From positions 1,302,001-1,366,000 of the forward strand of contig NZ_CP025249.1 in NCBI RefSeq assembly GCF_009930875.1: DNA of 64,000 bases, read 5' to 3'. The DNA comes from Actinomyces sp. 432. GTDB lineage: Bacteria > Actinomycetota > Actinomycetes > Actinomycetales > Actinomycetaceae. The notes below the pieces were generated by a model. That model was not told the DNA's origin and made no database searches. It saw only the letters and a list, made by a program, of their open reading frames with translations. The number at the start of each line of letters is the position of its first letter. Position 1 is the stretch's first letter. Shown piece after piece: positions 1 through 64,000 of this stretch. The position numbers were made by a program, and so were the translations under genes.

Positions 1-2271
<2,271 letters not shown>

Positions 2272-2330
2272 CCGGCCACGCGGTTGCCGACGGTCGCAGC
2301 CGGCTCACGGCGGACGCGCCGGGCACCGGG

Positions 2331-2336
2331 TAGTGT
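2331..2336 (+). promoter_or_regulatory. Leaderless promoter -10 box for the DUF817 gene
   Basis: TAGTGT lies exactly 6 nt before the ATG at 2343, the spacing expected if transcription begins on the A of the start codon. No Shine-Dalgarno sequence precedes this ATG and no clear -35 box is seen. Confidence 0.5.
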
Positions 2337-2342
2337 GTGCCG

Positions 2343-3188
2343 ATGCCCGAAGAACGCGCCCCGCTGAGCCGGCTGCGGCTGCTGCCGCTGCGCCTGGCCC
2401 AGTTCACTGCCATCCAACTGGCCTGCTGCGCCTTCCCGATCGCCGTATTCGCCGGCATGGCGGTCTCCGTGCTCGTCTGGAACCGGGTGGACCTGCCTCT
2501 GGCACGCTATGACGCGCTGCTCATCTACGTGGTGGTGGTGCAGACCGCCTTCGTGGTGCTGAAGCTTGAGACATGGCGGGAGCTGGCGGTGATCTGCGCC
2601 TTCCACCTGATCGGCCTGGCGCTGGAGGTCTTCAAGGTGCGAGTCGGCTCCTGGACCTACCCGGATGCCGGCGTGGTACGCCTGGGTGGGGTGCCGATCT
2701 TCTCGGGCTTCATGTACGCCTCGGTCGGCTCCTATATCTGCCAGGCCTTCCGGCGCTTCGACCTGCACATCTCCGACTTCCGCCGCTGGCCGGTCACGGC
2801 CCTGGCAGTGGCCGCCTACGCCAACTTCTACACCCACCACTTCATCTGGGACCTGCGCTGGGTGGTGGCGGTCGGCTTCCTCCTGGCCCTGTGGGGCTCC
2901 ACGGTGCACTTCACCGTGGGCGGGGACCGCTACCGCATGCCGACCGCGGTGTCGTTCGTGCTGATCGGGGTCTTCCTGTGGCTGGCGGAGAACCTCGGCA
3001 CGTTCCTCAATGCGTGGCGCTACCCCGACCAGCAGGCCGGGTGGCACCTGGTACATGTGGGCAAGCTCGGCAGCTGGGCGCTGCTGGTCACCCTCAGCTT
3101 CGTGCTGGTGGCTGCCGTAAAGGCGGAGGAGGGCGTGCACTATGGCGACGGCGAGGCCCGGGTCACCCCGCCGCGGCGCAGTAGCTGA
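2343..3188 (+). CDS. DUF817 family integral membrane protein
   Basis: A polytopic membrane protein of 281 residues with about seven to eight hydrophobic segments. It matches DUF817 by overall pattern, including ETWRELAVICAFHLIGLALE, the VGSWTYPD segment, NFYTHHFIWDLRW and AENLGTFLNAWRYPDQ. The biochemical role of the family is unknown. A GTG lies two codons upstream at 2337, but the ATG at 2343 is preferred because a TAGTGT box sits 6 nt before it. It ends 18 bp before the convergent purT stop. Confidence 0.85.
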   Translation: MPEERAPLSRLRLLPLRLAQFTAIQLACCAFPIAVFAGMAVSVLVWNRVDLPLARYDALLIYVVVVQTAFVVLKLETWRELAVICAFHLIGLALEVFKVRVGSWTYPDAGVVRLGGVPIFSGFMYASVGSYICQAFRRFDLHISDFRRWPVTALAVAAYANFYTHHFIWDLRWVVAVGFLLALWGSTVHFTVGGDRYRMPTAVSFVLIGVFLWLAENLGTFLNAWRYPDQQAGWHLVHVGKLGSWALLVTLSFVLVAAVKAEEGVHYGDGEARVTPPRRSS

Positions 3189-3206
3189 GCTCGCCGACCG
3201 CCTTGA

Positions 3207-4459
3207 TTACGCGTTCTCGGAGCGGGTCACGGTGATGGCCCCGGCCGCCTGCCGCGCCCGGCGGCGGGCCGAGTCGACGTCGTCGGCTGCCGCCACCGCC
3301 ACGCCCATACGGCGTCCCGGATGCGCCTCGGGCTTACCGAACAGGCGCACATCGCTGCCCGGCACCGCCAGGGCCTCGGCCACGCCCCGGTAGACGACCC
3401 CGGAGCCGCGCCCGGACTCTACAGGGGACTTGACCACGGCGGAGGCGCCGGGGGAGCGCAGCGCCGTGTCCACAGGCAGCCCCAGCAGGGCCCGGGCATG
3501 CAGTTCGAACTCGCTCAGACGCTGCGTAGCCAGGGTCACCATGCCGGTGTCGTGCGGTCGGGGCGAGACCTCCGAGAAGAGCACCTCCTGCCCGCAGATG
3601 AACAGCTCCACCCCGAACAGGCCCCAGCCGCCCAGCGCCCCGGTCACCGCGGCGGCCACCTCCTGCGCCCGCTCCAGCGCAGCCGGGGGCAGCGGGTGCG
3701 GCTGCCAGGACTCCACATAGTCGCCGTCCACCTGGCGGTGGCCCACAGGCTCGCAGAAGGAGGTGACGGTCCGGCCGGTGCGCGGGTCGCGGGAACGGAC
3801 CGTCAGCAGGGTGATCTCGGAGTCGAAGTCGACGAAGCCCTCCACGATCACCCGGCCCCGGTCCACCCGGCCCCCGCGGCCGCTAGTCGCCAGGCGGCAG
3901 CCACGTCGTCGGGACGGCGCAGCACGGACTGGCCGTGCCCGGAGGAGGACATCACGGGCTTGACAATGCACGGATAGCCGACTTGCTCGGCCCCGGCGGC
4001 GAGCTCCGCGGCACTGGAGGCAAAGGCGTAGGGACTGGTGGGCAGGCCGAGTTCCTCGGCGGCGAGCCTCCGGATGCCCTCCCGGTCCATGGTCAGCCGG
4101 GCGGCGCGCGCGGTCGGCACCACCCGCACCGCGCCGGCCTCCTCCAGCGCCACCAGGGCGTCGGTGGCCAGGGCCTCGATCTCCGGTACGACGATCCCCG
4201 CCCCGGTGGACTCGATCGCCGCCGTCAGCGCCACCGGATCGGACATGTCCACGGTTACGGCGTGCTGGGCGACCTGCTGCGCCGGCGCGCCCGGGTAGCG
4301 GTCGATCGCGGTCACCTCCACGCCCAGGCGCATGAGCGCGATCGTCACCTCCTTGCCGAGCTCCCCGGAGCCGAGCAGCGCCACCCGAGTGGCCGACGGT
4401 GTTCCCGGGGTGCCGAGGGCGGCGTCGGTACCGGGTGCAGGGCTGTGGGATGTGGTCAC
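3207..4459 (-). CDS. purT: Formate-dependent phosphoribosylglycinamide formyltransferase (PurT), interrupted by a one-base frameshift
   Basis: ATP-grasp enzyme of purine synthesis that formylates GAR using formate and ATP. The N-terminal half (about residues 1-195, 4459 down to about 3875) has [11 protein letters not shown] and the ATP-grasp motif [16 protein letters not shown]. The C-terminal half continues in another frame with [51 protein letters not shown] and RLFGKPE. Adding one base to the C5 run at 3871-3875 joins the halves into [16 protein letters not shown], which matches E. coli PurT in length and gives 417 residues. No residue is lost, so a sequencing deletion is likelier than a true pseudogene. 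The GTG start at 4459 has GGAGG five bases upstream. Confidence 0.9.
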
Positions 4460-4601
4460 GGTGGCCTCCGTAGCCTCCAGGTCGGTGCTTGTGCCGGGCG
4501 CGGGCGCTGCCCGGACGGCTCGGCGCCGGCGCGCCGTTCACCACGACCACGGTACCGAAACTCCGCGCGCCCAGCACAGCGGGTTGTGTCATGCTGGGGC
4601 C

Positions 4602-5717
4602 ATGGATTCACTGGACCGAACCCAGCCCGGCCACTCGTCGGATGACGGCCGCGGCCCGAGCCGGACTGCGCCGTCGGTGCCGGCAGGCGGCGCCCGGTCG
4701 GACGGCCCGCGACCCGCGGGCGTGCCCCCGCGCCGGCCGCTGCGGCACGGCGCTGTGGCGGCAGGTGAGGCGGACGCGGTTCGCGACCCGGTCAAGGACA
4801 CGGTGCCCCGCGGCATCCCGGCGATCGACGAGGCCGCGGCCCCGGTGCCGCCCGCAAAGCGGCCGGAGATGATCATTGTCACCGGCATGTCCGGCGCAGG
4901 CCGGTCCCGGGCGGCCAATGCGCTGGAGGACCTCGACTGGTACGTGGTGGACAATCTTCCTCCGCAGCTGTTGCCGGCGTTGGCCGGCATGATGACCACG
5001 GTCGGCGCGGGCGTACACCGGCTGGCCGCCGTCGTCGACGTGCGCAGTCGCGAGTTCTTCGCCTCCTTCATGCAGTACCTGGGGCAGCTGCGCGACGGCG
5101 GCGTCAACGTCCGCCTGATCTTCCTGGACGCCTCCGACGCGGTGCTGATTCGCCGCTTCGAGTCCTCCCGCCGCCCCCACCCGCTGCAGGGGACCGGCTC
5201 GATCCTGGACGGCATCGAGCACGAGCGCACACTTCTGGCGGGGCTCAAGGGCACCGCCGATGAGGTCATCAACACCACCGACTACTCGGTACATGACCTG
5301 GCGCGGCGCATTCGCGAACTGGTGGCGCACGAGTCCGACCTGGGCCTGCAGGTGACGGTGATGTCCTTCGGCTTCAAGTACGGGCTGCCGATGGACGCCG
5401 ACCACGTCCTGGACGTGCGCTTCATCCCGAATCCCTACTGGGTCACGGAGCTGCGGCACCTGACCGGCAGGGACACGCCCGTGGCCGAATACGTGTTCCA
5501 GCAGGACGGCGCGGCCGCTTTTGTGGACGGCTACGTAAACCTGCTGATTCCGGCGCTGCCGCGCTACGTGGATGAGCTCAAGCCCAATGTCACGATCGCG
5601 GTGGGATGCACCGGGGGCAAGCACCGTTCGGTTGCGACCGCGGAGCGGATCACCGCCAGCCTGCGGGCCGCAGGCTTCAAAGTCTCCGTGCAGCACCGGG
5701 ACCTGGGTAGGGAATGA
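4602..5717 (+). CDS. rapZ: RapZ-family nucleotide-binding protein
   Basis: 371-residue RapZ/YvcJ family P-loop protein, first gene of the rapZ-yvcK-whiA cluster conserved in Gram-positive bacteria. An unconserved Ala/Pro/Arg-rich N-terminal extension of about 89 residues precedes the core. The Walker A region is TGMSGAGRS, with Arg where most P-loops have Lys; I recall this as common in actinobacterial members. It is followed by [40 protein letters not shown] and [10 protein letters not shown], all typical of the family. E. coli RapZ controls the GlmS small RNA; the actinobacterial role is not established. The ATG at 4602 was chosen as the first in frame after the intergenic region; an ATG at 4869 would remove the extension. 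Confidence 0.93.
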
Positions 5718-5724
5718 GACGACA

Positions 5725-6774
5725 ATGAGCGACACCCTGAGCCAAGCGGCCGGCTCCGCCATGCGTCCGGCGCGGGCCACCATCGATTCCGCCGGGTGGA
5801 GCCGCCGCGGCGAGGAGGGGCCCGCCGTGGTCGCCCTGGGGGGCGGGCACGGGCTGTCCGCCACGCTGCGCGCCCTGCGGCATGTCACCCACCGGCTCAC
5901 CGCCGTGGTCACGGTCGCCGACGACGGCGGCTCCTCGGGGCGGCTGCGCCGCGAGTTCGACTGCCTGCCCCCAGGTGACCTGCGCATGGCGCTGGCGGCG
6001 CTGACCGATGAGACCGAGTGGGGACTGACCTGGCGCGACGTGCTGCAGCACCGCTTCTCCGCCGAGGGAGAGCTGGACAACCACGCCCTGGGCAACCTGC
6101 TGATCCTGGCGCTGTGGCAGCTGCTGGGTGACGAGGTGGAAGGACTGGACTGGGTGGGGCGGCTGCTGGGCATCCACGGCCGCGTCATCCCCATGAGCGC
6201 CTCCCCGCTGGTCATCGAGGCGGATATCGTCAACGGGGCGGACCGCCAGCGCGTTTCCGGACAGGTGGCCGTGGCCACCACGCGGGGGCGCATGGAGAAT
6301 GTGCGCGTCGTCCCGGAGGACGCCGATGCCCATCCGGAGGCCATCCGCGCAATCGACGCCGCGGACTGGGTGATCCTGGGGCCTGGCTCCTGGTACACCT
6401 CCGTGCTCCCGCACCTGATCCTGCCCTCCATGCGGCAGGCACTGGTCAGCACCAGCGCCCGCAAGCTGGTAGTACTTAACCTTTCGGCGCAAAGCGGCGA
6501 GACCGACAATATGACGGTGGCGGACCACCTGCGGGTCCTGGCCGACTACGCTCCCGAGCTGCGCCTGGACGTGGTCGTGGCCGATCCCACTGTGATCGAG
6601 GACCTGGCTGATCTAGAGTCCGTTGCCGCATCCATGGGTGCGGTGCTGGTGCTGCGGCAGGTGCGCACCGGTGACGCACTGTGCCACCATGACCCGTTGC
6701 GGCTGGCGGCCGTCTTCCGGGACGCCTTCGACGGCGTCATGGGTGACATCGCCTCGCCGCCGCGCGGCGCCTGA
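5725..6774 (+). CDS. yvcK: YvcK/CofD-like gluconeogenesis factor
   Basis: 349-residue YvcK family protein. Recognised by [54 protein letters not shown] and [16 protein letters not shown], which form the UDP-sugar/CofD-like Rossmann core. In Bacillus and mycobacteria YvcK is needed for growth on gluconeogenic carbon sources and for cell-wall precursor synthesis, and it binds UDP-sugars. The ATG starts 7 bases after the rapZ stop, so the two are co-transcribed. The C-terminal catalytic function proposed for CofD relatives is not supported here. Confidence 0.93.
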
Positions 6775-6824
6775 ACCGCCCAGACCCTTCCAACCCAACC
6801 GCCACAGGAGCAGGAGCACCATCG

Positions 6825-7805
6825 ATGTCGCTGACGGTAACCGTCAAGGACGAGCTCGCCCGCGTGACCACCGACAACGCCGCCCAGAGGCGCGCTGAGG
6901 TGGCCTCCATGCTGCGCTTCGCCGGCGGCCTGCACCTGGTGTCCGGCCGCATAGTCGTCGAAGCCGAGCTGGACCACGGCGGCGCCGTGCGCAGGCTGCA
7001 CCGGGACCTGCGGGAGCTGTTCGGCATGACTCCTGAGGTACTGGTGGTTCAGGCCGGATCACTGCACCGCGGAAGCCGCTACGTGCTGCGCGTGGCCGAC
7101 CGCGGGCGGGACCTTGCCCGCCTGACCGGGCTCGTTGATGCCCACGGGCGCCCGGTGCGCGGTATGCCCGTAGCCGTGGTTCAGGGTGGCCGCAACGCCT
7201 CGGCCGCGGCCTGGCGGGGTGCCTTCCTGGCCCGGGGCTCGCTTACCGAGCCGGGCCGCTCCTCCGCGCTGGAGGTTACCTGCCCCGGCAGTGAGGCGGC
7301 GCTGGCCCTGGTCGGTGCCGCACGTCGCTTCGAGGTGACTGCCAAGGCCCGGGAGGTGCGCGGCGCGGACCGCGTGGTTGTGCGTGACGGCGACGCCATC
7401 AGCGTGCTGCTGCAGCGGATGGGCGCGGTGGAGGCCAATGCGCTCTGGGTGGAGCGCCGCTCCCGGCGCGAGACCCGCGGCACCGCCAATCGACTGGCCA
7501 ACTTCGACGACGCCAACCTGCGCCGCTCCGTGCGGGCAGCGGTTACCTCCGGTGCCCGGGTGGAACGCGCTTTTGAAATCCTCGGCGAGGACGTGCCCGA
7601 GCACCTGGTGCAGGCGGGCAGGCTGCGCATTCAGAACAAGCAGGCGAGCCTGGAGGAGCTGGGCCGTATGGCCGATCCGCAGCTGACCAAGGACGCCGTT
7701 GCCGGGCGCATTCGCCGGCTCCTGGCCATGGCTGACAAGCGCGCCCACGAGCTGGGAATCCCGGATACAGAGTCTGCGCTCACCCAAGACATGCTCGACA
7801 TGTGA
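6825..7805 (+). CDS. whiA: DNA-binding protein WhiA (sporulation/cell-division regulator)
   Basis: 326 residues, normal for WhiA. It has an N-terminal LAGLIDADG-homing-endonuclease-like fold (about residues 1-220), including [16 protein letters not shown] and [14 protein letters not shown], and a C-terminal helix-turn-helix region with [15 protein letters not shown] and [11 protein letters not shown]. WhiA acts with WhiB in actinobacterial cell division and differentiation; in non-sporulating species it is a growth or division factor. A GGAGCAGGAGCACC purine-rich region precedes the ATG. It is third in the rapZ-yvcK-whiA operon and lies about 170 bp before gap. Confidence 0.96.
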
Positions 7806-8984
<1,179 letters not shown>

Positions 8985-9034
8985 GCCCGGGTAGACCCCC
9001 GAGCAGACACGGCACTCACACAGTGAGCACCTGA

Positions 9035-9073
9035 CGGACGCCCGCGCACGCCAACAGCGTGCGCGGGCGTCCG
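9035..9073 (+). terminator. Strong hairpin between gap and pgk
   Basis: A perfect 17-bp stem (9035-9051 with 9057-9073) with the 5-nt loop CAACA. No U-run follows. It may end gap transcripts, act as an attenuator, or protect a processed gap mRNA 3' end. It is preceded by a smaller hairpin, CTCAC-ACA-GTGAG at 9015-9027. Confidence 0.6.
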
Positions 9074-9107
9074 CACGTAGAGCCCCACCCGTCTGTAAAT
9101 CAACGTC

Positions 9108-9151
9108 ACACTCAGCACACACTCAATACACACTCAATACACACTCAACAC
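9108..9151 (+). repeat. Four short repeats with 11-bp period before pgk
   Basis: The heptamer ACACTCA recurs at 9108, 9119, 9130 and 9141, so the period is exactly 11 bp. The two middle copies are identical over the full unit ACACTCAATAC. The array ends about 12 bases before the pgk ATG. It is C/A-rich and G-poor, unlike the surrounding sequence. Confidence 0.7.
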
Positions 9152-9162
9152 TGCGAGGTTTC

Positions 9163-10356
9163 ATGAAGACCATCGAGTCCCTGGGCGACCTGCAGGGCAA
9201 GCGCGTCCTGGTCCGCTCCGACTTCAACGTTCCGCTCGACGACGACAAGCACATCACCGACGACGGCCGTATCCGCGCCGCCCTGCCCACCCTCAAGAAG
9301 CTGCTCGACGCCGGCGCCAAGGTGATCGTCGCCGCCCACCTGGGTCGTCCCAAGGGCAAGGTCAACCCCGACTTCTCGCTGGCTCCGGTCGCCGAGCGCC
9401 TGGCGGAGCTGGCGGGCGTCGACGTCACTCTGGCCGAGGACACCGTCGGAGATGGGGCCAAGGCCGCCGTCGCCGCACTGGAGCCCGGGAACATCGTTCT
9501 GCTGGAGAATGTGCGCTTCAACGCCGCCGAGACCTCCAAGGACGACGCCGAGCGCGCCGCCTTCGCCGCGCAGCTCGCGGATCTGGCGGACGTATTCGTC
9601 TCGGACGGGTTCGGCGTAGTGCACCGCAAGCAGGCCTCCGTCTACGACGTCGCCCGCATCCTCCCCGCCGCCTCCGGGCTCTTGGTTGCCAAGGAGATCG
9701 AGTCCCTCGGCAAGGCCGTCAACGACCCCGAACGCCCCTACACCGTGGTGCTGGGCGGCTCGAAGGTCTCCGACAAGCTCGGCGTGATCGCCAACCTGCT
9801 GGGCAAGGCCGACCGCCTGCTGATCGGCGGCGGCATGGCCTACACCTTCCTCGCTGCGCAGGGCTACGAGGTTGGGACCTCCCTGCTGGAGAAGGACCAG
9901 ATCGAGACGGTCAAGGGCTACCTCGAGACCGCCAAGGCCAACGGCGTGGAGCTGCTCCTTCCCGTCGACACCGTAGTCGCACCGGAGTTCAAGCCGGACG
10001 CCCCGGCTACCGTGGTTCCCTCCAGCGCCATCCCCGCCGACCAGATGGGTCTGGACATCGGTCCCGAGACGCGTGAGCTCTTTGCCCAGGCGATTGCGTC
10101 CTCCAAGACCGTCGTGTGGAACGGTCCCATGGGCGTGTTCGAGTTCGCGGCCTTCGCCGAGGGCACCAAGGCCGTCGCCCAGGCGATCTCCTCCTCCGAC
10201 GCCTTCTCGGTGATCGGTGGCGGTGACTCCGCCGCGGCCGTGCGCACGCTCGGCTTCGACGAGTCCACCTTCTCCCACATCTCCACCGGCGGCGGCGCCT
10301 CCCTGGAGCTGCTGGAGGGCAAGACGCTGCCCGGTATCGCGGTCCTCGACGACTGA
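9163..10356 (+). CDS. pgk: Phosphoglycerate kinase
   Basis: 397-residue glycolytic kinase making ATP and 3-phosphoglycerate from 1,3-bisphosphoglycerate. Family marks in order are [13 protein letters not shown] (substrate loop), [40 protein letters not shown] and the C-terminal ATP-binding region with [13 protein letters not shown] and [10 protein letters not shown]. The ATG at 9163 has only a weak ribosome binding site (GCGAGG about 7 bases upstream) and follows the 11-bp repeat block. It lies between gap and tpiA in the usual order. Confidence 0.97.
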
Positions 10357-10409
10357 GCCGCGCCCACAGGCACTTCAATCCCATCACATTCGGAAAAGGA
10401 ATACGGATA

Positions 10410-11189
10410 ATGAGCAACCGCACCCCGCTGATGGCGGGCAACTGGAAGATGAACCTGGACCACCTTGAGGCCAATCACCTGGTGCAAGGTCTGGCCATGG
10501 CGCTGAGCGACGCCGGGCACGACTACTCCAAGTGTGAGGTACTGGTCATCCCGCCGTTCACGGACATTCGCAGCGTCCAGACGATCGTCGAGGCCGACTC
10601 CCTCGGCATCAAGTACGGCGCCCAGGACGTGTCCATCCACGACAACGGCGCCTACACCGGTGAGATCTCCACCGACATGCTGACCAAGCTCGGCTGCAGC
10701 TACGTGGTTATGGGCCACTCCGAGCGCCGCGAGTACCACGGTGAGTCCGACGAGCTGGTCGGCGCCAAGGCCCGCAAGGTCCTGGATGCCGGCATGACTC
10801 CGATCCTGTGCTGCGGCGAGGCCCTGGAGATCCGCAAGGCCGGCACCCACGTGGACTTCGTGCTCGGCCAGATCCGTGCCGCCCTGGCCGGCTGGTCCGC
10901 CGAGGACGTGGCCAAGATCGTCATCGCCTACGAGCCCATCTGGGCCATCGGCACCGGCGAGACCGCCACCGCAGAGGACGCCCAGGAGGTCTGCGGCGCG
11001 ATCCGTGAGGCCCTGCGCGCTGATTACGGCGACGCCACCGCGGACGCCACCCGCATCCTGTACGGCGGCTCCGCCAAGCCGGCCAACATCAAGGAGCTGA
11101 TGGCACAGGCCGACATCGACGGCGCGCTCGTCGGCGGCGCCTCGCTGAAGGCGGACTCCTTCGCGCAGATGGCCGGCTTCTACGCCTGA
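10410..11189 (+). CDS. tpiA: Triosephosphate isomerase
   Basis: 259-residue TIM barrel that interconverts dihydroxyacetone phosphate and glyceraldehyde 3-phosphate. It begins [13 protein letters not shown] with the catalytic Lys in NWKMN. The catalytic His is in [15 protein letters not shown] and the catalytic Glu in [12 protein letters not shown], followed by the phosphate-binding ILYGGSAKP and [17 protein letters not shown] lies about 10 bases before the ATG. It is the third glycolytic gene in the cluster and is followed by a strong hairpin. Confidence 0.97.
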
Positions 11190-11224
11190 TCCCCTAGCCT
11201 GAGCTGCTAGCACGTCTGTGTTCA

Positions 11225-11263
11225 GCGTGTGCGCCCGGTCCCCGTGGGGCCGGGCGCACACGC
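11225..11263 (+). terminator. Terminator-like hairpin after tpiA
   Basis: A 14-bp perfect stem (11225-11238 with 11250-11263) encloses a further CCCC/GGGG pairing. It lies 36 bp after the tpiA stop and before secG. No U-run is present, as is common in high-GC actinobacteria. Confidence 0.65.
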
Positions 11264-11364
11264 GTGCAAGTGCGCGGATCGGGTAGAGTCGCCGAGTGAG
11301 GAGGCGGCGGTCGCCTCACTGTGACAGGCCGAACCGGCCGGAACGACGACGAAGGGAATGCGGC

Positions 11365-11607
11365 GTGGGCGTGCTGACCATAATCCTGCAGGTACTGCTG
11401 GTCCTCTCAAGCTTCTTCCTGATCATGACGATCCTGATGCACAAGGGCAGGGGCGGTGGCCTGTCCGACATGTTCGGGGGCGGCATCACCTCCTCAGCCG
11501 GCTCCTCCGGCGTCGCCGAACGAAACCTGAACCGGATCACCATCGGGGTGGCCCTGGTCTGGACGGCAACCATTATCGGTCTCGGGCTGGTTGCCCGATT
11601 CGCCTGA
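11365..11607 (+). CDS. secG: Preprotein translocase subunit SecG
   Basis: 80-residue SecG of the SecYEG translocon. There are two membrane helices: the first about residues 4-24, then the cytoplasmic [16 protein letters not shown] loop that identifies SecG, then a second helix near the C-terminus ([19 protein letters not shown]). The GTG at 11365 is chosen because GAAGGG lies upstream and the first helix begins directly after it; a longer frame from 11296 would add only Arg-rich sequence. It follows tpiA as in many actinobacteria. Confidence 0.93.
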
Positions 11608-12635
11608 GCACGCCGGACAGCATCATTACCCGAGCAGCTGCGGACACCGGGGCGACCGGGCGGCGCACCCACGATCCTCGCGGGGATGCGCTTGAGCGGG
11701 CCCGGTCCGGTTACCTGGCACACCTGCGTGTAGAGCGCGGGCTGAGTCCCAATACGCTGGCGGCCTACGAGCGGGACCTGGGTCGCTACGCCGATTTCCT
11801 GCGCGGGCGCTCGATTCACGCGCCCGACTCGGTGACCGAGGCGGATGTGGCCGCATTCCTGGAGGCGCTGCGTACCGGCGCCGACGGCGGTCGCCCGCTG
11901 GCCGCGTCCTCAGCGTCCCGCACAGTCACTGCCGTGCGCGGCTGGCACAGGTTCCTCCATGCCGAGGGAAGCACCGATGCCGATCCATCGGCGGCGGTAC
12001 GTCCACCGCAGGTGGGACGGCGCCTGCCCAAGGCGCTCACCGTGGACGAGGTGCGCCGCCTGCTGGAATCCGCTGGAAACGACGACTCGCCGGTGTCCCT
12101 GCGCGACCGCGCCCTGCTGGAACTGCTGTACGCAACCGGTGCGCGTATCTCGGAGGCAGTTGGGCTGGTAGTGGACGACTTGGATGCCGCATCCGGCTGC
12201 CTGCGGGTGTTCGGCAAGGGACGCAAGGAGCGGATCGTACCGATGGGCCAGTTCGCCTGGGACGCGCTGGAGGCCTACCTGGTGCGTGGACGTCCCGCCC
12301 TGGCGGCGAAGGGGCGGGGAGTGCCGGAAGTGTTCCTGAACACCCTGGGCCGGCCACTGTCACGGCAGTCGGCCTGGGCGGTGCTGCAGCACGCGGCGCA
12401 GCGGGCCGGACTGGCCGGGGGCTCCGGTTCCGGCGGAGGGGCGGAGCGACGCATCTCCCCGCACACGCTGCGGCACTCCTTCGCCACCCACCTGCTGGCC
12501 GGAGGTGCGGATGTGCGCGTGGTCCAGGAGATGCTGGGGCACGCCTCGGTCACCACCACCCAGATCTACACCAAGGTCACCGTCGACCACCTGCGGGAGG
12601 TTTACGCCACCAGTCACCCGCGGGCCCGCGGCTAG
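11604..12635 (+). CDS. xerD: Site-specific tyrosine recombinase XerD (start codon unresolved)
   Basis: Chromosome-dimer-resolving tyrosine recombinase. Family similarity begins near 11694 with [23 protein letters not shown]. The catalytic set is present: Arg in ATGARISE, Lys in [22 protein letters not shown] (His-x-x-Arg), His in LGHASVTTT, and nucleophile Tyr in QIYTKV. Between the secG stop and the conserved region there is no ATG, GTG or TTG in this frame. The best candidate is CTG at 11604, which overlaps the secG TGA as CTGA, mimicking the ATGA and GTGA overlaps used elsewhere in this window; ATC at 11622 or ATT at 11625 are alternatives. Position next to parA-scpAB fits XerD, not a phage integrase. 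The product is confident, the start is not. Confidence 0.88.
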
Positions 12636-12678
12636 CCTGCGAAGGAGTCTTCTCCGCGTCCCGCTGTCCCACTTCGAC

Positions 12679-12684
12679 TAGGCT
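12679..12684 (+). promoter_or_regulatory. Leaderless promoter -10 box for parA
   Basis: TAGGCT lies exactly 6 nt before the GTG start at 12691, with no ribosome binding site between. This predicts transcription starting on the start codon. Confidence 0.5.
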
Positions 12685-12690
12685 GCCCGT

Positions 12691-13578
12691 GTGAGTGACG
12701 CCAAGCAGCCCGGCCTGATCGACCCGCCCGAGAACTCTGACGACGGCAAGCTGGAAGAACAGGAGAAGGTTTTCCCTGTGCCGGCGCCACTTGAATCGCA
12801 CGGGCCCGCCCGTGTGATCGCCATGTGCAACCAGAAGGGCGGCGTGGGAAAGACCACCACCACCATCAACCTGGGCGCCGCGCTGGCCGAGTACGGACGC
12901 CGCGTACTGATCGTGGACTTCGACCCGCAGGGCGCGGCGAGCGCCGGCCTGGGCATCAACGCCCACGAGCTGGACCAGACCGTCTACGACATGCTGGTCG
13001 CCGCCCGCCCCGATGTGCGGCCCATCATCCACTCCACCTCCGTGGAGGGCCTGGACTTGGTGCCCGCGAATATCGACCTGTCCGCGGCAGAGGTACAGCT
13101 GGTCGGGGAGGTCGCCCGCGAGCAGGCTCTCGCCCGCGTGCTGCGTCCCGTGCTGGACGACTATGACGCGATCATCGTCGACTGCCAGCCCTCCCTGGGC
13201 CTGCTGACGGTCAACGCCCTCACCGCCGCGCACGGCGTCATCATCCCGCTGGAGACGGAGTTCTTCGCTCTGCGCGGCGTAGCCCTGCTGGTGGAGACCG
13301 TGGACCGGGTGCGGGACCGCATCAACCCGCGGCTGCAGATCGACGGCATCCTCGCCACCATGGTGGACCCGCGGACGCTCCACTCCCGGGAGGTGCTCGA
13401 GCGCCTGACGGAGGCCTTCGGCGACAAGCTCTTCGACACGCAGATCCGTCGCACGATCAAGTTCCCGGACGCATCCGTAGCAGCCGAACCCATCACCAGC
13501 TACGCCTCCGGGCATCCCGGTGCCGAGGCGTACCGGCGCCTGGCCCGTGAGGTCATCGCGCGCGGCAATGTTGCCTGA
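12691..13578 (+). CDS. ParA/Soj-family ATPase next to scpAB
   Basis: 295-residue deviant Walker A ATPase. The P-loop is CNQKGGVGKTTTTINLG, then IVDFDPQGAASAGLG (Walker A' partner Asp), IIVDCQPSLGLLTVNAL and the C-terminal GHPGAEAYRRLAREVI. An unconserved N-terminal tail of about 40 residues precedes the core. No parB or parS site is nearby; this is the ParA paralogue that accompanies scpA-scpB in actinobacteria rather than the oriC-linked partition ParA. It probably works with SMC-ScpAB in chromosome organisation. It overlaps the scpA start by 11 bp. Confidence 0.9.
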   Translation: MSDAKQPGLIDPPENSDDGKLEEQEKVFPVPAPLESHGPARVIAMCNQKGGVGKTTTTINLGAALAEYGRRVLIVDFDPQGAASAGLGINAHELDQTVYDMLVAARPDVRPIIHSTSVEGLDLVPANIDLSAAEVQLVGEVAREQALARVLRPVLDDYDAIIVDCQPSLGLLTVNALTAAHGVIIPLETEFFALRGVALLVETVDRVRDRINPRLQIDGILATMVDPRTLHSREVLERLTEAFGDKLFDTQIRRTIKFPDASVAAEPITSYASGHPGAEAYRRLAREVIARGNVA

Positions 13579-14442
13579 ACTGGTTATTGAGACGCTTCCG
13601 AACGGCTCCCAGCCGCAGCTGGAGACCTCACCGGGGCTGGTTCCGGCAAGGCCTGGGCAGGTGCCCGGATTCCAGGTCAACCTGCCGCAGTTCGAGGGGC
13701 CCTTCGACCTGCTGCTCACCCTGATCGCCCGTAAGCGGCTGGACATCACTGAACTGGCCCTGGCGGAGGTTACCGACGAGTTCATCGCCCACATGCGCGC
13801 GGACTGGGACCTCGGGCGCGCCAGCGAGTTCCTGGTGGTTGCCTCCACCCTGCTGGCGCTCAAGGCCCACCGGCTCCTCCCGCACGATCCCGAGGAGATG
13901 GACGAGGACATGGAGCTGCTCGAGGCCCGCGACGTGCTCTTCGCCCGGCTGCTGCAGTACCGGGCCTTCAAGGAGGCGGCCAAGGTCATCCGCTCCCACG
14001 CCGAGGCGGCTTCCCGCACGCACCCGCGCGTGGTGTCCCTGCCCCCGAGCTGGCGGCCCTGCTGCCTCGGCTTGTGGCCACCAGCGACGCCGAGGACCTG
14101 GCCCGCATCGCGGCCGATGTACTGACCCGCCGCCGGGATCCGGGCGTGCAGACCGTGCACCTGCACGAGCGCGTCCCCGTGGGGGAGCAGCTGCGCCTGC
14201 TCGCCGGCCGGCTGCGCCGCGCCGGCACCCTTACGTTCACTGAGCTGACTGCTGACGCGGGGCGTACCGCGGTCGTCGTCGCCCGCTTCCTGGCGCTGCT
14301 GATCCTGTACCGCCAGGGAGGCGTCGACCTGGCACAGGAATCGCCCATGGGGGAGATCACGGTTAGCTGGCGGGACGAGTCGCTTGAGGATCCGAGCGCA
14401 GTGGCCGCGGACTCCCTGGAGCTGGAGGAGGAATTCGCATGA
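13568..14442 (+). CDS. scpA: Segregation and condensation protein ScpA, interrupted by a one-base frameshift
   Basis: Kleisin subunit that bridges SMC heads. The N-terminal part (13568 to about 14040) contains FQVNLPQFEGPFDLLLTLI, ELALAEVTDEFIAHM and STLLALKAHRLLP, typical ScpA. The C-terminal part continues in another frame with LAALLPRLVATSDAEDLARIA and the winged-helix end TFTELTADAGRTAVVVARFLA. Adding one base to the C5 run at 14042-14046 fuses them into a 291-residue protein. Since ScpA is close to essential, an undercalled base is the likelier cause. It overlaps parA by 11 bp and scpB by 4 bp (ATGA), indicating translational coupling. Confidence 0.88.
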
Positions 14443-15071
14443 GCGCCGTGGAGTCGGCGGCGGCTTTGCCGGTACCCGTGCCGGAGGAGGAACTACGTGC
14501 CGCGGTGGAAGCCGTCCTGGCAGTAGCGGACGAGCCGGTCACGGTGGTCGCCTTGGCCCAGGCCCTCGACCGGGACGAGCAGCTCATCGAGGCGGTGCTG
14601 GAGTCACTGGCCGCCGAGTACGCCGGCGAGAAGCCCGGCCCCGACGGCGGCACGCGGGCGCGCGGCTTCGTCCTGCGACGGGCTGCGGGCGGCTGGCGGC
14701 TGGCCTCCGCCCCCCGGTTCAGCGAGCTGGTGGAGCGCTTCGTCATTGGCGGGGCCACCGCCCGCCTGTCGCAGGCCGCACTGGAGACGCTGGCCGTCAT
14801 CGCCTACCGGCAGCCCGTCACTCGCGGCCGGATAGCTGCGGTGCGGGGCGTGAACGTAGACGGCGTGGTGCGCACCCTGCACGCCCGCGGCCTGATCGAG
14901 GAGGCCGGCACGGAGCCCTCCGGTGCGATCCTGTACCGCACCACCGGGGAGTTCCTGGAGTACCTGGGCCTGGACTCGCTTGCCGACCTACCGCCCCTGG
15001 CTCCCTACCTGCCCGATTCCTCCGCCCTGGGGGACATAGAAGATGAGATCACCGGGAGGATGCTGCCGTGA
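14439..15071 (+). CDS. scpB: Segregation and condensation protein ScpB
   Basis: 210-residue ScpB with two winged-helix domains. It carries ELRAAVEAVLAVADEPVTV near the N-terminus and the signature LSQAALETLAVIAYRQPVTRG in the second domain, followed by GVNVDGVVRTLHARGLIEE. It partners ScpA and SMC in condensin. The ATG overlaps the scpA stop (ATGA), and its own stop overlaps the rluB GTG. Confidence 0.95.
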   Translation: MSAVESAAALPVPVPEEELRAAVEAVLAVADEPVTVVALAQALDRDEQLIEAVLESLAAEYAGEKPGPDGGTRARGFVLRRAAGGWRLASAPRFSELVERFVIGGATARLSQAALETLAVIAYRQPVTRGRIAAVRGVNVDGVVRTLHARGLIEEAGTEPSGAILYRTTGEFLEYLGLDSLADLPPLAPYLPDSSALGDIEDEITGRMLP

Positions 15072-16032
15072 GCATGCGCAACAATACCGACGGAGGCGCC
15101 CAGAACGTCCCGGACGCACTGGATCTCGGCGCCGAGGAGTTCTACGACGCCGACGACCTCGAAGAAGTCGACTACGAGGACGAGGCCTCCTCCACGGCGC
15201 CCGCCGCGGCCGCCGACGCGACCGCCCGGGGCGGGCGGGCACGCCCAGACGACCCCTACGTCGTCGGCGGGCAGCGGCTGCAGAAGGTGCTGGCCCACGC
15301 CGGGGTGGGGTCCCGGCGCGTATGCGAGCAGCTGATCGCCACCGGGAGAGTCAGCGTCGACGGGGTGCGAGTTACCGAGCCCGGAGTGCGCGTTGACCCC
15401 GCCACCCAGGAGATCCGTGTGGACGGCTCGCGGGTGCTCACCGACCCCGATGTCATCACGGTCATGCTGCACAAGCCCGTCGGCGTGGTCACCACCATGG
15501 AGGACCCGCAGGGCCGCCCCACGGTCGCCGAGTACACCGAGCAGTACCTGGCCGAGCACGCCGAGCAGCTGGGCGGGCCGGAGAAGGCTTCCGCGCTGCG
15601 GCTGGTGCACGTGGGCCGGTTGGACGCCGACACCGAGGGGCTGCTGCTGCTGTCCAACGACGGCGAGCTCACCCACCGGCTCACCCACCCCAGCTATGAG
15701 GTCGCCAAGACCTACGTGGCGGTGGTGCGGGGGCACGTCAGCAGCGGGCTGCCGAGTCGGCTCAAGCGCGGCATCGAGCTGGAGGACGGGCCGATTGCCG
15801 CGGACCGCGTAGTGGTCAAGGACTCCGCCCGGACGCCTCGATCCTTGAGGTCACCCTGCACTCGGGCCGCAACCGGATCGTGCGCCGCATGCTGGCCGCC
15901 GTCGGGCACCCCGTAACTCGTCTGTCCCGCACCCGGATCGGAACGCTGTCTCTCGGCGGTCTGCGCCCGGGGGAGATGCGCCCGCTCACGGGTGCGGAGG
16001 TAAGCGCACTGCAAAAGGAGGTGGGCCTGTGA
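15068..16032 (+). CDS. rluB: 23S rRNA pseudouridine synthase RluB-type, interrupted by a one-base frameshift
   Basis: S4-domain pseudouridine synthase of the RluB/RsuA family. An acidic unconserved N-terminal region of about 60 residues leads into the S4 domain (QRLQKVLAHAGVGSRRVCEQLI). The catalytic Asp is in VGRLDADTEGLLLLSNDG. The frame breaks at about 15828-15833 (GCCCGGACGCC). One extra base there restores DASILEVTLHSGRNRIVRRM, AAVGHPVTRLSRTRIG and the C-terminus, giving 321 residues. This again suggests a missing base rather than decay. GTG at 15068 overlaps the scpB stop; ATG at 15074 is an alternative start. The 3' end overlaps tyrA (GTGA). Confidence 0.88.
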
Positions 16033-17192
16033 GCGCCGCCGGAAACCCCTCCGCCCCGCTCGCCACCCGGGGGCCGGTGCTGGTGGTCGGCACCGGGCTG
16101 CTGGGCACCTCCCTGGCGCTGGCCCTGACCTCAGCCGGCGTCCCGGTGCAGTTAGCCGACACCTCACCCACCTCCCTGGCACTGGCGCGCGACATGGGCG
16201 CCGGGCAGGTGCGTGACGAGCACAGCGCCGAACCCGCCCTGATCGTGGTCGCGACCCCACCGGACGTGGCCGCCGGCGTGGTGCTGCGCGAGCTGGCCGC
16301 CCACCCGGACGCGGTGGTCACGGACGTCGCGAGCGTCAAGGCGCGCATTGCCGCCGAGGTGCGCCGCCACGGCGGGCGGGAGGCGCGCCGCTACGTCGGC
16401 TCCCACCCCATGGCCGGGCGGGAGCGGTCCGGAGCCGCCGCCGCCGACTCCGACCTGTTCGCCGGCCACCCCTGGGTGGTCGTCGCCGACGGGTCCGCCC
16501 CGGAGGCCGAATTGGCGGTGCGCAACCTGGCCGTCGACGTCGGCGCCACCCCGGTGCGCATGAATGCCGCCGAGCACGATGCCGCCGTCGCCGCCGTCAG
16601 CCACGTCCCCCAACTGGTCAGCTCCCTGCTGGCCGCCCGCCTGGAGTCCACCCCCGAGAACGCGCTCGGCCTGGCCGGGCAGGGGCTGCGCGACACCACC
16701 CGCATCGCCGCCTCCGACCCGCGGCTGTGGTCGGCGATCGTGGTCGGCAACGCCGGGCCGGTGGTGGACATGCTGCGCCAGCTGCGCAGGGACCTGGACG
16801 CACTGATCAACGGGATCGCGCCCGCCGCCGTCGACCCCGGCGACCCGGCCTACACCGCCGCCGGGGACGCCGCCACCATCGCCCCCGGCGCCGTCGGCGC
16901 CATCACCGACCTGATGACCCGCGGCAATGCCGGGCAGGCCCGCATACCGGGCAAGCACGGCGGGGCGCCGCGCCGCTACGCGCAGGTGCAGGTGCTGGTG
17001 CCCGACTCGGCCGGCTCGCTGGGCCGTCTGTTCTCCGACGTCGGCGAGGCGGGCGTCAACATTGAGGACTTCGCCATGGAGCACTCGCCCGGGCAGAGCG
17101 CCGGCCTGGCCATGCTCTCGGTCATGCCGGCCGCCGCCCAGGGGCTGGAGGAGGCCCTGGACGCCCGCGGCTGGCGCGTGGTCGTGTCCTAA
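16029..17192 (+). CDS. tyrA: Prephenate dehydrogenase
   Basis: 387-residue NAD(P)-dependent enzyme of tyrosine synthesis. The Rossmann motif VLVVGTGLLGTSLALAL is near residue 18. YVGSHPMAGRERSG (prephenate binding) and AEHDAAVAAVSHVPQLVSSLL (catalytic-domain helix) follow. The last 70 residues (QVQVLVPDSAGSLGRLFSDV) form an ACT-like regulatory domain, suggesting feedback inhibition by an aromatic amino acid. The GTG start overlaps the rluB stop. tyrA in the scpAB-rluB-cmk-der run is a familiar actinobacterial arrangement. Confidence 0.93.
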   Translation: MSAAGNPSAPLATRGPVLVVGTGLLGTSLALALTSAGVPVQLADTSPTSLALARDMGAGQVRDEHSAEPALIVVATPPDVAAGVVLRELAAHPDAVVTDVASVKARIAAEVRRHGGREARRYVGSHPMAGRERSGAAAADSDLFAGHPWVVVADGSAPEAELAVRNLAVDVGATPVRMNAAEHDAAVAAVSHVPQLVSSLLAARLESTPENALGLAGQGLRDTTRIAASDPRLWSAIVVGNAGPVVDMLRQLRRDLDALINGIAPAAVDPGDPAYTAAGDAATIAPGAVGAITDLMTRGNAGQARIPGKHGGAPRRYAQVQVLVPDSAGSLGRLFSDVGEAGVNIEDFAMEHSPGQSAGLAMLSVMPAAAQGLEEALDARGWRVVVS

Positions 17193-17335
17193 GGAGGGCG
17201 GAGCACTTTCCGCGGCGCGGCTGTGGGCGGACTCATCTGCCGCCGATCCGTGCGGCGGTGCCTGATTGTGGGACGCTTACCCCTTGAGACCGACCGGCTC
17301 GCCGGAGCCTGCGGGGTCGAACGTTGGAGGAACAC

Positions 17336-19495
17336 ATGGGAATCGTCGTCGCCATCGACGGGCCGTCCGGGTCCGGCAAGTCCACGGTGTCCAAGCGGGT
17401 TGCGGCCGCGCTGGGGCTGGCCTACCTGGACACCGGCGCCATGTACCGGGCAGCCGCCTGGTGGTGCGAGCGCACCGGCATCGACCTGGACGACGCCGAG
17501 GCCGTCACCCACGCCGTGCAGGCCATGCCGCTGGTGATGGGTCTTGATCCCGAGGCGCCCGGTGTCACCTGCGACGGGGTGGACATCGCCGAGGCCATCC
17601 GCGACCCGCACGTGTCCACAGTGGTCTCCAAGGTCGCCACCAACCTGGATGTGCGCGCCGAGATGGCGCGGCTCCAGCGTGAAATCATCCGCGCCGAGGC
17701 CGGTGCTCTGGCCGGCTCCTTCTCCCGCGGCGCAGGCATCATCGCCGAGGGGCGCGACATCACCACCGTCGTCGCCCCCGACGCCGACGTGCGCCTGCTG
17801 CTTACCGCCAGCGAGCAGGCCCGGCTGGCCCGCCGCGCCGCCGACCTGGACGCCGCCGGAAAGGCCGTGGATGCCGCCGCCCTGCGCGACCAGGTGGTGC
17901 GCCGCGACCGCGACGACGCCACCGTCTCCCAGTTCCTCACCGCCCCCGAGGGCGTCACCGCGGTGGATACCTCGAACCTGACGCTGGAGGAGACCATCAC
18001 CCGCGTCACCGCGCTGGTCGAGCGGTCGCGCGCCGAGAGCGCCGAGCGTGAGCGGCTGGAGGACGCCCGTGCTGACGCACTGCGTACCGGACTGGACGAC
18101 TACGAGCTCGACGAGGAGGACCGGGCCCTGCTCGCGGGGGAGGAGATACCCGCTGCCGAAGCCGGCCTGGAGGCGGGCCTGCCCGTCCTTGCCGTCGTCG
18201 GCCGGCCGAACGTCGGCAAGTCCACTCTCGTCAACCGGGTCCTGGGCCGCAGGGCGGCCGTAGTGCAGGACGTGCCCGGGGTGACCCGAGACCGCGTCTC
18301 CTACCCGGCGGAGTGGGCGGGCAAGCGCTTCACCATCGTTGACACCGGCGGCTGGGAGATCGACGTGGCCGGGCTGGACGCCGCCGTCGCCGCACAGGCC
18401 GAGGCTGCCGTGGACCTGGCCGACGCGGTGCTGCTGGTGGTGGACGCCCGCGTGGGCGTCACCGAGGCCGACGACCGGATCGTGAAGATGCTGCGCCGCT
18501 CCGGCAAGCCAGTGGTGCTGGCGGCCAACAAGGTCGACTCGCCCGTGCAGGAGGGCGATGCCGCCTCCCTGTGGGCCCTGGGCCTGGGCGAGCCCTACGC
18601 CGTCTCCGCCCTGCACGGCCGCGGCAGCGGCGAGCTGCTGGACGCCGTCGTCGCTGTCCTGCCGGAGGTCTCCGCCGTGGCCGGGCCGGAGCGCAGCGAT
18701 GACCTGCACCGCATCGCCCTGGTGGGGCGGCCCAACGTCGGCAAGTCCTCCCTGCTGAACCAGCTCGCCGGAAATGAGCGGGTGGTCGTTAACGAGCTGG
18801 CCGGCACCACCCGCGACCCGGTAGACGAGGTGGTGGAGTTCGACGGCCGCCAGTGGGTGCTGGTGGACACCGCTGGTATCCGCCGCCGCATCCGGCAGGC
18901 GCGCGGCGCCGACTACTACGCGGTGCTGCGTACCCAGGGGGCGGTGGAGAAGGCCGAGGTGGGCGTGGTGCTACTGGATGCGTCCGAGGCCGTCACCGAG
19001 CAGGACATCCGCGTGATCCAGCAGGTGGTTGACGCTGGGCGTGCCCTGGTGATCGTCAACAACAAGTGGGACCTGGTGGATGAGGACCGCCGCAAGCAGC
19101 TGGAGTGGGAGGCGGAGCACGAGCTTGCCCATGTGGGCTGGGCGCCACGCATCAACCTCTCCGCCCGCACCGGCTGGCACACCAACCGCTTGGCGCGCGC
19201 CCTGGACACGGCCCTGGCCGGCTGGAGCACGCGCGTGCCCACGGGGCGGCTCAACGCCTTCCTGGGGGAGCTGCAGGCGGCCACGCCGCACCCGGTGCGG
19301 GGCGGGAAGCAGCCGCGCATCCTGTTCGCCACCCAGGTGCAGACCGCCCCGCCGCGCATCGTCATCTTCACCACCGGCTTCCTGGACGCCGGCTACCGGC
19401 GCTTCATTGAGAACCGGCTGCGTGAGGAGTTCGGCTTCGTCGGCACCCCGGTCCAGATCGGCGTGCGCGTGCGCGAGCGCCGTCAGCGGCGCTGA
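17336..19495 (+). CDS. cmk-der: Fused cytidylate kinase - ribosome-assembly GTPase Der
   Basis: A 719-residue fusion. Residues 1-225 are CMP/dCMP kinase: [18 protein letters not shown] (Walker A), [27 protein letters not shown] and the LID segment [13 protein letters not shown]. An acidic linker (about 230-280) follows. From about 285 to the end is Der (EngA): first G1 motif [23 protein letters not shown]; second G1 [13 protein letters not shown] near residue 465, [16 protein letters not shown]; then the KH-like C-terminal domain. The ATG at 17336 has GGAGG 6 bases upstream. Separate cmk and der genes are adjacent in mycobacteria; a fused form occurs in some actinobacteria such as bifidobacteria. 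Confidence 0.95.
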
Positions 19496-19526
19496 GGGCG
19501 GCTTCGGCATGCCAACGGACCGGCGG

Positions 19527-19647
19527 TGTCAAAATCGATGACAAACGCCGGGGATGCGCTCTTCTACGCTACTCGGCACCCGCATGGTTCCAACGTTTTT
19601 TGAAGCGCCTTGAGCGCCGCGGACTTCGTTTGTCATCGATTTTGACA
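19527..19647. repeat. Perfect 21-bp inverted repeat pair with operator-like arms
   Basis: Arms at 19527-19547 and 19627-19647 are exact reverse complements over 21 bp, separated by 79 bp. Each arm contains TGTCA-N7-TGACA (19527-19543 and 19631-19647), itself a dyad of regulator-binding-site form. The region lies between the end of cmk-der and the convergent tag gene. It could be a bidirectional terminator, a pair of operators, or the ends of a very small mobile element; no flanking target duplication is evident. The arms are much AT-richer than their surroundings. Confidence 0.75.
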
Positions 19648-19669
19648 GCAAGCACGTGACCTCCGCTCG

Positions 19670-20266
19670 CTAGCCCCACACCCCGGAGGCGCCGCGCCGC
19701 CAGGAGCCCACCAGGTGGGTGTCCACGATGCCGATGGCCTCCATCAGCGCGAATGCCGTCGTCGGGCCGACGAACCGGAAGCCCAGGTGCTTGAGCCGGC
19801 GGGCCAGTGCCTCGGACTCCGGCGAGCGCGTGGGAGTCTCCGCCAGCGTGCGCGGGGCGGGCGTGACCGCCGGCCGGAAGGACCAGACCAGGCCCGCCAG
19901 GCCGTCGACGTCGGCACCCCGCAGGGCCACGGTGGCACGGGCGTTATTGATGGTGGCCAGGATCTTGGCCCGGTTGCGCACGATCCGGGCGTCGGCCAGC
20001 AGCCGGGCCACATCCTCGTCCCCGAAGCCGGCCACGGCCTCAGGCTGGAAGTCGGCGAAGGCCTCCCGGAAGGCGGGCCGCTTGACCAGGATGGTGCGCC
20101 AGGACAGGCCCGACTGGAAGGCCTCCAGGCTGAGCCGCTCGAACACGCCGCGCTCGTCGCGCACGGGCATGCCCCACTCGGTGTCGTAGTAGTCGCGCAG
20201 CAGCGGGTCGCCGGCCGCCCACACCGGCCGCGCCAGACCGTCCTCGCCGATCACCAGGTCTCCCAT
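19670..20266 (-). CDS. tag: DNA-3-methyladenine glycosylase I
   Basis: 198-residue base-excision-repair glycosylase removing 3-methyladenine. Family marks are DYYDTEWGMPVRDERGVFERLSLE near residue 25, FQSGLSWRTILVKRPAFREAF, a helix-hairpin segment around RLLADARIVRNRAKI and LKHLGFRFVGPTTAFALMEAIG. The final zinc-site region is shorter than in E. coli Tag, ending HLVGSWRRGASG; actinobacterial members often differ here. The ATG at 20266 has no Shine-Dalgarno but a TACCGT box 6 nt upstream. It is divergent from pgi. Confidence 0.92.
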   Translation of the reverse strand: MGDLVIGEDGLARPVWAAGDPLLRDYYDTEWGMPVRDERGVFERLSLEAFQSGLSWRTILVKRPAFREAFADFQPEAVAGFGDEDVARLLADARIVRNRAKILATINNARATVALRGADVDGLAGLVWSFRPAVTPAPRTLAETPTRSPESEALARRLKHLGFRFVGPTTAFALMEAIGIVDTHLVGSWRRGASGVWG

Positions 20267-20272
20267 GCGGTA

Positions 20273-20294
20273 ACGGTAGCGGACGGCCTAGACT
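20273..20294. promoter_or_regulatory. Back-to-back leaderless promoters for tag and pgi
   Basis: On the minus strand TACCGT (20273-20278) ends exactly 6 nt before the tag ATG (20266). On the plus strand TAGACT (20289-20294) ends exactly 6 nt before the pgi ATG (20301). The whole intergenic region is only 34 bp, so the two -10 boxes are 10 bp apart and the two promoters should interfere. Confidence 0.6.
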
Positions 20295-20300
20295 GGCGAC

Positions 20301-21965
20301 ATGTCGACAACACGCACACCGGTTGACCCCACCACCACGTCCGCCTGGAAGCGGCTCACTGAGCTGCACCAGTCCATGGAGCCCGACCTGCGCGCCTGGT
20401 TCGCCCAGGACCCGCAGCGCGCCGAGCGCTACTCATACGAGATGGGCGACCTGTTCGTCGACCTGTCCAAGAACTTCCTGACCGACGAGGTCCGCGACGC
20501 CCTGGTGGAGCTGGCCGATGCCGTGGACGTTCCCGGCCGCCGCGACGCCATGTTCGCCGGCGAGCACATCAACGTCACCGAGGACCGCGCCGTCCTGCAC
20601 ACCGCCCTGCGCCGCCCCGCCACCGACACCCTCACCGTGGACGGCCAGGACGTGGTCGCCGACGTGCACGCCACCCTGGAGAAGATCTACGCCTTCGCCC
20701 GCCGCGTGCGCTCGGGGGAGTGGACCGGCGTGACCGGCAAGCGCATCGAGACGGTCGTCAACATTGGCATCGGCGGCAGTGACCTGGGCCCGGTCATGGT
20801 CTACGAGGCGCTGCGCCCCTACGTGCAGGAGGGGCTGGAGGCCCGCTTCATCTCTAACATCGACCCCAACGACTGCGCCGAGAAGGTCTCCGACCTGGAC
20901 CCGGAGACCACCCTGTTCATCATCGCCTCCAAGACCTTCACCACCCTGGAGACGCTCACCAACGCCCGCATGGCCCGCACCTGGCTGCTGGAGGCGCTGG
21001 CCGCGCGCGGCATCAGCACCGACGGCGCCGTCGCCAAGCACTTCGTGGCCGTATCCACCGCCCTGGACAAGGTGGAGGCCTTCGGCATCGACCCGGCCAA
21101 CGCCTTCGGCTTCTGGAACTGGGTGGGCGGGCGTTACTCGGTGGACTCCGCCGTCGGCACCGTGCTGGCCGTGACCGTCGGTCCTGAGAACTTCGCGGAC
21201 TTTCTGTCCGGCTTCCACACCGTCGACGAGCACTTCGCCACCAAGGCCCCCGCCGAGAACGTGCCCATGCTCATGGGCCTGCTCAACGTCTGGTACGTGA
21301 ACTTCTTCCAGGCAGCCTCCCACGCCGTGCTGCCCTACGCCCAGTACCTGCACCGCTTTCCGGCGTACCTGCAGCAGCTGACCATGGAGTCCAACGGCAA
21401 GTCCGTGCGCTGGGACGGCAGCCCCGTGGTGGCCGACACCGGGGAGATCTTCTGGGGCGAGCCCGGCACCAACGGCCAGCACGCCTTCTTCCAGCTGCTC
21501 CACCAGGGCACCCGGCTGATCCCCGCCGACTTCATCACCGTGGCCAACCCGGCCCACCCGGTCAAGGACGGCGACGCGGACGTGCACGAGCTGCTGCTGT
21601 CCAACTTCCTGGCCCAGACCGCCGCCCTCGCCTTCGGCAAGACCGCCGAGGAGGTGCGCGCCGAGGGCACCCCGGAGGCCATCGTGCCGGCCCGCGTGTT
21701 CACCGGCAACCGGCCGACGACGTCGATCCTCGCCCCGGCCCTCACCCCCGCCGTGGTCGGGCAGCTGATCGCCCTGTACGAGCACATCACCTTCACCGAG
21801 GGCATTGTGTGGGGCATCGACTCTTTCGACCAGTGGGGCGTGGAGCTCGGCAAGAAGCTCGCCCTGGACATTGCCCCCGCCGTGCGGGGCGACGAGGCCG
21901 CCTACGCCTCCCAGGACGCCTCCACCCGGCAGCTCATCGACCGCTACCGCGGCCTGCGCCACTGA
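20301..21965 (+). CDS. pgi: Glucose-6-phosphate isomerase
   Basis: 554-residue cytoplasmic isomerase linking glucose 6-phosphate and fructose 6-phosphate. Signatures are [53 protein letters not shown] (PGI signature 1), [11 protein letters not shown] and [13 protein letters not shown], and the C-terminal [13 protein letters not shown] (signature 2). Full length. The start matches a leaderless promoter. It connects the PTS-derived sugar phosphates at both ends of the window to glycolysis and the zwf branch. Confidence 0.97.
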
Positions 21966-21992
21966 CCACCGCGCAGCGGTTCTGGTAGAGCC

Positions 21993-23195
21993 ATGACGCC
22001 GGGGGCGGGGGACGGGTTCCCCTCGCTGATCGACGACGCCCGCCTGCGTCCACTCACCGCCGCCGAGCGCATGCGCTACTCGCGCAACGCGCTTGTGCCG
22101 GAGGTGGGCGGGCGCGGGCAGCAGCGCATCCGCGCCGCCCGCATCCTGGTGGTGGGCGCGGGTGCCCTGGGCTCGCCCGCCGTCCTGTACCTGGCCGCCG
22201 CCGGCGTGGGCACGCTCGGCATCATTGACGACGACGTCGTCGCCGTCTCCAACCTGCAGCGCCAGGTGCTGCACACCACCGCCGCCGCGGGCCGCCCCAA
22301 GGTCGACTCCGCGCGGGAGGCCGTGGCCGCCCTGAACCCGGACGTGGAGATCGTCACCCGCCGGGAGGCCCTGACCAGCGCCAACGCCATGGAGCTGCTG
22401 CGCGGCTGGGACGTGGTGATCGACGGCACCGACAACTTTCCCACCCGCTACCTGCTGGGGGACGCCTGCGTGCTGCTGGGCATCCCCCTCGTGCACGGGG
22501 CGGTGCTGCGCTTCGACGGCCAGGTCACCGTCTTCGACGCCGAACGCGGCCCCTGCTACCGCTGCGTGCACCCGACCCCGCCCGACCCGGGCGCGGTACC
22601 GTCCTGCGCCGAGGCCGGGGTACTGGGCGTACTACCCGGAATTGTTGGCGCCATGCAGGCTGCCGAGGCGCTCAAACTGGTGGTCGGAGGAGCGCAACCG
22701 CTGATCGGCCGCATGCTGCTGGTCAACGCCTGGGAGGGACGCGGGACGGAGCTGCCGATCGGCAAGAACCCCGACTGCCCCGTGTGCGGTTCCCAGCCAA
22801 CAATCACCCGCCTGGTGGATTATGAGGCCCTGTGCGGCTCCCGGTCGCGGCAGGAGCAGGACACTGAAGTACAGGAGAGCACCATGAACACGATCACCGC
22901 CACTGAGCTGCGCGAGCGCATCGCCGCGGGTGAGTTGCCCGGGCAGGAGTACACGCTGCTGGACGTGCGCGAGCCGCACGAGGTTGAGCTTGAGACGATC
23001 GAGGGGGCGGCGCACATTCCGCTCGCCCAGGTGGTCGAGCGCCGCGGGGAGTTGGATCCGAGCCGGGAGCTGATCGTCTACTGCGCCGGGGGCGTGCGCT
23101 CCGCCCGCGCCATTGCGGCTCTGGAGGACGCCGGATACGACGGCCCCATGACCAACCTTGAGGGCGGCATCAAGGCCTGGAACGCCTCCGCCTGA
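21993..23195 (+). CDS. moeZ: Adenylyltransferase/sulfurtransferase MoeZ (ThiF + rhodanese)
   Basis: 400-residue two-domain protein. The ThiF/MoeB-type E1-like domain (about 1-285) has ILVVGAGALGSPAVLYLAAAG (nucleotide binding), DDDVVAVSNLQRQVLH, DGTDNFPTRYLL and zinc cysteines in CYRC and CPVCG. The rhodanese domain (about 300-400) has LLDVREPHE and the active Cys in LIVYCAGGVRSARAI. It activates sulfur-carrier proteins by adenylation and then thiocarboxylates them for molybdopterin, thiamine or cysteine synthesis. No molybdenum or thiamine genes lie nearby, so the partner is unknown. Confidence 0.93.
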   Translation: MTPGAGDGFPSLIDDARLRPLTAAERMRYSRNALVPEVGGRGQQRIRAARILVVGAGALGSPAVLYLAAAGVGTLGIIDDDVVAVSNLQRQVLHTTAAAGRPKVDSAREAVAALNPDVEIVTRREALTSANAMELLRGWDVVIDGTDNFPTRYLLGDACVLLGIPLVHGAVLRFDGQVTVFDAERGPCYRCVHPTPPDPGAVPSCAEAGVLGVLPGIVGAMQAAEALKLVVGGAQPLIGRMLLVNAWEGRGTELPIGKNPDCPVCGSQPTITRLVDYEALCGSRSRQEQDTEVQESTMNTITATELRERIAAGELPGQEYTLLDVREPHEVELETIEGAAHIPLAQVVERRGELDPSRELIVYCAGGVRSARAIAALEDAGYDGPMTNLEGGIKAWNASA

Positions 23196-23357
23196 CCCGC
23201 CAACCCGCCGAGATCGGTAGATATAACCGCCGAGGCCGGTCAGTGCTGCCAAGGCCATCCGGGAACGGTGAGCGGTGTCACCGCCCGCGGATTTCGACGT
23301 CGGGACACAGATGGGCTATCGTCTTCCTTGTTCCGAGCGGCGTGAGCCGCGCGGGCA

Positions 23358-23434
<77 letters not shown>

Positions 23435-23627
23435 GAGCTATTAGGGGTGGCAGGCCCCTCGGTCGGGCGCGGCTCCAGAATGGGTAGAAATTGCGATCAC
23501 TGCGGCCCCTCGTCGGGCGAGACTGCGCGATAATAGCCGTCGATCACATCGGCTAGCGCCAGGCAAGCATGCTCATCACTGCCTTATGGATCATCAGGCC
23601 GGCAATGGCTGATCAGGAGGTTCGATC

Positions 23628-23801
23628 TTGACCGCAGACTGCACCGGGGCGTCAGGCCCCGAGTCCGAGCAGGCGCATACGCCGACCGAGCCCGATGATG
23701 CCGAGCTGGCACGGATGCTGGTCACTGCCACCGGAATGGGGCGGGCACAACTGCGTGACCTGATCGAGCGTAGGGCACGCGAGCGGCAGTCGAACAGCTG
23801 A
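23628..23801 (+). CDS. Small hypothetical protein (57 residues)
   Basis: A short frame with TTG start preceded by a perfect AGGAGG (23615-23620) at 7-nt spacing, one of the best ribosome binding sites in the window. The product has an acidic/polar N-terminal half (Glu, Asp, Pro, Thr) and a basic amphipathic C-terminal half (ARMLVTATGMGRAQLRDLIE followed by an Arg-rich end). No membrane segment. I recognise no family. It lies alone between tRNA-Pro and lysX. Confidence 0.55.
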   Translation: MTADCTGASGPESEQAHTPTEPDDAELARMLVTATGMGRAQLRDLIERRARERQSNS

Positions 23802-23823
23802 CCATCTGCGGTACCTCGGTTTC

Positions 23824-23841
23824 GGCCGCGCAGGCGCGGCC
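23824..23841 (+). terminator. Tight GC hairpin after the small ORF
   Basis: GGCCGCGC (23824-23831) pairs with GCGCGGCC (23834-23841) across a 2-nt gap. It lies 23 bp after the small-ORF stop. It could end that transcript. Confidence 0.4.
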
Positions 23842-23890
23842 TGAGGGTAGGAGGTACATCGTCTTCCAGGGTGAGTGCTTACGGAGCCGT

Positions 23891-23908
23891 ATCATGCCTC
23901 CGCATGAT
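23891..23908 (+). promoter_or_regulatory. Small dyad upstream of lysX
   Basis: ATCATGC (23891-23897) and GCATGAT (23902-23908) form a perfect 7-bp dyad with a 4-bp centre, about 80 bp before the lysX start. Possible operator; no regulator can be assigned. Confidence 0.35.
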
Positions 23909-23988
23909 TCAGGTCCCGCGAGCGGTACTGACAATCTTTCCTCGTGTCGTGGAGCACCGACACGGACAGGAAGGAGCGCGCACCGACG

Positions 23989-26900
23989 ATGCAGGCACAC
24001 AAACCCCTTTTCCCTCACATTCTGCCTAGGGTCCTGTACCTAATTGCGGTACTCGCGCTGACTGACACCGTACTGAATTCCACGCCCGGTATCGGTCAGG
24101 TCCTGGAGTTCATCTTCTTGTGGATCGTGCCGCTGCCGTCAATCGACTGGCTAAGCGGAATCGTCCTCCTCCTGCTCGCAGCAGGCATGACTAAGCGCAA
24201 GCGAGCGGCGTGGACCGCGCTTACCCTGGTAACGGCACTGGTGACCCTGCTGTACGTACTCATTCTGGCGGTGGCGTTCCAAGACGAAGAGCTGGCGGAC
24301 GTGCGCCCCTACCTGACGGTGAACACCGCCACGCTGCTGGTCTTCCTGGGGCTTTTAACCGCATACCGCAGGCATTACACGGTGCGGTCGCAGCCGGGTA
24401 ACAGCCGCCGCGCTCTGACGGTCTTTGTGGCCTCTGCCGGTTCTGTCACGCTTGCCGCGGCCCTCGTGAAATTCGCAGTCTCCGGCGTGGGCGCACGGCA
24501 GTTCGGAGAGCTGCTTGTAGGGGGCAGCCCCCAGTGGCTGGCCAGTCTGCTCGGCTTCGGCTGGGCGATCACCTTCCTCGTTGCCTTCGGGATGCTGCTG
24601 CGCTCCCAGCAGGAGATCGCGCAGATGTCCGTGAAGGAGGAGAGCCGTGTACGTACCCTGCTGGCTGAGCATCCCGCGGACTCTCTGGGATACTTCGCCA
24701 CCCGCCGGGACAAGTCCGCGCTGCTGACTGATGACGCCGCCGTCGTGTACCGAGTCGCCAATGGTGTAGCGCTGGCCTCAGGTGACCCCTTGGGAGAACC
24801 GTCCACCTGGTCGGCTGCGGCGCGGGCATTCGTCCGCCGCGCCGCGGAATTCGGCTGGACCCCCGCCGTCATCGGGGTTTCCGAGGCGGGCGCCCGGGCC
24901 TACGCCGATGCCGGGCTGCGGGCGCTGCACATTGGTGACGAGGCTGTACTGGACTTCTCACGCACGCGGATCGACGGCATGCCCGAGGTGCGTCGGCCGG
25001 TTCGTCGGCTCAAGGAGCGGGGGTACACGGTGCGGATCCGCCGACACCGCGAGATCCCGACCGATGAACTCAGCGCCCTGGCGGGTCTTGCCCATGAATG
25101 GCTAGGCGGAGAGGCGGAACGGGGATTCTCGATGGCACTGGGCCGCCTGGGCGACCCCTCCGACGGCGGGTGCGTGATGGTGGAGGCGCTCTACCCACCC
25201 GGTGACGAGCGCGGGGAGATCGCCGCCCTGCTGTCCTTCGCCCCCTGGGGGGCGGACGGCTTGAGCCTCGACGTGATGAGGCGACACCCGGGCGCCGATA
25301 ACGGCGTGACCGAGCTGATGGTGTCCGCCCTGATGTCCGACGGCGTAGAACTCGGCCTCACCCGGGCATCGCTCAACTTCGCAGTCTTCCGCTCGGCGTT
25401 CGTTGAGGGGGAGAGGATCGGCGCCGGACCCGTGCGTCGCCTGTGGAGACGCCTGATGCTGTTGGCCTCCCGCTGGTGGCAGCTGGAGTCCCTCTACCGC
25501 TCCAATGCGAAGTACAACCCCGTCTGGTCTCCACGGATGATCTGTTACCCCGACGGCGGGGACCTGGCTCGTGTGGCCTTTGCCATGGGAGTCGCGGAGG
25601 GGTTCGTGTCACCGCCCGGATGGCTGTCACCCACGACCGACATAAACCAGCCCCGCCGCGACGACGAGGACTCGGCGCGTCTGAGCGCCATCAGCATGGG
25701 AGCATCCAGCACGGCGCCCTCCAGGCGGCCAGCCAAGCAGTTCGCCTCTCGCCTGGCCTCACGGGAGGCCATGGTCGCCGCCGGCATGGAGCCCTACCCG
25801 CCGTCGGTCAACGTCACGGCGTCATGCGCCGATGCCTCTGGGGCGTGCTCCGTGGCCGGCAGAGTCATGTCGGTACGCGACCACGGCGGGGTGCTCTTCG
25901 CGGATCTGCGTGACCGCAGCGGCGACCTGCAGATTCTTCTGGAACGCTCGACAACCGGCGTCGACGATATGACACGCTTCCGACGGCTGGTGCGAGCGGG
26001 CGACCAGGTGGTCGCCTCCGGCACGGTGGGCACTTCGCGCACCGGTACGCGCAGCCTGCTGGTGTCCACCTGGAGCATGACCTCCAAGGCGCTGCGGCCC
26101 CTGCCGGACAAGCGGCGGGGCATCCGCGACCCCGAGACCCGCGTGCGTCAGCGTCACCTGGCGCTGATCGTCGACCCCGGGGAGCGCAGGATGGTCGCGG
26201 CACGCTCCCACGCCATCCAGGCGGTCCGCCGGGAACTGCTGGGACGTGACTACCTGGAGGTGGAGACGCCCATACTCCAGCCCGTGCACGGCGGCGCGAA
26301 CGCGCGCCCGTTCAAGACGCACATCAACGCCTACGACCTGGACCTGTACTTGCGCATCGCCCCGGAGCTGTACCTCAAGCGCCTCATGGTCGGCGGCATG
26401 GAGCGAGTCTTCGAGATCGGCCGCAACTTCCGCAACGAGGGCGCCGATGCCACGCACAACCCCGAGTTCACCATGCTGGAGGCCTACCAGGCCCACGCCG
26501 ACTACGAGGTCATGAAGGACGTGGCACGCGATCTGATCGTCTCCGCCGCCCAGGACGCTCTCGGGACCACCGTGATTCGCGGCCGGGTGGGCGGCGCCGA
26601 GCACGAGATCGACCTGGCGGCCCCGTGGCGGACGGTCAGCGTGTGCGAAGCCGTCAGCGAGGGGCTAGGGGAGGAGGTGGGGCCGGAGACCCCCATGGAG
26701 GTGCTGCGCGCCGCCGCTGACAGGATCGCCATGCCCTACGACCCGCGTTGGGGGTGGGGAACCCTGATGCAGGAGCTGTACGAGCACCTGGCGGAGTCCA
26801 CTACCGTCGCCCCGACCTTCTTCACCGACTTCCCGGCGGAGACCTCGCCACTGACCCGGCCCCACCGCCAGGATGCCCGGCTGGCCGAGCGGTGGGACCT

Positions 26901-27168
26901 GATTGTGTTCGGTGCCGAGGTGGGGACCGCCTACTCCGAGCTGGTCGATCCCGTGATTCAGCGTCAACGCCTGACCGCCCAGTCCCTGGCGGCGGCCGGA
27001 GGCGACCCCGAGGCCATGGAGCTGGACGAGGCGTTCTTGGCGGCGCTGGAGCAGGGCATGCCGCCTTCGGGCGGGTTGGGCATGGGCCTGGACCGGTTGG
27101 TCATGATGCTCACCGGCGCGTCCATCCGCGAGACGATCGCCTTCCCCCTGGTGAGGCCGGAGCAATGA
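23989..27168 (+). CDS. lysX: Bifunctional lysylphosphatidylglycerol synthetase / lysyl-tRNA synthetase LysX
   Basis: 1059-residue two-enzyme protein. Residues 1 to about 210 hold six or so membrane helices. A DUF2156 (MprF-like) aminoacyl-phosphatidylglycerol synthase domain follows to about 560, with ADGLSLDVMRRHPGADNGVTE. Residues about 600-690 are the anticodon-binding OB fold and 700-1059 the class II LysRS core: motif 2 FRNEGADATHNPEFTMLEAY and motif 3 GGLGMGLDRLVMMLTG. The C-terminal part makes Lys-tRNA and the membrane part transfers lysine to phosphatidylglycerol, raising surface charge and resistance to cationic peptides. The ATG at 23989 follows AAGGAG by 12 bases. Its stop overlaps the next gene (ATGA). 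Confidence 0.93.
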   Translation: MQAHKPLFPHILPRVLYLIAVLALTDTVLNSTPGIGQVLEFIFLWIVPLPSIDWLSGIVLLLLAAGMTKRKRAAWTALTLVTALVTLLYVLILAVAFQDEELADVRPYLTVNTATLLVFLGLLTAYRRHYTVRSQPGNSRRALTVFVASAGSVTLAAALVKFAVSGVGARQFGELLVGGSPQWLASLLGFGWAITFLVAFGMLLRSQQEIAQMSVKEESRVRTLLAEHPADSLGYFATRRDKSALLTDDAAVVYRVANGVALASGDPLGEPSTWSAAARAFVRRAAEFGWTPAVIGVSEAGARAYADAGLRALHIGDEAVLDFSRTRIDGMPEVRRPVRRLKERGYTVRIRRHREIPTDELSALAGLAHEWLGGEAERGFSMALGRLGDPSDGGCVMVEALYPPGDERGEIAALLSFAPWGADGLSLDVMRRHPGADNGVTELMVSALMSDGVELGLTRASLNFAVFRSAFVEGERIGAGPVRRLWRRLMLLASRWWQLESLYRSNAKYNPVWSPRMICYPDGGDLARVAFAMGVAEGFVSPPGWLSPTTDINQPRRDDEDSARLSAISMGASSTAPSRRPAKQFASRLASREAMVAAGMEPYPPSVNVTASCADASGACSVAGRVMSVRDHGGVLFADLRDRSGDLQILLERSTTGVDDMTRFRRLVRAGDQVVASGTVGTSRTGTRSLLVSTWSMTSKALRPLPDKRRGIRDPETRVRQRHLALIVDPGERRMVAARSHAIQAVRRELLGRDYLEVETPILQPVHGGANARPFKTHINAYDLDLYLRIAPELYLKRLMVGGMERVFEIGRNFRNEGADATHNPEFTMLEAYQAHADYEVMKDVARDLIVSAAQDALGTTVIRGRVGGAEHEIDLAAPWRTVSVCEAVSEGLGEEVGPETPMEVLRAAADRIAMPYDPRWGWGTLMQELYEHLAESTTVAPTFFTDFPAETSPLTRPHRQDARLAERWDLIVFGAEVGTAYSELVDPVIQRQRLTAQSLAAAGGDPEAMELDEAFLAALEQGMPPSGGLGMGLDRLVMMLTGASIRETIAFPLVRPEQ

Positions 27169-27815
27169 CCGCCCGCCGGGCACGGGTTGTACTCGCGCTG
27201 CTCGCCGTCGTCACCTACAACAGTTGGCTGGCGTGGCGGCTGAACGGCGACCCGCGCGCACTGTTCGGTTATCTGTCCGAGCTGGCCGCGCAGGACCAGC
27301 CCTACCAGTGGTTCTTCCGCCTGGGGGACCTGACGGCCGCAACCGTATTCGCCGTCATCGCCGTGCTCGGACGGCGCGGCTGGAGCCGATGGCTCGGCGT
27401 TCGCGCCCAGCACGCGTCGGTGGCCCTGGGGCTGGTTGCGGCCGGGACGGCGCTGGACAGCCTGTTCAACCTGCCGTGCGCGGAGAGCCGGGACGCGGTG
27501 TGCGCGGCCATGCCCAGCCAGGCCAGGCACCTGCACGAGGCCGCATCCGTACTCGTTTCGGTCGCGCTGGTCACCCTGATCGCCCTGGTGGCGCTGGGCA
27601 TGGCCGAGCGCAACGGCCGCACGGCGCGGTTCTGGGCGGTGGTGGCCTTCGGCGTCGTGATCGCCGCGCTGCTGCTGTTCACCGCGGTGGCGCCCAGACT
27701 CGCCCCCGGAACTCAGGGACCGGTGCAGGCCGTCCAGGTGCTGGCGTGCGCGGCTTGGATGGCGCTGCTGGCGTGGCGGCTCGAGGATGAACGGGAAGGA
27801 CAATCGGCAAGGTGA
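27165..27815 (+). CDS. DUF998-like integral membrane protein
   Basis: 216 residues with about six hydrophobic helices and the DUF998 pattern: short N-terminal helix, YLSELAAQDQPYQWFFRLGDL, a Cys pair in LPCAESRDAVCAAMPSQARHLHEAASV, then three C-terminal helices. The ATG overlaps the lysX stop (ATGA), so translation is coupled. A membrane partner coupled to LysX suggests a role in lipid modification or transport of the lysinylated lipid, but that is inference. Confidence 0.75.
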   Translation: MTARRARVVLALLAVVTYNSWLAWRLNGDPRALFGYLSELAAQDQPYQWFFRLGDLTAATVFAVIAVLGRRGWSRWLGVRAQHASVALGLVAAGTALDSLFNLPCAESRDAVCAAMPSQARHLHEAASVLVSVALVTLIALVALGMAERNGRTARFWAVVAFGVVIAALLLFTAVAPRLAPGTQGPVQAVQVLACAAWMALLAWRLEDEREGQSAR

Positions 27816-27818
27816 GTA

Positions 27819-28631
27819 ATGACTGACCCGGGGCGGATCACCGCGGGGCGCTTTCCGAGCGGTCATACGGTCCGGGTACGGGACGGACGCGGGCCGGGGG
27901 TGATGCTCCTGAACGGTTGTGGGCTGTCCGCCGCCGGGTGGGACGAGGTGGTCGCCTGTTTGCCCGGTCGTCGGGTGATCACCGTGGACCGTCCCGGACA
28001 CCACGGCACCCGGCATGCGGGGCCGCCGTCACTGGCCGGGGAGGCCAGGTTCTTGGTGGAGCTGCTGGACGCGGAGCCGGGGCAGGTGGTGGTAGTGGCG
28101 CACTCCATGGCTGCCTTCCAGGCGGAGGCGATCGCCCGGCTACGACCCGGGCGGGTGGCCGGGGTACTGCTGGTGGACCCGTCGGCGACGCCGCATGCCC
28201 GCTCGTCGGCCGCGGCCGACGCGCTGGACCGGATTGCGACACGCTGCCTGCGTCTGGCGGCGGTGCGCGTGGTCGCCGGGCGGATGCTGCGGGCGGGTAT
28301 GAGGTCGCAGACGATCAGGCCGGAGGCGATTGACTCGGCCGGATGGCGACCCCTGTGGGGCAGTGAGCGGGCACTGGCGGCTGCGGCGGCGGAATGGCTG
28401 GCGTTCCGTGGGCAGGCGGCGCAACTGCTGGCGCTGCGCAGACGGCAGGCGATACCCGCGCCGGTGCCGGCAGTCGTCCTGGAGGCGCCGCCATTCAGCG
28501 GCGCGGCGGCGGTGACGAGCCTGCTCACGGCATTCCGCGCTTCGCGCATACGACGCGTGCCCGGCTCCCGGCACCTGATGATGCTGGATGAGCCGCGTGT
28601 AATCGTGGAGGAGATCGAGCGCCTGTCCTAG
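27819..28631 (+). CDS. Alpha/beta-fold hydrolase
   Basis: 270-residue cytoplasmic alpha/beta hydrolase. LLNGCGLSAAGWDEVVACL provides the oxyanion region. The nucleophile elbow is VVVAHSMAAF (A-H-S-M-A in place of G-x-S-x-G), a late Asp/Glu is not certain, and the C-terminal His is in GSRHLMMLDEP. No signal peptide. It begins 4 bp after the DUF998 gene, so it is third in the lysX operon. Substrate unknown; a lipid or amino-acyl ester would fit the operon. It ends in a 4-bp convergent overlap with the SDR gene. Confidence 0.85.
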   Translation: MTDPGRITAGRFPSGHTVRVRDGRGPGVMLLNGCGLSAAGWDEVVACLPGRRVITVDRPGHHGTRHAGPPSLAGEARFLVELLDAEPGQVVVVAHSMAAFQAEAIARLRPGRVAGVLLVDPSATPHARSSAAADALDRIATRCLRLAAVRVVAGRMLRAGMRSQTIRPEAIDSAGWRPLWGSERALAAAAAEWLAFRGQAAQLLALRRRQAIPAPVPAVVLEAPPFSGAAAVTSLLTAFRASRIRRVPGSRHLMMLDEPRVIVEEIERLS

Positions 28632-29362
28632 TCCAGGGGCGTGCCTGTGGCCCGTCCCAGGGCGGCCAGTAGCTGGTCCTGGAACTCGCTGTCATTCACG
28701 CGCCGGTCGGGCTGCTGGGTGCGCAGGTGGTGCCAGTAGGCGCTGGTGTGGGTGCGTGGGTCCTCGCCCAGCGCGAGCCAGGCCTGGGTGTGGTGCCCGG
28801 CGTCCAGGTCGTCCGGGGCGCCGGTGCCGCCCATGCGGGTGGGCACCCAGCCCGGGTCGACGGCGTTCGCCCACGTGCCCGGGTGGAGGCGGCCCACTGC
28901 GGCCGCCAGCGCCGTCACCAGCAGCTTGGAGTCCGAGTACGACGCCGTCGGCCGCGTACCCGTCCAGTCCATGCCCGCAAGTCGTGTGGTATTGAGCCGC
29001 GCTCCGCGGTGCATGCTGGAGGAGAGGTACACGTGCCGCCGCGCGGGCACAAGCGCCGTCATCAGATACGGGGCCACCACATTTACGGATAGCACCAGGC
29101 GCTCGTCCATGGTGCCGGCGTTGTGGATGACGGCGTCCACACCACCCAGGGCGGCCACCTGCTCGGCCACCTCCCGCACCTGCGCCCGGTCAGCCAGGTC
29201 CCCGACGACGCCGGGGACCTGTTCTCCCAGGGCGCGGCCGACGGCGTCGAGCTGCTCGGAACGGCGTACATGCGCCACCACCTGCGCCCCGTGCTTGCGC
29301 AGGTCGCTCAGGGCTCCCAGCCCCAGTCCGGTGCTCGTTCCGGTAACCAGTACACGTGTCAC
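28628..29362 (-). CDS. Short-chain dehydrogenase/reductase
   Basis: 244-residue SDR. The cofactor motif is VTGTSTGLGLGALSDL (TGxxxGxG) at the N-terminus, IHNAG follows in the centre, and the catalytic pair is in YSDSKLL (Tyr-x-x-x-Lys) with a Ser in VYLSSSMH. The C-terminus (VDPGWVPTRMGG and a Gln/His-rich end) resembles atypical SDRs acting on small carbonyls. Its GTG start overlaps the end of the preceding small membrane gene by 4 bp, so it is the third gene of the HXXEE operon. Confidence 0.88.
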   Translation of the reverse strand: MTRVLVTGTSTGLGLGALSDLRKHGAQVVAHVRRSEQLDAVGRALGEQVPGVVGDLADRAQVREVAEQVAALGGVDAVIHNAGTMDERLVLSVNVVAPYLMTALVPARRHVYLSSSMHRGARLNTTRLAGMDWTGTRPTASYSDSKLLVTALAAAVGRLHPGTWANAVDPGWVPTRMGGTGAPDDLDAGHHTQAWLALGEDPRTHTSAYWHHLRTQQPDRRVNDSEFQDQLLAALGRATGTPLD

Positions 29363-29574
29363 TGTGATTGTCTCCGTTCTCCTCGGTCGACTCGGGGCTT
29401 CACGGTAACGTTACCGTCGCGCCGCACCTGCTCCGCAAGCGGGACCCAGCGCGGTGCCCGTCGCAGCAGCCAGGCGGAGGAGGCGCGGTAGGTTGCCAGT
29501 TCCTCGCCGTCGTTAAGCAGATAGCAGACGGCCAGTCCCAACGTGGCCGCGTCCACCGCGCTCGGCCGCCTCAT
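29359..29574 (-). CDS. Truncated HXXEE-like membrane protein
   Basis: 71 residues with one hydrophobic segment. LAVCYLLNDGEELATYR aligns with SWLAHDLEEYATM of the gene just upstream, with the motif His replaced by Asn, and RRAPRWVPLAEQVRR corresponds to its RSLPFLPEEVRLRG. After that the similarity stops in a basic tail. It looks like a shortened paralogue or the remains of a tandem duplication. The ATG overlaps the upstream stop by 4 bp (ATGA). Confidence 0.6.
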   Translation of the reverse strand: MRRPSAVDAATLGLAVCYLLNDGEELATYRASSAWLLRRAPRWVPLAEQVRRDGNVTVKPRVDRGERRQSQ

Positions 29575-30077
29575 GCCGCCAGCCTCCGCCAGCGCCGGGC
29601 GGCCAGATAGCCCGCGCCGTGCAGCACGACGCCCACGACGGGGAACGCGGGGAGCGTCCACCGGGCGGCCTTCGGCTCCACGCCGTCGGCCCGCAGCGCG
29701 GCCTTGGCGAAGCGCCAGAACGGCAGCACCACGGGCAGCGCCGTTGCGCACCCCGGTGTGTAACCGCGTGCGAGCGCCGCCGAGCCCAGGTGCATGAAGG
29801 CGTGCATGCCGTAGCCGTAGAGCATTGCCTGATAGAAGGCCGAACGTCCCCGGGTGCGGAAGCCGTCCACGGAGGCGGCCGCCATCAGTGCCCCCATCAG
29901 GCTCAGTGCCACCTGCACCTGGTCGCGGGAGAGTCCGCGCAGGCGCACCTCCTCGGGCAGGAACGGCAGCGAGCGCATGAAGGGATGGGCGCGGCCGGGC
30001 ATGGTCGCGTACTCCTCCAGGTCATGGGCGAGCCAGGAGAAGAACAGTGCTGAGGTCGCCAGGTTCACCTTGTCCAT
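29571..30077 (-). CDS. HXXEE domain membrane protein
   Basis: 168 residues, four or five hydrophobic segments. The family motif is visible as SWLAHDLEEYATMPG near the N-terminus (His-x-x-Glu-Glu), followed by a long helix around VQVALSLMGALMAAASVDG and MLYGYGMHAFMHLGSAAL. Function of HXXEE proteins is unknown; the conserved acids suggest metal binding. ATG at 30077 is preferred because GGAAGGA lies just upstream; the alternative ATG at 30092 falls inside the palindromic operator. It is divergent from a TetR gene, which probably represses it. Confidence 0.75.
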   Translation of the reverse strand: MDKVNLATSALFFSWLAHDLEEYATMPGRAHPFMRSLPFLPEEVRLRGLSRDQVQVALSLMGALMAAASVDGFRTRGRSAFYQAMLYGYGMHAFMHLGSAALARGYTPGCATALPVVLPFWRFAKAALRADGVEPKAARWTLPAFPVVGVVLHGAGYLAARRWRRLAA

Positions 30078-30091
30078 GAGTCCTTCCAACA

Positions 30092-30114
30092 TTGCGCAAC
30101 TGACAGTTGCGCAA
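30092..30114. promoter_or_regulatory. 23-bp perfect palindrome, probable TetR operator
   Basis: Half sites TTGCGCAACTG (30092-30102) and CAGTTGCGCAA (30104-30114) flank a single central A. It sits between the divergent HXXEE operon and the TetR gene, 15 bp from the HXXEE start, where a bound repressor would block transcription. Length and symmetry are typical of TetR-family operators. Confidence 0.8.
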
Positions 30115-30185
30115 CCTACGGTAGCGGAATTGGATGCCCGATGGAAGAATCACGTGTGATCCGGCGACAGGATGAGGAGGAGGCC

Positions 30186-30836
30186 GTGGCGGACAGACCA
30201 GACGGCACGGATGAGACGGGCCTGCGGGCCGGCACCGCCCGGCGTACAGACGCGGGCCGCGGCGGACGGCCACGTGACACCGCGCTGGACGAACGCATCC
30301 TGCAAGAGACCTTCACCCTGTTGGCCGAGGTGGGCCTGCACGGCCTGCGCATCGACCAGGTGGCCACACGCGCCGGTGTCCCCAAATCCACGATCTACCG
30401 GCGCTGGCGATCCCTGCCCGAGTTGGCCGTCGACGCCGTCGATGCCGCCCTGGGACCCCGCGAGTTCCCGGCGGGGGACGACCCGCTGGAGGACTTCTCG
30501 CGCCTCATCGTCCACACCTGGCGACTACTCATGCGCCCGCCCCTGACGACGGCGCTGCCCGGCCTGGGTGTGGAACTCGCCGGGCATCCCCGGGCAGCGG
30601 CCGCCTACCGGGAGCGCGTGATCGCACCCCTGCGAGACGGGGCGATCGACGCCGTCGCCCGCGCCGCGGATGCCGGGCTGTGGAACGGACCGGACCCGGT
30701 TACCAGCGTGGACATGCTGGTCGGCACCTTCCTCTACCGGCTGACCTACCTCGGCGAAGTCCCGGACCTGGAGGAGGTTTTCCGCGTGGCGGAGCTGGTC
30801 GCCGGGCGGGAGCTGCCCAGGCCCGATGCGGCTTGA
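30186..30836 (+). CDS. TetR/AcrR family transcriptional regulator
   Basis: 216 residues. After a polar N-terminal tail, the helix-turn-helix is RILQETFTLLAEVGLHGLRIDQVATRAGVPKSTIYRRW (split across residues about 35-72), the standard TetR DNA-binding domain. The C-terminal ligand domain is of the TetR_C type with HPRAAAAYRERVIAPLRDG. GTG at 30186 is chosen because GAGGAGGAGG ends a few bases before it; ATG at 30141 would add 15 residues but has a poor ribosome binding site. It likely autoregulates through the palindrome at 30092-30114. The helicase gene of the putative defence operon starts 62 bp downstream in the same direction. Confidence 0.9.
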   Translation: MADRPDGTDETGLRAGTARRTDAGRGGRPRDTALDERILQETFTLLAEVGLHGLRIDQVATRAGVPKSTIYRRWRSLPELAVDAVDAALGPREFPAGDDPLEDFSRLIVHTWRLLMRPPLTTALPGLGVELAGHPRAAAAYRERVIAPLRDGAIDAVARAADAGLWNGPDPVTSVDMLVGTFLYRLTYLGEVPDLEEVFRVAELVAGRELPRPDAA

Positions 30837-30898
30837 GCCTACGTGTCGGAGGCGGGACGTATGCTGGCCCGCCACCGTCGAACACGAAAGGACCTGCC

Positions 30899-33800
30899 GT
30901 GGAGCGGACAGTCAAGAATGCAGCGCAGGAGCCGACCAGGCCGACGGTCACCCTGGCTGACTTGCGCCCCGGCCAGCGGCTGCGCGGGCTGTTGCCCGGC
31001 CGTACGGTGAGGCTGGTGGCCGTGGACCCGATCGACACCGGGATGTCCGAGCTGTTCTACCATGACGACGCGGGTAGTAGCGGTGCCCGCATGGTCACCG
31101 AGGCCGACGTGGCCGTATTCGAGCTAGTTGGTGATGCGGATACGGCCCCGCCCTTCGATGCCGATCCGGATGAGTTCCGCCTGGCCGCGGAGGCGCTGCG
31201 CATTAAGTACGCCGCCCTGTATGACCCGATGGCGGCCGTCAACGGTTCCGACGTGGACCCGCTGCCCCACCAGATTCGGGCCGTGTACGAGGAGATGCTG
31301 CCGCGTGTGCCCCTGCGCTTCCTGCTCGCCGATGATCCCGGAGCGGGCAAGACCATCATGGCGGGCCTGTACCTGAAGGAACTTATCCTGCGTTCCGACT
31401 GCGAGAGGGCGATCGTCGTCGCACCCGGGGGACTGGTGGAGCAGTGGCACGACGAACTCTCCAGCAAATTCGATCTTCAATTCAAGGTCTTCACTCGCCA
31501 GATGTGTGATGACGCCCAGGGGCGCAACGTCTTCGCCGAGCACCCCTACCTGATCGTGCGCATGGACCAGATCTCCCGTGACGACGACCTCATGGAGCAG
31601 ATCGGTGAGGTGGGCTGGGACGTTGCGGTGGTAGACGAGGCCCACCGCATGAGCGCCCACTACTCCAACTGGTCGGGCGACGTGACCGAGACCCGTCGCT
31701 TTCGCCTGGGACGGGTGCTCTCGGAAAGGGCGCACAACCTGCTGCTGATGACGGCCACCCCGCACGCCGGCAAGGAGGAGGACTTCCAGCTGTTCATGTC
31801 GCTGCTGGACCGTGACCGCTTCGAGGGGCAGTTCCGCAGCGGCGTGCACCGCACCGACACCCACGGACTCATGCGCCGCATGGTCAAGGAGGACCTACTC
31901 ACCTTCGACGGCAAGCCACTGTTCCCGGAGCGGCACGCCTACACCGTCACCTACCGGCTCAGCCCCGCCGAGCAGGACCTGTACGAGCAGGTGACCGAAT
32001 ACGTACGCACCGAGATGGGACGGGCCGAGCGGCTGATACAGGCCGGCCAGGGGCGGCGAGGAAACAACGTCGGCTTCGCGCTCACGGTACTGCAGCGGCG
32101 CCTGGCCTCCAGCCCCGAGGCGATTGCGCGTTCCCTTGAGCGGCGCCGCGACCGCCTGGAGCGCCGCCTGTTGGAGGTGCAGCGCGGGCGGTACTCCGCT
32201 GCTACTGGCGACGGCGCGCCGCCCGCCTGGGAGGCCGCTGACCGGGAACTACCGTTCGACCTCGATTTGCCGGTCGGTTTCGATCTGGAGTCCTTCGATG
32301 AACTCGACGAGGAGGTTCCCTGGCTTGAGCGCGCCCGCTTCGAGGCGCAGGTGGACGAGGTCGCAGACCTGGCGACGGCAGCCCAAACGGTCAGCGAGCT
32401 GCGCGCCGAGATCACCATCCTGGAGGACCTCATCGCGGTGGCCAGGCGAGTGCGCGAGTCCGACGAGGATCGCAAGTGGGCGCAGCTGCGCACCATTCTC
32501 GACGAGCAGCTGCTCGCCAACCGCGCTGGACCGCCACGCAAGCTGATCATCTTCACCGAGCACCGGGACACCCTCAGCTACCTTGAGCGCCGGATCGCCG
32601 CCCAGCTCGGACGGGCCGACGCCGTCGTCACCATCCACGGCGGCACCAGCCGGGAGGACCGCAAGGCCGCCCGCGAGGAGTTCACGCACAATCCTGACGC
32701 CGTGGTGCTGCTGGCCACCGATGCGGCGGGGGAGGGCCTCAACCTGCAGCGCGCGCATCTCATGGTCAACTATGACCTGCCATGGAACCCGAACCGGATC
32801 GAGCAGCGCTTCGGTCGGATCCACCGCATCGGTCAGCGGGAGGTCTGCCACCTGTGGAACATGGTGGCCTCCGGCACCCGCGAGGGCGAGGTGTTCACCC
32901 GGCTGCTGGAGAAGATCGGCCAGATGTCGCGTGCCTACAACGGCAACCTGTTCAATGTGCTCGGCGACTCCGGCGCCTTCGAGGAGCGGTCCCTGCGCGA
33001 GCTGCTCATCGAGGCCATCCGCTACGGGGACCGGCCGGAGGTCAAGGCGGAACTGGACCGGGTGATCGACACCGGTGTATCCGCCGGGCTCGGTGAGGTA
33101 CTGCAGGAGCGTGCCCTGCACCCGGATATGTTCTCCGCCCTAGACCTGGAGGGGGTGCGCCGCCGTATGGAGCGGGCGCGTGAGCGCCGCCTCCAGCCCG
33201 GCTACATCGCCGCGTTCTTCATTCCCGCCTTCCGACGCCTGGGAGGGCGCATGAGCCGCCGGGAGTCCGGCCGGTACGAGATCGGCCGCGTACCCCCGCG
33301 CCTGCTGGATCTTGCCCGCCGCGCCAACCGGCTGGAGCCGCTACCGGGCGCCTACGAGCGTGTCACCTTCGAGCTGGAACGCCTGCACCCCGAGGGCCTG
33401 CCTCCGGCTGCCCTGCTCGCTCCCGGGCATCCACTGCTCAGCGCCGTGATCGAGGCGACCATCGCCGACCTGGAGCCGTCCCTGCGACGCGGTGCGGTCT
33501 TCATCGACCGGCGCGATAAGCAGGCAGACGCCGCGGCGCTGCTGCACACGGTGGAGCAGCGCATTACCGGTGCAGACGGACGTACCGTCTCGCACCACTT
33601 CGACTACCCCGCACTCGGGGAGGACGGCACCTTCACGGTCACACCAACCCCCGCCTACCTCGATTACGACCGGCCCCGCCCCGAGGAGCATGAGGCCATT
33701 GCCCACCTGCTTGACGCCGACTGGCTGCGCCACTCGCATGAGCGGGATGTGCGCGCCTGGGCGTACCGGGAGGGCCTTTTGCCACGCCTGGAGGAGATCA

Positions 33801-34522
33801 AGGCCCGGATAGGCGCGGAGACCGACCGTACCCGCGCCCAGGTGCGCCAGCGCCTCCTGGTCGAGATCAACTACTGGGACAACCAGTACAACCAGTTGGA
33901 GGCCCAAGAACGGCAGGGCAATTTCGGACGGTTGCGGGCGCAGACCGCCCTGGAGCGTGTCGAGAGCCTGGAGGCGCGCCTGGAGCGCCGCATGCGCGAA
34001 CTCGACGACGCCACTGAGTTGGTGCCCGCCCCGGCGGTTATACGAGGTATGGCGCTGGTGGTTCCGAGCCGGGTGCTGACCGGCCTGCTGGCTCATGCGG
34101 AAGCGGTTGCGGAGGCGCAGGCCCGCTTCGCGCGCCACACCCAGGAGGTTGAGCGTCGGGCCGTGGACGCCGTGCTGGCCGCCGAGCGGGCTCTGGGACG
34201 CACACCGGAGGAGATGCCGCACAACAACCCCGGCTATGACATCCGCACCACCGATCCCACCGGCGCCGTGTACTACCTGGAGGTCAAGGGGCGCGTAGCG
34301 GGGGCCGACACCTTCACCATCACCGTGAACGAGGTCGCCTTCGCCCGCACGCAGGCAGATCGTCACCGCCTGGCTTTGGTGGCGGTAGATCCGCGGGGGC
34401 CGGCATACGATCGGGTACGTTACGTCTTGGGCGCCTTCTCCCACCTGGAGCCCTCGGCCACCACCCATTCCTATAATGAGGGCTGGAACGATCACTGGAG
34501 CCGGGGAGGTCCGCCCCGCTGA
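30899..34522 (+). CDS. SNF2/DEAH helicase with C-terminal DUF3883 domain (candidate defence gene)
   Basis: 1207-residue superfamily 2 helicase. Walker A DDPGAGKT at about 145-152, motif II VVDEAHRMS near 246, motif III LLMTATPHAGKEED. The C-terminal RecA lobe has FTEHRDTLSYLERRI, ATDAAGEGLNLQRAH and motif VI RFGRIHRIGQ near 637. A long helical region follows. Residues about 1108-1170 are a DUF3883-like, nuclease-fold-related module: NNPGYDIRT and YYLEVKGRV, with the D-x(n)-ExK arrangement of Mrr/PD-(D/E)xK folds. The GTG start follows AAAGGA by 8 bases. It is the first of three genes with the DUF1156 methyltransferase and DUF499 ATPase, a combination typical of defence islands. Confidence 0.92.
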   Translation: MERTVKNAAQEPTRPTVTLADLRPGQRLRGLLPGRTVRLVAVDPIDTGMSELFYHDDAGSSGARMVTEADVAVFELVGDADTAPPFDADPDEFRLAAEALRIKYAALYDPMAAVNGSDVDPLPHQIRAVYEEMLPRVPLRFLLADDPGAGKTIMAGLYLKELILRSDCERAIVVAPGGLVEQWHDELSSKFDLQFKVFTRQMCDDAQGRNVFAEHPYLIVRMDQISRDDDLMEQIGEVGWDVAVVDEAHRMSAHYSNWSGDVTETRRFRLGRVLSERAHNLLLMTATPHAGKEEDFQLFMSLLDRDRFEGQFRSGVHRTDTHGLMRRMVKEDLLTFDGKPLFPERHAYTVTYRLSPAEQDLYEQVTEYVRTEMGRAERLIQAGQGRRGNNVGFALTVLQRRLASSPEAIARSLERRRDRLERRLLEVQRGRYSAATGDGAPPAWEAADRELPFDLDLPVGFDLESFDELDEEVPWLERARFEAQVDEVADLATAAQTVSELRAEITILEDLIAVARRVRESDEDRKWAQLRTILDEQLLANRAGPPRKLIIFTEHRDTLSYLERRIAAQLGRADAVVTIHGGTSREDRKAAREEFTHNPDAVVLLATDAAGEGLNLQRAHLMVNYDLPWNPNRIEQRFGRIHRIGQREVCHLWNMVASGTREGEVFTRLLEKIGQMSRAYNGNLFNVLGDSGAFEERSLRELLIEAIRYGDRPEVKAELDRVIDTGVSAGLGEVLQERALHPDMFSALDLEGVRRRMERARERRLQPGYIAAFFIPAFRRLGGRMSRRESGRYEIGRVPPRLLDLARRANRLEPLPGAYERVTFELERLHPEGLPPAALLAPGHPLLSAVIEATIADLEPSLRRGAVFIDRRDKQADAAALLHTVEQRITGADGRTVSHHFDYPALGEDGTFTVTPTPAYLDYDRPRPEEHEAIAHLLDADWLRHSHERDVRAWAYREGLLPRLEEIKARIGAETDRTRAQVRQRLLVEINYWDNQYNQLEAQERQGNFGRLRAQTALERVESLEARLERRMRELDDATELVPAPAVIRGMALVVPSRVLTGLLAHAEAVAEAQARFARHTQEVERRAVDAVLAAERALGRTPEEMPHNNPGYDIRTTDPTGAVYYLEVKGRVAGADTFTITVNEVAFARTQADRHRLALVAVDPRGPAYDRVRYVLGAFSHLEPSATTHSYNEGWNDHWSRGGPPR

Positions 34523-34576
34523 AGCGCGTGCACCTCGTTCCCGCTATTCCACGATATCTAGCAAGAAAGCCATGAA

Positions 34577-37352
34577 GTGACCGTTCCTCAGCTCGCCAAG
34601 AAGCTCATCGAGACCTCCCTGCCCCTGGAGGCCATTAACGAGGCCTCGGTGCGTGAGAAGTCGATCCGCCACGGGCATCCCTCCACCCTGCACCTGTACT
34701 GGTCACGCAAGCCGCTGGCCACGGCGCGGGCAGTACTCTTCGCCCAGCTGGTGGACGATCCCGCCTCCCACCCGGAGCAGTTCCCCACCCTAGCCGAGCA
34801 GGACGCCGAGCGCACCCGCCTGCACGAGCTTATGCGCCGACTGGTGGTGTGGGAGAACAGCAACGATGAGACGCTGCTGCGCCAGGCCCGGGCCGAGATT
34901 CGCAAGAGCAACAATGGTGAGCTTCCCGCTGTGGTCGACCCATTCGCGGGGGGGGTCTATTCCTTTAGAGGCTCAGCGTCTCGGCCTTGAAGCGCATGCG
35001 AGCGATCTTAATCCGCTCTCCGTAGTCATAAACAAGGCGCTGGTGGAGATCCCGCCGCGCTTTTCCGGCCGGGAGCCGGCACACCCGGGCGGGGCCGAGC
35101 AGAACTTCTACCAGCGGGCCGAGGGCCTGGCCGAGGACGTCCGCCACTACGGGCAGTGGCTGCGCGACGAGGCACAAAGCCGCATAGGCCATCTCTACCC
35201 CAAGGCGACCGGACCCGACGGCAACGAATACACCGTGATCGCCTGGAAGTGGGCGCGCACGGTACGCAGCCCCAACCCCGCCAACCCCATCGAAACGCCA
35301 CTGGTCAACTCCTGGTGGCTGAGCAAGAAGAAGGGCCACGAGGCCTGGGTCAAGGCCACCGTCCGCGACGGGCAAGTCCACTACGAGGTCATACATAACG
35401 CCAATGGGCCGCGCGGAAAAGATGATGGCACGATAAACCGCCGCGGCGCGGTCTGCGTAGCCGACGGAACTCCGATCGACTTCGACTACATTCGCTCCGA
35501 GTCGCGAGCAGGGCGAATGGGTGCTCAACTCATAGCCGTCGTTGCGGAGGGACCTTCGGGGCGCCTATACGCTTCCCCGACGGTTTTGCAGGTAGACGCG
35601 GCGCACATTGACCACCCTGTTGGTCTACCCGATGCGGCGTTACCCGCGCAGGCCCTTGGCTTTCGCGTTCAAGCGTACGGTTTCGAACAATGGACTGACC
35701 TGTTCACGAACCGGCAGTTGGTGGCACTGACCACACTGAGTGACCTGGTGGGGGAGGCGCGCGAGCGCGTGCTCGCCGACGCCATCGCGGCAGGAATGCC
35801 TCCGGGGGAGCGACTCAGGGACGGCGGCACCGGCGCGCAGGCCTACGCTGACGCAGTGGCCACCTACCTGGCGCTGGGCGTCAGTCGCACGGCGGATTAC
35901 TGCAATGCGCTGTGCACCTGGCACACGACCGGAGAAAAGATCACGCACCTGTTCACCCGTCAGGCGATTCCGATGACTTGGGATTACACGGAGACGAACA
36001 TCTTCTCACGTTCCTCAGGTAACTTTCTCGGCCAGCTCACGTGGGTGGCGAAGGCCCTCATCCACGCTCCAGCATCCGCCGTCGGCGAGGCAAAGCAGAT
36101 CAGCGCCACGGGACGCGCCTACAACGGCATGGTCGTCTCCACCGATCCGCCCTACTACGACAATATCGGCTACTCCGACCTGTCCGACTTCTTCTACGTC
36201 TGGCTGCGCCGCTGCCTGCACGACATCCACCCCGAGGTGGTCGGTACCATGCTCACCCCCAAGGCCGAGGAGCTGGTGGCCAACCCCTACCGGCACGACG
36301 GCAAGGAGGGCGCCGCCAAGTTCTTCGTCGAGGGCTTCAACGCGGTCTTCGCCCGCATCCGCCAGGGCGCCAACCCGGCCGTACCCATGACCGTCTACTA
36401 CGCCTACAAGCAGCAGGACGCCGCCGCGGGTGGCACCACCTCCACCGGCTGGCACACGCTGCTGGCGGGCCTCATCGATGCGGGCTGGGAGATCACCGCC
36501 ACCTGGCCCATGCGCAGTGAGATGGACAATCGGATGCTGTCACAGGGCACCAATGCCCTGGCCTCCTCCATTGTGCTGGCCTGCCGACCCCGCCCCGCGG
36601 ACGCCCCGGCCACCACCCGCCGCGCCCTGACGGCCCAGCTCAAGACGGAACTGCCGGGCGCCCTGCGCACCCTCATGCAGGGCGCCGTCGCCCCGGTGGA
36701 CCTGGCCCAGGCCGCCATCGGCCCCGGTATCTCCGTGTTCTCCCGCTACACCCGCGTGCGCGAGGCCGACGGCACGAATATGACCGTCGGCGACGCCCTC
36801 ACCCTCATCAACGCCACCCTCGACGAGGTACTCGGCGAGCAGGAGGCGGATACCGACCCGGACACGCGCTTCGCCACCCGCTGGTACCGCCAGTACGGGT
36901 GGGAGCAGGGCAGCGCCGGCCTGGCCGACCAGCTGGCCCGCAGCTGCGATACCTCCCTGGGTGCCCTTGAACGCGGTGGCATCTTCCAGGCGCGCGGAGG
37001 CAAAGCCCGCCTGCTGACGCCCTCAGAGCTGGACGGGCAGTGGAACCCCGAGGCCGACGACCGCATCAGCATCTGGGAGGCCACCGTGCGCCTGGCCGCA
37101 GTCATGAACCAGGAAGGCGTGGAACGGACCGCCCAGCTGCTCGCGCAGGCGCAGCGGCGCATCAGCCCGGACTCCATCAAGGAACTCGGCTTCCTCCTCT
37201 TCCACGAGGCCGAGAAACAGCATCACACCGAGGACGCCCTCCTGTTCAACGGCCTGGTAACCGCCTGGGCAGACATCACCGGCAAGGCCCGCCGCCTCGC
37301 CAGCGCCCCCGCCGCTATACAGGACGGCTTCAACATGAACGGAGAGGACTGA
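34577..37352 (+). CDS. DUF1156 DNA methyltransferase (COG1743-like), interrupted at a G8 tract
   Basis: Amino-methyltransferase modifying adenine or N4-cytosine. The N-terminal DUF1156 region is [19 protein letters not shown] and [20 protein letters not shown]. Motif I begins VVDPFAGG and, after the break, continues [20 protein letters not shown]. Catalytic motif IV is [20 protein letters not shown] near residue 523. The frame is lost at the G8 run 34948-34955: removing one G or adding two restores it, and adding two gives the canonical FAGGGS and 925 residues. DNA at 35390-36060 is clearly less GC-rich than its flanks. In the operon it would mark self DNA. GTG at 34577 lacks a strong ribosome binding site. 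Confidence 0.88.
34948..34955 (+). repeat. G8 homopolymer at the methyltransferase frame break
   Basis: Eight consecutive G within the codons for the cofactor-binding motif FAGG(G)S. Ten G would give the canonical motif; seven would give a one-Gly-shorter but open frame. Such tracts are both sequencing hazards and classic slipped-strand phase-variation sites. Confidence 0.85.
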
Positions 37353-37353
37353 C

Positions 37354-40300
37354 ATGGCACTCAGCAACCGGGAATACGTCGGCCGCGCCTTCGAACTGCT
37401 CGCCGAGGGCCTCATCGACACGGTCGATCCGGTCATGGCCCAGGTCTTCGGCACCGCCGACTGGCCCACCGCCTGGGCGGCCCGTGACGCAGCCAAACAC
37501 GGGCGGCCCGCCCGCACCATCTCCAAGGACGACCCGATGGTGCTGCTGCGCGCCATCAACGAGCACGGCTACGAGTTCAGGAATGCGCTCTCCCGCGCCC
37601 AGCAGAGCTTCGCCTCCGAACTGCGCGAGACCCGCAACCAGTGGGCGCACGGCGAGAAGTTCAGCTCCGAGGACACCCTGCGAGCACTGGACACCACCGA
37701 GCGGCTGCTGCAGGCCGTGGACGCCGTCGACTCCGCCGCCGACGTCCACAAGATGCACGCCACCCTGCAGCGCACCGTGTACGAGGCCCAGACCCGCCAG
37801 CAGGTCAAGCGCGTCACCAAGACCACGGTGAGCGGCAACGGCCTGCGGCCCTGGCGCGAGGTCATCCGCCCCCACCCGGACGTAGCCAGCGGCAAGTTCA
37901 CCGCCTCCGAGTTCGCCGCCGACCTGCACCAGGTGGCCACCGGGCAGGCCGTCGGCAGCGAGTACGCGGACCCGGTGGAGTTCTTCTCCCGCACCTACCT
38001 CACCGAGGGCCTGCGCGACCTGCTGACCCGGGCGGTGCGCCGGCTCGGCGGCGACGCCGGCGCCAGCCCCGTCATCAACCTGCAGACGAACTTCGGCGGC
38101 GGCAAGACCCACTCCATGCTCGCCCTCTACCACCTGTTCGGCGATACCAGCGCCCAGAAGCTCCCACAGGACCTGCAGGACCTGCTGGCGGACGCGGGCA
38201 ACCCCGATCCGGCCGGGCTCAAGGTTCACCGCGTCGCCCTGGTGGGCACCTACCTGCAGGCGGGCTCCCCGCAGGTAAAGGACGACGGCACGCAGGTGCG
38301 CACCCTGTGGGGCGAGCTCGCCTGGCAGCTCGGTGGCCGCGAGGCCTACGACATCATCGCCGACGCCGACCGCACCGGCACCAACCCCGGCGACTCCCTG
38401 GCGACACTCCTGCGCCGCTACACGCCCGCGCTGATACTCATCGACGAGTGGGTGGCCTACGCCCGCCAGTTGCTCACCGACAAAGAGCTCCCGGCGGGCG
38501 CCTTCGACACCCAGTTCACCTTCGCCCAGTCACTGACCGAGGTGGTGCGCTCCATACCGGGCACCATGCTGGTGGTCTCCATCCCGGCGTCGGACTCCGG
38601 CCCGGACGGGCGCGGCAGCGACATTGAGATCGGTGGCGAGAACGGGCACCTCGCCCTGCAACGGCTGCAGAACGTGATCCGTCGGGTGGCCGACCAGTGG
38701 CGCCCCTCCAGCCGGGACGAGTCCTTCGAGATCGTGCGGCGCCGCCTGTTCCAGGAGCCCGACGCCGAGGGCCACCAGGCCATCCGGACCACGGCCCGTG
38801 CGTTCGTGAACGTCTACCGCAGTGCGCCCGCCCTGTTTCCTCGGGAGGCGTCCGGACCAGACGACGACTACGACAAGCGCATCCGCGCCTCTTACCCGCT
38901 GCACCCCGAACTACTGGACCGTCTGTATGAGGACTGGTCCACCCTGGAGCGCTTCCAGCGCACCCGCGGCGTGCTCAAACTCGTCTCCTCCGTGGTTCAT
39001 GAACTGTGGGCCTCGCAGGACGCCTCGCCGCTGATCCTGCCCGGCAACGTGCCCCTGAGTGCGACCACCGTCAACACCGACCTCACCCAGTATCTGGAGG
39101 ATCGTTGGAAGCCGGTGATCGACTCGGACATTGACGGCCCGGCCTCCACCGCCCAGGCGATCGACAATGAGCGCACGAGCCTGGGCTCGCGCTTCATCAC
39201 TCGGCGCGTCGCCCGCACCGTGTTCCTCGGGGCGGCACCGCGGACCGGCTCGGCCCACAAGGGGATCGACAAGCCGTACGTGTGGCTCGGTACCGCCGTG
39301 CCCGGAGACGTGCTGGGCAATTTCGGCAGCGCTGTGGAGGCGCTGGCCCAGCGCTCCACCTACTTCTACCAGGATCAGGGGCACTACTGGTTCGACACCA
39401 GCCCGTCCTTGACCAAGACCGCCAACGACTACGCCGAGCGGCTGCGCGAGGACGGGGAACTAGTATGGAACGAGATCGTCCGGCGCCTGGAGGGCCAGGA
39501 CCGTGCCCGCGGCGTCTTCGACCGGGTGCACCTGGCACCCGCCTCCAGCGCGGAGATCCCCGACTTGGAGGAGGCCCGGCTCGTCGTCGTTCACCCACGT
39601 CACGCCCGCAGCAAGCAGGACGGCCCCGACTCGCCGTCGCACCGCTGGGTGCATGAGGCCATCGAGGCCAGGGGGGCCGCCCAGCGCACGCACCGAAACG
39701 CCCTGGTGTTCTTGCTGGCCGACGCCGGTGAGCTCGCCTCCCTGGAGGCCGCCACCCGTAGCTACCTGGGCTGGAGGCAGGTGCAGGCGAACACCGAGTC
39801 ACTGAACCTGTCGGCCCAGCAGAACCAGCAGGTCAGCGAGGAGCTGACGCGGCTGAATCAGACCGTTGAGGACCGTCTGCGCGGAACCTACCAGTGGGCG
39901 CTCTACCCCTACCAGCCCGTCGCCACCGCCCCCTTCGAAGTCGAGGTCACCAGGATTCCCGATTCCGGCAGTGGCTCGCTGGCCGAGCGCGTCGGCGTGA
40001 AGCTCCGCCGGGAGGAGCAGCTCGTCACCGAACTCGGTGCGTCCTTCCTCGGAGTCATGCTCCACAGCGAACTAAAGGAAGTGTGGGAGCGGGAGGGCGA
40101 ACTGAGCGTGGGGGAACTGTGGGGCTACCTGACCCGCTACCCGTACCTGCCGCGGCTGGTCCGCCGCAGCGTGCTGGACGACTGCATCCGCCGCTGTGTT
40201 GACGCCGTCCTCGTCGGGGACGAGCGCTTTGCCGTCGCCTCCGGCAAGGACACGGAGAACGGAAGGTATCGGGGGCTGATCATCCCGCCGCAGGCCGATG

Positions 40301-40773
40301 CCCGCATCGAGGTCACCGACTCCACGCTGCTGGTTGATGCGGCCAAGGCGCAGCTACAGCTCGACGCCGACCGGGCCGCAGTTGCGTCGTCGGCAACAAC
40401 TAGGCCGGATTCGAAGCCGACCTCTACCGAATCGGGGCAGAGTCGAGCCGACCGCGGCGACACGTCTGACTCGCGCCACCGCATAGGCGGCGGGAAGGCC
40501 GACGGCTCGTCCGGCACCGGTGAGCCGGACACGGAGACGAGGCCGACCCGGTTCTTCGGATACGTCACCGTCGATCCGCAGCGGTACGGACGTGACATCG
40601 GAACGGTCATCCGCGAGGTGATCGACCGCCTCGCCGGGACTGGTGCGCAACTGAAGATCACCATCGATATTGACGCCACCAAGCCCGGTGGATTCCATGA
40701 GTCCGACGTACGAACCATCAGCGAGAACGCCCGGACCCTGAAGTTCGACTCCCAGGGTTTCGAGGCTGAGTGA
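37354..40773 (+). CDS. HEPN(Swt1-like)-DUF499 ATPase (candidate defence gene)
   Basis: 1139 residues. The first 150 or so resemble a Swt1-type HEPN domain: YVGRAFELLAEGLIDTVDPV, and RNQWAHGEKFSSEDTLRALD with the HEPN Rx4H signature at R94-H99. The DUF499 AAA-like ATPase core follows: Walker A NFGGGKTHSMLALYHLF near 250, Walker B LILIDEWVAYAR near 360. A Ser/Thr/Asp-rich linker (about 1005-1060) precedes a conserved small C-terminal domain RFFGYVTVDPQRYGRDIG. It starts 1 bp after the methyltransferase stop. Likely the ATP-driven sensor or effector of the system, with the HEPN part a possible RNase. Function is inferred from domains and context. Confidence 0.88.
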   Translation: MALSNREYVGRAFELLAEGLIDTVDPVMAQVFGTADWPTAWAARDAAKHGRPARTISKDDPMVLLRAINEHGYEFRNALSRAQQSFASELRETRNQWAHGEKFSSEDTLRALDTTERLLQAVDAVDSAADVHKMHATLQRTVYEAQTRQQVKRVTKTTVSGNGLRPWREVIRPHPDVASGKFTASEFAADLHQVATGQAVGSEYADPVEFFSRTYLTEGLRDLLTRAVRRLGGDAGASPVINLQTNFGGGKTHSMLALYHLFGDTSAQKLPQDLQDLLADAGNPDPAGLKVHRVALVGTYLQAGSPQVKDDGTQVRTLWGELAWQLGGREAYDIIADADRTGTNPGDSLATLLRRYTPALILIDEWVAYARQLLTDKELPAGAFDTQFTFAQSLTEVVRSIPGTMLVVSIPASDSGPDGRGSDIEIGGENGHLALQRLQNVIRRVADQWRPSSRDESFEIVRRRLFQEPDAEGHQAIRTTARAFVNVYRSAPALFPREASGPDDDYDKRIRASYPLHPELLDRLYEDWSTLERFQRTRGVLKLVSSVVHELWASQDASPLILPGNVPLSATTVNTDLTQYLEDRWKPVIDSDIDGPASTAQAIDNERTSLGSRFITRRVARTVFLGAAPRTGSAHKGIDKPYVWLGTAVPGDVLGNFGSAVEALAQRSTYFYQDQGHYWFDTSPSLTKTANDYAERLREDGELVWNEIVRRLEGQDRARGVFDRVHLAPASSAEIPDLEEARLVVVHPRHARSKQDGPDSPSHRWVHEAIEARGAAQRTHRNALVFLLADAGELASLEAATRSYLGWRQVQANTESLNLSAQQNQQVSEELTRLNQTVEDRLRGTYQWALYPYQPVATAPFEVEVTRIPDSGSGSLAERVGVKLRREEQLVTELGASFLGVMLHSELKEVWEREGELSVGELWGYLTRYPYLPRLVRRSVLDDCIRRCVDAVLVGDERFAVASGKDTENGRYRGLIIPPQADARIEVTDSTLLVDAAKAQLQLDADRAAVASSATTRPDSKPTSTESGQSRADRGDTSDSRHRIGGGKADGSSGTGEPDTETRPTRFFGYVTVDPQRYGRDIGTVIREVIDRLAGTGAQLKITIDIDATKPGGFHESDVRTISENARTLKFDSQGFEAE

Positions 40774-40817
40774 GGCGACGACGAGAACGACGCGGGCGGC
40801 AACCTAGGTAGCCCGAC

Positions 40818-40854
40818 CAGTCAGTCGGCGGCGATCATCGCGGCCGACTGACTG
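40818..40854 (+). terminator. Long palindromic terminator of the defence operon
   Basis: A perfect 12-bp stem, CAGTCAGTCGGC (40818-40829) with GCCGACTGACTG (40843-40854). The loop is itself a dyad (GCGAT-C-ATCGC), making an almost continuous hairpin about 45 bp after the DUF499 stop. The T-rich stretch after it belongs to the inserted IS end. Confidence 0.8.
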
Positions 40855-41811
40855 AGCCTTTCTCATCAGGGGAGGTTGTTGTTCAGGTTGAGTATGACTA
40901 GGGCGGTGGCGGTGATGTTGGTGATGGTGGCTGGGTCGAGGGTGACTCGTTTGAGGGCTTTGAAGCCCTTTAGGAGGGCGTTGGCTCGCTCGGCGGGGGC
41001 TCGCAGGCTGGCTTGGACCTGGTTGTAGGAGCGCGCCCCGGTGTCGGGCTTGGAGCCCTTGATGGGCGTCTTGATACCGATGCCTGCGCCTACGTAGCCC
41101 TTGTCCGCCAGCGTCGCCATGCCCTGGGCGGCTACCGGGTACAGGGCCGGCAGCACATGGGCTCTGGCGGCCTCGATGTCATGGGTGGAGCCCGGTTCCA
41201 CCTGGGATGTCCACACGGGGTAGCCCGTGTGGTCGGTAAGCACCTGCACGTTCCCACCGAAGGCCTTGTGCTTGCCCGAGTACCACAGGTGGTATCCGGT
41301 ATCGGGGTCACGCTCGGCGACCCGGTCGGTGCGGATGAGGGTGCCGTCCAGGCACACGAACGGCTCACCCTTGTCCTTCAGGGTGCGTAGCACGTCGGGC
41401 AGGTCCGGCGCCTTTGACGATACGACGTCCAGGGCCTCATGCAGGTACCGGTAGGCGGTAGCGGGTGAGACTCCTGCGTCGCGGGCCACGGTGGTCACGG
41501 CCGGGGCCTCGATCAGCCAGCGCAGCAGCATGACAGCCTGGGCCCAGCTGGTAGCGGCCCGCTGCCAGGGACGCGCATCGTGGTGGCGGCGGTGGGCGGT
41601 GATCCAACGGGACACGGTGCGGGCAGTAGTCACGGGGACGTCGAGAGTGGCACGATAGGACAGCACGCGGAGCCCCTTTCCGGGCTTGCTTTCTTGGTCG
41701 AAACACATGCTGCCGGAAGGCTCCGCGTGCACCCACCAACGACACACCCACCTTCCCGCACCATCCCAACGATCCCAACCCGCACCCCCTCAACCCTGAT
41801 GAGAAACGCTC
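40854..41811. mobile_element. IS5-family-like insertion sequence (about 958 bp)
   Basis: Terminal inverted repeats at 40854-40871 (GAGCCTTTCTCATCAGGG) and 41794-41811 (complement of GAGCGTTTCTCATCAGGG) match at 17 of 18 positions. The trinucleotide ACT lies immediately outside both ends (40851-40853 and 41812-41814), consistent with a 3-bp target duplication as made by the ISL2 group. One transposase gene fills the element and its stop codon lies inside the left repeat. It inserted on the 3' edge of the defence-operon terminator. The element looks intact. Confidence 0.88.
40866..41666 (-). CDS. IS5-like DDE transposase
   Basis: 266 residues. The N-terminal helix-turn-helix region is VTTARTVSRWITAHRR and VARDAGVSPATAYRYLHEA. 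The DDE_Tnp_4 catalytic domain has LDGTLIRTDR (first Asp), the block PVWTSQVEPGSTHDI, LADKGYVGAGIG (second Asp region) and RAPAERANALLKGFKALKR (catalytic Glu). The GTG at 41666 is preferred: AAAGGGG lies about 9 bases upstream and similarity begins with LSYRATLD. An ATG at 41708 is the alternative. The frame is intact, so the element may still be active. Confidence 0.9.
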   Translation of the reverse strand: MLSYRATLDVPVTTARTVSRWITAHRRHHDARPWQRAATSWAQAVMLLRWLIEAPAVTTVARDAGVSPATAYRYLHEALDVVSSKAPDLPDVLRTLKDKGEPFVCLDGTLIRTDRVAERDPDTGYHLWYSGKHKAFGGNVQVLTDHTGYPVWTSQVEPGSTHDIEAARAHVLPALYPVAAQGMATLADKGYVGAGIGIKTPIKGSKPDTGARSYNQVQASLRAPAERANALLKGFKALKRVTLDPATITNITATALVILNLNNNLP

Positions 41812-42192
41812 ACTGGTTCGCGCACGGATCGCCGAATTGGAGGCCGAACTCAGGTCGAGCCGCAGTGAATACAGTAGCGTCGGCCGGTGTAGGCCGAATC
41901 GTTCAACACCGCATCAATCTGCTCGTGGGCCATGCTCCGTGCTCATGCGTGTTCCCGGCGTATCTGGTAAGCAGCGATCTGACAGCAGCGCAAGGCGTAG
42001 CTGTTTAACTGTAACTGTACCCCGGAAAACCGCAGCCCAACTTCATTATTTTCCCAGACAAGGTGCCTGCCGTATCGAGTTGGCGACATCTCGCACATAT
42101 GCTTGAGTGGCGTACTACATTTCCTTCCAGGCGCCCGGCCGACGCCGTTCAGTCAATACTTCGTCAACGCTCGCACACGGAAAGAGGCTGCT
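41812..42192 (+). other. Intergenic region between the IS and the bile-salt-hydrolase gene
   Basis: 381 bp with no convincing gene. The first 60 bases can be read as RARIAELEAELRSS, a coiled-coil-like fragment that may be the end of a disrupted or decayed gene, but nothing identifiable. The stretch about 42000-42110 is AT-rich compared with the window and probably holds the promoter of the following gene; I could not define -35 and -10 boxes. AAAGAGG at 42181-42187 is the ribosome binding site of that gene. Confidence 0.6.
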
Positions 42193-43194
42193 ATGTGTAC
42201 GGCGATCAGGTTCACGGACAGCGAAGGCAATATGTACTTCGGGCGCAATCTGGACTGGAGCACGTCCTTCGGCGAGCGCATCGTCGTCGTGCCGTCGGGA
42301 TTCATGATCCGCTCGGCCTTCGGTGATGGCGCTCCGGCCGCGCACGCGGTAATCGGTATGGGCATCGTCCTTGAGGACTACCCGCTGTACTTCGACTGCG
42401 GCAACGACTCCGGCCTGGCCGTCGCCGGGCTGAACTTCCCCGGCTACGCCTGCTACCAGGACGGACCGGTGGTCGGCAAGACCAATGTGGCCGCCTACGA
42501 GTTCCCGCTGTGGATCGCCGCGAACTTCACCAGCGTCGACGAGGCGGAGGCGGCGCTGACAAATACCGCGCTCGTGGCCAAGCCGGTCGGTGATGGCCTC
42601 GGCGTCTCCCTGCTGCACTGGATAATCGGGGACGGCACGCGCAGCATCGTGGTGGAATACATGAAGGACGGCATGCACATTCACCGCAACCCGGTCGACA
42701 CCCTGGCCAACCAGCCCGCTTTCGACTGGCACTTGGAAAACCTGCGCACCTTCATCACAGCCGACGGTTCCCTGCCCGACGCCGCCCACTGGCGCGACGC
42801 CGAGCTCGTGCCCTTCGGGTCCGGCGCCGGCATGCGCGGCATTCCCGGCGACTATTACTCGCCGTCGAGGTTCGCCAAGGCGGCATTCCTGAACGCACAT
42901 TACCCGGTCAAGGACAATGAGGCGGAAAATGTTTCCCGACTGTTCCACACCCTGGGTAACGTCTCCATGGTGGACGGGGCCGCGCTCATGGCCGACGGCG
43001 CCTACGAGCGCACGCTGTACACCGGCTGCTTCTCCGCGCGCACAGGCACCTACTACTACTCGACTTACGACGACCCGGCGCTGCGGAGCGTGAGCCTGCC
43101 CGACTTCACCGACGCGGCGGCAGTCGGCCTTCTGGAGCCCGTGCCCGCACCGTGGCACCCCGGTCTGGCGCGTGAGCCCGCCGAGCATGCCTAG
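42193..43194 (+). CDS. Choloylglycine hydrolase family protein (bile-salt hydrolase-like)
   Basis: 333-residue N-terminal-nucleophile hydrolase. After removal of Met the protein starts with the catalytic Cys (MCTAIRF). FGRNLDWS supplies the conserved Arg and Asp near residues 17-20. GLAVAGLNFPGYACY, GDGTRSIVVEYMKDG and the Asn in NVSMVDG/TLGN segments fit the family. Members hydrolyse conjugated bile salts, penicillin V or acyl-homoserine lactones; sequence alone cannot choose. The ATG at 42193 is fixed by the required Cys2 and the AAAGAGG site. No signal peptide, as usual for bile-salt hydrolases. Confidence 0.9.
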   Translation: MCTAIRFTDSEGNMYFGRNLDWSTSFGERIVVVPSGFMIRSAFGDGAPAAHAVIGMGIVLEDYPLYFDCGNDSGLAVAGLNFPGYACYQDGPVVGKTNVAAYEFPLWIAANFTSVDEAEAALTNTALVAKPVGDGLGVSLLHWIIGDGTRSIVVEYMKDGMHIHRNPVDTLANQPAFDWHLENLRTFITADGSLPDAAHWRDAELVPFGSGAGMRGIPGDYYSPSRFAKAAFLNAHYPVKDNEAENVSRLFHTLGNVSMVDGAALMADGAYERTLYTGCFSARTGTYYYSTYDDPALRSVSLPDFTDAAAVGLLEPVPAPWHPGLAREPAEHA

Positions 43195-43256
43195 GCGCCC
43201 GGTTCGTCTGCCCTCGCAAGTTCAACAAAGTCCGTCGGTCTGTAACAATCGGCACC

Positions 43257-44126
43257 GTGAAGCCAACTAACGCACCCGGCTACGCCGCCGGACCGTCCCC
43301 GCTGCCGCCCGCCCCCGTCGACTTGAGACTGGTCGTCTCTGATATGGACGGCACCCTGCTCGACGGCGACGGCCTGCTACCGGCGGTATTCGCCGATACG
43401 GTGGCACGGCTGCGCGCACAGGGAGTCCTGTTCACCCCCGCCTCCGGGCGCCAGCTCGCCAACCTGCGCACAGTGCTGGGCGAGCCGATCGCGCACTCGC
43501 CGATCATCGCCGAGAACGGCACCCTGGTGGTCCAGGACGACGAGGTCATCCACTGCGAGACGATATCCGTGAACGACACGGTCGCCGCCATCTCCACTAC
43601 CCGCGATCTGGGCATCGACGGCTACAACGTAGGCGCCGTCATGGCCGGAGTGGAATGCGCCTACATCGACCGGCAGGACCCGCCCTTCGTGGAGGAGGTC
43701 TCCCGCTACTACCGGGAGCTGGAGGTCGTCGACGACCTCCTCGCGGTGCCGCTTAACCGGACGCTGAAGGTGGCCGTCTACGACTTCGGCGACGTCGAGG
43801 CCGGCAGCTCGCAGGCACTGAAGGCGGCCGTGCCGGATGTGCAGGCCGTCGTCTCCGGGGTGCACTGGACCGACCTCATGCCGCCTACCGCCTCCAAGGG
43901 CCGGGCCCTGGCAGCCCTGCAGACGCGCCTGGGCATCACGCCGGCGCAGACGGCGGTCTTCGGCGACTATCTCAACGACCTGGACATGTACGAACATGCC
44001 GAGCTGTCCTTCGCCATGGCCAACGCCCATCCCGGTATTCAGGCCGTCGCGCACTGGACCGCCCCGGCAAATACGGAGGGTGGCGTGCTACGCACCGTCG
44101 ACGCCCTGCTCGAGCGCCTGGGCTGA
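43257..44126 (+). CDS. Cof-type HAD-superfamily phosphatase
   Basis: 289 residues. HAD motif I is VVSDMDGTLLDGDG near residue 25 (nucleophile Asp in DMDGT). Motif II is FTPASGRQLANL, the motif III lysine is in ASKGRALAAL, and motif IV is VFGDYLNDLDMYEHAELSFAMANA. The C2-type cap lies between. Cof proteins dephosphorylate sugar phosphates, FMN or pyridoxal phosphate; the substrate is not predictable. GTG at 43257 is preceded by TAACAAT about 7 nt upstream, suggesting a leaderless start, and there is no ribosome binding site. Confidence 0.9.
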   Translation: MKPTNAPGYAAGPSPLPPAPVDLRLVVSDMDGTLLDGDGLLPAVFADTVARLRAQGVLFTPASGRQLANLRTVLGEPIAHSPIIAENGTLVVQDDEVIHCETISVNDTVAAISTTRDLGIDGYNVGAVMAGVECAYIDRQDPPFVEEVSRYYRELEVVDDLLAVPLNRTLKVAVYDFGDVEAGSSQALKAAVPDVQAVVSGVHWTDLMPPTASKGRALAALQTRLGITPAQTAVFGDYLNDLDMYEHAELSFAMANAHPGIQAVAHWTAPANTEGGVLRTVDALLERLG

Positions 44127-44260
44127 GGGCGGCTGCCGGACTGCGGGTGTCGGGCCGCTCGCAGCCGGCGCGTCTCCCAATGCGGCCGCCACCTCGCCGC
44201 GGAAGTCCCGCATGGCAGCGGCGCCCAGGGCGGCGCGGGCGGAGCGTGGGCGGGTGGTCT

Positions 44261-44734
44261 TCATCTGTCCTGATCAAGCAGATGCTCAATGTCGACTGCG
44301 GAGTTCCGTGTGGCGCGCAGCGCCTCCAGCTGGCGGCGCTCCTTCTTGGTAGGCCGACCGGCGCCGCGGTCCCGCACAATCGCAGCCGGGGCGTCCAGGG
44401 GCGTGGGCCGCGGGGGAGAGAAGTCGGTGTAGGCGGTGCGGGCGACCGGAGCGCCCACCCGCTTGACCAGGATGCGCTGCACGCGCAGCAGCCGGTCGAA
44501 TCCCTGCACCCGGTAGCGGATCTCGTCGCCCACCTTCACGTGCTGGGAGGGCTTAGCGGTCTCGCCGTTGATGCGCACGTGGCCGGCGCGGCATGCCGCG
44601 GTCGCGGCGGAGCGGGACTTGACCTGCCGCACGCTCCACAGCCACACATCAACGCGCGCCGACGCCGGAGCGTTGGCGTCTGGAGCGCTCCGGTCCTCGC
44701 TTCCTGCCGCTCGGCCCGCTTGCGTATTCGCCAC
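44261..44734 (-). CDS. S4-domain RNA-binding protein (Hsp15/RqcP-like)
   Basis: 157 residues. The S4 domain covers about residues 27-90: RVDVWLWSVRQVKSRSAATAACRAGHVRINGE, read in pieces as VDVWLWSVR, KSRSAA and GHVRINGE. The C-terminal segment is basic (RPTKKERRQLEALR). Hsp15 and RqcP bind stalled 50S-tRNA complexes; this is the probable role. The GTG start at 44734 has TAGGAT 7 nt upstream (44742-44747 on the plus strand) and no Shine-Dalgarno, so it may be leaderless. Confidence 0.87.
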   Translation of the reverse strand: MANTQAGRAAGSEDRSAPDANAPASARVDVWLWSVRQVKSRSAATAACRAGHVRINGETAKPSQHVKVGDEIRYRVQGFDRLLRVQRILVKRVGAPVARTAYTDFSPPRPTPLDAPAAIVRDRGAGRPTKKERRQLEALRATRNSAVDIEHLLDQDR

Positions 44735-44806
44735 GTGACTGATCCTAGATGATCAGTTCAAGTGGCGAACCCCGGTGCCACTTATACCGACCTCGGCACG
44801 TAACGT

Positions 44807-45850
44807 CTACCGACCTCGGTGAGAATGGGGGCGGTGCCGGCGCGGACGGCGGTCACCCACGACGTGCAGGGCGGCCCGGCCGCGGGCCACCAGCCCGAGC
44901 CCGATCAGCAGTGAGCCAGCGGCGCACACCAGCGCGTAGACGCGGTCGGACAGCACCGTTTGCCCCACCCGGGCACCAACACCGCGAACGCGCTCGGGCA
45001 CCGAGACGACGCCGTCTCCGCCGGCCGCGCAGTCCGTGAGGGTCTGGCGCAGCGCCTGCGCATCGGCGTCGGGCAGGCCGAGCCCGTAAACGGCGGCCAC
45101 GCTTACGAAGCGCTGGGCGTACTCGCAGCGATACGTGGTATCCGGCGGCCACCAGCCGGGCTCGGTGGCGGTGCTCCAGGTGCCGGTCTCGGTGGAGCCC
45201 GCCGGGCAGGTAGCCGGCCCGCAGTTGGACTTGTCCTGATTTGCGGCACCGTCCACCGCCAGCAGGTTCAGCGGGTCGTTGGCAACCAGCAGGCGCTTGC
45301 GCTCGTCCCACTGCCAGGCCCCGTGCGCGTACAGGTAGTTCAGTGGAATCACGTGGTCGATCTGCACCGCATCGGAAGTGTCCTGGCCGCGCTGAAAGGC
45401 AATCACGGAACCGGTGTAGGGGTCGCGCAGGGTGCCGGACCAGACAGTCGCATCCGGGCAGACCGCGGCGCCCTGTCCGCGTCCGGCATCGCGGCCCTGG
45501 ACGCCTTCTTGGCGGGAGAAGTCCACGTCGTCCAGGTCCCGGGCCAGGATCTCATTGCGGGTGTCGCAGCCGTCCCCGTCGACGTCGGTCCAGGCGCGGC
45601 CGAACCAGCCGGTGCGCGAGCCGCCCTCACCCCAGGAGACAGTGGCGGGTGCGTCCTCCGGCAGCTCCTCCAGGGCCGCCAGTGCAGAGGCCGCGGAGAG
45701 CACCAACATATCCCGCTCGTCCCAGAGCACCTCGGCCGTGCCGGCCGGGCCGGGCGCATCGGCCGTATCCGCGGCCGACGCCGCCCCGCACGGTGCCAGG
45801 GCGAGGGCGGCGGCCAGTGCTCCAGCAGCCAGGCGGGACGGCGTCAACAT
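44807..45850 (-). CDS. Secreted or surface-anchored HNH nuclease (DUF1524)
   Basis: 347 residues. A Sec signal peptide (ASRLAAGALAAALALAPCGAASA region, cleavage near residue 26) is followed by the DUF1524/HNH nuclease: DGDGCDTRNEILARDL, then QIDHVIPLNYLYAHGAWQW with the catalytic His in DHV, and LLAVDGAANQDKSNCGP. Paired cysteines (CDTR, CPDA, CGPATCP, CEYAQ, DCAAGG) suggest disulfides outside the cell. A C-terminal hydrophobic helix (VYALVCAAGSLLIGLGLV) and an Arg-rich tail indicate membrane anchoring. Likely degrades external DNA for nutrition or biofilm control. Confidence 0.88.
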   Translation of the reverse strand: MLTPSRLAAGALAAALALAPCGAASAADTADAPGPAGTAEVLWDERDMLVLSAASALAALEELPEDAPATVSWGEGGSRTGWFGRAWTDVDGDGCDTRNEILARDLDDVDFSRQEGVQGRDAGRGQGAAVCPDATVWSGTLRDPYTGSVIAFQRGQDTSDAVQIDHVIPLNYLYAHGAWQWDERKRLLVANDPLNLLAVDGAANQDKSNCGPATCPAGSTETGTWSTATEPGWWPPDTTYRCEYAQRFVSVAAVYGLGLPDADAQALRQTLTDCAAGGDGVVSVPERVRGVGARVGQTVLSDRVYALVCAAGSLLIGLGLVARGRAALHVVGDRRPRRHRPHSHRGR

Positions 45851-45874
45851 GCGTGTTCGCGCCCGGGTGGCGGC

Positions 45875-46798
45875 TCAGGGAACGATGTACCCGGCCGAGC
45901 GGAAGACCTCGTACCACTGCTCGCGTGTCAGCTCCAGCTCGGAGCCGGCGGCCGCGGCCTGGACCCGGTCCGGCCGGGTGGTGCCCAGCACCACCTGAAT
46001 ACGGGCAGGGTGGCGGGTGATCCAGGCGGTGGCAATCGCCTCCGGGGCCACGCCGTACTCGGCGGCCAGGCGGTCCACGACGTCGTTGAGCTCGGCGTAG
46101 CGCTCCCGGTTGCCCAGGAACGGGCCGGAGCCGTCACCGGACTGGAAGGGGGACCAGGCCTGAACGGTGGTGCTGGTAAGGCGGCAGTAGTCGAGGATGC
46201 CGTCGGTGCGCACCACCGACTGGTCGTGGCGCATGTTCAGGGCCACACCCTCGGCAATCATGTCCGCGTGCGTCAGGGACAGCTGCAGCTGGTTGACGAG
46301 CAGCGGCTGGTCCACCGTGGCGCGCAGCAGCTCCAGCTGGCCGCGCGTGTGGTTGGAGACGCCGAAGTGCCGCACCTTCCCGGAGGCGGCGAGCGAGTCG
46401 AAGGCGGCGGCGACCTCCTCGGGCTCGACCAGCGCATCGGGACGGTGCAGCAGCAGCACGTCCAGGTAGTCGGTGTGCAGCGCCTTGAGGGAGGCGTCAA
46501 CGGACTGGAGGATGTGCTCGGTGGAGAAGTCGAACCAGCCCCAGCGGATACCACACTTGGTCTGCAGCACCACCTGCTCGCGCTCGGCGGCCGACCAGTT
46601 CAGGGCCGAGCCGAAGCGCTCCTCGCAGGCGTGGTCGCGGCCGTAGATATCGGCGTGGTCGAACATGGTGATACCGGCGTCGCGGGCCGTTCCCACCAGG
46701 GTGCGGATCTCGGCGTCGCTGAGATCCTTGATGCGCATCAGGCCGAGGATGATATTGGAGGCGGTCAGGTCGGACGAGCCAATTGGTTGAATTCTCAT
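45875..46798 (-). CDS. Aldo/keto reductase (YdhF-like)
   Basis: 307 residues. The AKR tetrad is visible: Asp and Tyr in MFDHADIYGRDHACEERFG, Lys in VLQTKCGIRWG and His in VLLLHRPDAL. GVSNHTRGQLELL and ATAWITRHPARIQVVLGTTRPDRV complete the barrel. It is close to E. coli YdhF in pattern (MRIKDLSDAEI). Substrate unknown. The ATG at 46798 has no ribosome binding site but a TACCGT box 6 nt upstream. It is downstream of the pgl operon on the same strand but has its own promoter. Confidence 0.93.
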   Translation of the reverse strand: MRIQPIGSSDLTASNIILGLMRIKDLSDAEIRTLVGTARDAGITMFDHADIYGRDHACEERFGSALNWSAAEREQVVLQTKCGIRWGWFDFSTEHILQSVDASLKALHTDYLDVLLLHRPDALVEPEEVAAAFDSLAASGKVRHFGVSNHTRGQLELLRATVDQPLLVNQLQLSLTHADMIAEGVALNMRHDQSVVRTDGILDYCRLTSTTVQAWSPFQSGDGSGPFLGNRERYAELNDVVDRLAAEYGVAPEAIATAWITRHPARIQVVLGTTRPDRVQAAAAGSELELTREQWYEVFRSAGYIVP

Positions 46799-46804
46799 AC
46801 AAAC

Positions 46805-46810
46805 ACGGTA
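46805..46810 (-). promoter_or_regulatory. Leaderless promoter -10 box for the aldo/keto reductase
   Basis: TACCGT on the minus strand ends exactly 6 nt before the ATG at 46798. Same box and spacing as the tag promoter. Confidence 0.55.
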
Positions 46811-46927
46811 CTTGACGACTGTGCCGGTGACCAGGGGAGGACCATCCCTGTCCCCAGCCGGACGCTGGGATACGCCGCGGACCTGGCCTGTGGTTGCCGG
46901 TGGGCGTCCATGCGCACGATCCGCGGA

Positions 46928-47713
46928 TCAGGCGGGGACACCGGCGGCGGCCGCGTGATCCAGGTGCCAGACCGTGCCCTCGCCGCGGGCGCAGGAGGCC
47001 GGGGCGGCGACGACGTCGGGGCGGGCCAGGCCCTTGGTGACTGCCTCCACTTTGCCTGCTCCTCCGGCAACCACCATTACCTGGCGCGCCCGGTGCAGTA
47101 CGTCGAAGGTGAAGGACACGCGCTCGGGCGGCGGCTTGGGGGAGTCGTGCACCGCGATCACGTCCGCGCCGGTGGTGGGGGCTTCCGGGTGCCCCGGGAA
47201 CAGTGAGCACACGTGCGCATCCGGCCCCAGGCCCACGTGGACGACGTCGAAGCGCCCGCTGGCAGGGCCGTGCTCCCGCAGTGCCTCGGCCAGCGCCTCT
47301 GCCGCCGCGTCGACGCAGTCCACCTGCTCGGGGCCAGGCAGCCGGTGCACATTCGCCTCCGGGATTCCGGCGGCCACCAGCCCCGTCACCTGCAGGTCGT
47401 TGCGGTCCGCGTGGCCGGCCGGCACGAAGCGCTCGTCGCCCTCCCACAGGTGCAGGCGATCCAGGCCGTGCGCGGGTGTGAGGCCGGCGGCTGCCAGCGC
47501 AGCGGGCAGCGCGGCGGCGAGCGCCTCACCGCCCGACCCGCCGGTCAGGACCAGGTGGCCGACGCCCCGTTCGGCTACGGCGTCGGAAAGCAGCTGCGCG
47601 GTCTGCGCGGCGGCGGCAGCAGCCGCCTTAGCCATGGAGTCGTGGACGACGACGGACGGGCGGGGGCGGGCGTCCGCGGCCGCATTGACGGCGGCGGCAT
47701 CGATGGTGGTCAT
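46928..47713 (-). CDS. pgl: 6-phosphogluconolactonase
   Basis: 261-residue lactonase, second enzyme of the oxidative pentose phosphate pathway. SugarP_isomerase-fold marks are HLVLTGGSGGEALAAALP, HLWEGDERFVPAGHADRND, DVVHVGLGPDAHVCSLFPGHP and ERVSFTFDVLHRAR. The ATG at 47713 overlaps the opcA stop (TGATG), so the gene is translationally coupled in zwf-opcA-pgl. It makes 6-phosphogluconate for the divergent gnd product. Confidence 0.95.
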   Translation of the reverse strand: MTTIDAAAVNAAADARPRPSVVVHDSMAKAAAAAAAQTAQLLSDAVAERGVGHLVLTGGSGGEALAAALPAALAAAGLTPAHGLDRLHLWEGDERFVPAGHADRNDLQVTGLVAAGIPEANVHRLPGPEQVDCVDAAAEALAEALREHGPASGRFDVVHVGLGPDAHVCSLFPGHPEAPTTGADVIAVHDSPKPPPERVSFTFDVLHRARQVMVVAGGAGKVEAVTKGLARPDVVAAPASCARGEGTVWHLDHAAAAGVPA

Positions 47714-48705
47714 CAGCGGCTTCCTTCGTGCGTGGTGGTGATTGCGGCGTGGTCCTCGGCGAAGGTCGCCAGGACCTCCTCGTATACCAGGTCGGGGCTC
47801 AGGCGGCGCAGCTCCTCGCTCATGGTGGCCACCGGCTCGCGGCGGGCCATGGTCACGACCTGTGGGCGCTGGGCACCGGGGCGCGTGATCACCACGCGCT
47901 CGTAGTCCTTGCGGGTGATCACCAGCTCGCCGGAGTCCGTGCGTACCGTGATGGTGGCGATGCCGGGGATCTCCGGGGCATCGACCCGCTCCACCTCGAC
48001 CCCCAGGCGCACCCGCAGCCAGCGGATCATCAAGGACACCGAGGCGTTGCGCGGCTCCCCGGCGACGACCACGCCCCGGACCGACCCGGCGCACAGCACC
48101 GAGTCCAGGGTCGAGGCGACCATGCCGCGCCACAGGGTGATACGTGTCCAGGCCAGGTCAATGTCGCCGCGCGTGTACTCCGGGGCCAGGGCTGCGAGCG
48201 CCGCAGACGGGTCCGGCTGGGAGGGGGTATTGGTAATGCGGGTGGTGGCCAGCGCCCCGAGCGGGCTCGTGGCCGGGCGCACAGGCAGCGTATCCGGCCA
48301 CCAGGTCACCACGGGGACGTCGGGCAGGAGGAAGGGCACCACCAGGGTGTCGGCGTGGCGTGCCGCCTCACCCTCCGGATACAGCACCAGCGTCTCGCCG
48401 GCGCCGGCGTCGTGCCCGAGCCGGATCTCGGCGTCCAGATGGCCGACCGCGCCGCCGGGACCGCGCCCATTGTGGCGCCGGGCCTCATCGGCGTCGTCAC
48501 GGCCACCGGACTGCGGGGAGACGACCGCGACCACGCGGCAGGGATGGTCCAGGCTGGCCCCGTGGGCGGCCACCAGGGCCTCCTCCAGACCGTCGCGGTC
48601 GGTGGCGATCACCAGTGTCAGGACGCGTGAGCCGCTGCTTACGCCCTCGGACAGGAGCGTGGAGACGATCTCGTCGGTTGTGGTCTCGGTGAGGTTGATG
48701 ATCAT
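47713..48705 (-). CDS. opcA: Glucose-6-phosphate dehydrogenase assembly protein OpcA
   Basis: 330-residue OpcA, the accessory protein required for full G6PDH activity in cyanobacteria and actinobacteria. Recognised by RVLTLVIATDRDGLEEAL, PFLLPDVPVVTWWPD, DLAWTRITLWRGMVAS and the C-terminal RRLSPDLVYEEVLATF. ATG at 48705 is chosen because it overlaps the zwf stop (ATGA); an in-frame ATG four codons upstream is possible. Its stop overlaps pgl. Confidence 0.95.
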   Translation of the reverse strand: MIINLTETTTDEIVSTLLSEGVSSGSRVLTLVIATDRDGLEEALVAAHGASLDHPCRVVAVVSPQSGGRDDADEARRHNGRGPGGAVGHLDAEIRLGHDAGAGETLVLYPEGEAARHADTLVVPFLLPDVPVVTWWPDTLPVRPATSPLGALATTRITNTPSQPDPSAALAALAPEYTRGDIDLAWTRITLWRGMVASTLDSVLCAGSVRGVVVAGEPRNASVSLMIRWLRVRLGVEVERVDAPEIPGIATITVRTDSGELVITRKDYERVVITRPGAQRPQVVTMARREPVATMSEELRRLSPDLVYEEVLATFAEDHAAITTTHEGSR

Positions 48706-50309
48706 GAGCGCCTCCAAGCGCGGCCGTCGCGGGCGAGCAGGTCATGGGCCGAGGGCGGCCCCCAGGAGCCGGGACGGTAGCCCTCCGGCTCCCCACTCCC
48801 GGCCCAGTGCTGGATCACCGGGTCCAGGATCCGCCAGGACAGGTCCACCTCGCGCTGCTGCGGGAACAGCGGGGCGTCGCCGAGCAGCGCATCCAGAATG
48901 AGTCGCTCGTAGGCCTCGGGTGACTCCTCGTTGAAGGAGGCGCCGTAGCCGAAGTTCATGGTTACGTCGCGCAGCTCCATCTGGGTGCCGGGAACCTTCG
49001 AGGCCATGCGCATGGTGATGCCCTCGTCGGGCTGGATGCGCAGCACGATCGTGTTGGCGCCCAGCCCGGCCGTGGCCGCGTCGGTGAAGGGCAGGAAGGG
49101 AGGCCGCTTGAAAACCACCGCCACCTCCGTCACCCGGCGGGCCAGGCGCTTTCCGGTGCGCAGGTAGAAGGGCACGCCCGCCCAGCGCCGGTTGGCGATC
49201 TCCAGCCGCACCGCGGCGAAGGTCTCGGTGCGGGAGTCGTCGGTGACGCCGTCCTCCTCCAGGTACCCGCGCACGGGTACGCCGCCCTGGAAGCCGGCTT
49301 CATAGCGTCCGCGAGCGGTGGTTGCGTCCAGGTCGAGGACGCCGGCCCGCTCCAGCCTCACGGCGGCCAGCACCTTCTCCTTCTCGGAGCGGATGGCGGG
49401 TGCGCGCATGCTGATGGGCTCCTCCATGGCGGTCAGGGCCAGCAGCTGCAGCAGGTGGTTCTGGATGACGTCGCGTGCCGAGCCGATCGTGTCGTAGTAG
49501 CCGGCGCGGGTACCGATGCCGATGTCCTCCGCCATGGTGATCTGTACGTGGTCCACGTACCGCTGGTTCCACAGCGGCTCGAACATGGTGTTGGCGAAGC
49601 GCAGTGCCAGGATGTTCTGCACCGTCTCCTTGCCCAGGTAGTGGTCGACGCGGAAGACGTCGTCGGGGCGCACGATCCGGGACACGACGGCGTCCAGCTC
49701 CTGTGCGCTGGCGCGGTTGTGACCGAAGGGCTTCTCGATGATGACTCGCCGCCAGGAGCCCGGCACCTCGTCCACCAGCCCGGAGGCGGCCACGCGCTCG
49801 GTGACCGCGGAGAACCAGGCCGGGGGAACCGAGAGGTAGAAGGCGCGGTTGCCGCCGGTGCCCCGGGTCGCGTCCAGGTCGGCAACGGTGCGGGTGAGAC
49901 GGTCGTAGGCTGCGGCGTCATCGAAGGAGGCCAGCTCGACGAAGCGCATGCCTGCCGCCAGCTGATCCCAGATCGCCTGCCGCCAGGGGGTGCGGGCGCC
50001 GGCTCGGACCGCGTCGGCGACGTAGGCGCGCATGTCGTCGGCGGACCAGCTGCGCCGTCCCAGTCCCACCAGCGAGAAGCTGGGGGACAGCAGGCCGCGG
50101 TTGGCCAGGTCGTAGATGGCCGGCAGTAGCTTGCGGCGGGCCAGATCGCCGGTAATGCCGAACATGACCAGCACGCACGGGTCGGCGATGCGCGGCAGGC
50201 GCAGGTCGCGTGGATCCAGCAGCGGGTTGTCCTGCGGTCCGGCCGCGCCGGCCGCCAGGGGCGAACTCGCCCCGAGCGGGTTGAGGGTCGGGTTGTCGGA
50301 GGCATCCAC
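48702..50309 (-). CDS. zwf: Glucose-6-phosphate 1-dehydrogenase
   Basis: 535-residue NADP-dependent enzyme opening the oxidative pentose phosphate pathway. LVMFGITGDLARRKLLPAIYDL binds the cofactor, IIEKPFGHNRASA carries the conserved Lys, and the active-site His is in RVDHYLGKETVQNI. GTG at 50309 is chosen because GGAAGG lies upstream; an ATG at 50393 would add a Pro/His-rich tail. First gene of zwf-opcA-pgl, transcribed away from gnd across a 241-bp shared region. A TAGAGT box on the minus strand at 50403-50408 may be its -10. Confidence 0.96.
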   Translation of the reverse strand: MDASDNPTLNPLGASSPLAAGAAGPQDNPLLDPRDLRLPRIADPCVLVMFGITGDLARRKLLPAIYDLANRGLLSPSFSLVGLGRRSWSADDMRAYVADAVRAGARTPWRQAIWDQLAAGMRFVELASFDDAAAYDRLTRTVADLDATRGTGGNRAFYLSVPPAWFSAVTERVAASGLVDEVPGSWRRVIIEKPFGHNRASAQELDAVVSRIVRPDDVFRVDHYLGKETVQNILALRFANTMFEPLWNQRYVDHVQITMAEDIGIGTRAGYYDTIGSARDVIQNHLLQLLALTAMEEPISMRAPAIRSEKEKVLAAVRLERAGVLDLDATTARGRYEAGFQGGVPVRGYLEEDGVTDDSRTETFAAVRLEIANRRWAGVPFYLRTGKRLARRVTEVAVVFKRPPFLPFTDAATAGLGANTIVLRIQPDEGITMRMASKVPGTQMELRDVTMNFGYGASFNEESPEAYERLILDALLGDAPLFPQQREVDLSWRILDPVIQHWAGSGEPEGYRPGSWGPPSAHDLLARDGRAWRRS

Positions 50310-50550
50310 GGTTGTATGAGGACCTTCCTGTCGTCCGTCGTGGGGCGGTGCCGGTGCCGGAGCGGGCCCCGGGCCAGGTGGATGGTGCGGCATCGCCGTC
50401 CCACTCTAGGCGGTTGACCCGCGCAGTGTCCGCAGGCGGCCGCCAGTGGCGGTAGTGTCGGCGCCATCAACGGTGCGCTGCCGCACGCCGTCCCGACGCC
50501 ACCCGCAGCAACAGCCAGCCCGTCCTCGTGCCGGGCGGGAAGGGCCATAG

Positions 50551-52035
50551 ATGACCTCAGCCAGCCAGTTCGCCCCGCAGCCAGCATCCGCCGACATCGG
50601 TGTGTACGGGTTGGGGGTGATGGGTGCCAACCTCGCGCGCAACCTCGCCCGCCACGGCCACTCTGTGGCCGTGTACAACCGCACGGCGGCGCGTACCGAG
50701 CGCCTCATCGACTCCCACGGGGGCGAGGGGGAATTCGTGCCCGCGGCCGACCCGGCCGCATTCGTCGCCTCCCTGCGCCGGCCGCGCGCGGTCATCATCA
50801 TGGTGCAGGCCGGCGCCGGAACCGAGGCCGTCATCGAACAGCTGCGCGAGCTGCTGGAGCCGGGAGACATCATCGTGGACGCCGGCAACACCTTCTTCCG
50901 CGACACCGAGCGCCGCGAGGCCTCCCTGCGCGAACAGGGCATTCACTTCGTGGGCATGGGCGTGTCCGGCGGGGAGGAAGGAGCTCTGCTAGGCCCCTCG
51001 ATCATGCCTGGTGGAACTGCCGCCTCCTACGAGCGGCTCGGCCCGCTGCTGGAGTCCATCGCCGCCCAGGTCGACGGCGTGCCCTGCTGCACCCACGTGG
51101 GCCCCGGCGGTGCCGGCCACTTCGTGAAGATGGTCCACAACGGCATTGAGTATGCAGACATGCAGCTGATCGCCGAGGCCTACGATCTGCTGCGCCGCGT
51201 GGCCGGCATGAGCGTGCCCGAGATCGCGGAGGTGTTCCGCGCCTGGAAGCGTTCCGAGCTGGACTCCTATCTGATCGACATCACGGCGGAGGTCCTGGAC
51301 CGGGTCGACCCGGCCACCGGTGCGCCCTTCGTCGACGTGATCGTGGACGCCGCCGGGCAGAAGGGCACCGGTGCGTGGACCACCCAGACGGCGCTGGAGC
51401 TGGGTGTGGCCGTGCCCGCCATCGCCGAGGCAACCTTCGCGCGGGCCGCCTCCTCAGCGTCTGCGCAGCGGGCGGTCGTGCAGGCCGCCGGGCTGAATGC
51501 GGGAACCAACGCGCCGGGTCTGGCCGCGGGACCCGAGCGAGATGCCTTCGTCGACGCCGTGCGGCAGGCCCTGTACGGCTCCAAGATCGCCGCCTACGCC
51601 CAGGGCTTCGATGAGATCGCCACCGCCTCCGCCCAGCACGATTGGAATGTGGACCTGGGTGCCATGGCTCGCATCTGGCGGGGCGGCTGCATCATCCGCG
51701 CCCGCTTCCTGGATGACATCACCCGCGCCTACGAGGCTGAGCCGCAACTGCCCAGTCTGCTGACCGCGCCCACCTTCGCGGACGCGCTGCGCGGCGCCCT
51801 GCCGGCCTGGCGTCAGGTGGTCTCCGCTGCCGCCCTGGCGGGGGTACCCGCACCGGCCTTCGCGGCCTCACTGGCATATGTGGACCAGTTGCGGTCCGAG
51901 CGCCTGCCCGCAGCGCTCATCCAGGGGCAGCGCGACTTCTTCGGCTCTCACACGTACCACAGGGTTGATGATCCCGAGGGGGTCTACCACGTACTGTGGG
52001 CGGAACCCGGCCGCGCCGAGCAGAAGTGGAACTGA
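50551..52035 (+). CDS. gnd: 6-phosphogluconate dehydrogenase (decarboxylating)
   Basis: 494 residues. The Rossmann motif is IGVYGLGVMGANLARNLARHG near residue 16. The conserved GVSGGEEGALLGPSIMPGG loop and the catalytic GPGGAGHFVKMVHNGIEYADMQ (Lys and His-Asn) follow, then GTGAWT and YRHVDDPEG-like YHRVDDPEGVYH at the C-terminus. It yields ribulose 5-phosphate, CO2 and NADPH. GGGAAGGG precedes the ATG. Divergent from zwf-opcA-pgl, so the complete oxidative branch is encoded here. Confidence 0.96.
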   Translation: MTSASQFAPQPASADIGVYGLGVMGANLARNLARHGHSVAVYNRTAARTERLIDSHGGEGEFVPAADPAAFVASLRRPRAVIIMVQAGAGTEAVIEQLRELLEPGDIIVDAGNTFFRDTERREASLREQGIHFVGMGVSGGEEGALLGPSIMPGGTAASYERLGPLLESIAAQVDGVPCCTHVGPGGAGHFVKMVHNGIEYADMQLIAEAYDLLRRVAGMSVPEIAEVFRAWKRSELDSYLIDITAEVLDRVDPATGAPFVDVIVDAAGQKGTGAWTTQTALELGVAVPAIAEATFARAASSASAQRAVVQAAGLNAGTNAPGLAAGPERDAFVDAVRQALYGSKIAAYAQGFDEIATASAQHDWNVDLGAMARIWRGGCIIRARFLDDITRAYEAEPQLPSLLTAPTFADALRGALPAWRQVVSAAALAGVPAPAFAASLAYVDQLRSERLPAALIQGQRDFFGSHTYHRVDDPEGVYHVLWAEPGRAEQKWN

Positions 52036-52037
52036 CG

Positions 52038-52079
52038 CGTAGGGGCGCGGGCGGATCCTGGACCCCCTGCGCCCCTACG
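52038..52079 (+). terminator. Terminator-like hairpin after gnd
   Basis: An 11-bp perfect stem (CGTAGGGGCGC at 52038-52048 with GCGCCCCTACG at 52069-52079) begins 2 bp after the gnd stop. No U-run. Confidence 0.6.
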
Positions 52080-52214
52080 GAGCCCACGGGCCGGGTGCAG
52101 GCGCCCGCGGTTCGCCCGCGCGTTCATGCGCCACGCATTGCGACCGGGCAATGGTGCAACGGTATGGTGTAGCCACAGCGGTGCATACGGCACCGCCCGA
52201 CCGGAGGGGAACAG

Positions 52215-52670
52215 ATGTCGAGTACGCCGATGGAACCGGATCCCACCTCGACCCAGGCCTTCGGGGCCGTCGGCGCCCCGCTGGAGCCCGAGCTGCCCGC
52301 CGTGGCCGTCTCACCGCAGGATCGCGCCGCCATCGCGGCCCTGCCGCCCGGTACCGCTTTGCTGCTGGTGCAGCAGGGTCCGACCACGGGAGCCCGCTTC
52401 CTGCTCGACTCGGCCGAGACTGCCGAGACGACGGTGGGTCGGCACCCTCGCGCCGACATCTTCCTCGACGACGTCACCGTCTCCCGCAAGCACGCGGTGT
52501 TCACCGCCCTGCCCTCCGGGGGCTTCGCAGTGCGTGACCAGGGCTCTCTCAACGGCACCTACGTCAATAGGCAGCGGGTGGAGCATGCCGCACTGCGCGC
52601 GGGTGACGAGGTCCAGATCGGTAAGTACAGAATGACTTATCACCCCGCACCCCAGCGGGCTGCACAGTGA
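52215..52670 (+). CDS. garA: FHA-domain protein (GarA-like)
   Basis: 151 residues. The FHA domain covers about residues 50-140: TTVGRHPRADIFLDDVTVSRKHAVF with the phosphothreonine-binding Arg, Ser and His, then SLNGTYVNRQRVEHAAL. The N-terminal tail has TSTQAFGAV where mycobacterial GarA carries its kinase-target ETTS motif, so self-binding after phosphorylation is plausible. GarA switches 2-oxoglutarate metabolism on Ser/Thr-kinase signals. The gene order FHA-MerR-DUF151-MerR equals Rv1827-Rv1830, which supports orthology. A TATGGT box (52163-52168) with TTGCGA 19 bp upstream may be its promoter. Confidence 0.87.
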   Translation: MSSTPMEPDPTSTQAFGAVGAPLEPELPAVAVSPQDRAAIAALPPGTALLLVQQGPTTGARFLLDSAETAETTVGRHPRADIFLDDVTVSRKHAVFTALPSGGFAVRDQGSLNGTYVNRQRVEHAALRAGDEVQIGKYRMTYHPAPQRAAQ

Positions 52671-53410
52671 CCGGCGCCGCCGCCCGCCGCGCAGCCGCGG
52701 AAAACACCGCGGGCGGTCAGCAGCCCGACCCCTGGCCTCGGGGAGTGTCCCGGGAACCAGTGATGAAGATCGGTGAGGTTGTCGCGCATCTGCGCGGCGA
52801 GTTCCCCGCCTTATCGGTGTCCAAGGTCCGCTACCTGGAGGCGGAGGGGCTCATCCACCCGCACCGGGTAGGCAACGGCTACCGGCGCTATTCAACCGCC
52901 GACGTGGAGCGGCTGCGCTACACCCTGACTGCTCAGCGCGACGAGTACCTGCCGCTTTCGGTGATCCGTGAGCGCCTGGCGGAACTGGACAGCAGCGAGC
53001 AGGCGCCCCCGCCGGCCCCGGTGGCCAGGGTGGTCGCTTCGGGAGGGCACGCTGTTGGTGGCGCTTTTGACGCCGCCGACCTGGTTCACCACTCCGGCGC
53101 CTCGCTAGAGCAGGTGGAGGAGCTCGTAGCCATTGGAGTGATCACGCCGGATGCGCATGGTCATTTCGACGCGCGCGCTTTGACCACCATCGCACTCGCG
53201 CTCAAAGCCAGTCGGCTGGGCATCCCGTTGCGCAATCTGCGCGCCGTGCGTAGCGCCGCTGAGCGTGAGGCCGACGCCATCGAGCTGGCCACCCAGCACA
53301 AGCGCAACCGGTCGACCACGGCGGGGGAGGACGCGGCCGCCGAGCTGGCCGGGGTGGTCGCGGACCTGCACGCCAGCCTGCTGCGCAACGCCGTCGCGAC
53401 ACTGCGCTGA
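52667..53410 (+). CDS. ftsR: MerR-family regulator FtsR
   Basis: 247 residues. The winged helix-turn-helix lies at about residues 28-95: MKIGEVVAHLRGEFPALSVS, KVRYLEAEGLIHPHRVGNGY and DVERLRYTLTAQRDEYLPLS. The C-terminal half is helical and lacks the metal-binding cysteines of classic MerR. It corresponds to Rv1828/FtsR, reported to activate ftsZ and other division genes in Corynebacterium. The GTG overlaps the FHA gene stop (GTGA). Confidence 0.9.
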   Translation: MTGAAARRAAAENTAGGQQPDPWPRGVSREPVMKIGEVVAHLRGEFPALSVSKVRYLEAEGLIHPHRVGNGYRRYSTADVERLRYTLTAQRDEYLPLSVIRERLAELDSSEQAPPPAPVARVVASGGHAVGGAFDAADLVHHSGASLEQVEELVAIGVITPDAHGHFDARALTTIALALKASRLGIPLRNLRAVRSAAEREADAIELATQHKRNRSTTAGEDAAAELAGVVADLHASLLRNAVATLR

Positions 53411-53504
53411 GTGCCTGGTTAGGCGTGTGCGACTCAGATCGCAAAACGCACTTGCAGCGCTGTTCCCGGGACAGTACCGGCGCCTGCCGCATAGATTATA
53501 GGGC

Positions 53505-53981
53505 GTGCGGGCCATGACGCTGATGGGAGTCCGTTCGACGGTCCCAGACACCGGGCTGGTCGCCGTTCTCGTGGAGAACGGGGGACCGGGCATGCTTGCC
53601 ATCCCCGTCGGCGCACGCGACGGCCTGCTGCTCAGTGCTCCGGAGTGGTCGCGCGGCCCCAGCTGGGCCCCGTTCTTGTCCGCATGCGTGGACGCCTTCG
53701 GGTCGGCCGTCCTGCGGGTGGTGCTCGACGTAGACGCCGATGGGGGGATCTGCGCCGTCGCCGTGCTGGAAGCGGACACCCCCTCCTCGTCGACGGCGGT
53801 GGCATGCGCCCCCAGTGACGCCTTGGTGCTGGCCCGCGCGCTCTCGGTGCCGATCTTCGCCACCGGAGCGCTACTGCGCCTGCGCGGCATCGACCTGGGG
53901 GAGGAGGCGCTCCAGCGTCGCCTGCGGCAGTGGCGCCAGGCGCTGGATGATGTGGTTCCGGGAGACGCGGCTCCCCTCTGA
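53505..53981 (+). CDS. Bifunctional nuclease family protein (DUF151)
   Basis: 158 residues of the DUF151 fold, the equivalent of Rv1829. Typical elements are LLAIPVGARDGLLL-like LAIPVGARDGLLLS (the family has IWIG..EA), VLRVVLDVDADGGICAVAVL, SSSTAVACAPSDALVLARALSVPIFAT and the Ala/Asp-rich acidic core. The nuclease activity reported for plant relatives is unproven in actinobacteria. The GTG at 53505 has TAGATT 7 nt upstream and no ribosome binding site; ATG at 53514 is an alternative. Confidence 0.85.
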   Translation: MRAMTLMGVRSTVPDTGLVAVLVENGGPGMLAIPVGARDGLLLSAPEWSRGPSWAPFLSACVDAFGSAVLRVVLDVDADGGICAVAVLEADTPSSSTAVACAPSDALVLARALSVPIFATGALLRLRGIDLGEEALQRRLRQWRQALDDVVPGDAAPL

Positions 53982-54156
53982 TCTCGCGACACGCGGTGCG
54001 CCTGTGACTAGTGTGAAAATTGATGTGTAACGGGTCACAGTGTAGACGGGGTCCAGTGCCCGGAATCCGCATGATCTCGCCCTGTGCGTCGCAGGCCCGG
54101 GCGGCCCGCCTCAACCTCAAGCTGAACTCGAACTCATTTAGGCGGCGTGCCTGTCA

Positions 54157-54185
54157 TTGAGTGAACCGACGTGGGGTTCTATCGT
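54157..54185 (+). promoter_or_regulatory. Sigma-70-type promoter of the second MerR gene
   Basis: TTGAGT (54157-54162) and TATCGT (54180-54185) are separated by 17 bp, giving a transcript start near 54192 and a leader of about 65 nt. Upstream, a 7-bp dyad (CTGTGAC at 54002-54008, GTCACAG at 54034-54040) may be an operator. Confidence 0.6.
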
Positions 54186-54258
54186 GGGCCCATGGCCGGG
54201 AGGACCGGCCCGTGCGCGCGTCCCCCGCGCGCGCCCCGATGTTGACAGGAGCCGGCAA

Positions 54259-54831
54259 GTGAGCGCCAACGAAGCGAGCCTCCGCGCAACCGCACCCCAG
54301 CACACGCAGGGGATGCTCTTCGGTGACCCGCTGCCGCAGCTGGACCTGAACACCGGTTACCGCGGCCCGGTGGCATGCCGTGCCGCCGGAATCACCTACC
54401 GCCAGCTCGACTACTGGGCCCGCACCGGGCTGGTCGAGCCCTCCATCCGGTCCGCCAAGGGCTCAGGATCACAGCGCCTGTATGCCTTTCGCGACATTCT
54501 GCTGCTGAAGATCGTCAAGCGGCTGCTGGATACGGGGGTGTCGCTGCAGCAGATCCGGGTGGCGATCAATGCGCTGCACGAGCGCGGCGTTGAGGACCTG
54601 ACCTCCATCACGCTGATGAGCGACGGCGCCTCCGTCTACGAGTGCACCAGTGCGGATGAGGTCGTCGACCTGGTTCAGGGCGGACAGGGCGTCTTCGGCA
54701 TCGCCGTGGGCCGCGTGTGGCATGAGATCGAGGGCTCGCTGGCCGAGCTGCCGGTGGAGCACGCCGCCGACGGCCCGGTAGTGGAGGACGAGCTGGCCAA
54801 GCGCAGGGCCGCGCGCCAGCAGGCCGTGTAG
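54259..54831 (+). CDS. MerR-family regulator (Rv1830-like)
   Basis: 190 residues. The helix-turn-helix is GYRGPVACRAAGITYRQLDY, WARTGLVEPSI and SQRLYAFRDILLLKIVKRLL, followed by GVSLQQIRVAINAL and a C-terminal effector-like domain with SVYECTSADEVVDLVQGGQGVFGI. It occupies the Rv1830 position, a regulator linked to growth and drug tolerance in mycobacteria. GTG at 54259 is preferred since AGGAG ends 7 bases before it and similarity starts here; the longer frame from 54157 runs over the promoter. Confidence 0.9.
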   Translation: MSANEASLRATAPQHTQGMLFGDPLPQLDLNTGYRGPVACRAAGITYRQLDYWARTGLVEPSIRSAKGSGSQRLYAFRDILLLKIVKRLLDTGVSLQQIRVAINALHERGVEDLTSITLMSDGASVYECTSADEVVDLVQGGQGVFGIAVGRVWHEIEGSLAELPVEHAADGPVVEDELAKRRAARQQAV

Positions 54832-54854
54832 AACGATCGTGCAGGAGGCAGACG

Positions 54855-55814
54855 ATGACCCCGACTAGGACGCTCGGCAGCTCAGCCCTGGCGGTCAGCC
54901 CGATAGGCCTGGGCGGTAACGTGTTCGGCTGGACTGCGGATGAGTCGGCCTCCCATCGAATCATGGACGCCTACCTCGACGCAGGCGGTAATTTCATTGA
55001 CACGGCCGACGGCTACTCCCACTGGGCCGATGGCCATGCCGGCGGTGAGTCCGAGGCGGTGATCGGATCCTGGCTCCACGCACGACGCCGGCGCGATGAC
55101 GTCATCATCGCTACCAAGGTATCCACCAAGCCGGATCGCAAGGGGCTCGCGGTCGGCAATATCCACGCGGCTATCGACGAGTCCCTCACGCGCCTGCAAA
55201 CCGACTACGTAGACCTTTACTACGCCCACTTCGATGACGCGGACACGCCGCTGGAGGAGACTGTCGCCGCATTCGAGGAAGTGCGTGCGGCCGGCAAGGC
55301 GCGCTACGTGGGACTTTCCAATTACACGCCGGATCGGGTGGAGGAGTGGTGCGCCATCGCCGCTGCCAACGACTTCGCAGCCCCCGTGGCCCTGCAGCCC
55401 CACTACAACCTCCTGCACCGCCAAGACGTTGAGGGTCCTGGAAATCGCGGCGAGGTGGCTGCGACTTACAACCTGGGCCTGGTGCCCTATTTCTCTTTGG
55501 CGTCGGGATTCCTGACCGGCAAGTATCACCCTGGCAGCGCGGCCGACTCGGTACGCGGCGGCTGGGTGAAGGACTACCTGAGGCCGGAGTGCTTCGCCGT
55601 GCTGGACGTACTCCGGGAAGTGGCGGTAGGGCACGGCGTCGCACCTGCTGCGGTCGCCCTGGCCTGGTTGCGCGAGCGGCCCGGCGTCGTGGCGCCGCTC
55701 GCGTCCGCGCGCACGGCTGCGCAACTGGGCCCGATTGCGGATGCGCTGACGCTCGAGCTCGCCCCGGGGGAGACAGCAGCCCTGACAGCTGCCTCGGACC
55801 TGGCTCGGCCATAG
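54855..55814 (+). CDS. Aldo/keto reductase
   Basis: 319 residues. The tetrad is Asp and Tyr in FIDTADGYSHWADGH, Lys in IATKVSTKPD and His in VDLYYAHFDDADTP. YVGLSNYTPDRVEEW and SLASGFLTGKYHPG are typical of the YajO/GSP69-like subgroup that uses NADPH. AGGAGG lies 9 bases before the ATG. It follows the MerR gene by 23 bp and may be co-transcribed. Substrate unknown. Confidence 0.93.
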   Translation: MTPTRTLGSSALAVSPIGLGGNVFGWTADESASHRIMDAYLDAGGNFIDTADGYSHWADGHAGGESEAVIGSWLHARRRRDDVIIATKVSTKPDRKGLAVGNIHAAIDESLTRLQTDYVDLYYAHFDDADTPLEETVAAFEEVRAAGKARYVGLSNYTPDRVEEWCAIAAANDFAAPVALQPHYNLLHRQDVEGPGNRGEVAATYNLGLVPYFSLASGFLTGKYHPGSAADSVRGGWVKDYLRPECFAVLDVLREVAVGHGVAPAAVALAWLRERPGVVAPLASARTAAQLGPIADALTLELAPGETAALTAASDLARP

Positions 55815-55833
55815 GCTCCGGAGCCAGCGGCAC

Positions 55834-55921
55834 GCCTAAAGCGGCACGCTCGGGCCCGGCCTTGCTGACAGGCGCCTGTCCACGCAGGCGGCTCCGGCGC
55901 TAGAACGAACGCGCTTTAGGC
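55834..55921. terminator. Inverted-repeat region between convergent genes
   Basis: GCCTAAAGCG (55834-55843) and CGCTTTAGGC (55912-55921) are exact 10-bp complements, enclosing a 14-bp self-complementary core GACAGGCGCCTGTC (55867-55880). Placed between the convergent aldo/keto reductase and Hsp70-like genes, it could serve as a bidirectional terminator. Confidence 0.5.
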
Positions 55922-55964
55922 ATCCGCTTTTGGCATCCTGCCGGACGCCCGCGTGAAGCATCGC

Positions 55965-57571
55965 CTAAGCGGTGCGGCGCCCCAGGACGTAGGTGCGGGA
56001 GTAGCCGTCGGACAGGTCTGTCAGCGTCACGCGAATGAGCCCGGCGCCGTCAATGTCGTAGCGCTCCTCGATTACCGGACCACTGCCTAGGCGGTGCACC
56101 GGCGTGTGCATGAGGTCTTCCACGTCCCGCAGGGAGCGGTCGAAGGGGAACAGGACATCCTCGTACGGCGCGAGCTGACCGCGTGGCTCTCCCGCATCAT
56201 CCACCCCGGCGCACTCCACGTACCGGAAGCGGCCGATGTTGTGGACTGCGGGGTAGCTGCGAGTGATGACCGTCCCGTGCGCACCATCGGCACGCTCCTG
56301 CACCGATTCCTCGGTGAGGAGTGCGTCGAACACGGTGCGGGCGCCGCCGTCGGCCTCCCGGAACACGCCGAACCCGCGGGACAAGCGGTCGGTCAGAGCG
56401 ACCGCGGCGGTACGGTCCGCGGCAATGGCCAGTCCGATCGCGGTCGAGGCGCCGGGGTAGGGCGAGCGGTGGACTCTGCGTCCGAAGCGCTCACGTAGCA
56501 GGCGGGGAACCAGCGGGAAGGAGGAGGCGCCGCCAACCAGGTAGATGCCGGCGATCTCCGCCAGGTCCGGCCCGCCGTCGTCCAGGCGGCCAATCAACGG
56601 GGCCATGGTGTCCAAGCTGCGCTCGATCAGCGGGGTTGCGGCCGAGTAGAAGTCGGCCGCAGGCAGTACCACGTCCTTGCCGCGCAGGATGATGACCAGA
56701 CGCCGGGTCTGGGGTGCCATCGCCTCCTTGACGTCACGGCACTGGTCGAGCAGGTCGTCCAGCTCCCTGGTGGTCAGCTCCTCCTCCGCCAGCCCGGCCC
56801 TCTGGAGGGACAGCTGTGCCAGCAGCAGGTCCAGGTCATCCCCGCCAAGGTCGCCGACGCCGCGCGAGGCGAGCACCTCGTGCGAGTGGCCCCGCACGTC
56901 CACCAGAGAGGTATCGAAGGTGCCGCCGCCCAGGTCATAGACCAGAACGCGGGTCCGGCGGGAGGACACGGTGGCCGACTTGCGATGGGTGTACTCGAAT
57001 CCGGCTGCGCTGGGCTCGTTGAGCATCGCGGTCACGTGGAATCCGGCTGCGCGGAAGGCATCGAGCGTGATCAGCCGCTGGGCCCCGTAGGCATGCGCCG
57101 GCACGGCAACCGCGATATGCGCGTCCTCGTCGGCCGGGTCCGCGCCCTCCAGGGCATCGGCGGCAAGCAGGTGGTTGCGCAGGGTGATCAGGTAGTCGGT
57201 GAGGATCTCGGCGATCGTGAAAGTGGCGTCTCCGAGCTGTACTGGCGTCTGCGCCGTAACAGTGGGGGATGACAGCAGCCGCTTGAGGCTGCGCAGCAGT
57301 GGCGCGCCGCGGCGGGCGGCGGCGCGGGCCTCAAATCCGTGAACCAGCCCATCGGCGGTCAGCGCGGTCAGCGAGGGGAAGAACTCATGGATGTCCCCTC
57401 GGTGTCGGTGAAGCCGATAACGGGGTAATTGCCGCGGTCCGCACGGCTGACGACGGTGCGCGTCGTGCCGAGATCGATGCCGAGGTCCAGGGGCGCGGAG
57501 GGAACGCGCCGACGCTTGCGGACTTGCCGCGTACTGTTGCTACCACTTCTGCTACCACTTCGGGCTGCCAT
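55965..57571 (-). CDS. Hsp70-family (DnaK-like) protein, interrupted by a one-base frameshift
   Basis: A shortened DnaK relative of 535 residues when repaired. A basic N-terminal tail leads to the phosphate-1 motif LGIDLGTTRTVV. After the break come AVAVPAHAYGAQR, MLNEPSAAGFEYTHR, the phosphate-2 motif VYDLGGGTFDTSLVD and the adenosine motif IYLVGGASSFPLVPRLL. The peptide-binding part is short and lacks the lid. One base is missing in the C4 run 57395-57398; adding it gives GDIHEFFPSLTAL and an open frame. No grpE or dnaJ nearby, so it is a side-branch Hsp70, not the main chaperone. The ATG has TAGGGT 7 nt upstream. Confidence 0.85.
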
Positions 57572-57889
57572 GGGCGTGACCCTATCGCTCCCTGGCGCCT
57601 ATCGCCCGTTGGTTCGGCGGGGCGCCGCCGAGGTGTGTGCCGCTTCATGCCCGCGACCCGGCTCGCGCGGCTCGGCGGATCGGGCGGGCGGCGTCGGCGG
57701 GGCCACACGGCGAGTGAACAGTTGGTGAATTCCAGCCGCCTGCGCTGTAGCGGACGGTCCGCCCCGGGTAAGAATGACGGCAGGACGCGTTACCGCGGCC
57801 CGGACCGGTGCACCGCACGGAGCGAACCCGCAGGCAGCTGCGGAGGGCTCAGGCAGTACCACCGGCCCGCACACCCGACCGGGAATGGC

Positions 57890-59116
57890 ATGAGTACAAC
57901 CCTATTCATCGTCGTCGTGGTCATCGTTACGGCGCTGATCTTCGACTTCACCAACGGATTCCACGACTCCTCCAACGCCATGGCGACCTCCGTCGCCACG
58001 GGCGCCTTCACACCTAGGCGCGCGGTGCTGGTTGCCGCCATCCTCAACGTGGTGGGAGCCACGTTGTCCACTGAGGTGGCCAAGACCATCTCCCACGGCA
58101 TGTTCGACGACGCGCTGATCCAGGCGGCGCCGGCAATGGTGTTCGCCGGCCTGGCCGGCGCGATCCTGTGGAACCTCGCTACCTGGCTGCTGGGCCTGCC
58201 CTCCTCATCCTCACACGCGCTGTTCGGCGGGCTGATCGGAGCGGTAGTCGTGGCCGCCGGCTTCCAGGGGGTGCACTGGGGCACGGTGGTCTCGAAGATC
58301 ATGCTGCCGGCATTCATCGCCCCGACCGTGGCTGCACTGGCCTCCGCAGTCGCAACCTGGATCAGCTACCGCATCACCGGACCGACGGACAAGGTCAGTG
58401 ACAAGCTCTTCCGCTACGGCCAGCGGATCTCCGCCTCAATGGTGGCGCTGGCTCACGGAACCTCGGACGGGCAGAAGACCATGGGGGTAATCACCCTGGT
58501 ACTCATCGCCGCCGGCTACCAGGAGCCGGGCACCGCCCCCTACTGGTGGGTGGTACTGGCTGCCGGTGCGGCGATCGGCCTGGGTACCTACTCCGGGGGC
58601 TGGCGCATCATGCGCACCATGGGCAAGGGCCTGGTTCATATCGACCCGCCGCAGGGATTCGCCGCCGAGACCACTTCCACCGTGGCGATCCTGGCCTCCT
58701 CGCACCTGGGCTTCGCCCTGTCCACCACGCATATCTGCACCGGCTCGATCCTCGGCACCGGGATTGGCCGCGGCGCCAAGGTCTCCTGGAGCACCTTCGG
58801 CAAGATGGGTACCGCGTGGCTGATCACCCTGCCGTGCGCCGCCGTGGTTGGCGCAATCACCTCCTTCATAGCGGTCCGGGGCGGGGTCGCGGGCACCGTC
58901 GTCGTGATTGCGCTGCTGCTGCTCAGCGCCCTGCTCATTATCCGGCAGGCCAACCACAACAAGGTGGACTTCTCCAACGTCAACGACGCCGACAAGGTGG
59001 TTGTGGCCAAGCAGACCGACCCTGAGCTTGGGCGTGCCCCCAAGACCCTGGACCAGGTAAAGCGGGAGCTGGTGGGAGCCAACCCCGCAGACCGGGGAAC
59101 GGGAGCGCTGGTATGA
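57890..59116 (+). CDS. pit: Low-affinity inorganic phosphate transporter, Pit family
   Basis: 408 residues, about ten membrane helices in two inverted halves. The PHO4 signatures are FTNGFHDSSNAMATSVATGA in the first half and FALSTTHICTGSILGTG in the second; SSSSHALFGGLIGA and ALAHGTSDGQKTMGVI are also typical. It imports metal-phosphate with protons. The ATG at 57890 has GGGAATGG upstream and starts just before the first helix. The partner PhoU-like gene often found beside pit is absent; a small membrane gene overlaps the 3' end instead. Confidence 0.95.
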   Translation: MSTTLFIVVVVIVTALIFDFTNGFHDSSNAMATSVATGAFTPRRAVLVAAILNVVGATLSTEVAKTISHGMFDDALIQAAPAMVFAGLAGAILWNLATWLLGLPSSSSHALFGGLIGAVVVAAGFQGVHWGTVVSKIMLPAFIAPTVAALASAVATWISYRITGPTDKVSDKLFRYGQRISASMVALAHGTSDGQKTMGVITLVLIAAGYQEPGTAPYWWVVLAAGAAIGLGTYSGGWRIMRTMGKGLVHIDPPQGFAAETTSTVAILASSHLGFALSTTHICTGSILGTGIGRGAKVSWSTFGKMGTAWLITLPCAAVVGAITSFIAVRGGVAGTVVVIALLLLSALLIIRQANHNKVDFSNVNDADKVVVAKQTDPELGRAPKTLDQVKRELVGANPADRGTGALV

Positions 59117-59349
59117 GCATCGACTGGTCCTCGCTCGGGCTGGTCACCCTGGTGACCGTGGCCGGTGCCGCCTTCATCCTCGCCGTCACCTCCGCGGCTG
59201 TGCGAATGCTCGCCGCGGTCCGGCTCAAGCGGCAGAGCGGACAGGTCAAAGGGCTGCACCTCGCCGAGGTCGCCGCTGGATTCTTCATCGCCTGCGTGGT
59301 GGGTATCGCGGTGTTCGGCCTATGGCTGCTGATCCCGTACTTCCACTAG
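59113..59349 (+). CDS. Small two-helix membrane protein coupled to Pit
   Basis: 78 residues with membrane helices at about 9-31 and 52-74, joined by a basic loop (RLKRQSGQVKG). The ATG overlaps the pit stop (ATGA). I do not recognise a named family, though small proteins in this position accompany pit in other actinobacteria as far as I recall. It may be an accessory subunit of the transporter. Confidence 0.75.
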   Translation: MSIDWSSLGLVTLVTVAGAAFILAVTSAAVRMLAAVRLKRQSGQVKGLHLAEVAAGFFIACVVGIAVFGLWLLIPYFH

Positions 59350-59447
59350 CAGCAAGCTTCCGGCAGCGACTCCTGCCGACCCCTGTCTGCCCGCGGGCAC
59401 GACACTTCGGTCGGTAGGTTCGTCGTCCGGGTCAGCGCGCATACTGT

Positions 59448-59453
59448 TAGGGT
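59448..59453 (+). promoter_or_regulatory. Leaderless promoter -10 box for the GH32 gene
   Basis: TAGGGT lies exactly 6 nt before the ATG at 59460 and no ribosome binding site is present. Confidence 0.55.
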
Positions 59454-59459
59454 CGCCAC

Positions 59460-60985
59460 ATGACCGAGGATCTGAGAGCGGCCGCCCTGGAGGCGACCGA
59501 CCGCTCGCACGCAACTGCCGACCCCGACTACCCCGTGGTGCACCTGGCGCCCCCGGTCGGTAGGCTCAATGACCCCAACGGCCTGCTGGTGGACTCCGGC
59601 ACCTACCACGCCTTCTACCAGTTCAGCCCGTTCCACCCGCACCGCAAGCTGGTGTACTGGGGCATGCCTCATCCAGGGATCTGCTGCACTGGAAGCACCA
59701 CGACCCGGCGATCATCCCCGACTCCTACTACGACCTCTCCGGGGCATACTCCGGCGGCGCCGTCGTACTGGAGGGGGAGGAGCTGGCGGGTGCGCCAGCA
59801 GGTGCCGGCTACCAGTTCTTCTACACCGGCAACCTCAAGGACCCGGTGACCGACGAGCGCACCGCCAGTCAGTGCCTGGTGACCAGCACCGACCTGCAGC
59901 GCTTCGACAAGTGGCCGGAGAACCCGCTGCTGCCAGACCACCCGGACGGCTATACCGCCCATTACCGTGATCCCCAGGTCTGGCGTGATCCCGACGTCCC
60001 GGGCAGCTTCCGCATGCTCCTGGGCGTGCAGCGCGAGGACCTGACCGGTGCGGCGCTGCTGTACCGCTCGGAGGACCTGCGCTCCTGGAGGCTGGAGGGA
60101 GAGCTAAGCTTCCCGGACGCCGACGGCGCCTTCGACCGCTTCGGCTACATGTGGGAGTGCCCCGGGCTGGTGCGGCTGACCGACGAGCTGACCGGTCAGG
60201 TGCGGGACGTGCTGATCTGGTGCCCGCAGGGAATCAGCCCCGACACGGAGGGCTACGAGAACATCTTCCCCTGCGTCTACACGGTTGGCCGCCTGGAGGG
60301 GACCGAGCTGCGCGAGTGCGACGGAACCTTCGCCGAGGTCGACCGCGGCTTCGAGTTCTACGCTCCTCAGGCCTTCGCCCGTCGCCCGGGGGAGCCCGGC
60401 CCTGTGACCCTGGTCGGCTGGGCCGGAAACGCGTCTGAGGATGACCAGCCCTCGATTGAGACGGGGGGCTGGGTGCACGCCCTGACGGTGCCGCGCGTGC
60501 TGACCCTGCGAGGCGGTCGGCTGCTACAACGTCCGGCGGTCCCGCTGGCGGACGATGCCACCGTGCTGAGCGCCGTGGGGGAGCGGCTGGGGGGGACCAC
60601 CTCCATTCCCGAGCTGGACGGGCACTGCTCCTGGCGGCTGCGCGTCCAGGCCGATCCCACTCACAGGTGGGGCCTGCGCATCGGTGACGAGCGCTGCTAC
60701 GTCACCATCACGATGGAGTCCCGGGACGGCGATGCGCGCCTGGTTGTGGACCGCTCCCACTCGCGCTACACGCAGCACGGGCAGGTGCGCACCGTTACCG
60801 TGCCTCGGGGAACGCGCCCGTGCCTGGAGGTGCTGCACGACCGTTCCGTGACCGAGGTCTTCGTCGGCGATGGCGAGATCGCCTTCACGCTGCGCAGTTT
60901 CGTAGAGCCGACCGCAGGCGGTGCCGCCCTGATCGGCGATCAGCGCACGCTGCTGGAAGAGGGCTGCGCCGTGGCCTACGACTGA
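59460..60985 (+). CDS. scrB: Glycoside hydrolase family 32, sucrose-6-phosphate hydrolase, interrupted by a one-base frameshift
   Basis: 508 residues when repaired. The GH32 nucleophile motif is GRLNDPNGLLV near residue 40; FYQFSPF and KLVYWG follow. The frame breaks at the G4 run 59659-59662; one more G restores HASSRDLLHWKHHDPAIIPD. The RDP motif (HYRDPQVWRD) and acid/base region (YMWECPGLV) lie downstream, and a C-terminal beta-sandwich ends the protein. With a PTS permease 220 bp downstream, sucrose 6-phosphate is the likely substrate, giving glucose 6-phosphate and fructose. A missing base call is more likely than a dead gene. Confidence 0.9.
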
Positions 60986-61118
60986 CACCAAACGACTGCG
61001 ATTCCGGCAGGCCTGGCACACGCACCTGAAGCACGCTGTTTCGGGCTTCAGAATCCGGAATTGCTTGCGTCTTCAGGGGGCGTGCCGGTAGTCTGACTAT
61101 CGTTTGACATAGGTCGAC

Positions 61119-61147
61119 GCGTTGGGTTCGGTGACCGTACCCAACGC
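61119..61147 (+). promoter_or_regulatory. 29-bp palindrome upstream of the sucrose-type PTS gene
   Basis: GCGTTGGGT (61119-61127) and ACCCAACGC (61139-61147) enclose CGGT-G-ACCG, with a single T:T mismatch on each side, so the whole 29 bp is nearly symmetric. A perfect TTGACA (61104-61109) lies just upstream, so the palindrome would overlap the -10 region. It may be an operator (LacI-type regulator nearby) or an mRNA hairpin in the leader. Confidence 0.6.
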
Positions 61148-61207
61148 ACCGGAGTCCTCCGTCGAGCTCAATGCAGAGTATCCAGTTCCCACAGAAAGGA
61201 AGCCCGG

Positions 61208-63235
61208 GTGGCAATGGATCACGCCCGTGTGGCGAGAGACGTCCTGACGTATGTCGGTGGCGCCGATAACATCAACGCAGCCGCTCACTGCGCGACGCGC
61301 CTGCGCCTTGTCCTGAACGACATGGACAAGGTGGACCAGAAGGCGCTTGACAAGGATCCCGATCTGAAGGGCACCTTCGTGGCCGGCGGCATGTTCCAGA
61401 TCATCGTCGGCCCCGGAGACGTCGACATCGTCTTCGACGAGATGGTCAAGACCGGCGGCGTCAAGGAAGTGTCCAAGGACGAGGCGAAGCAGGAGGCAGC
61501 CAAGAGCGGCAATATCGTCTCCCGCTTCATCAAGATGATCGCGGACATCTTCGTCCCGATCCTTCCCGCCCTGATCGCCGGCGGTCTGATGATGGCGATC
61601 AACAACGTGCTCACCGCAAACGACCTCTTCTTCAAGGGTGATTCGCTGGTGGGGCGCTACGGCTGGCTGTCCGACTACGCCGAGCTGATCAATATGATCT
61701 CCTCGGCGGCCTTCGCCTTCCTGCCGGTGCTGGTCGGCTACTCAGCCACCAAGCGCTTCGGCGGCAACGTCTACCTGGGTGCCGCCATGGGCGCGGCGAT
61801 GGTCTCCACCTCGCTGCTGTCCGCCTACAACATGGCCGATGAGGCGGCCGCCCAGTCCTTCTGGGAGTACACGGGTGCCAACCCCACCTGGAGCCTGTTC
61901 GGCCTGACGGTCGACAAGATCGGCTACCAGGCCATGGTCATCCCAGTGCTGTGCGTCGCCTGGATTCTGTCCACCATTGAGAAGTGGCTGCACAAGCGGT
62001 TGTCCGGAACTGCGGACTTCCTGCTGACCCCGCTGATCACCATGCTGGTCACCGGCTTCCTCACATTTGTGCTGGTTGGCCCGATCACCCGGCAGCTGTC
62101 CATCTGGATCACCGAGGGCCTCGACTGGACCTACAACACGCTCGGCCCGGTTGGCGGATTCCTCTTCGGCCTGGTCTACTCGCCGATCGTGGTGACCGGT
62201 CTGCACCAGTCCTTCCCGGCCGTCGAGATCCCGCTGCTGCCCGTCAACGGCGGTGTCGGTGACTTCATCTTCCCGATCGCCTCCATGGCCAACGTGGCCC
62301 AGGGTGCCGTGGCCCTGGCGGTCTTCTTCAACACCCGCGACGCCAAGATGAAGGGTCTTGCCGGCGCCGGTGGTGTCTCCGCCGTCTTCGGCATCACCGA
62401 GCCGGCGATCTTCGGTGTCAACCTGCGTCTGCGCTGGCCGTTCTTCATCGCCATGGGTGCGGCCGCCATCGGCGGTGCCGGTGTGGCCCTGTTCAACGTG
62501 CGCGGTGCCGCGCTGGGTGCGGCCGGCTTCGTCGGCTTCGTCTCGATCATCACCGAGAAGATTCCGATCTACGTGGTGCTGGAGATCGTCACCTTCATCA
62601 TCGCCTTCGGCGCGGCCTTCGCCTACGGCCGCACGCCCAAGGGGCAGGCCTCCTTCGCCGCCGACGACGAGGTGGACGAGGCGGCGCTCGAGGCCGAGGC
62701 CACCAAGGTTCACTCAGCCACGGTGGAGCTGCCCGCCGAAGCAGCTACCGACTTCACCATCACCTCGCCCATTCAGGGGCGGGCGGTGCCGCTAACCGAG
62801 GTGCAGGACCAGACCTTCGCCTCCGGGATGCTTGGCCCGGGCATGGCGGTGGTACCGGCCTCCGGTCCTGTCGTCTCCCCGGTCGACGGTGAGGTGCTGG
62901 TCGCGTTCCCGACCGGCCACGCCTACGGCCTGCGCTCGGCCAGTGGCGTGGAGCTGCTGATCCACGTCGGTATGGACACGGTGGAGCTCAACGGCAAGCA
63001 CTTCACGCCCAAGGTTTCAGCCGGTGACAAGGTGCTGCGCGGCCAGCCGCTCGTAGAGGTGGACTGGGCGGGCGTGACCGCCGCCGGATACCAGACGGTC
63101 ACCCCGATCGTCGTGTCCAACGCGACCGCGTTCGGCGGCGTCACCGACGAGCACACCGGTGAGGTTGCCCGCGGCGATGCCCTGTACGCCGTCGCCCCCG
63201 CCACCGAGCCGGCAGCACAGGGAGCCGGCGCCTGA
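61208..63235 (+). CDS. scrA: PTS permease EIIBCA, sucrose/beta-glucoside family
   Basis: 675 residues, complete. EIIB at about 1-85 has the phosphocysteine in AAHCATRLRLVL (C28). EIIC at about 105-475 has ten or so helices, with FIKMIADIFVPILPALIAGG, VTGLHQSFPAVEIPLLP and GITEPAIFGVNLRLRWPF. EIIA at about 515-650 has GHAYGL and the phosphohistidine in ELLIHVGMDTVEL. It imports and phosphorylates a disaccharide. The neighbouring GH32 hydrolase points to sucrose, although the domain pattern also fits beta-glucosides. AAAGGA precedes GTG 61208 by about 6 bases. The EIIA is clearly related to that of the PTS at the start of the window. Confidence 0.94.
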   Translation: MAMDHARVARDVLTYVGGADNINAAAHCATRLRLVLNDMDKVDQKALDKDPDLKGTFVAGGMFQIIVGPGDVDIVFDEMVKTGGVKEVSKDEAKQEAAKSGNIVSRFIKMIADIFVPILPALIAGGLMMAINNVLTANDLFFKGDSLVGRYGWLSDYAELINMISSAAFAFLPVLVGYSATKRFGGNVYLGAAMGAAMVSTSLLSAYNMADEAAAQSFWEYTGANPTWSLFGLTVDKIGYQAMVIPVLCVAWILSTIEKWLHKRLSGTADFLLTPLITMLVTGFLTFVLVGPITRQLSIWITEGLDWTYNTLGPVGGFLFGLVYSPIVVTGLHQSFPAVEIPLLPVNGGVGDFIFPIASMANVAQGAVALAVFFNTRDAKMKGLAGAGGVSAVFGITEPAIFGVNLRLRWPFFIAMGAAAIGGAGVALFNVRGAALGAAGFVGFVSIITEKIPIYVVLEIVTFIIAFGAAFAYGRTPKGQASFAADDEVDEAALEAEATKVHSATVELPAEAATDFTITSPIQGRAVPLTEVQDQTFASGMLGPGMAVVPASGPVVSPVDGEVLVAFPTGHAYGLRSASGVELLIHVGMDTVELNGKHFTPKVSAGDKVLRGQPLVEVDWAGVTAAGYQTVTPIVVSNATAFGGVTDEHTGEVARGDALYAVAPATEPAAQGAGA

Positions 63236-63291
63236 CAGCGCCACTGATAGCGACAGTCCGGCCGCACTGAGGCTAGACGGCAACGCTTAGA

Positions 63292-63340
63292 GCGGCTGGT
63301 GGCCGACCCGTTATTCGGGTCGGCCACCAGCCGCATTTTC
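63292..63340. terminator. Bidirectional terminator between scrA and the LacI gene
   Basis: A perfect 19-bp stem (63292-63310 with 63316-63334) with loop TTATT, followed by ATTTTC. It is the strongest and most classical terminator in the window and lies between convergent genes. Confidence 0.9.
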
Positions 63341-63425
63341 GGTCTGCTAGGCGATTAGAGATTAGAGGCTCCGCACGGTAGTGCTCGTTATTGTCGGGAC
63401 CGGAGCGATTACCCGGCGCGGGCTA

Positions 63426-63998
63426 CTACGTGGTGGTTCCGGCGAGTAGCAGGCCGGGCAGCTCGATGGGGGAGACCACCGCCGCGGGCGCGTCCTCGGC
63501 GCTGGCGTGCGCATTGATCTGAGACAGCAGTACGTCGACGGCGGTGCGGGCCAGGTCTGCAATGGGCTGCTGAACCGTCGCTAGCCCTGGTAGGGCCCGC
63601 CGCACCGCCGCAGTTCCGTCAAAGCCGATCACCTTGAAGTCATGCGGCACGCTGCGCCCATTGCGCTCGGCCCAATCGAGCACAGCGGCGGCAGAGAGGT
63701 CATCGGTGGCGAACACGGCGTCGATCTGTGCGGCCGCCGCGTCCAGGTGCGCATCAATTAGCCGGGCCCGCTCGGCATCAGGAGTATGGAAGTCCACGGT
63801 GAAGATTCGTGGCTCGATTCCGGCCTCGGCCAGGACGGCCCGGTAGCCGGCTTCCCGCCGGTTGTGCGGTCCGGTGCGGGAGGTGAGCAGTGCGGGGCGA
63901 CGGGCGCCGCGTTCCAGCAGGAGGCGGGTAGCGTCCCGCGCCGCCGCCTCGTTGGCGCAGCGAACATTGGGAATCGTGGGGGACAGGTCCCTATCGAC
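63426..63998 (-). CDS. LacI-family transcriptional regulator, C-terminal part (5' end beyond window)
   Basis: The open frame continues to the window edge, so the N-terminal helix-turn-helix is not visible. The 190 residues seen are the sugar-binding domain: NEAAARDATRLLLERGARRPALLTSR, read as the region after VRCA, then AVFATDDLSAAAVLDWAERNG, VIGFDGTAAVRRALPGLATVQQP and a C-terminal LLAGTT end. LacI regulators sense a free or phosphorylated sugar. Convergent with scrA across a shared terminator, it is the obvious candidate repressor of the GH32/PTS genes. Confidence 0.9.
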   Translation of the reverse strand, partial: VDRDLSPTIPNVRCANEAAARDATRLLLERGARRPALLTSRTGPHNRREAGYRAVLAEAGIEPRIFTVDFHTPDAERARLIDAHLDAAAAQIDAVFATDDLSAAAVLDWAERNGRSVPHDFKVIGFDGTAAVRRALPGLATVQQPIADLARTAVDVLLSQINAHASAEDAPAAVVSPIELPGLLLAGTTT

Positions 63999-64000
63999 CG

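Follow-up and report, generated by a model that had tools for sequence, protein, structure and literature searches.

The Hma system (PADLOC 2021, PMC8565338), reported there in 26 phyla, has the same gene order and the same three families, helicase, methylase and ATPase, as the operon described here. The Type-1 BREX-related (BR) systems of PMC12839542 likewise comprise the same HEPN-DUF499 ATPase, a DUF1156 methyltransferase (N6-type in that paper, putatively so here) and a helicase with an active PD-(D/E)XK end, and the accessible text of that paper states that phage defence by the HmaA helicase was confirmed in an experimental study. As far as the accessible portions of both papers go, the mechanism of Hma is only proposed. 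The words 'phase variation' are absent from the available text of PMC8565338, and the available text of PMC12839542 contains no 'slippage', 'frameshift' or 'phase variation', with 'phase-variable' appearing in the reference list only. The methyltransferase gene described here differs from the Type-1 BR systems, as presented in the accessible part of that paper, in carrying a slippage-type homopolymer run.

Such runs are known from other settings. In the Pgl system of Streptomyces coelicolor, the methyltransferase gene pglX of a likewise multi-gene actinobacterial defence has a G tract, and defence is switched by the length of that tract (PMC4365076); the sections of that paper at hand give a switching frequency of 1e-2 to 1e-4. 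Pgl/BREX is a different system from the present operon, for which the ten proteins scanned gave no PglZ match. The pili of Bifidobacterium breve likewise depend on an intragenic G9-G12 tract, with frame-based ON/OFF states and polarity on downstream genes (PMC9187656), although that case, in the part of the paper available, concerns pili and ours defence. Phase-variable restriction enzymes of Campylobacter (Type IIG, PMC8713573), and of Helicobacter too, carry a poly-G or similar repeat in the restriction or methylase gene; those described in the accessible text are single-gene or Mod-type systems from another phylum. Our literature search (titles and abstracts, open-licence PMC) returned no report of a tract or of phase variation for Hma, DUF1156 or DUF499 systems.

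The Hma operon of Actinomyces sp. 432

The window, a 64-kb stretch of the 3.14-Mb, single-contig genome of Actinomyces sp. 432, contains a helicase, a methylase and a DUF499 ATPase gene next to one another, in Hma order (PADLOC PDLC00659, PDLC00660 and PDLC00662; Table 1). The operon is an Hma system (Type-1 BREX-related), and the initial annotation, which had assigned it to Hma, was right. PDLC00659 covers the helicase over nearly its full length, PDLC00660 matches hmaB as two separate segments (143 and 924 bits), and Pfam identifies SNF2-rel_dom, Helicase_C and NOV_C in hmaA. The helicase with a C-terminal module and the DUF499 ATPase fused to a Swt1-type HEPN domain, both named in that annotation, were thus recovered by profile search; its methyltransferase gene was recovered in part, in that DUF1156 and a methyltransferase body are present but lie in two frames rather than in one open gene. 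Among the loci found, the nearest named relative is Actinomyces glycerinitolerans, with an HmaB body 93% identical. PMC8565338, in its accessible text, calls HmaB a predicted m5C methylase, whereas the PPY-type motif found here and the available part of PMC12839542 point, tentatively, to N6-adenine.

Table 1. Features of the hma operon, in window positions
Feature	Position	Strand	Description and support
hmaA	30899..34522	+	SNF2/DEAD helicase with C-terminal PD-(D/E)XK-like NOV_C; PDLC00659, 1282 bits; frame open
NOV_C nuclease-like domain of HmaA	34148..34402	+	PF13020, 3.1e-17, residues 1157-1241 of P0001; GYD...LEVK
hmaB, N-terminal part	34577..34990	+	DUF1156, PF06634, 2.2e-29; HmaB model 7-117; off frame after DPFAGG, then stop
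G8 run in SAM motif I codons of hmaB, frame break	34948..34955	+	sequence
hmaB body, second frame	34947..37352	+	PDLC00660, 924 bits, model 148-957
hmaC	37354..40773	+	HEPN_Swt1 fused to DUF499 AAA+ ATPase; PDLC00662, 890 bits; PF18731, PF04465
HEPN_Swt1 domain of HmaC	37384..37722	+	PF18731, 3.2e-30, residues 11-123; RNxxxH motif (RNQWAH here)
Hairpin 3' of hmaC, probable terminator	40818..40854	+	fold of 40805-40875

A purine-rich stretch lies immediately 5' of the hmaA GTG, and one base separates the hmaB stop (37350-37352) from the hmaC ATG. PADLOC profiles run on the ten proteins encoded between 23944 and 43188 gave no match except to the hma genes, and no PglZ was found among the ten proteins scanned around the operon. 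The helicase scores 352 bits against DrmD of DISARM (NF038317), below the curated cut-off of 610.

The TetR gene and the insertion sequence named as flanks were found on either side of the operon, the latter with a transposase of the IS5 family. The IS5-family element (approximately 40854-41811) borders the hmaC hairpin, shows inverted ends with a 3-bp repeat on inspection by eye and is missing from the sister species A. glycerinitolerans, which indicates a late arrival. The strong terminator that had been proposed stands as a stable hairpin that dominates the 71-nt fold (-37.5 kcal/mol, z -4.69); it has no clear U run, and a pattern scan for terminators did not report it. Most neighbouring genes look by eye like housekeeping genes and not like a defence island, contrary to the expected setting. 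The variable presence expected of a defence system was seen: among 49 genus genomes, 11 have hmaB, and HmaA was found alongside in three of these (stretches of about 20 kb).

Homopolymer runs and frame states

The hmaB gene of the window starts at 34577 and loses its frame within a G8 run that codes for the SAM-binding motif I (DPFAGGG), a slippage-type run that the initial annotation had overlooked. This is the sole G or C run of at least eight in the window, and the entire genome has ten. The body behind it, with the remainder of motif I, the target-recognition region and the DPPY catalytic motif, continues for 2.4 kb with no further frame break. An ORF starting at 34866 is, in its first part, a frame artefact. 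The window's truncated product P0004 shares its late start with three proteins of its own clade, P0005 (A. procaprae), P0006 (Actinomyces sp. 594) and P0007. As sequenced, the system is without an in-frame methyltransferase, of which relatives hold intact copies; the broken frame concerns the state of the window copy and not its kinship to Hma.

Run lengths vary between close relatives, in DNA and in proteins, giving in-frame and out-of-frame states. The same motif-I codons carry G10, in frame, in the sister species A. glycerinitolerans and in one Corynebacterium, G9, out of frame, in another Corynebacterium, and G8, out of frame, in Bifidobacterium leontopitheci. In four Bifidobacterium loci, one in frame (L039) and three out of frame (L042, L043 and L050), the run precedes the aligned start of the hmaB body by 35-37 bases. 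L042 and L050 are separate Hma loci of a single Bifidobacterium colobi genome, each with its hmaB off frame at the G run. Other run sites are out of frame in L072 (G9, at +809), L048 (G11, at +2029) and L097 (G9) and in frame in L075 (C11) and L045 (C9). Altogether, 82 distinct hmaB genes were compared: a G/C run of 8-11 occurs in 14, of which nine are out of frame and five in frame, and none of the 68 genes lacking a run has a frame shift (Fisher p 7e-9, kinship uncorrected): the frame state of hmaB follows the run. Two genes without a run are interrupted otherwise, L038 by an inner stop and L099 by one TGA. In six of the nine out-of-frame loci the run lies early in the gene, at most 50 bases from motif I, and at the mapped loci with out-of-frame hmaB both hmaA and hmaC are in frame. 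Because the runs occupy differing places in hmaB, they arose more than once, and the trait requires at least eight changes on the tree (by a quick method that leaves 18 of 79 inner branches open). Elsewhere, hmaA itself changes frame at a C9 run in Buchananella hordeovulneris (L027, 6332-9587), and five methyltransferases on viral contigs (L113-L117) carry a G run at motif I, L115 out of frame and the other four in frame.

How unusual such runs are depends on the comparison. In the first 57 loci, runs of at least eight G or C number 12 in hmaB (57 genes, 155 kb), two in hmaA (46 genes, 144 kb) and none in hmaC (48 genes, 159 kb), an uneven split (p = 1e-4, kinship uncorrected). Synonymous shuffling of hmaB yields 8.5 runs by chance against the 12 seen, and because 65 of 500 shuffles reach as many, the number of hmaB runs alone is not significant. 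By the same procedure hmaA (2 versus 4.7) and hmaC (0 versus 4.7) are poor in runs; in our reading, runs are avoided in general, and this avoidance is relaxed in hmaB. The motif-I run is absent from all 395 other genomes sampled evenly across the phylum, so this form is rare and clade-bound; of the 29 class-sample loci read, L097 alone has a run.

Public proteins show comparable variation. A search limited to proteins of 0.55-1.75 times the query length gave 6913 matches, and among the 120 N-terminal fragments listed, 40 go off frame within motif I (a few ambiguously, owing to sequence ends or substitutions, for example P0145, P0207 and P0240), 75 are in frame and five lack the motif, as judged by pattern. 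P0126 and P0128 share 119 identical residues and then differ in their out-of-frame tails, P0129 and P0132 behave likewise, and P0175, P0204 and P0209 share 110 identical residues followed by three different tails; these fragments come largely from metagenome assemblies and were compared as proteins, not as DNA.

A second run-bearing defence gene is present in the same genome. A Type ISP restriction-modification gene (G000:C1:3101228-3106464; L127:6229-11465; minus strand) is broken at a G9 run (minus strand, 3105658-3105666), one of the genome's ten, its first part containing Mrr_cat_2 and ResIII and its second the ISP coupler, N6_Mtase and Type_ISP_C. A search of the genus returned 20 loci, of which 12 were inspected, and the site is visible in 11: eight have a run of 7-11 G, three in frame and five, our copy among them, out of frame, and the three without a run are all in frame. 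Other damage in the out-of-frame genes (a second stop in L131, a missing middle in L138, a contig piece in L143) implies that some may be decaying. For hmaB and Type ISP together, 8 of 22 run-bearing genes are in frame, about one third, as expected if length drifts regardless of frame.

Conserved motifs and apparent exchange of hmaB alleles

The catalytic motifs of all three proteins are widely kept. Specifically, the (D/N/S)PP(Y/F/W) motif is present in 56 of 56 HmaB relatives, the helicase motifs in 38 of 38 HmaA proteins, the nuclease motif GYD...LEVK in 43 of 46 HmaA C-termini, Walker A and Walker B in 49 and 48 of 49 HmaC ATPases (by pattern), and RNxxxH in 45 of 45 HEPN stretches. This retention of motifs in the nuclease-like end and in HEPN makes the DNA and RNA attack arms suggested by the initial annotation plausible. 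Against the in-frame sister, dN/dS (Nei-Gojobori, own script) is 0.142 for hmaA, 0.097 and 0.125 for the two parts of hmaB, 0.236 for the HEPN stretch and 0.140 for the rest of hmaC, and the hmaB bodies of the out-of-frame Bifidobacterium loci L042 and L043 give 0.088, with synonymous sites near saturation. Out-of-frame hmaB is under selection like that on in-frame genes, with no relaxation.

HmaB is variable in blocks. Between the window and Actinomyces sp. 594, flanking blocks of HmaB are 87-100% identical per 30 residues, and identity falls to 20-77% in two stretches of the 769-residue product, roughly residues 121-240 and 271-360. In the pairs L042/L051, L024/L046 and L018/L047, hmaA and hmaC differ by a dN of 0.01-0.03 as against 0.12-0.24 for the hmaB body, and hmaB alleles seem to be exchanged beside constant partners, much as Type I enzymes have exchangeable specificity subunits. 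The surroundings of hmaB differ as well: L065 (5747-14934) has two head-to-head hmaB copies, one of them followed by hmaC; 12 HEPN-type loci have a gap of more than 1 kb between hmaB and hmaC; and, of such extra genes, the three examined encode a YhcG/DUF1016 nuclease in L016 (12404-13507) and L024 (12410-13528) and an ApeA-like protein in L036 (3123-4514).

A probable length-dependent switch in hmaB and its alternatives

Taken together, these observations make it probable that changes in the length of the motif-I G run turn the HmaB of this Hma operon on and off. Under this model, the run would change length by replication slippage at high frequency, and a clone would be a mixture of ON and OFF cells. 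In ON cells, HmaB would set target specificity and be required for attack, HmaC would assemble the complex on unmethylated foreign DNA, HmaA would translocate and cut, and the HEPN domain might serve as a last-resort RNase. The HmaB of OFF cells would be reduced to a stub without the SAM site, and translation would end about 2.4 kb upstream of hmaC; since hmaC starts one base behind the hmaB stop, its expression may also fall by polarity. OFF cells would survive because attack needs HmaB, a dependence made most likely by the loci in which hmaB loses its frame and its two partner genes keep theirs. The in-frame state of hmaA and hmaC fits HmaB-dependence and is no proof of it.

The strongest competing explanation, possible although we consider it rather unlikely, accepts the switch and takes HmaB for a classical protective methyltransferase, so that OFF cells would survive only through additional silencing of HmaC and of the attack, by polarity or low expression. 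It draws on the proposal in PMC12839542, as far as its accessible text goes, that the methyltransferase guards self DNA, on the single base before hmaC and the proximity of hmaB and hmaC in both window and sister, and on the early position of the run (at most 50 bases from motif I) in six of nine out-of-frame loci. The runs of L048 and L072, far into the gene, would leave more of hmaB translated, for which weaker polarity would be expected, and the apparent exchange of hmaB alleles beside near-constant hmaA and hmaC suits a specificity subunit instead.

Alternatively, the window homopolymer may have been miscalled and hmaB really be in frame, which we judge distinctly unlikely. The assembly may contain indel errors: genome completeness is 96.96% (lower in three of 48 genus relatives), the Type ISP gene of the same genome is likewise out of frame, and a GH32-like gene (assigned by eye; 59460-60985) goes off frame near 59665 without a long run, through either a real mutation or an assembly error. 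With this second break, the window's own run length may be wrong, and the case rests on the relatives. The out-of-frame tail of the window recurs in protein cluster P0124 (three members, two contigs); the longest contigs of P0124 (167863 bases) and of the N-fragment P0125 are equal in size to those of P0006 (Actinomyces sp. 594) and P0007. Eight other loci are off frame at runs as well, spread over seven genomes or MAGs since L042 and L050 belong to the same one. Miscalling, moreover, bears on the window's own state only and not on the recurrent runs.

Long homopolymers can cause transcriptional slippage, and the two-frame layout around the run would also suit programmed recoding, with polymerase or ribosome slipping to make some full-length HmaB from unchanged DNA. 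Recoding should fix one run length; against it, relatives have lengths of both frame states, with about one third in frame (5 of 14, or 8 of 22 with Type ISP) as for random length, and we regard it as very unlikely. Least probable of all is that hmaB is a pseudogene whose frame was lost by chance at a fragile site, for although the gene is out of frame in the window genome and two run-free genes have an inner stop (L038, L099), its dN/dS, measured against the in-frame sister, matches the values for hmaA and hmaC, the two Bifidobacterium genes are likewise constrained (within the limits of that near-saturated comparison), the body has no further break, and runs of at least eight are rare in the genome yet recurrent in hmaB.

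Extending the switch model beyond the window, the data tilt slightly towards a picture in which several actinobacterial lineages (Actinomyces, Corynebacterium, Bifidobacteriaceae and others) repeatedly gained G runs in the Hma specificity methyltransferase, at the SAM site or elsewhere, and Actinomyces also in Type ISP, so that slippage would serve populations as a hedge in more than one restriction-like defence. In this picture HmaB would be both switchable and swappable, through mosaic recognition blocks, beside a constant helicase and ATPase, and its loss would silence the system rather than kill the cell, as expected of a targeting subunit and not of an antidote. If this is true, the natural hmaB switch would provide otherwise equal ON and OFF cells in which the methylation site, self-protection and the need for HmaB are directly testable, and surveys based on gene presence may count a switched-off system as active, or a merely switched one as a pseudogene.
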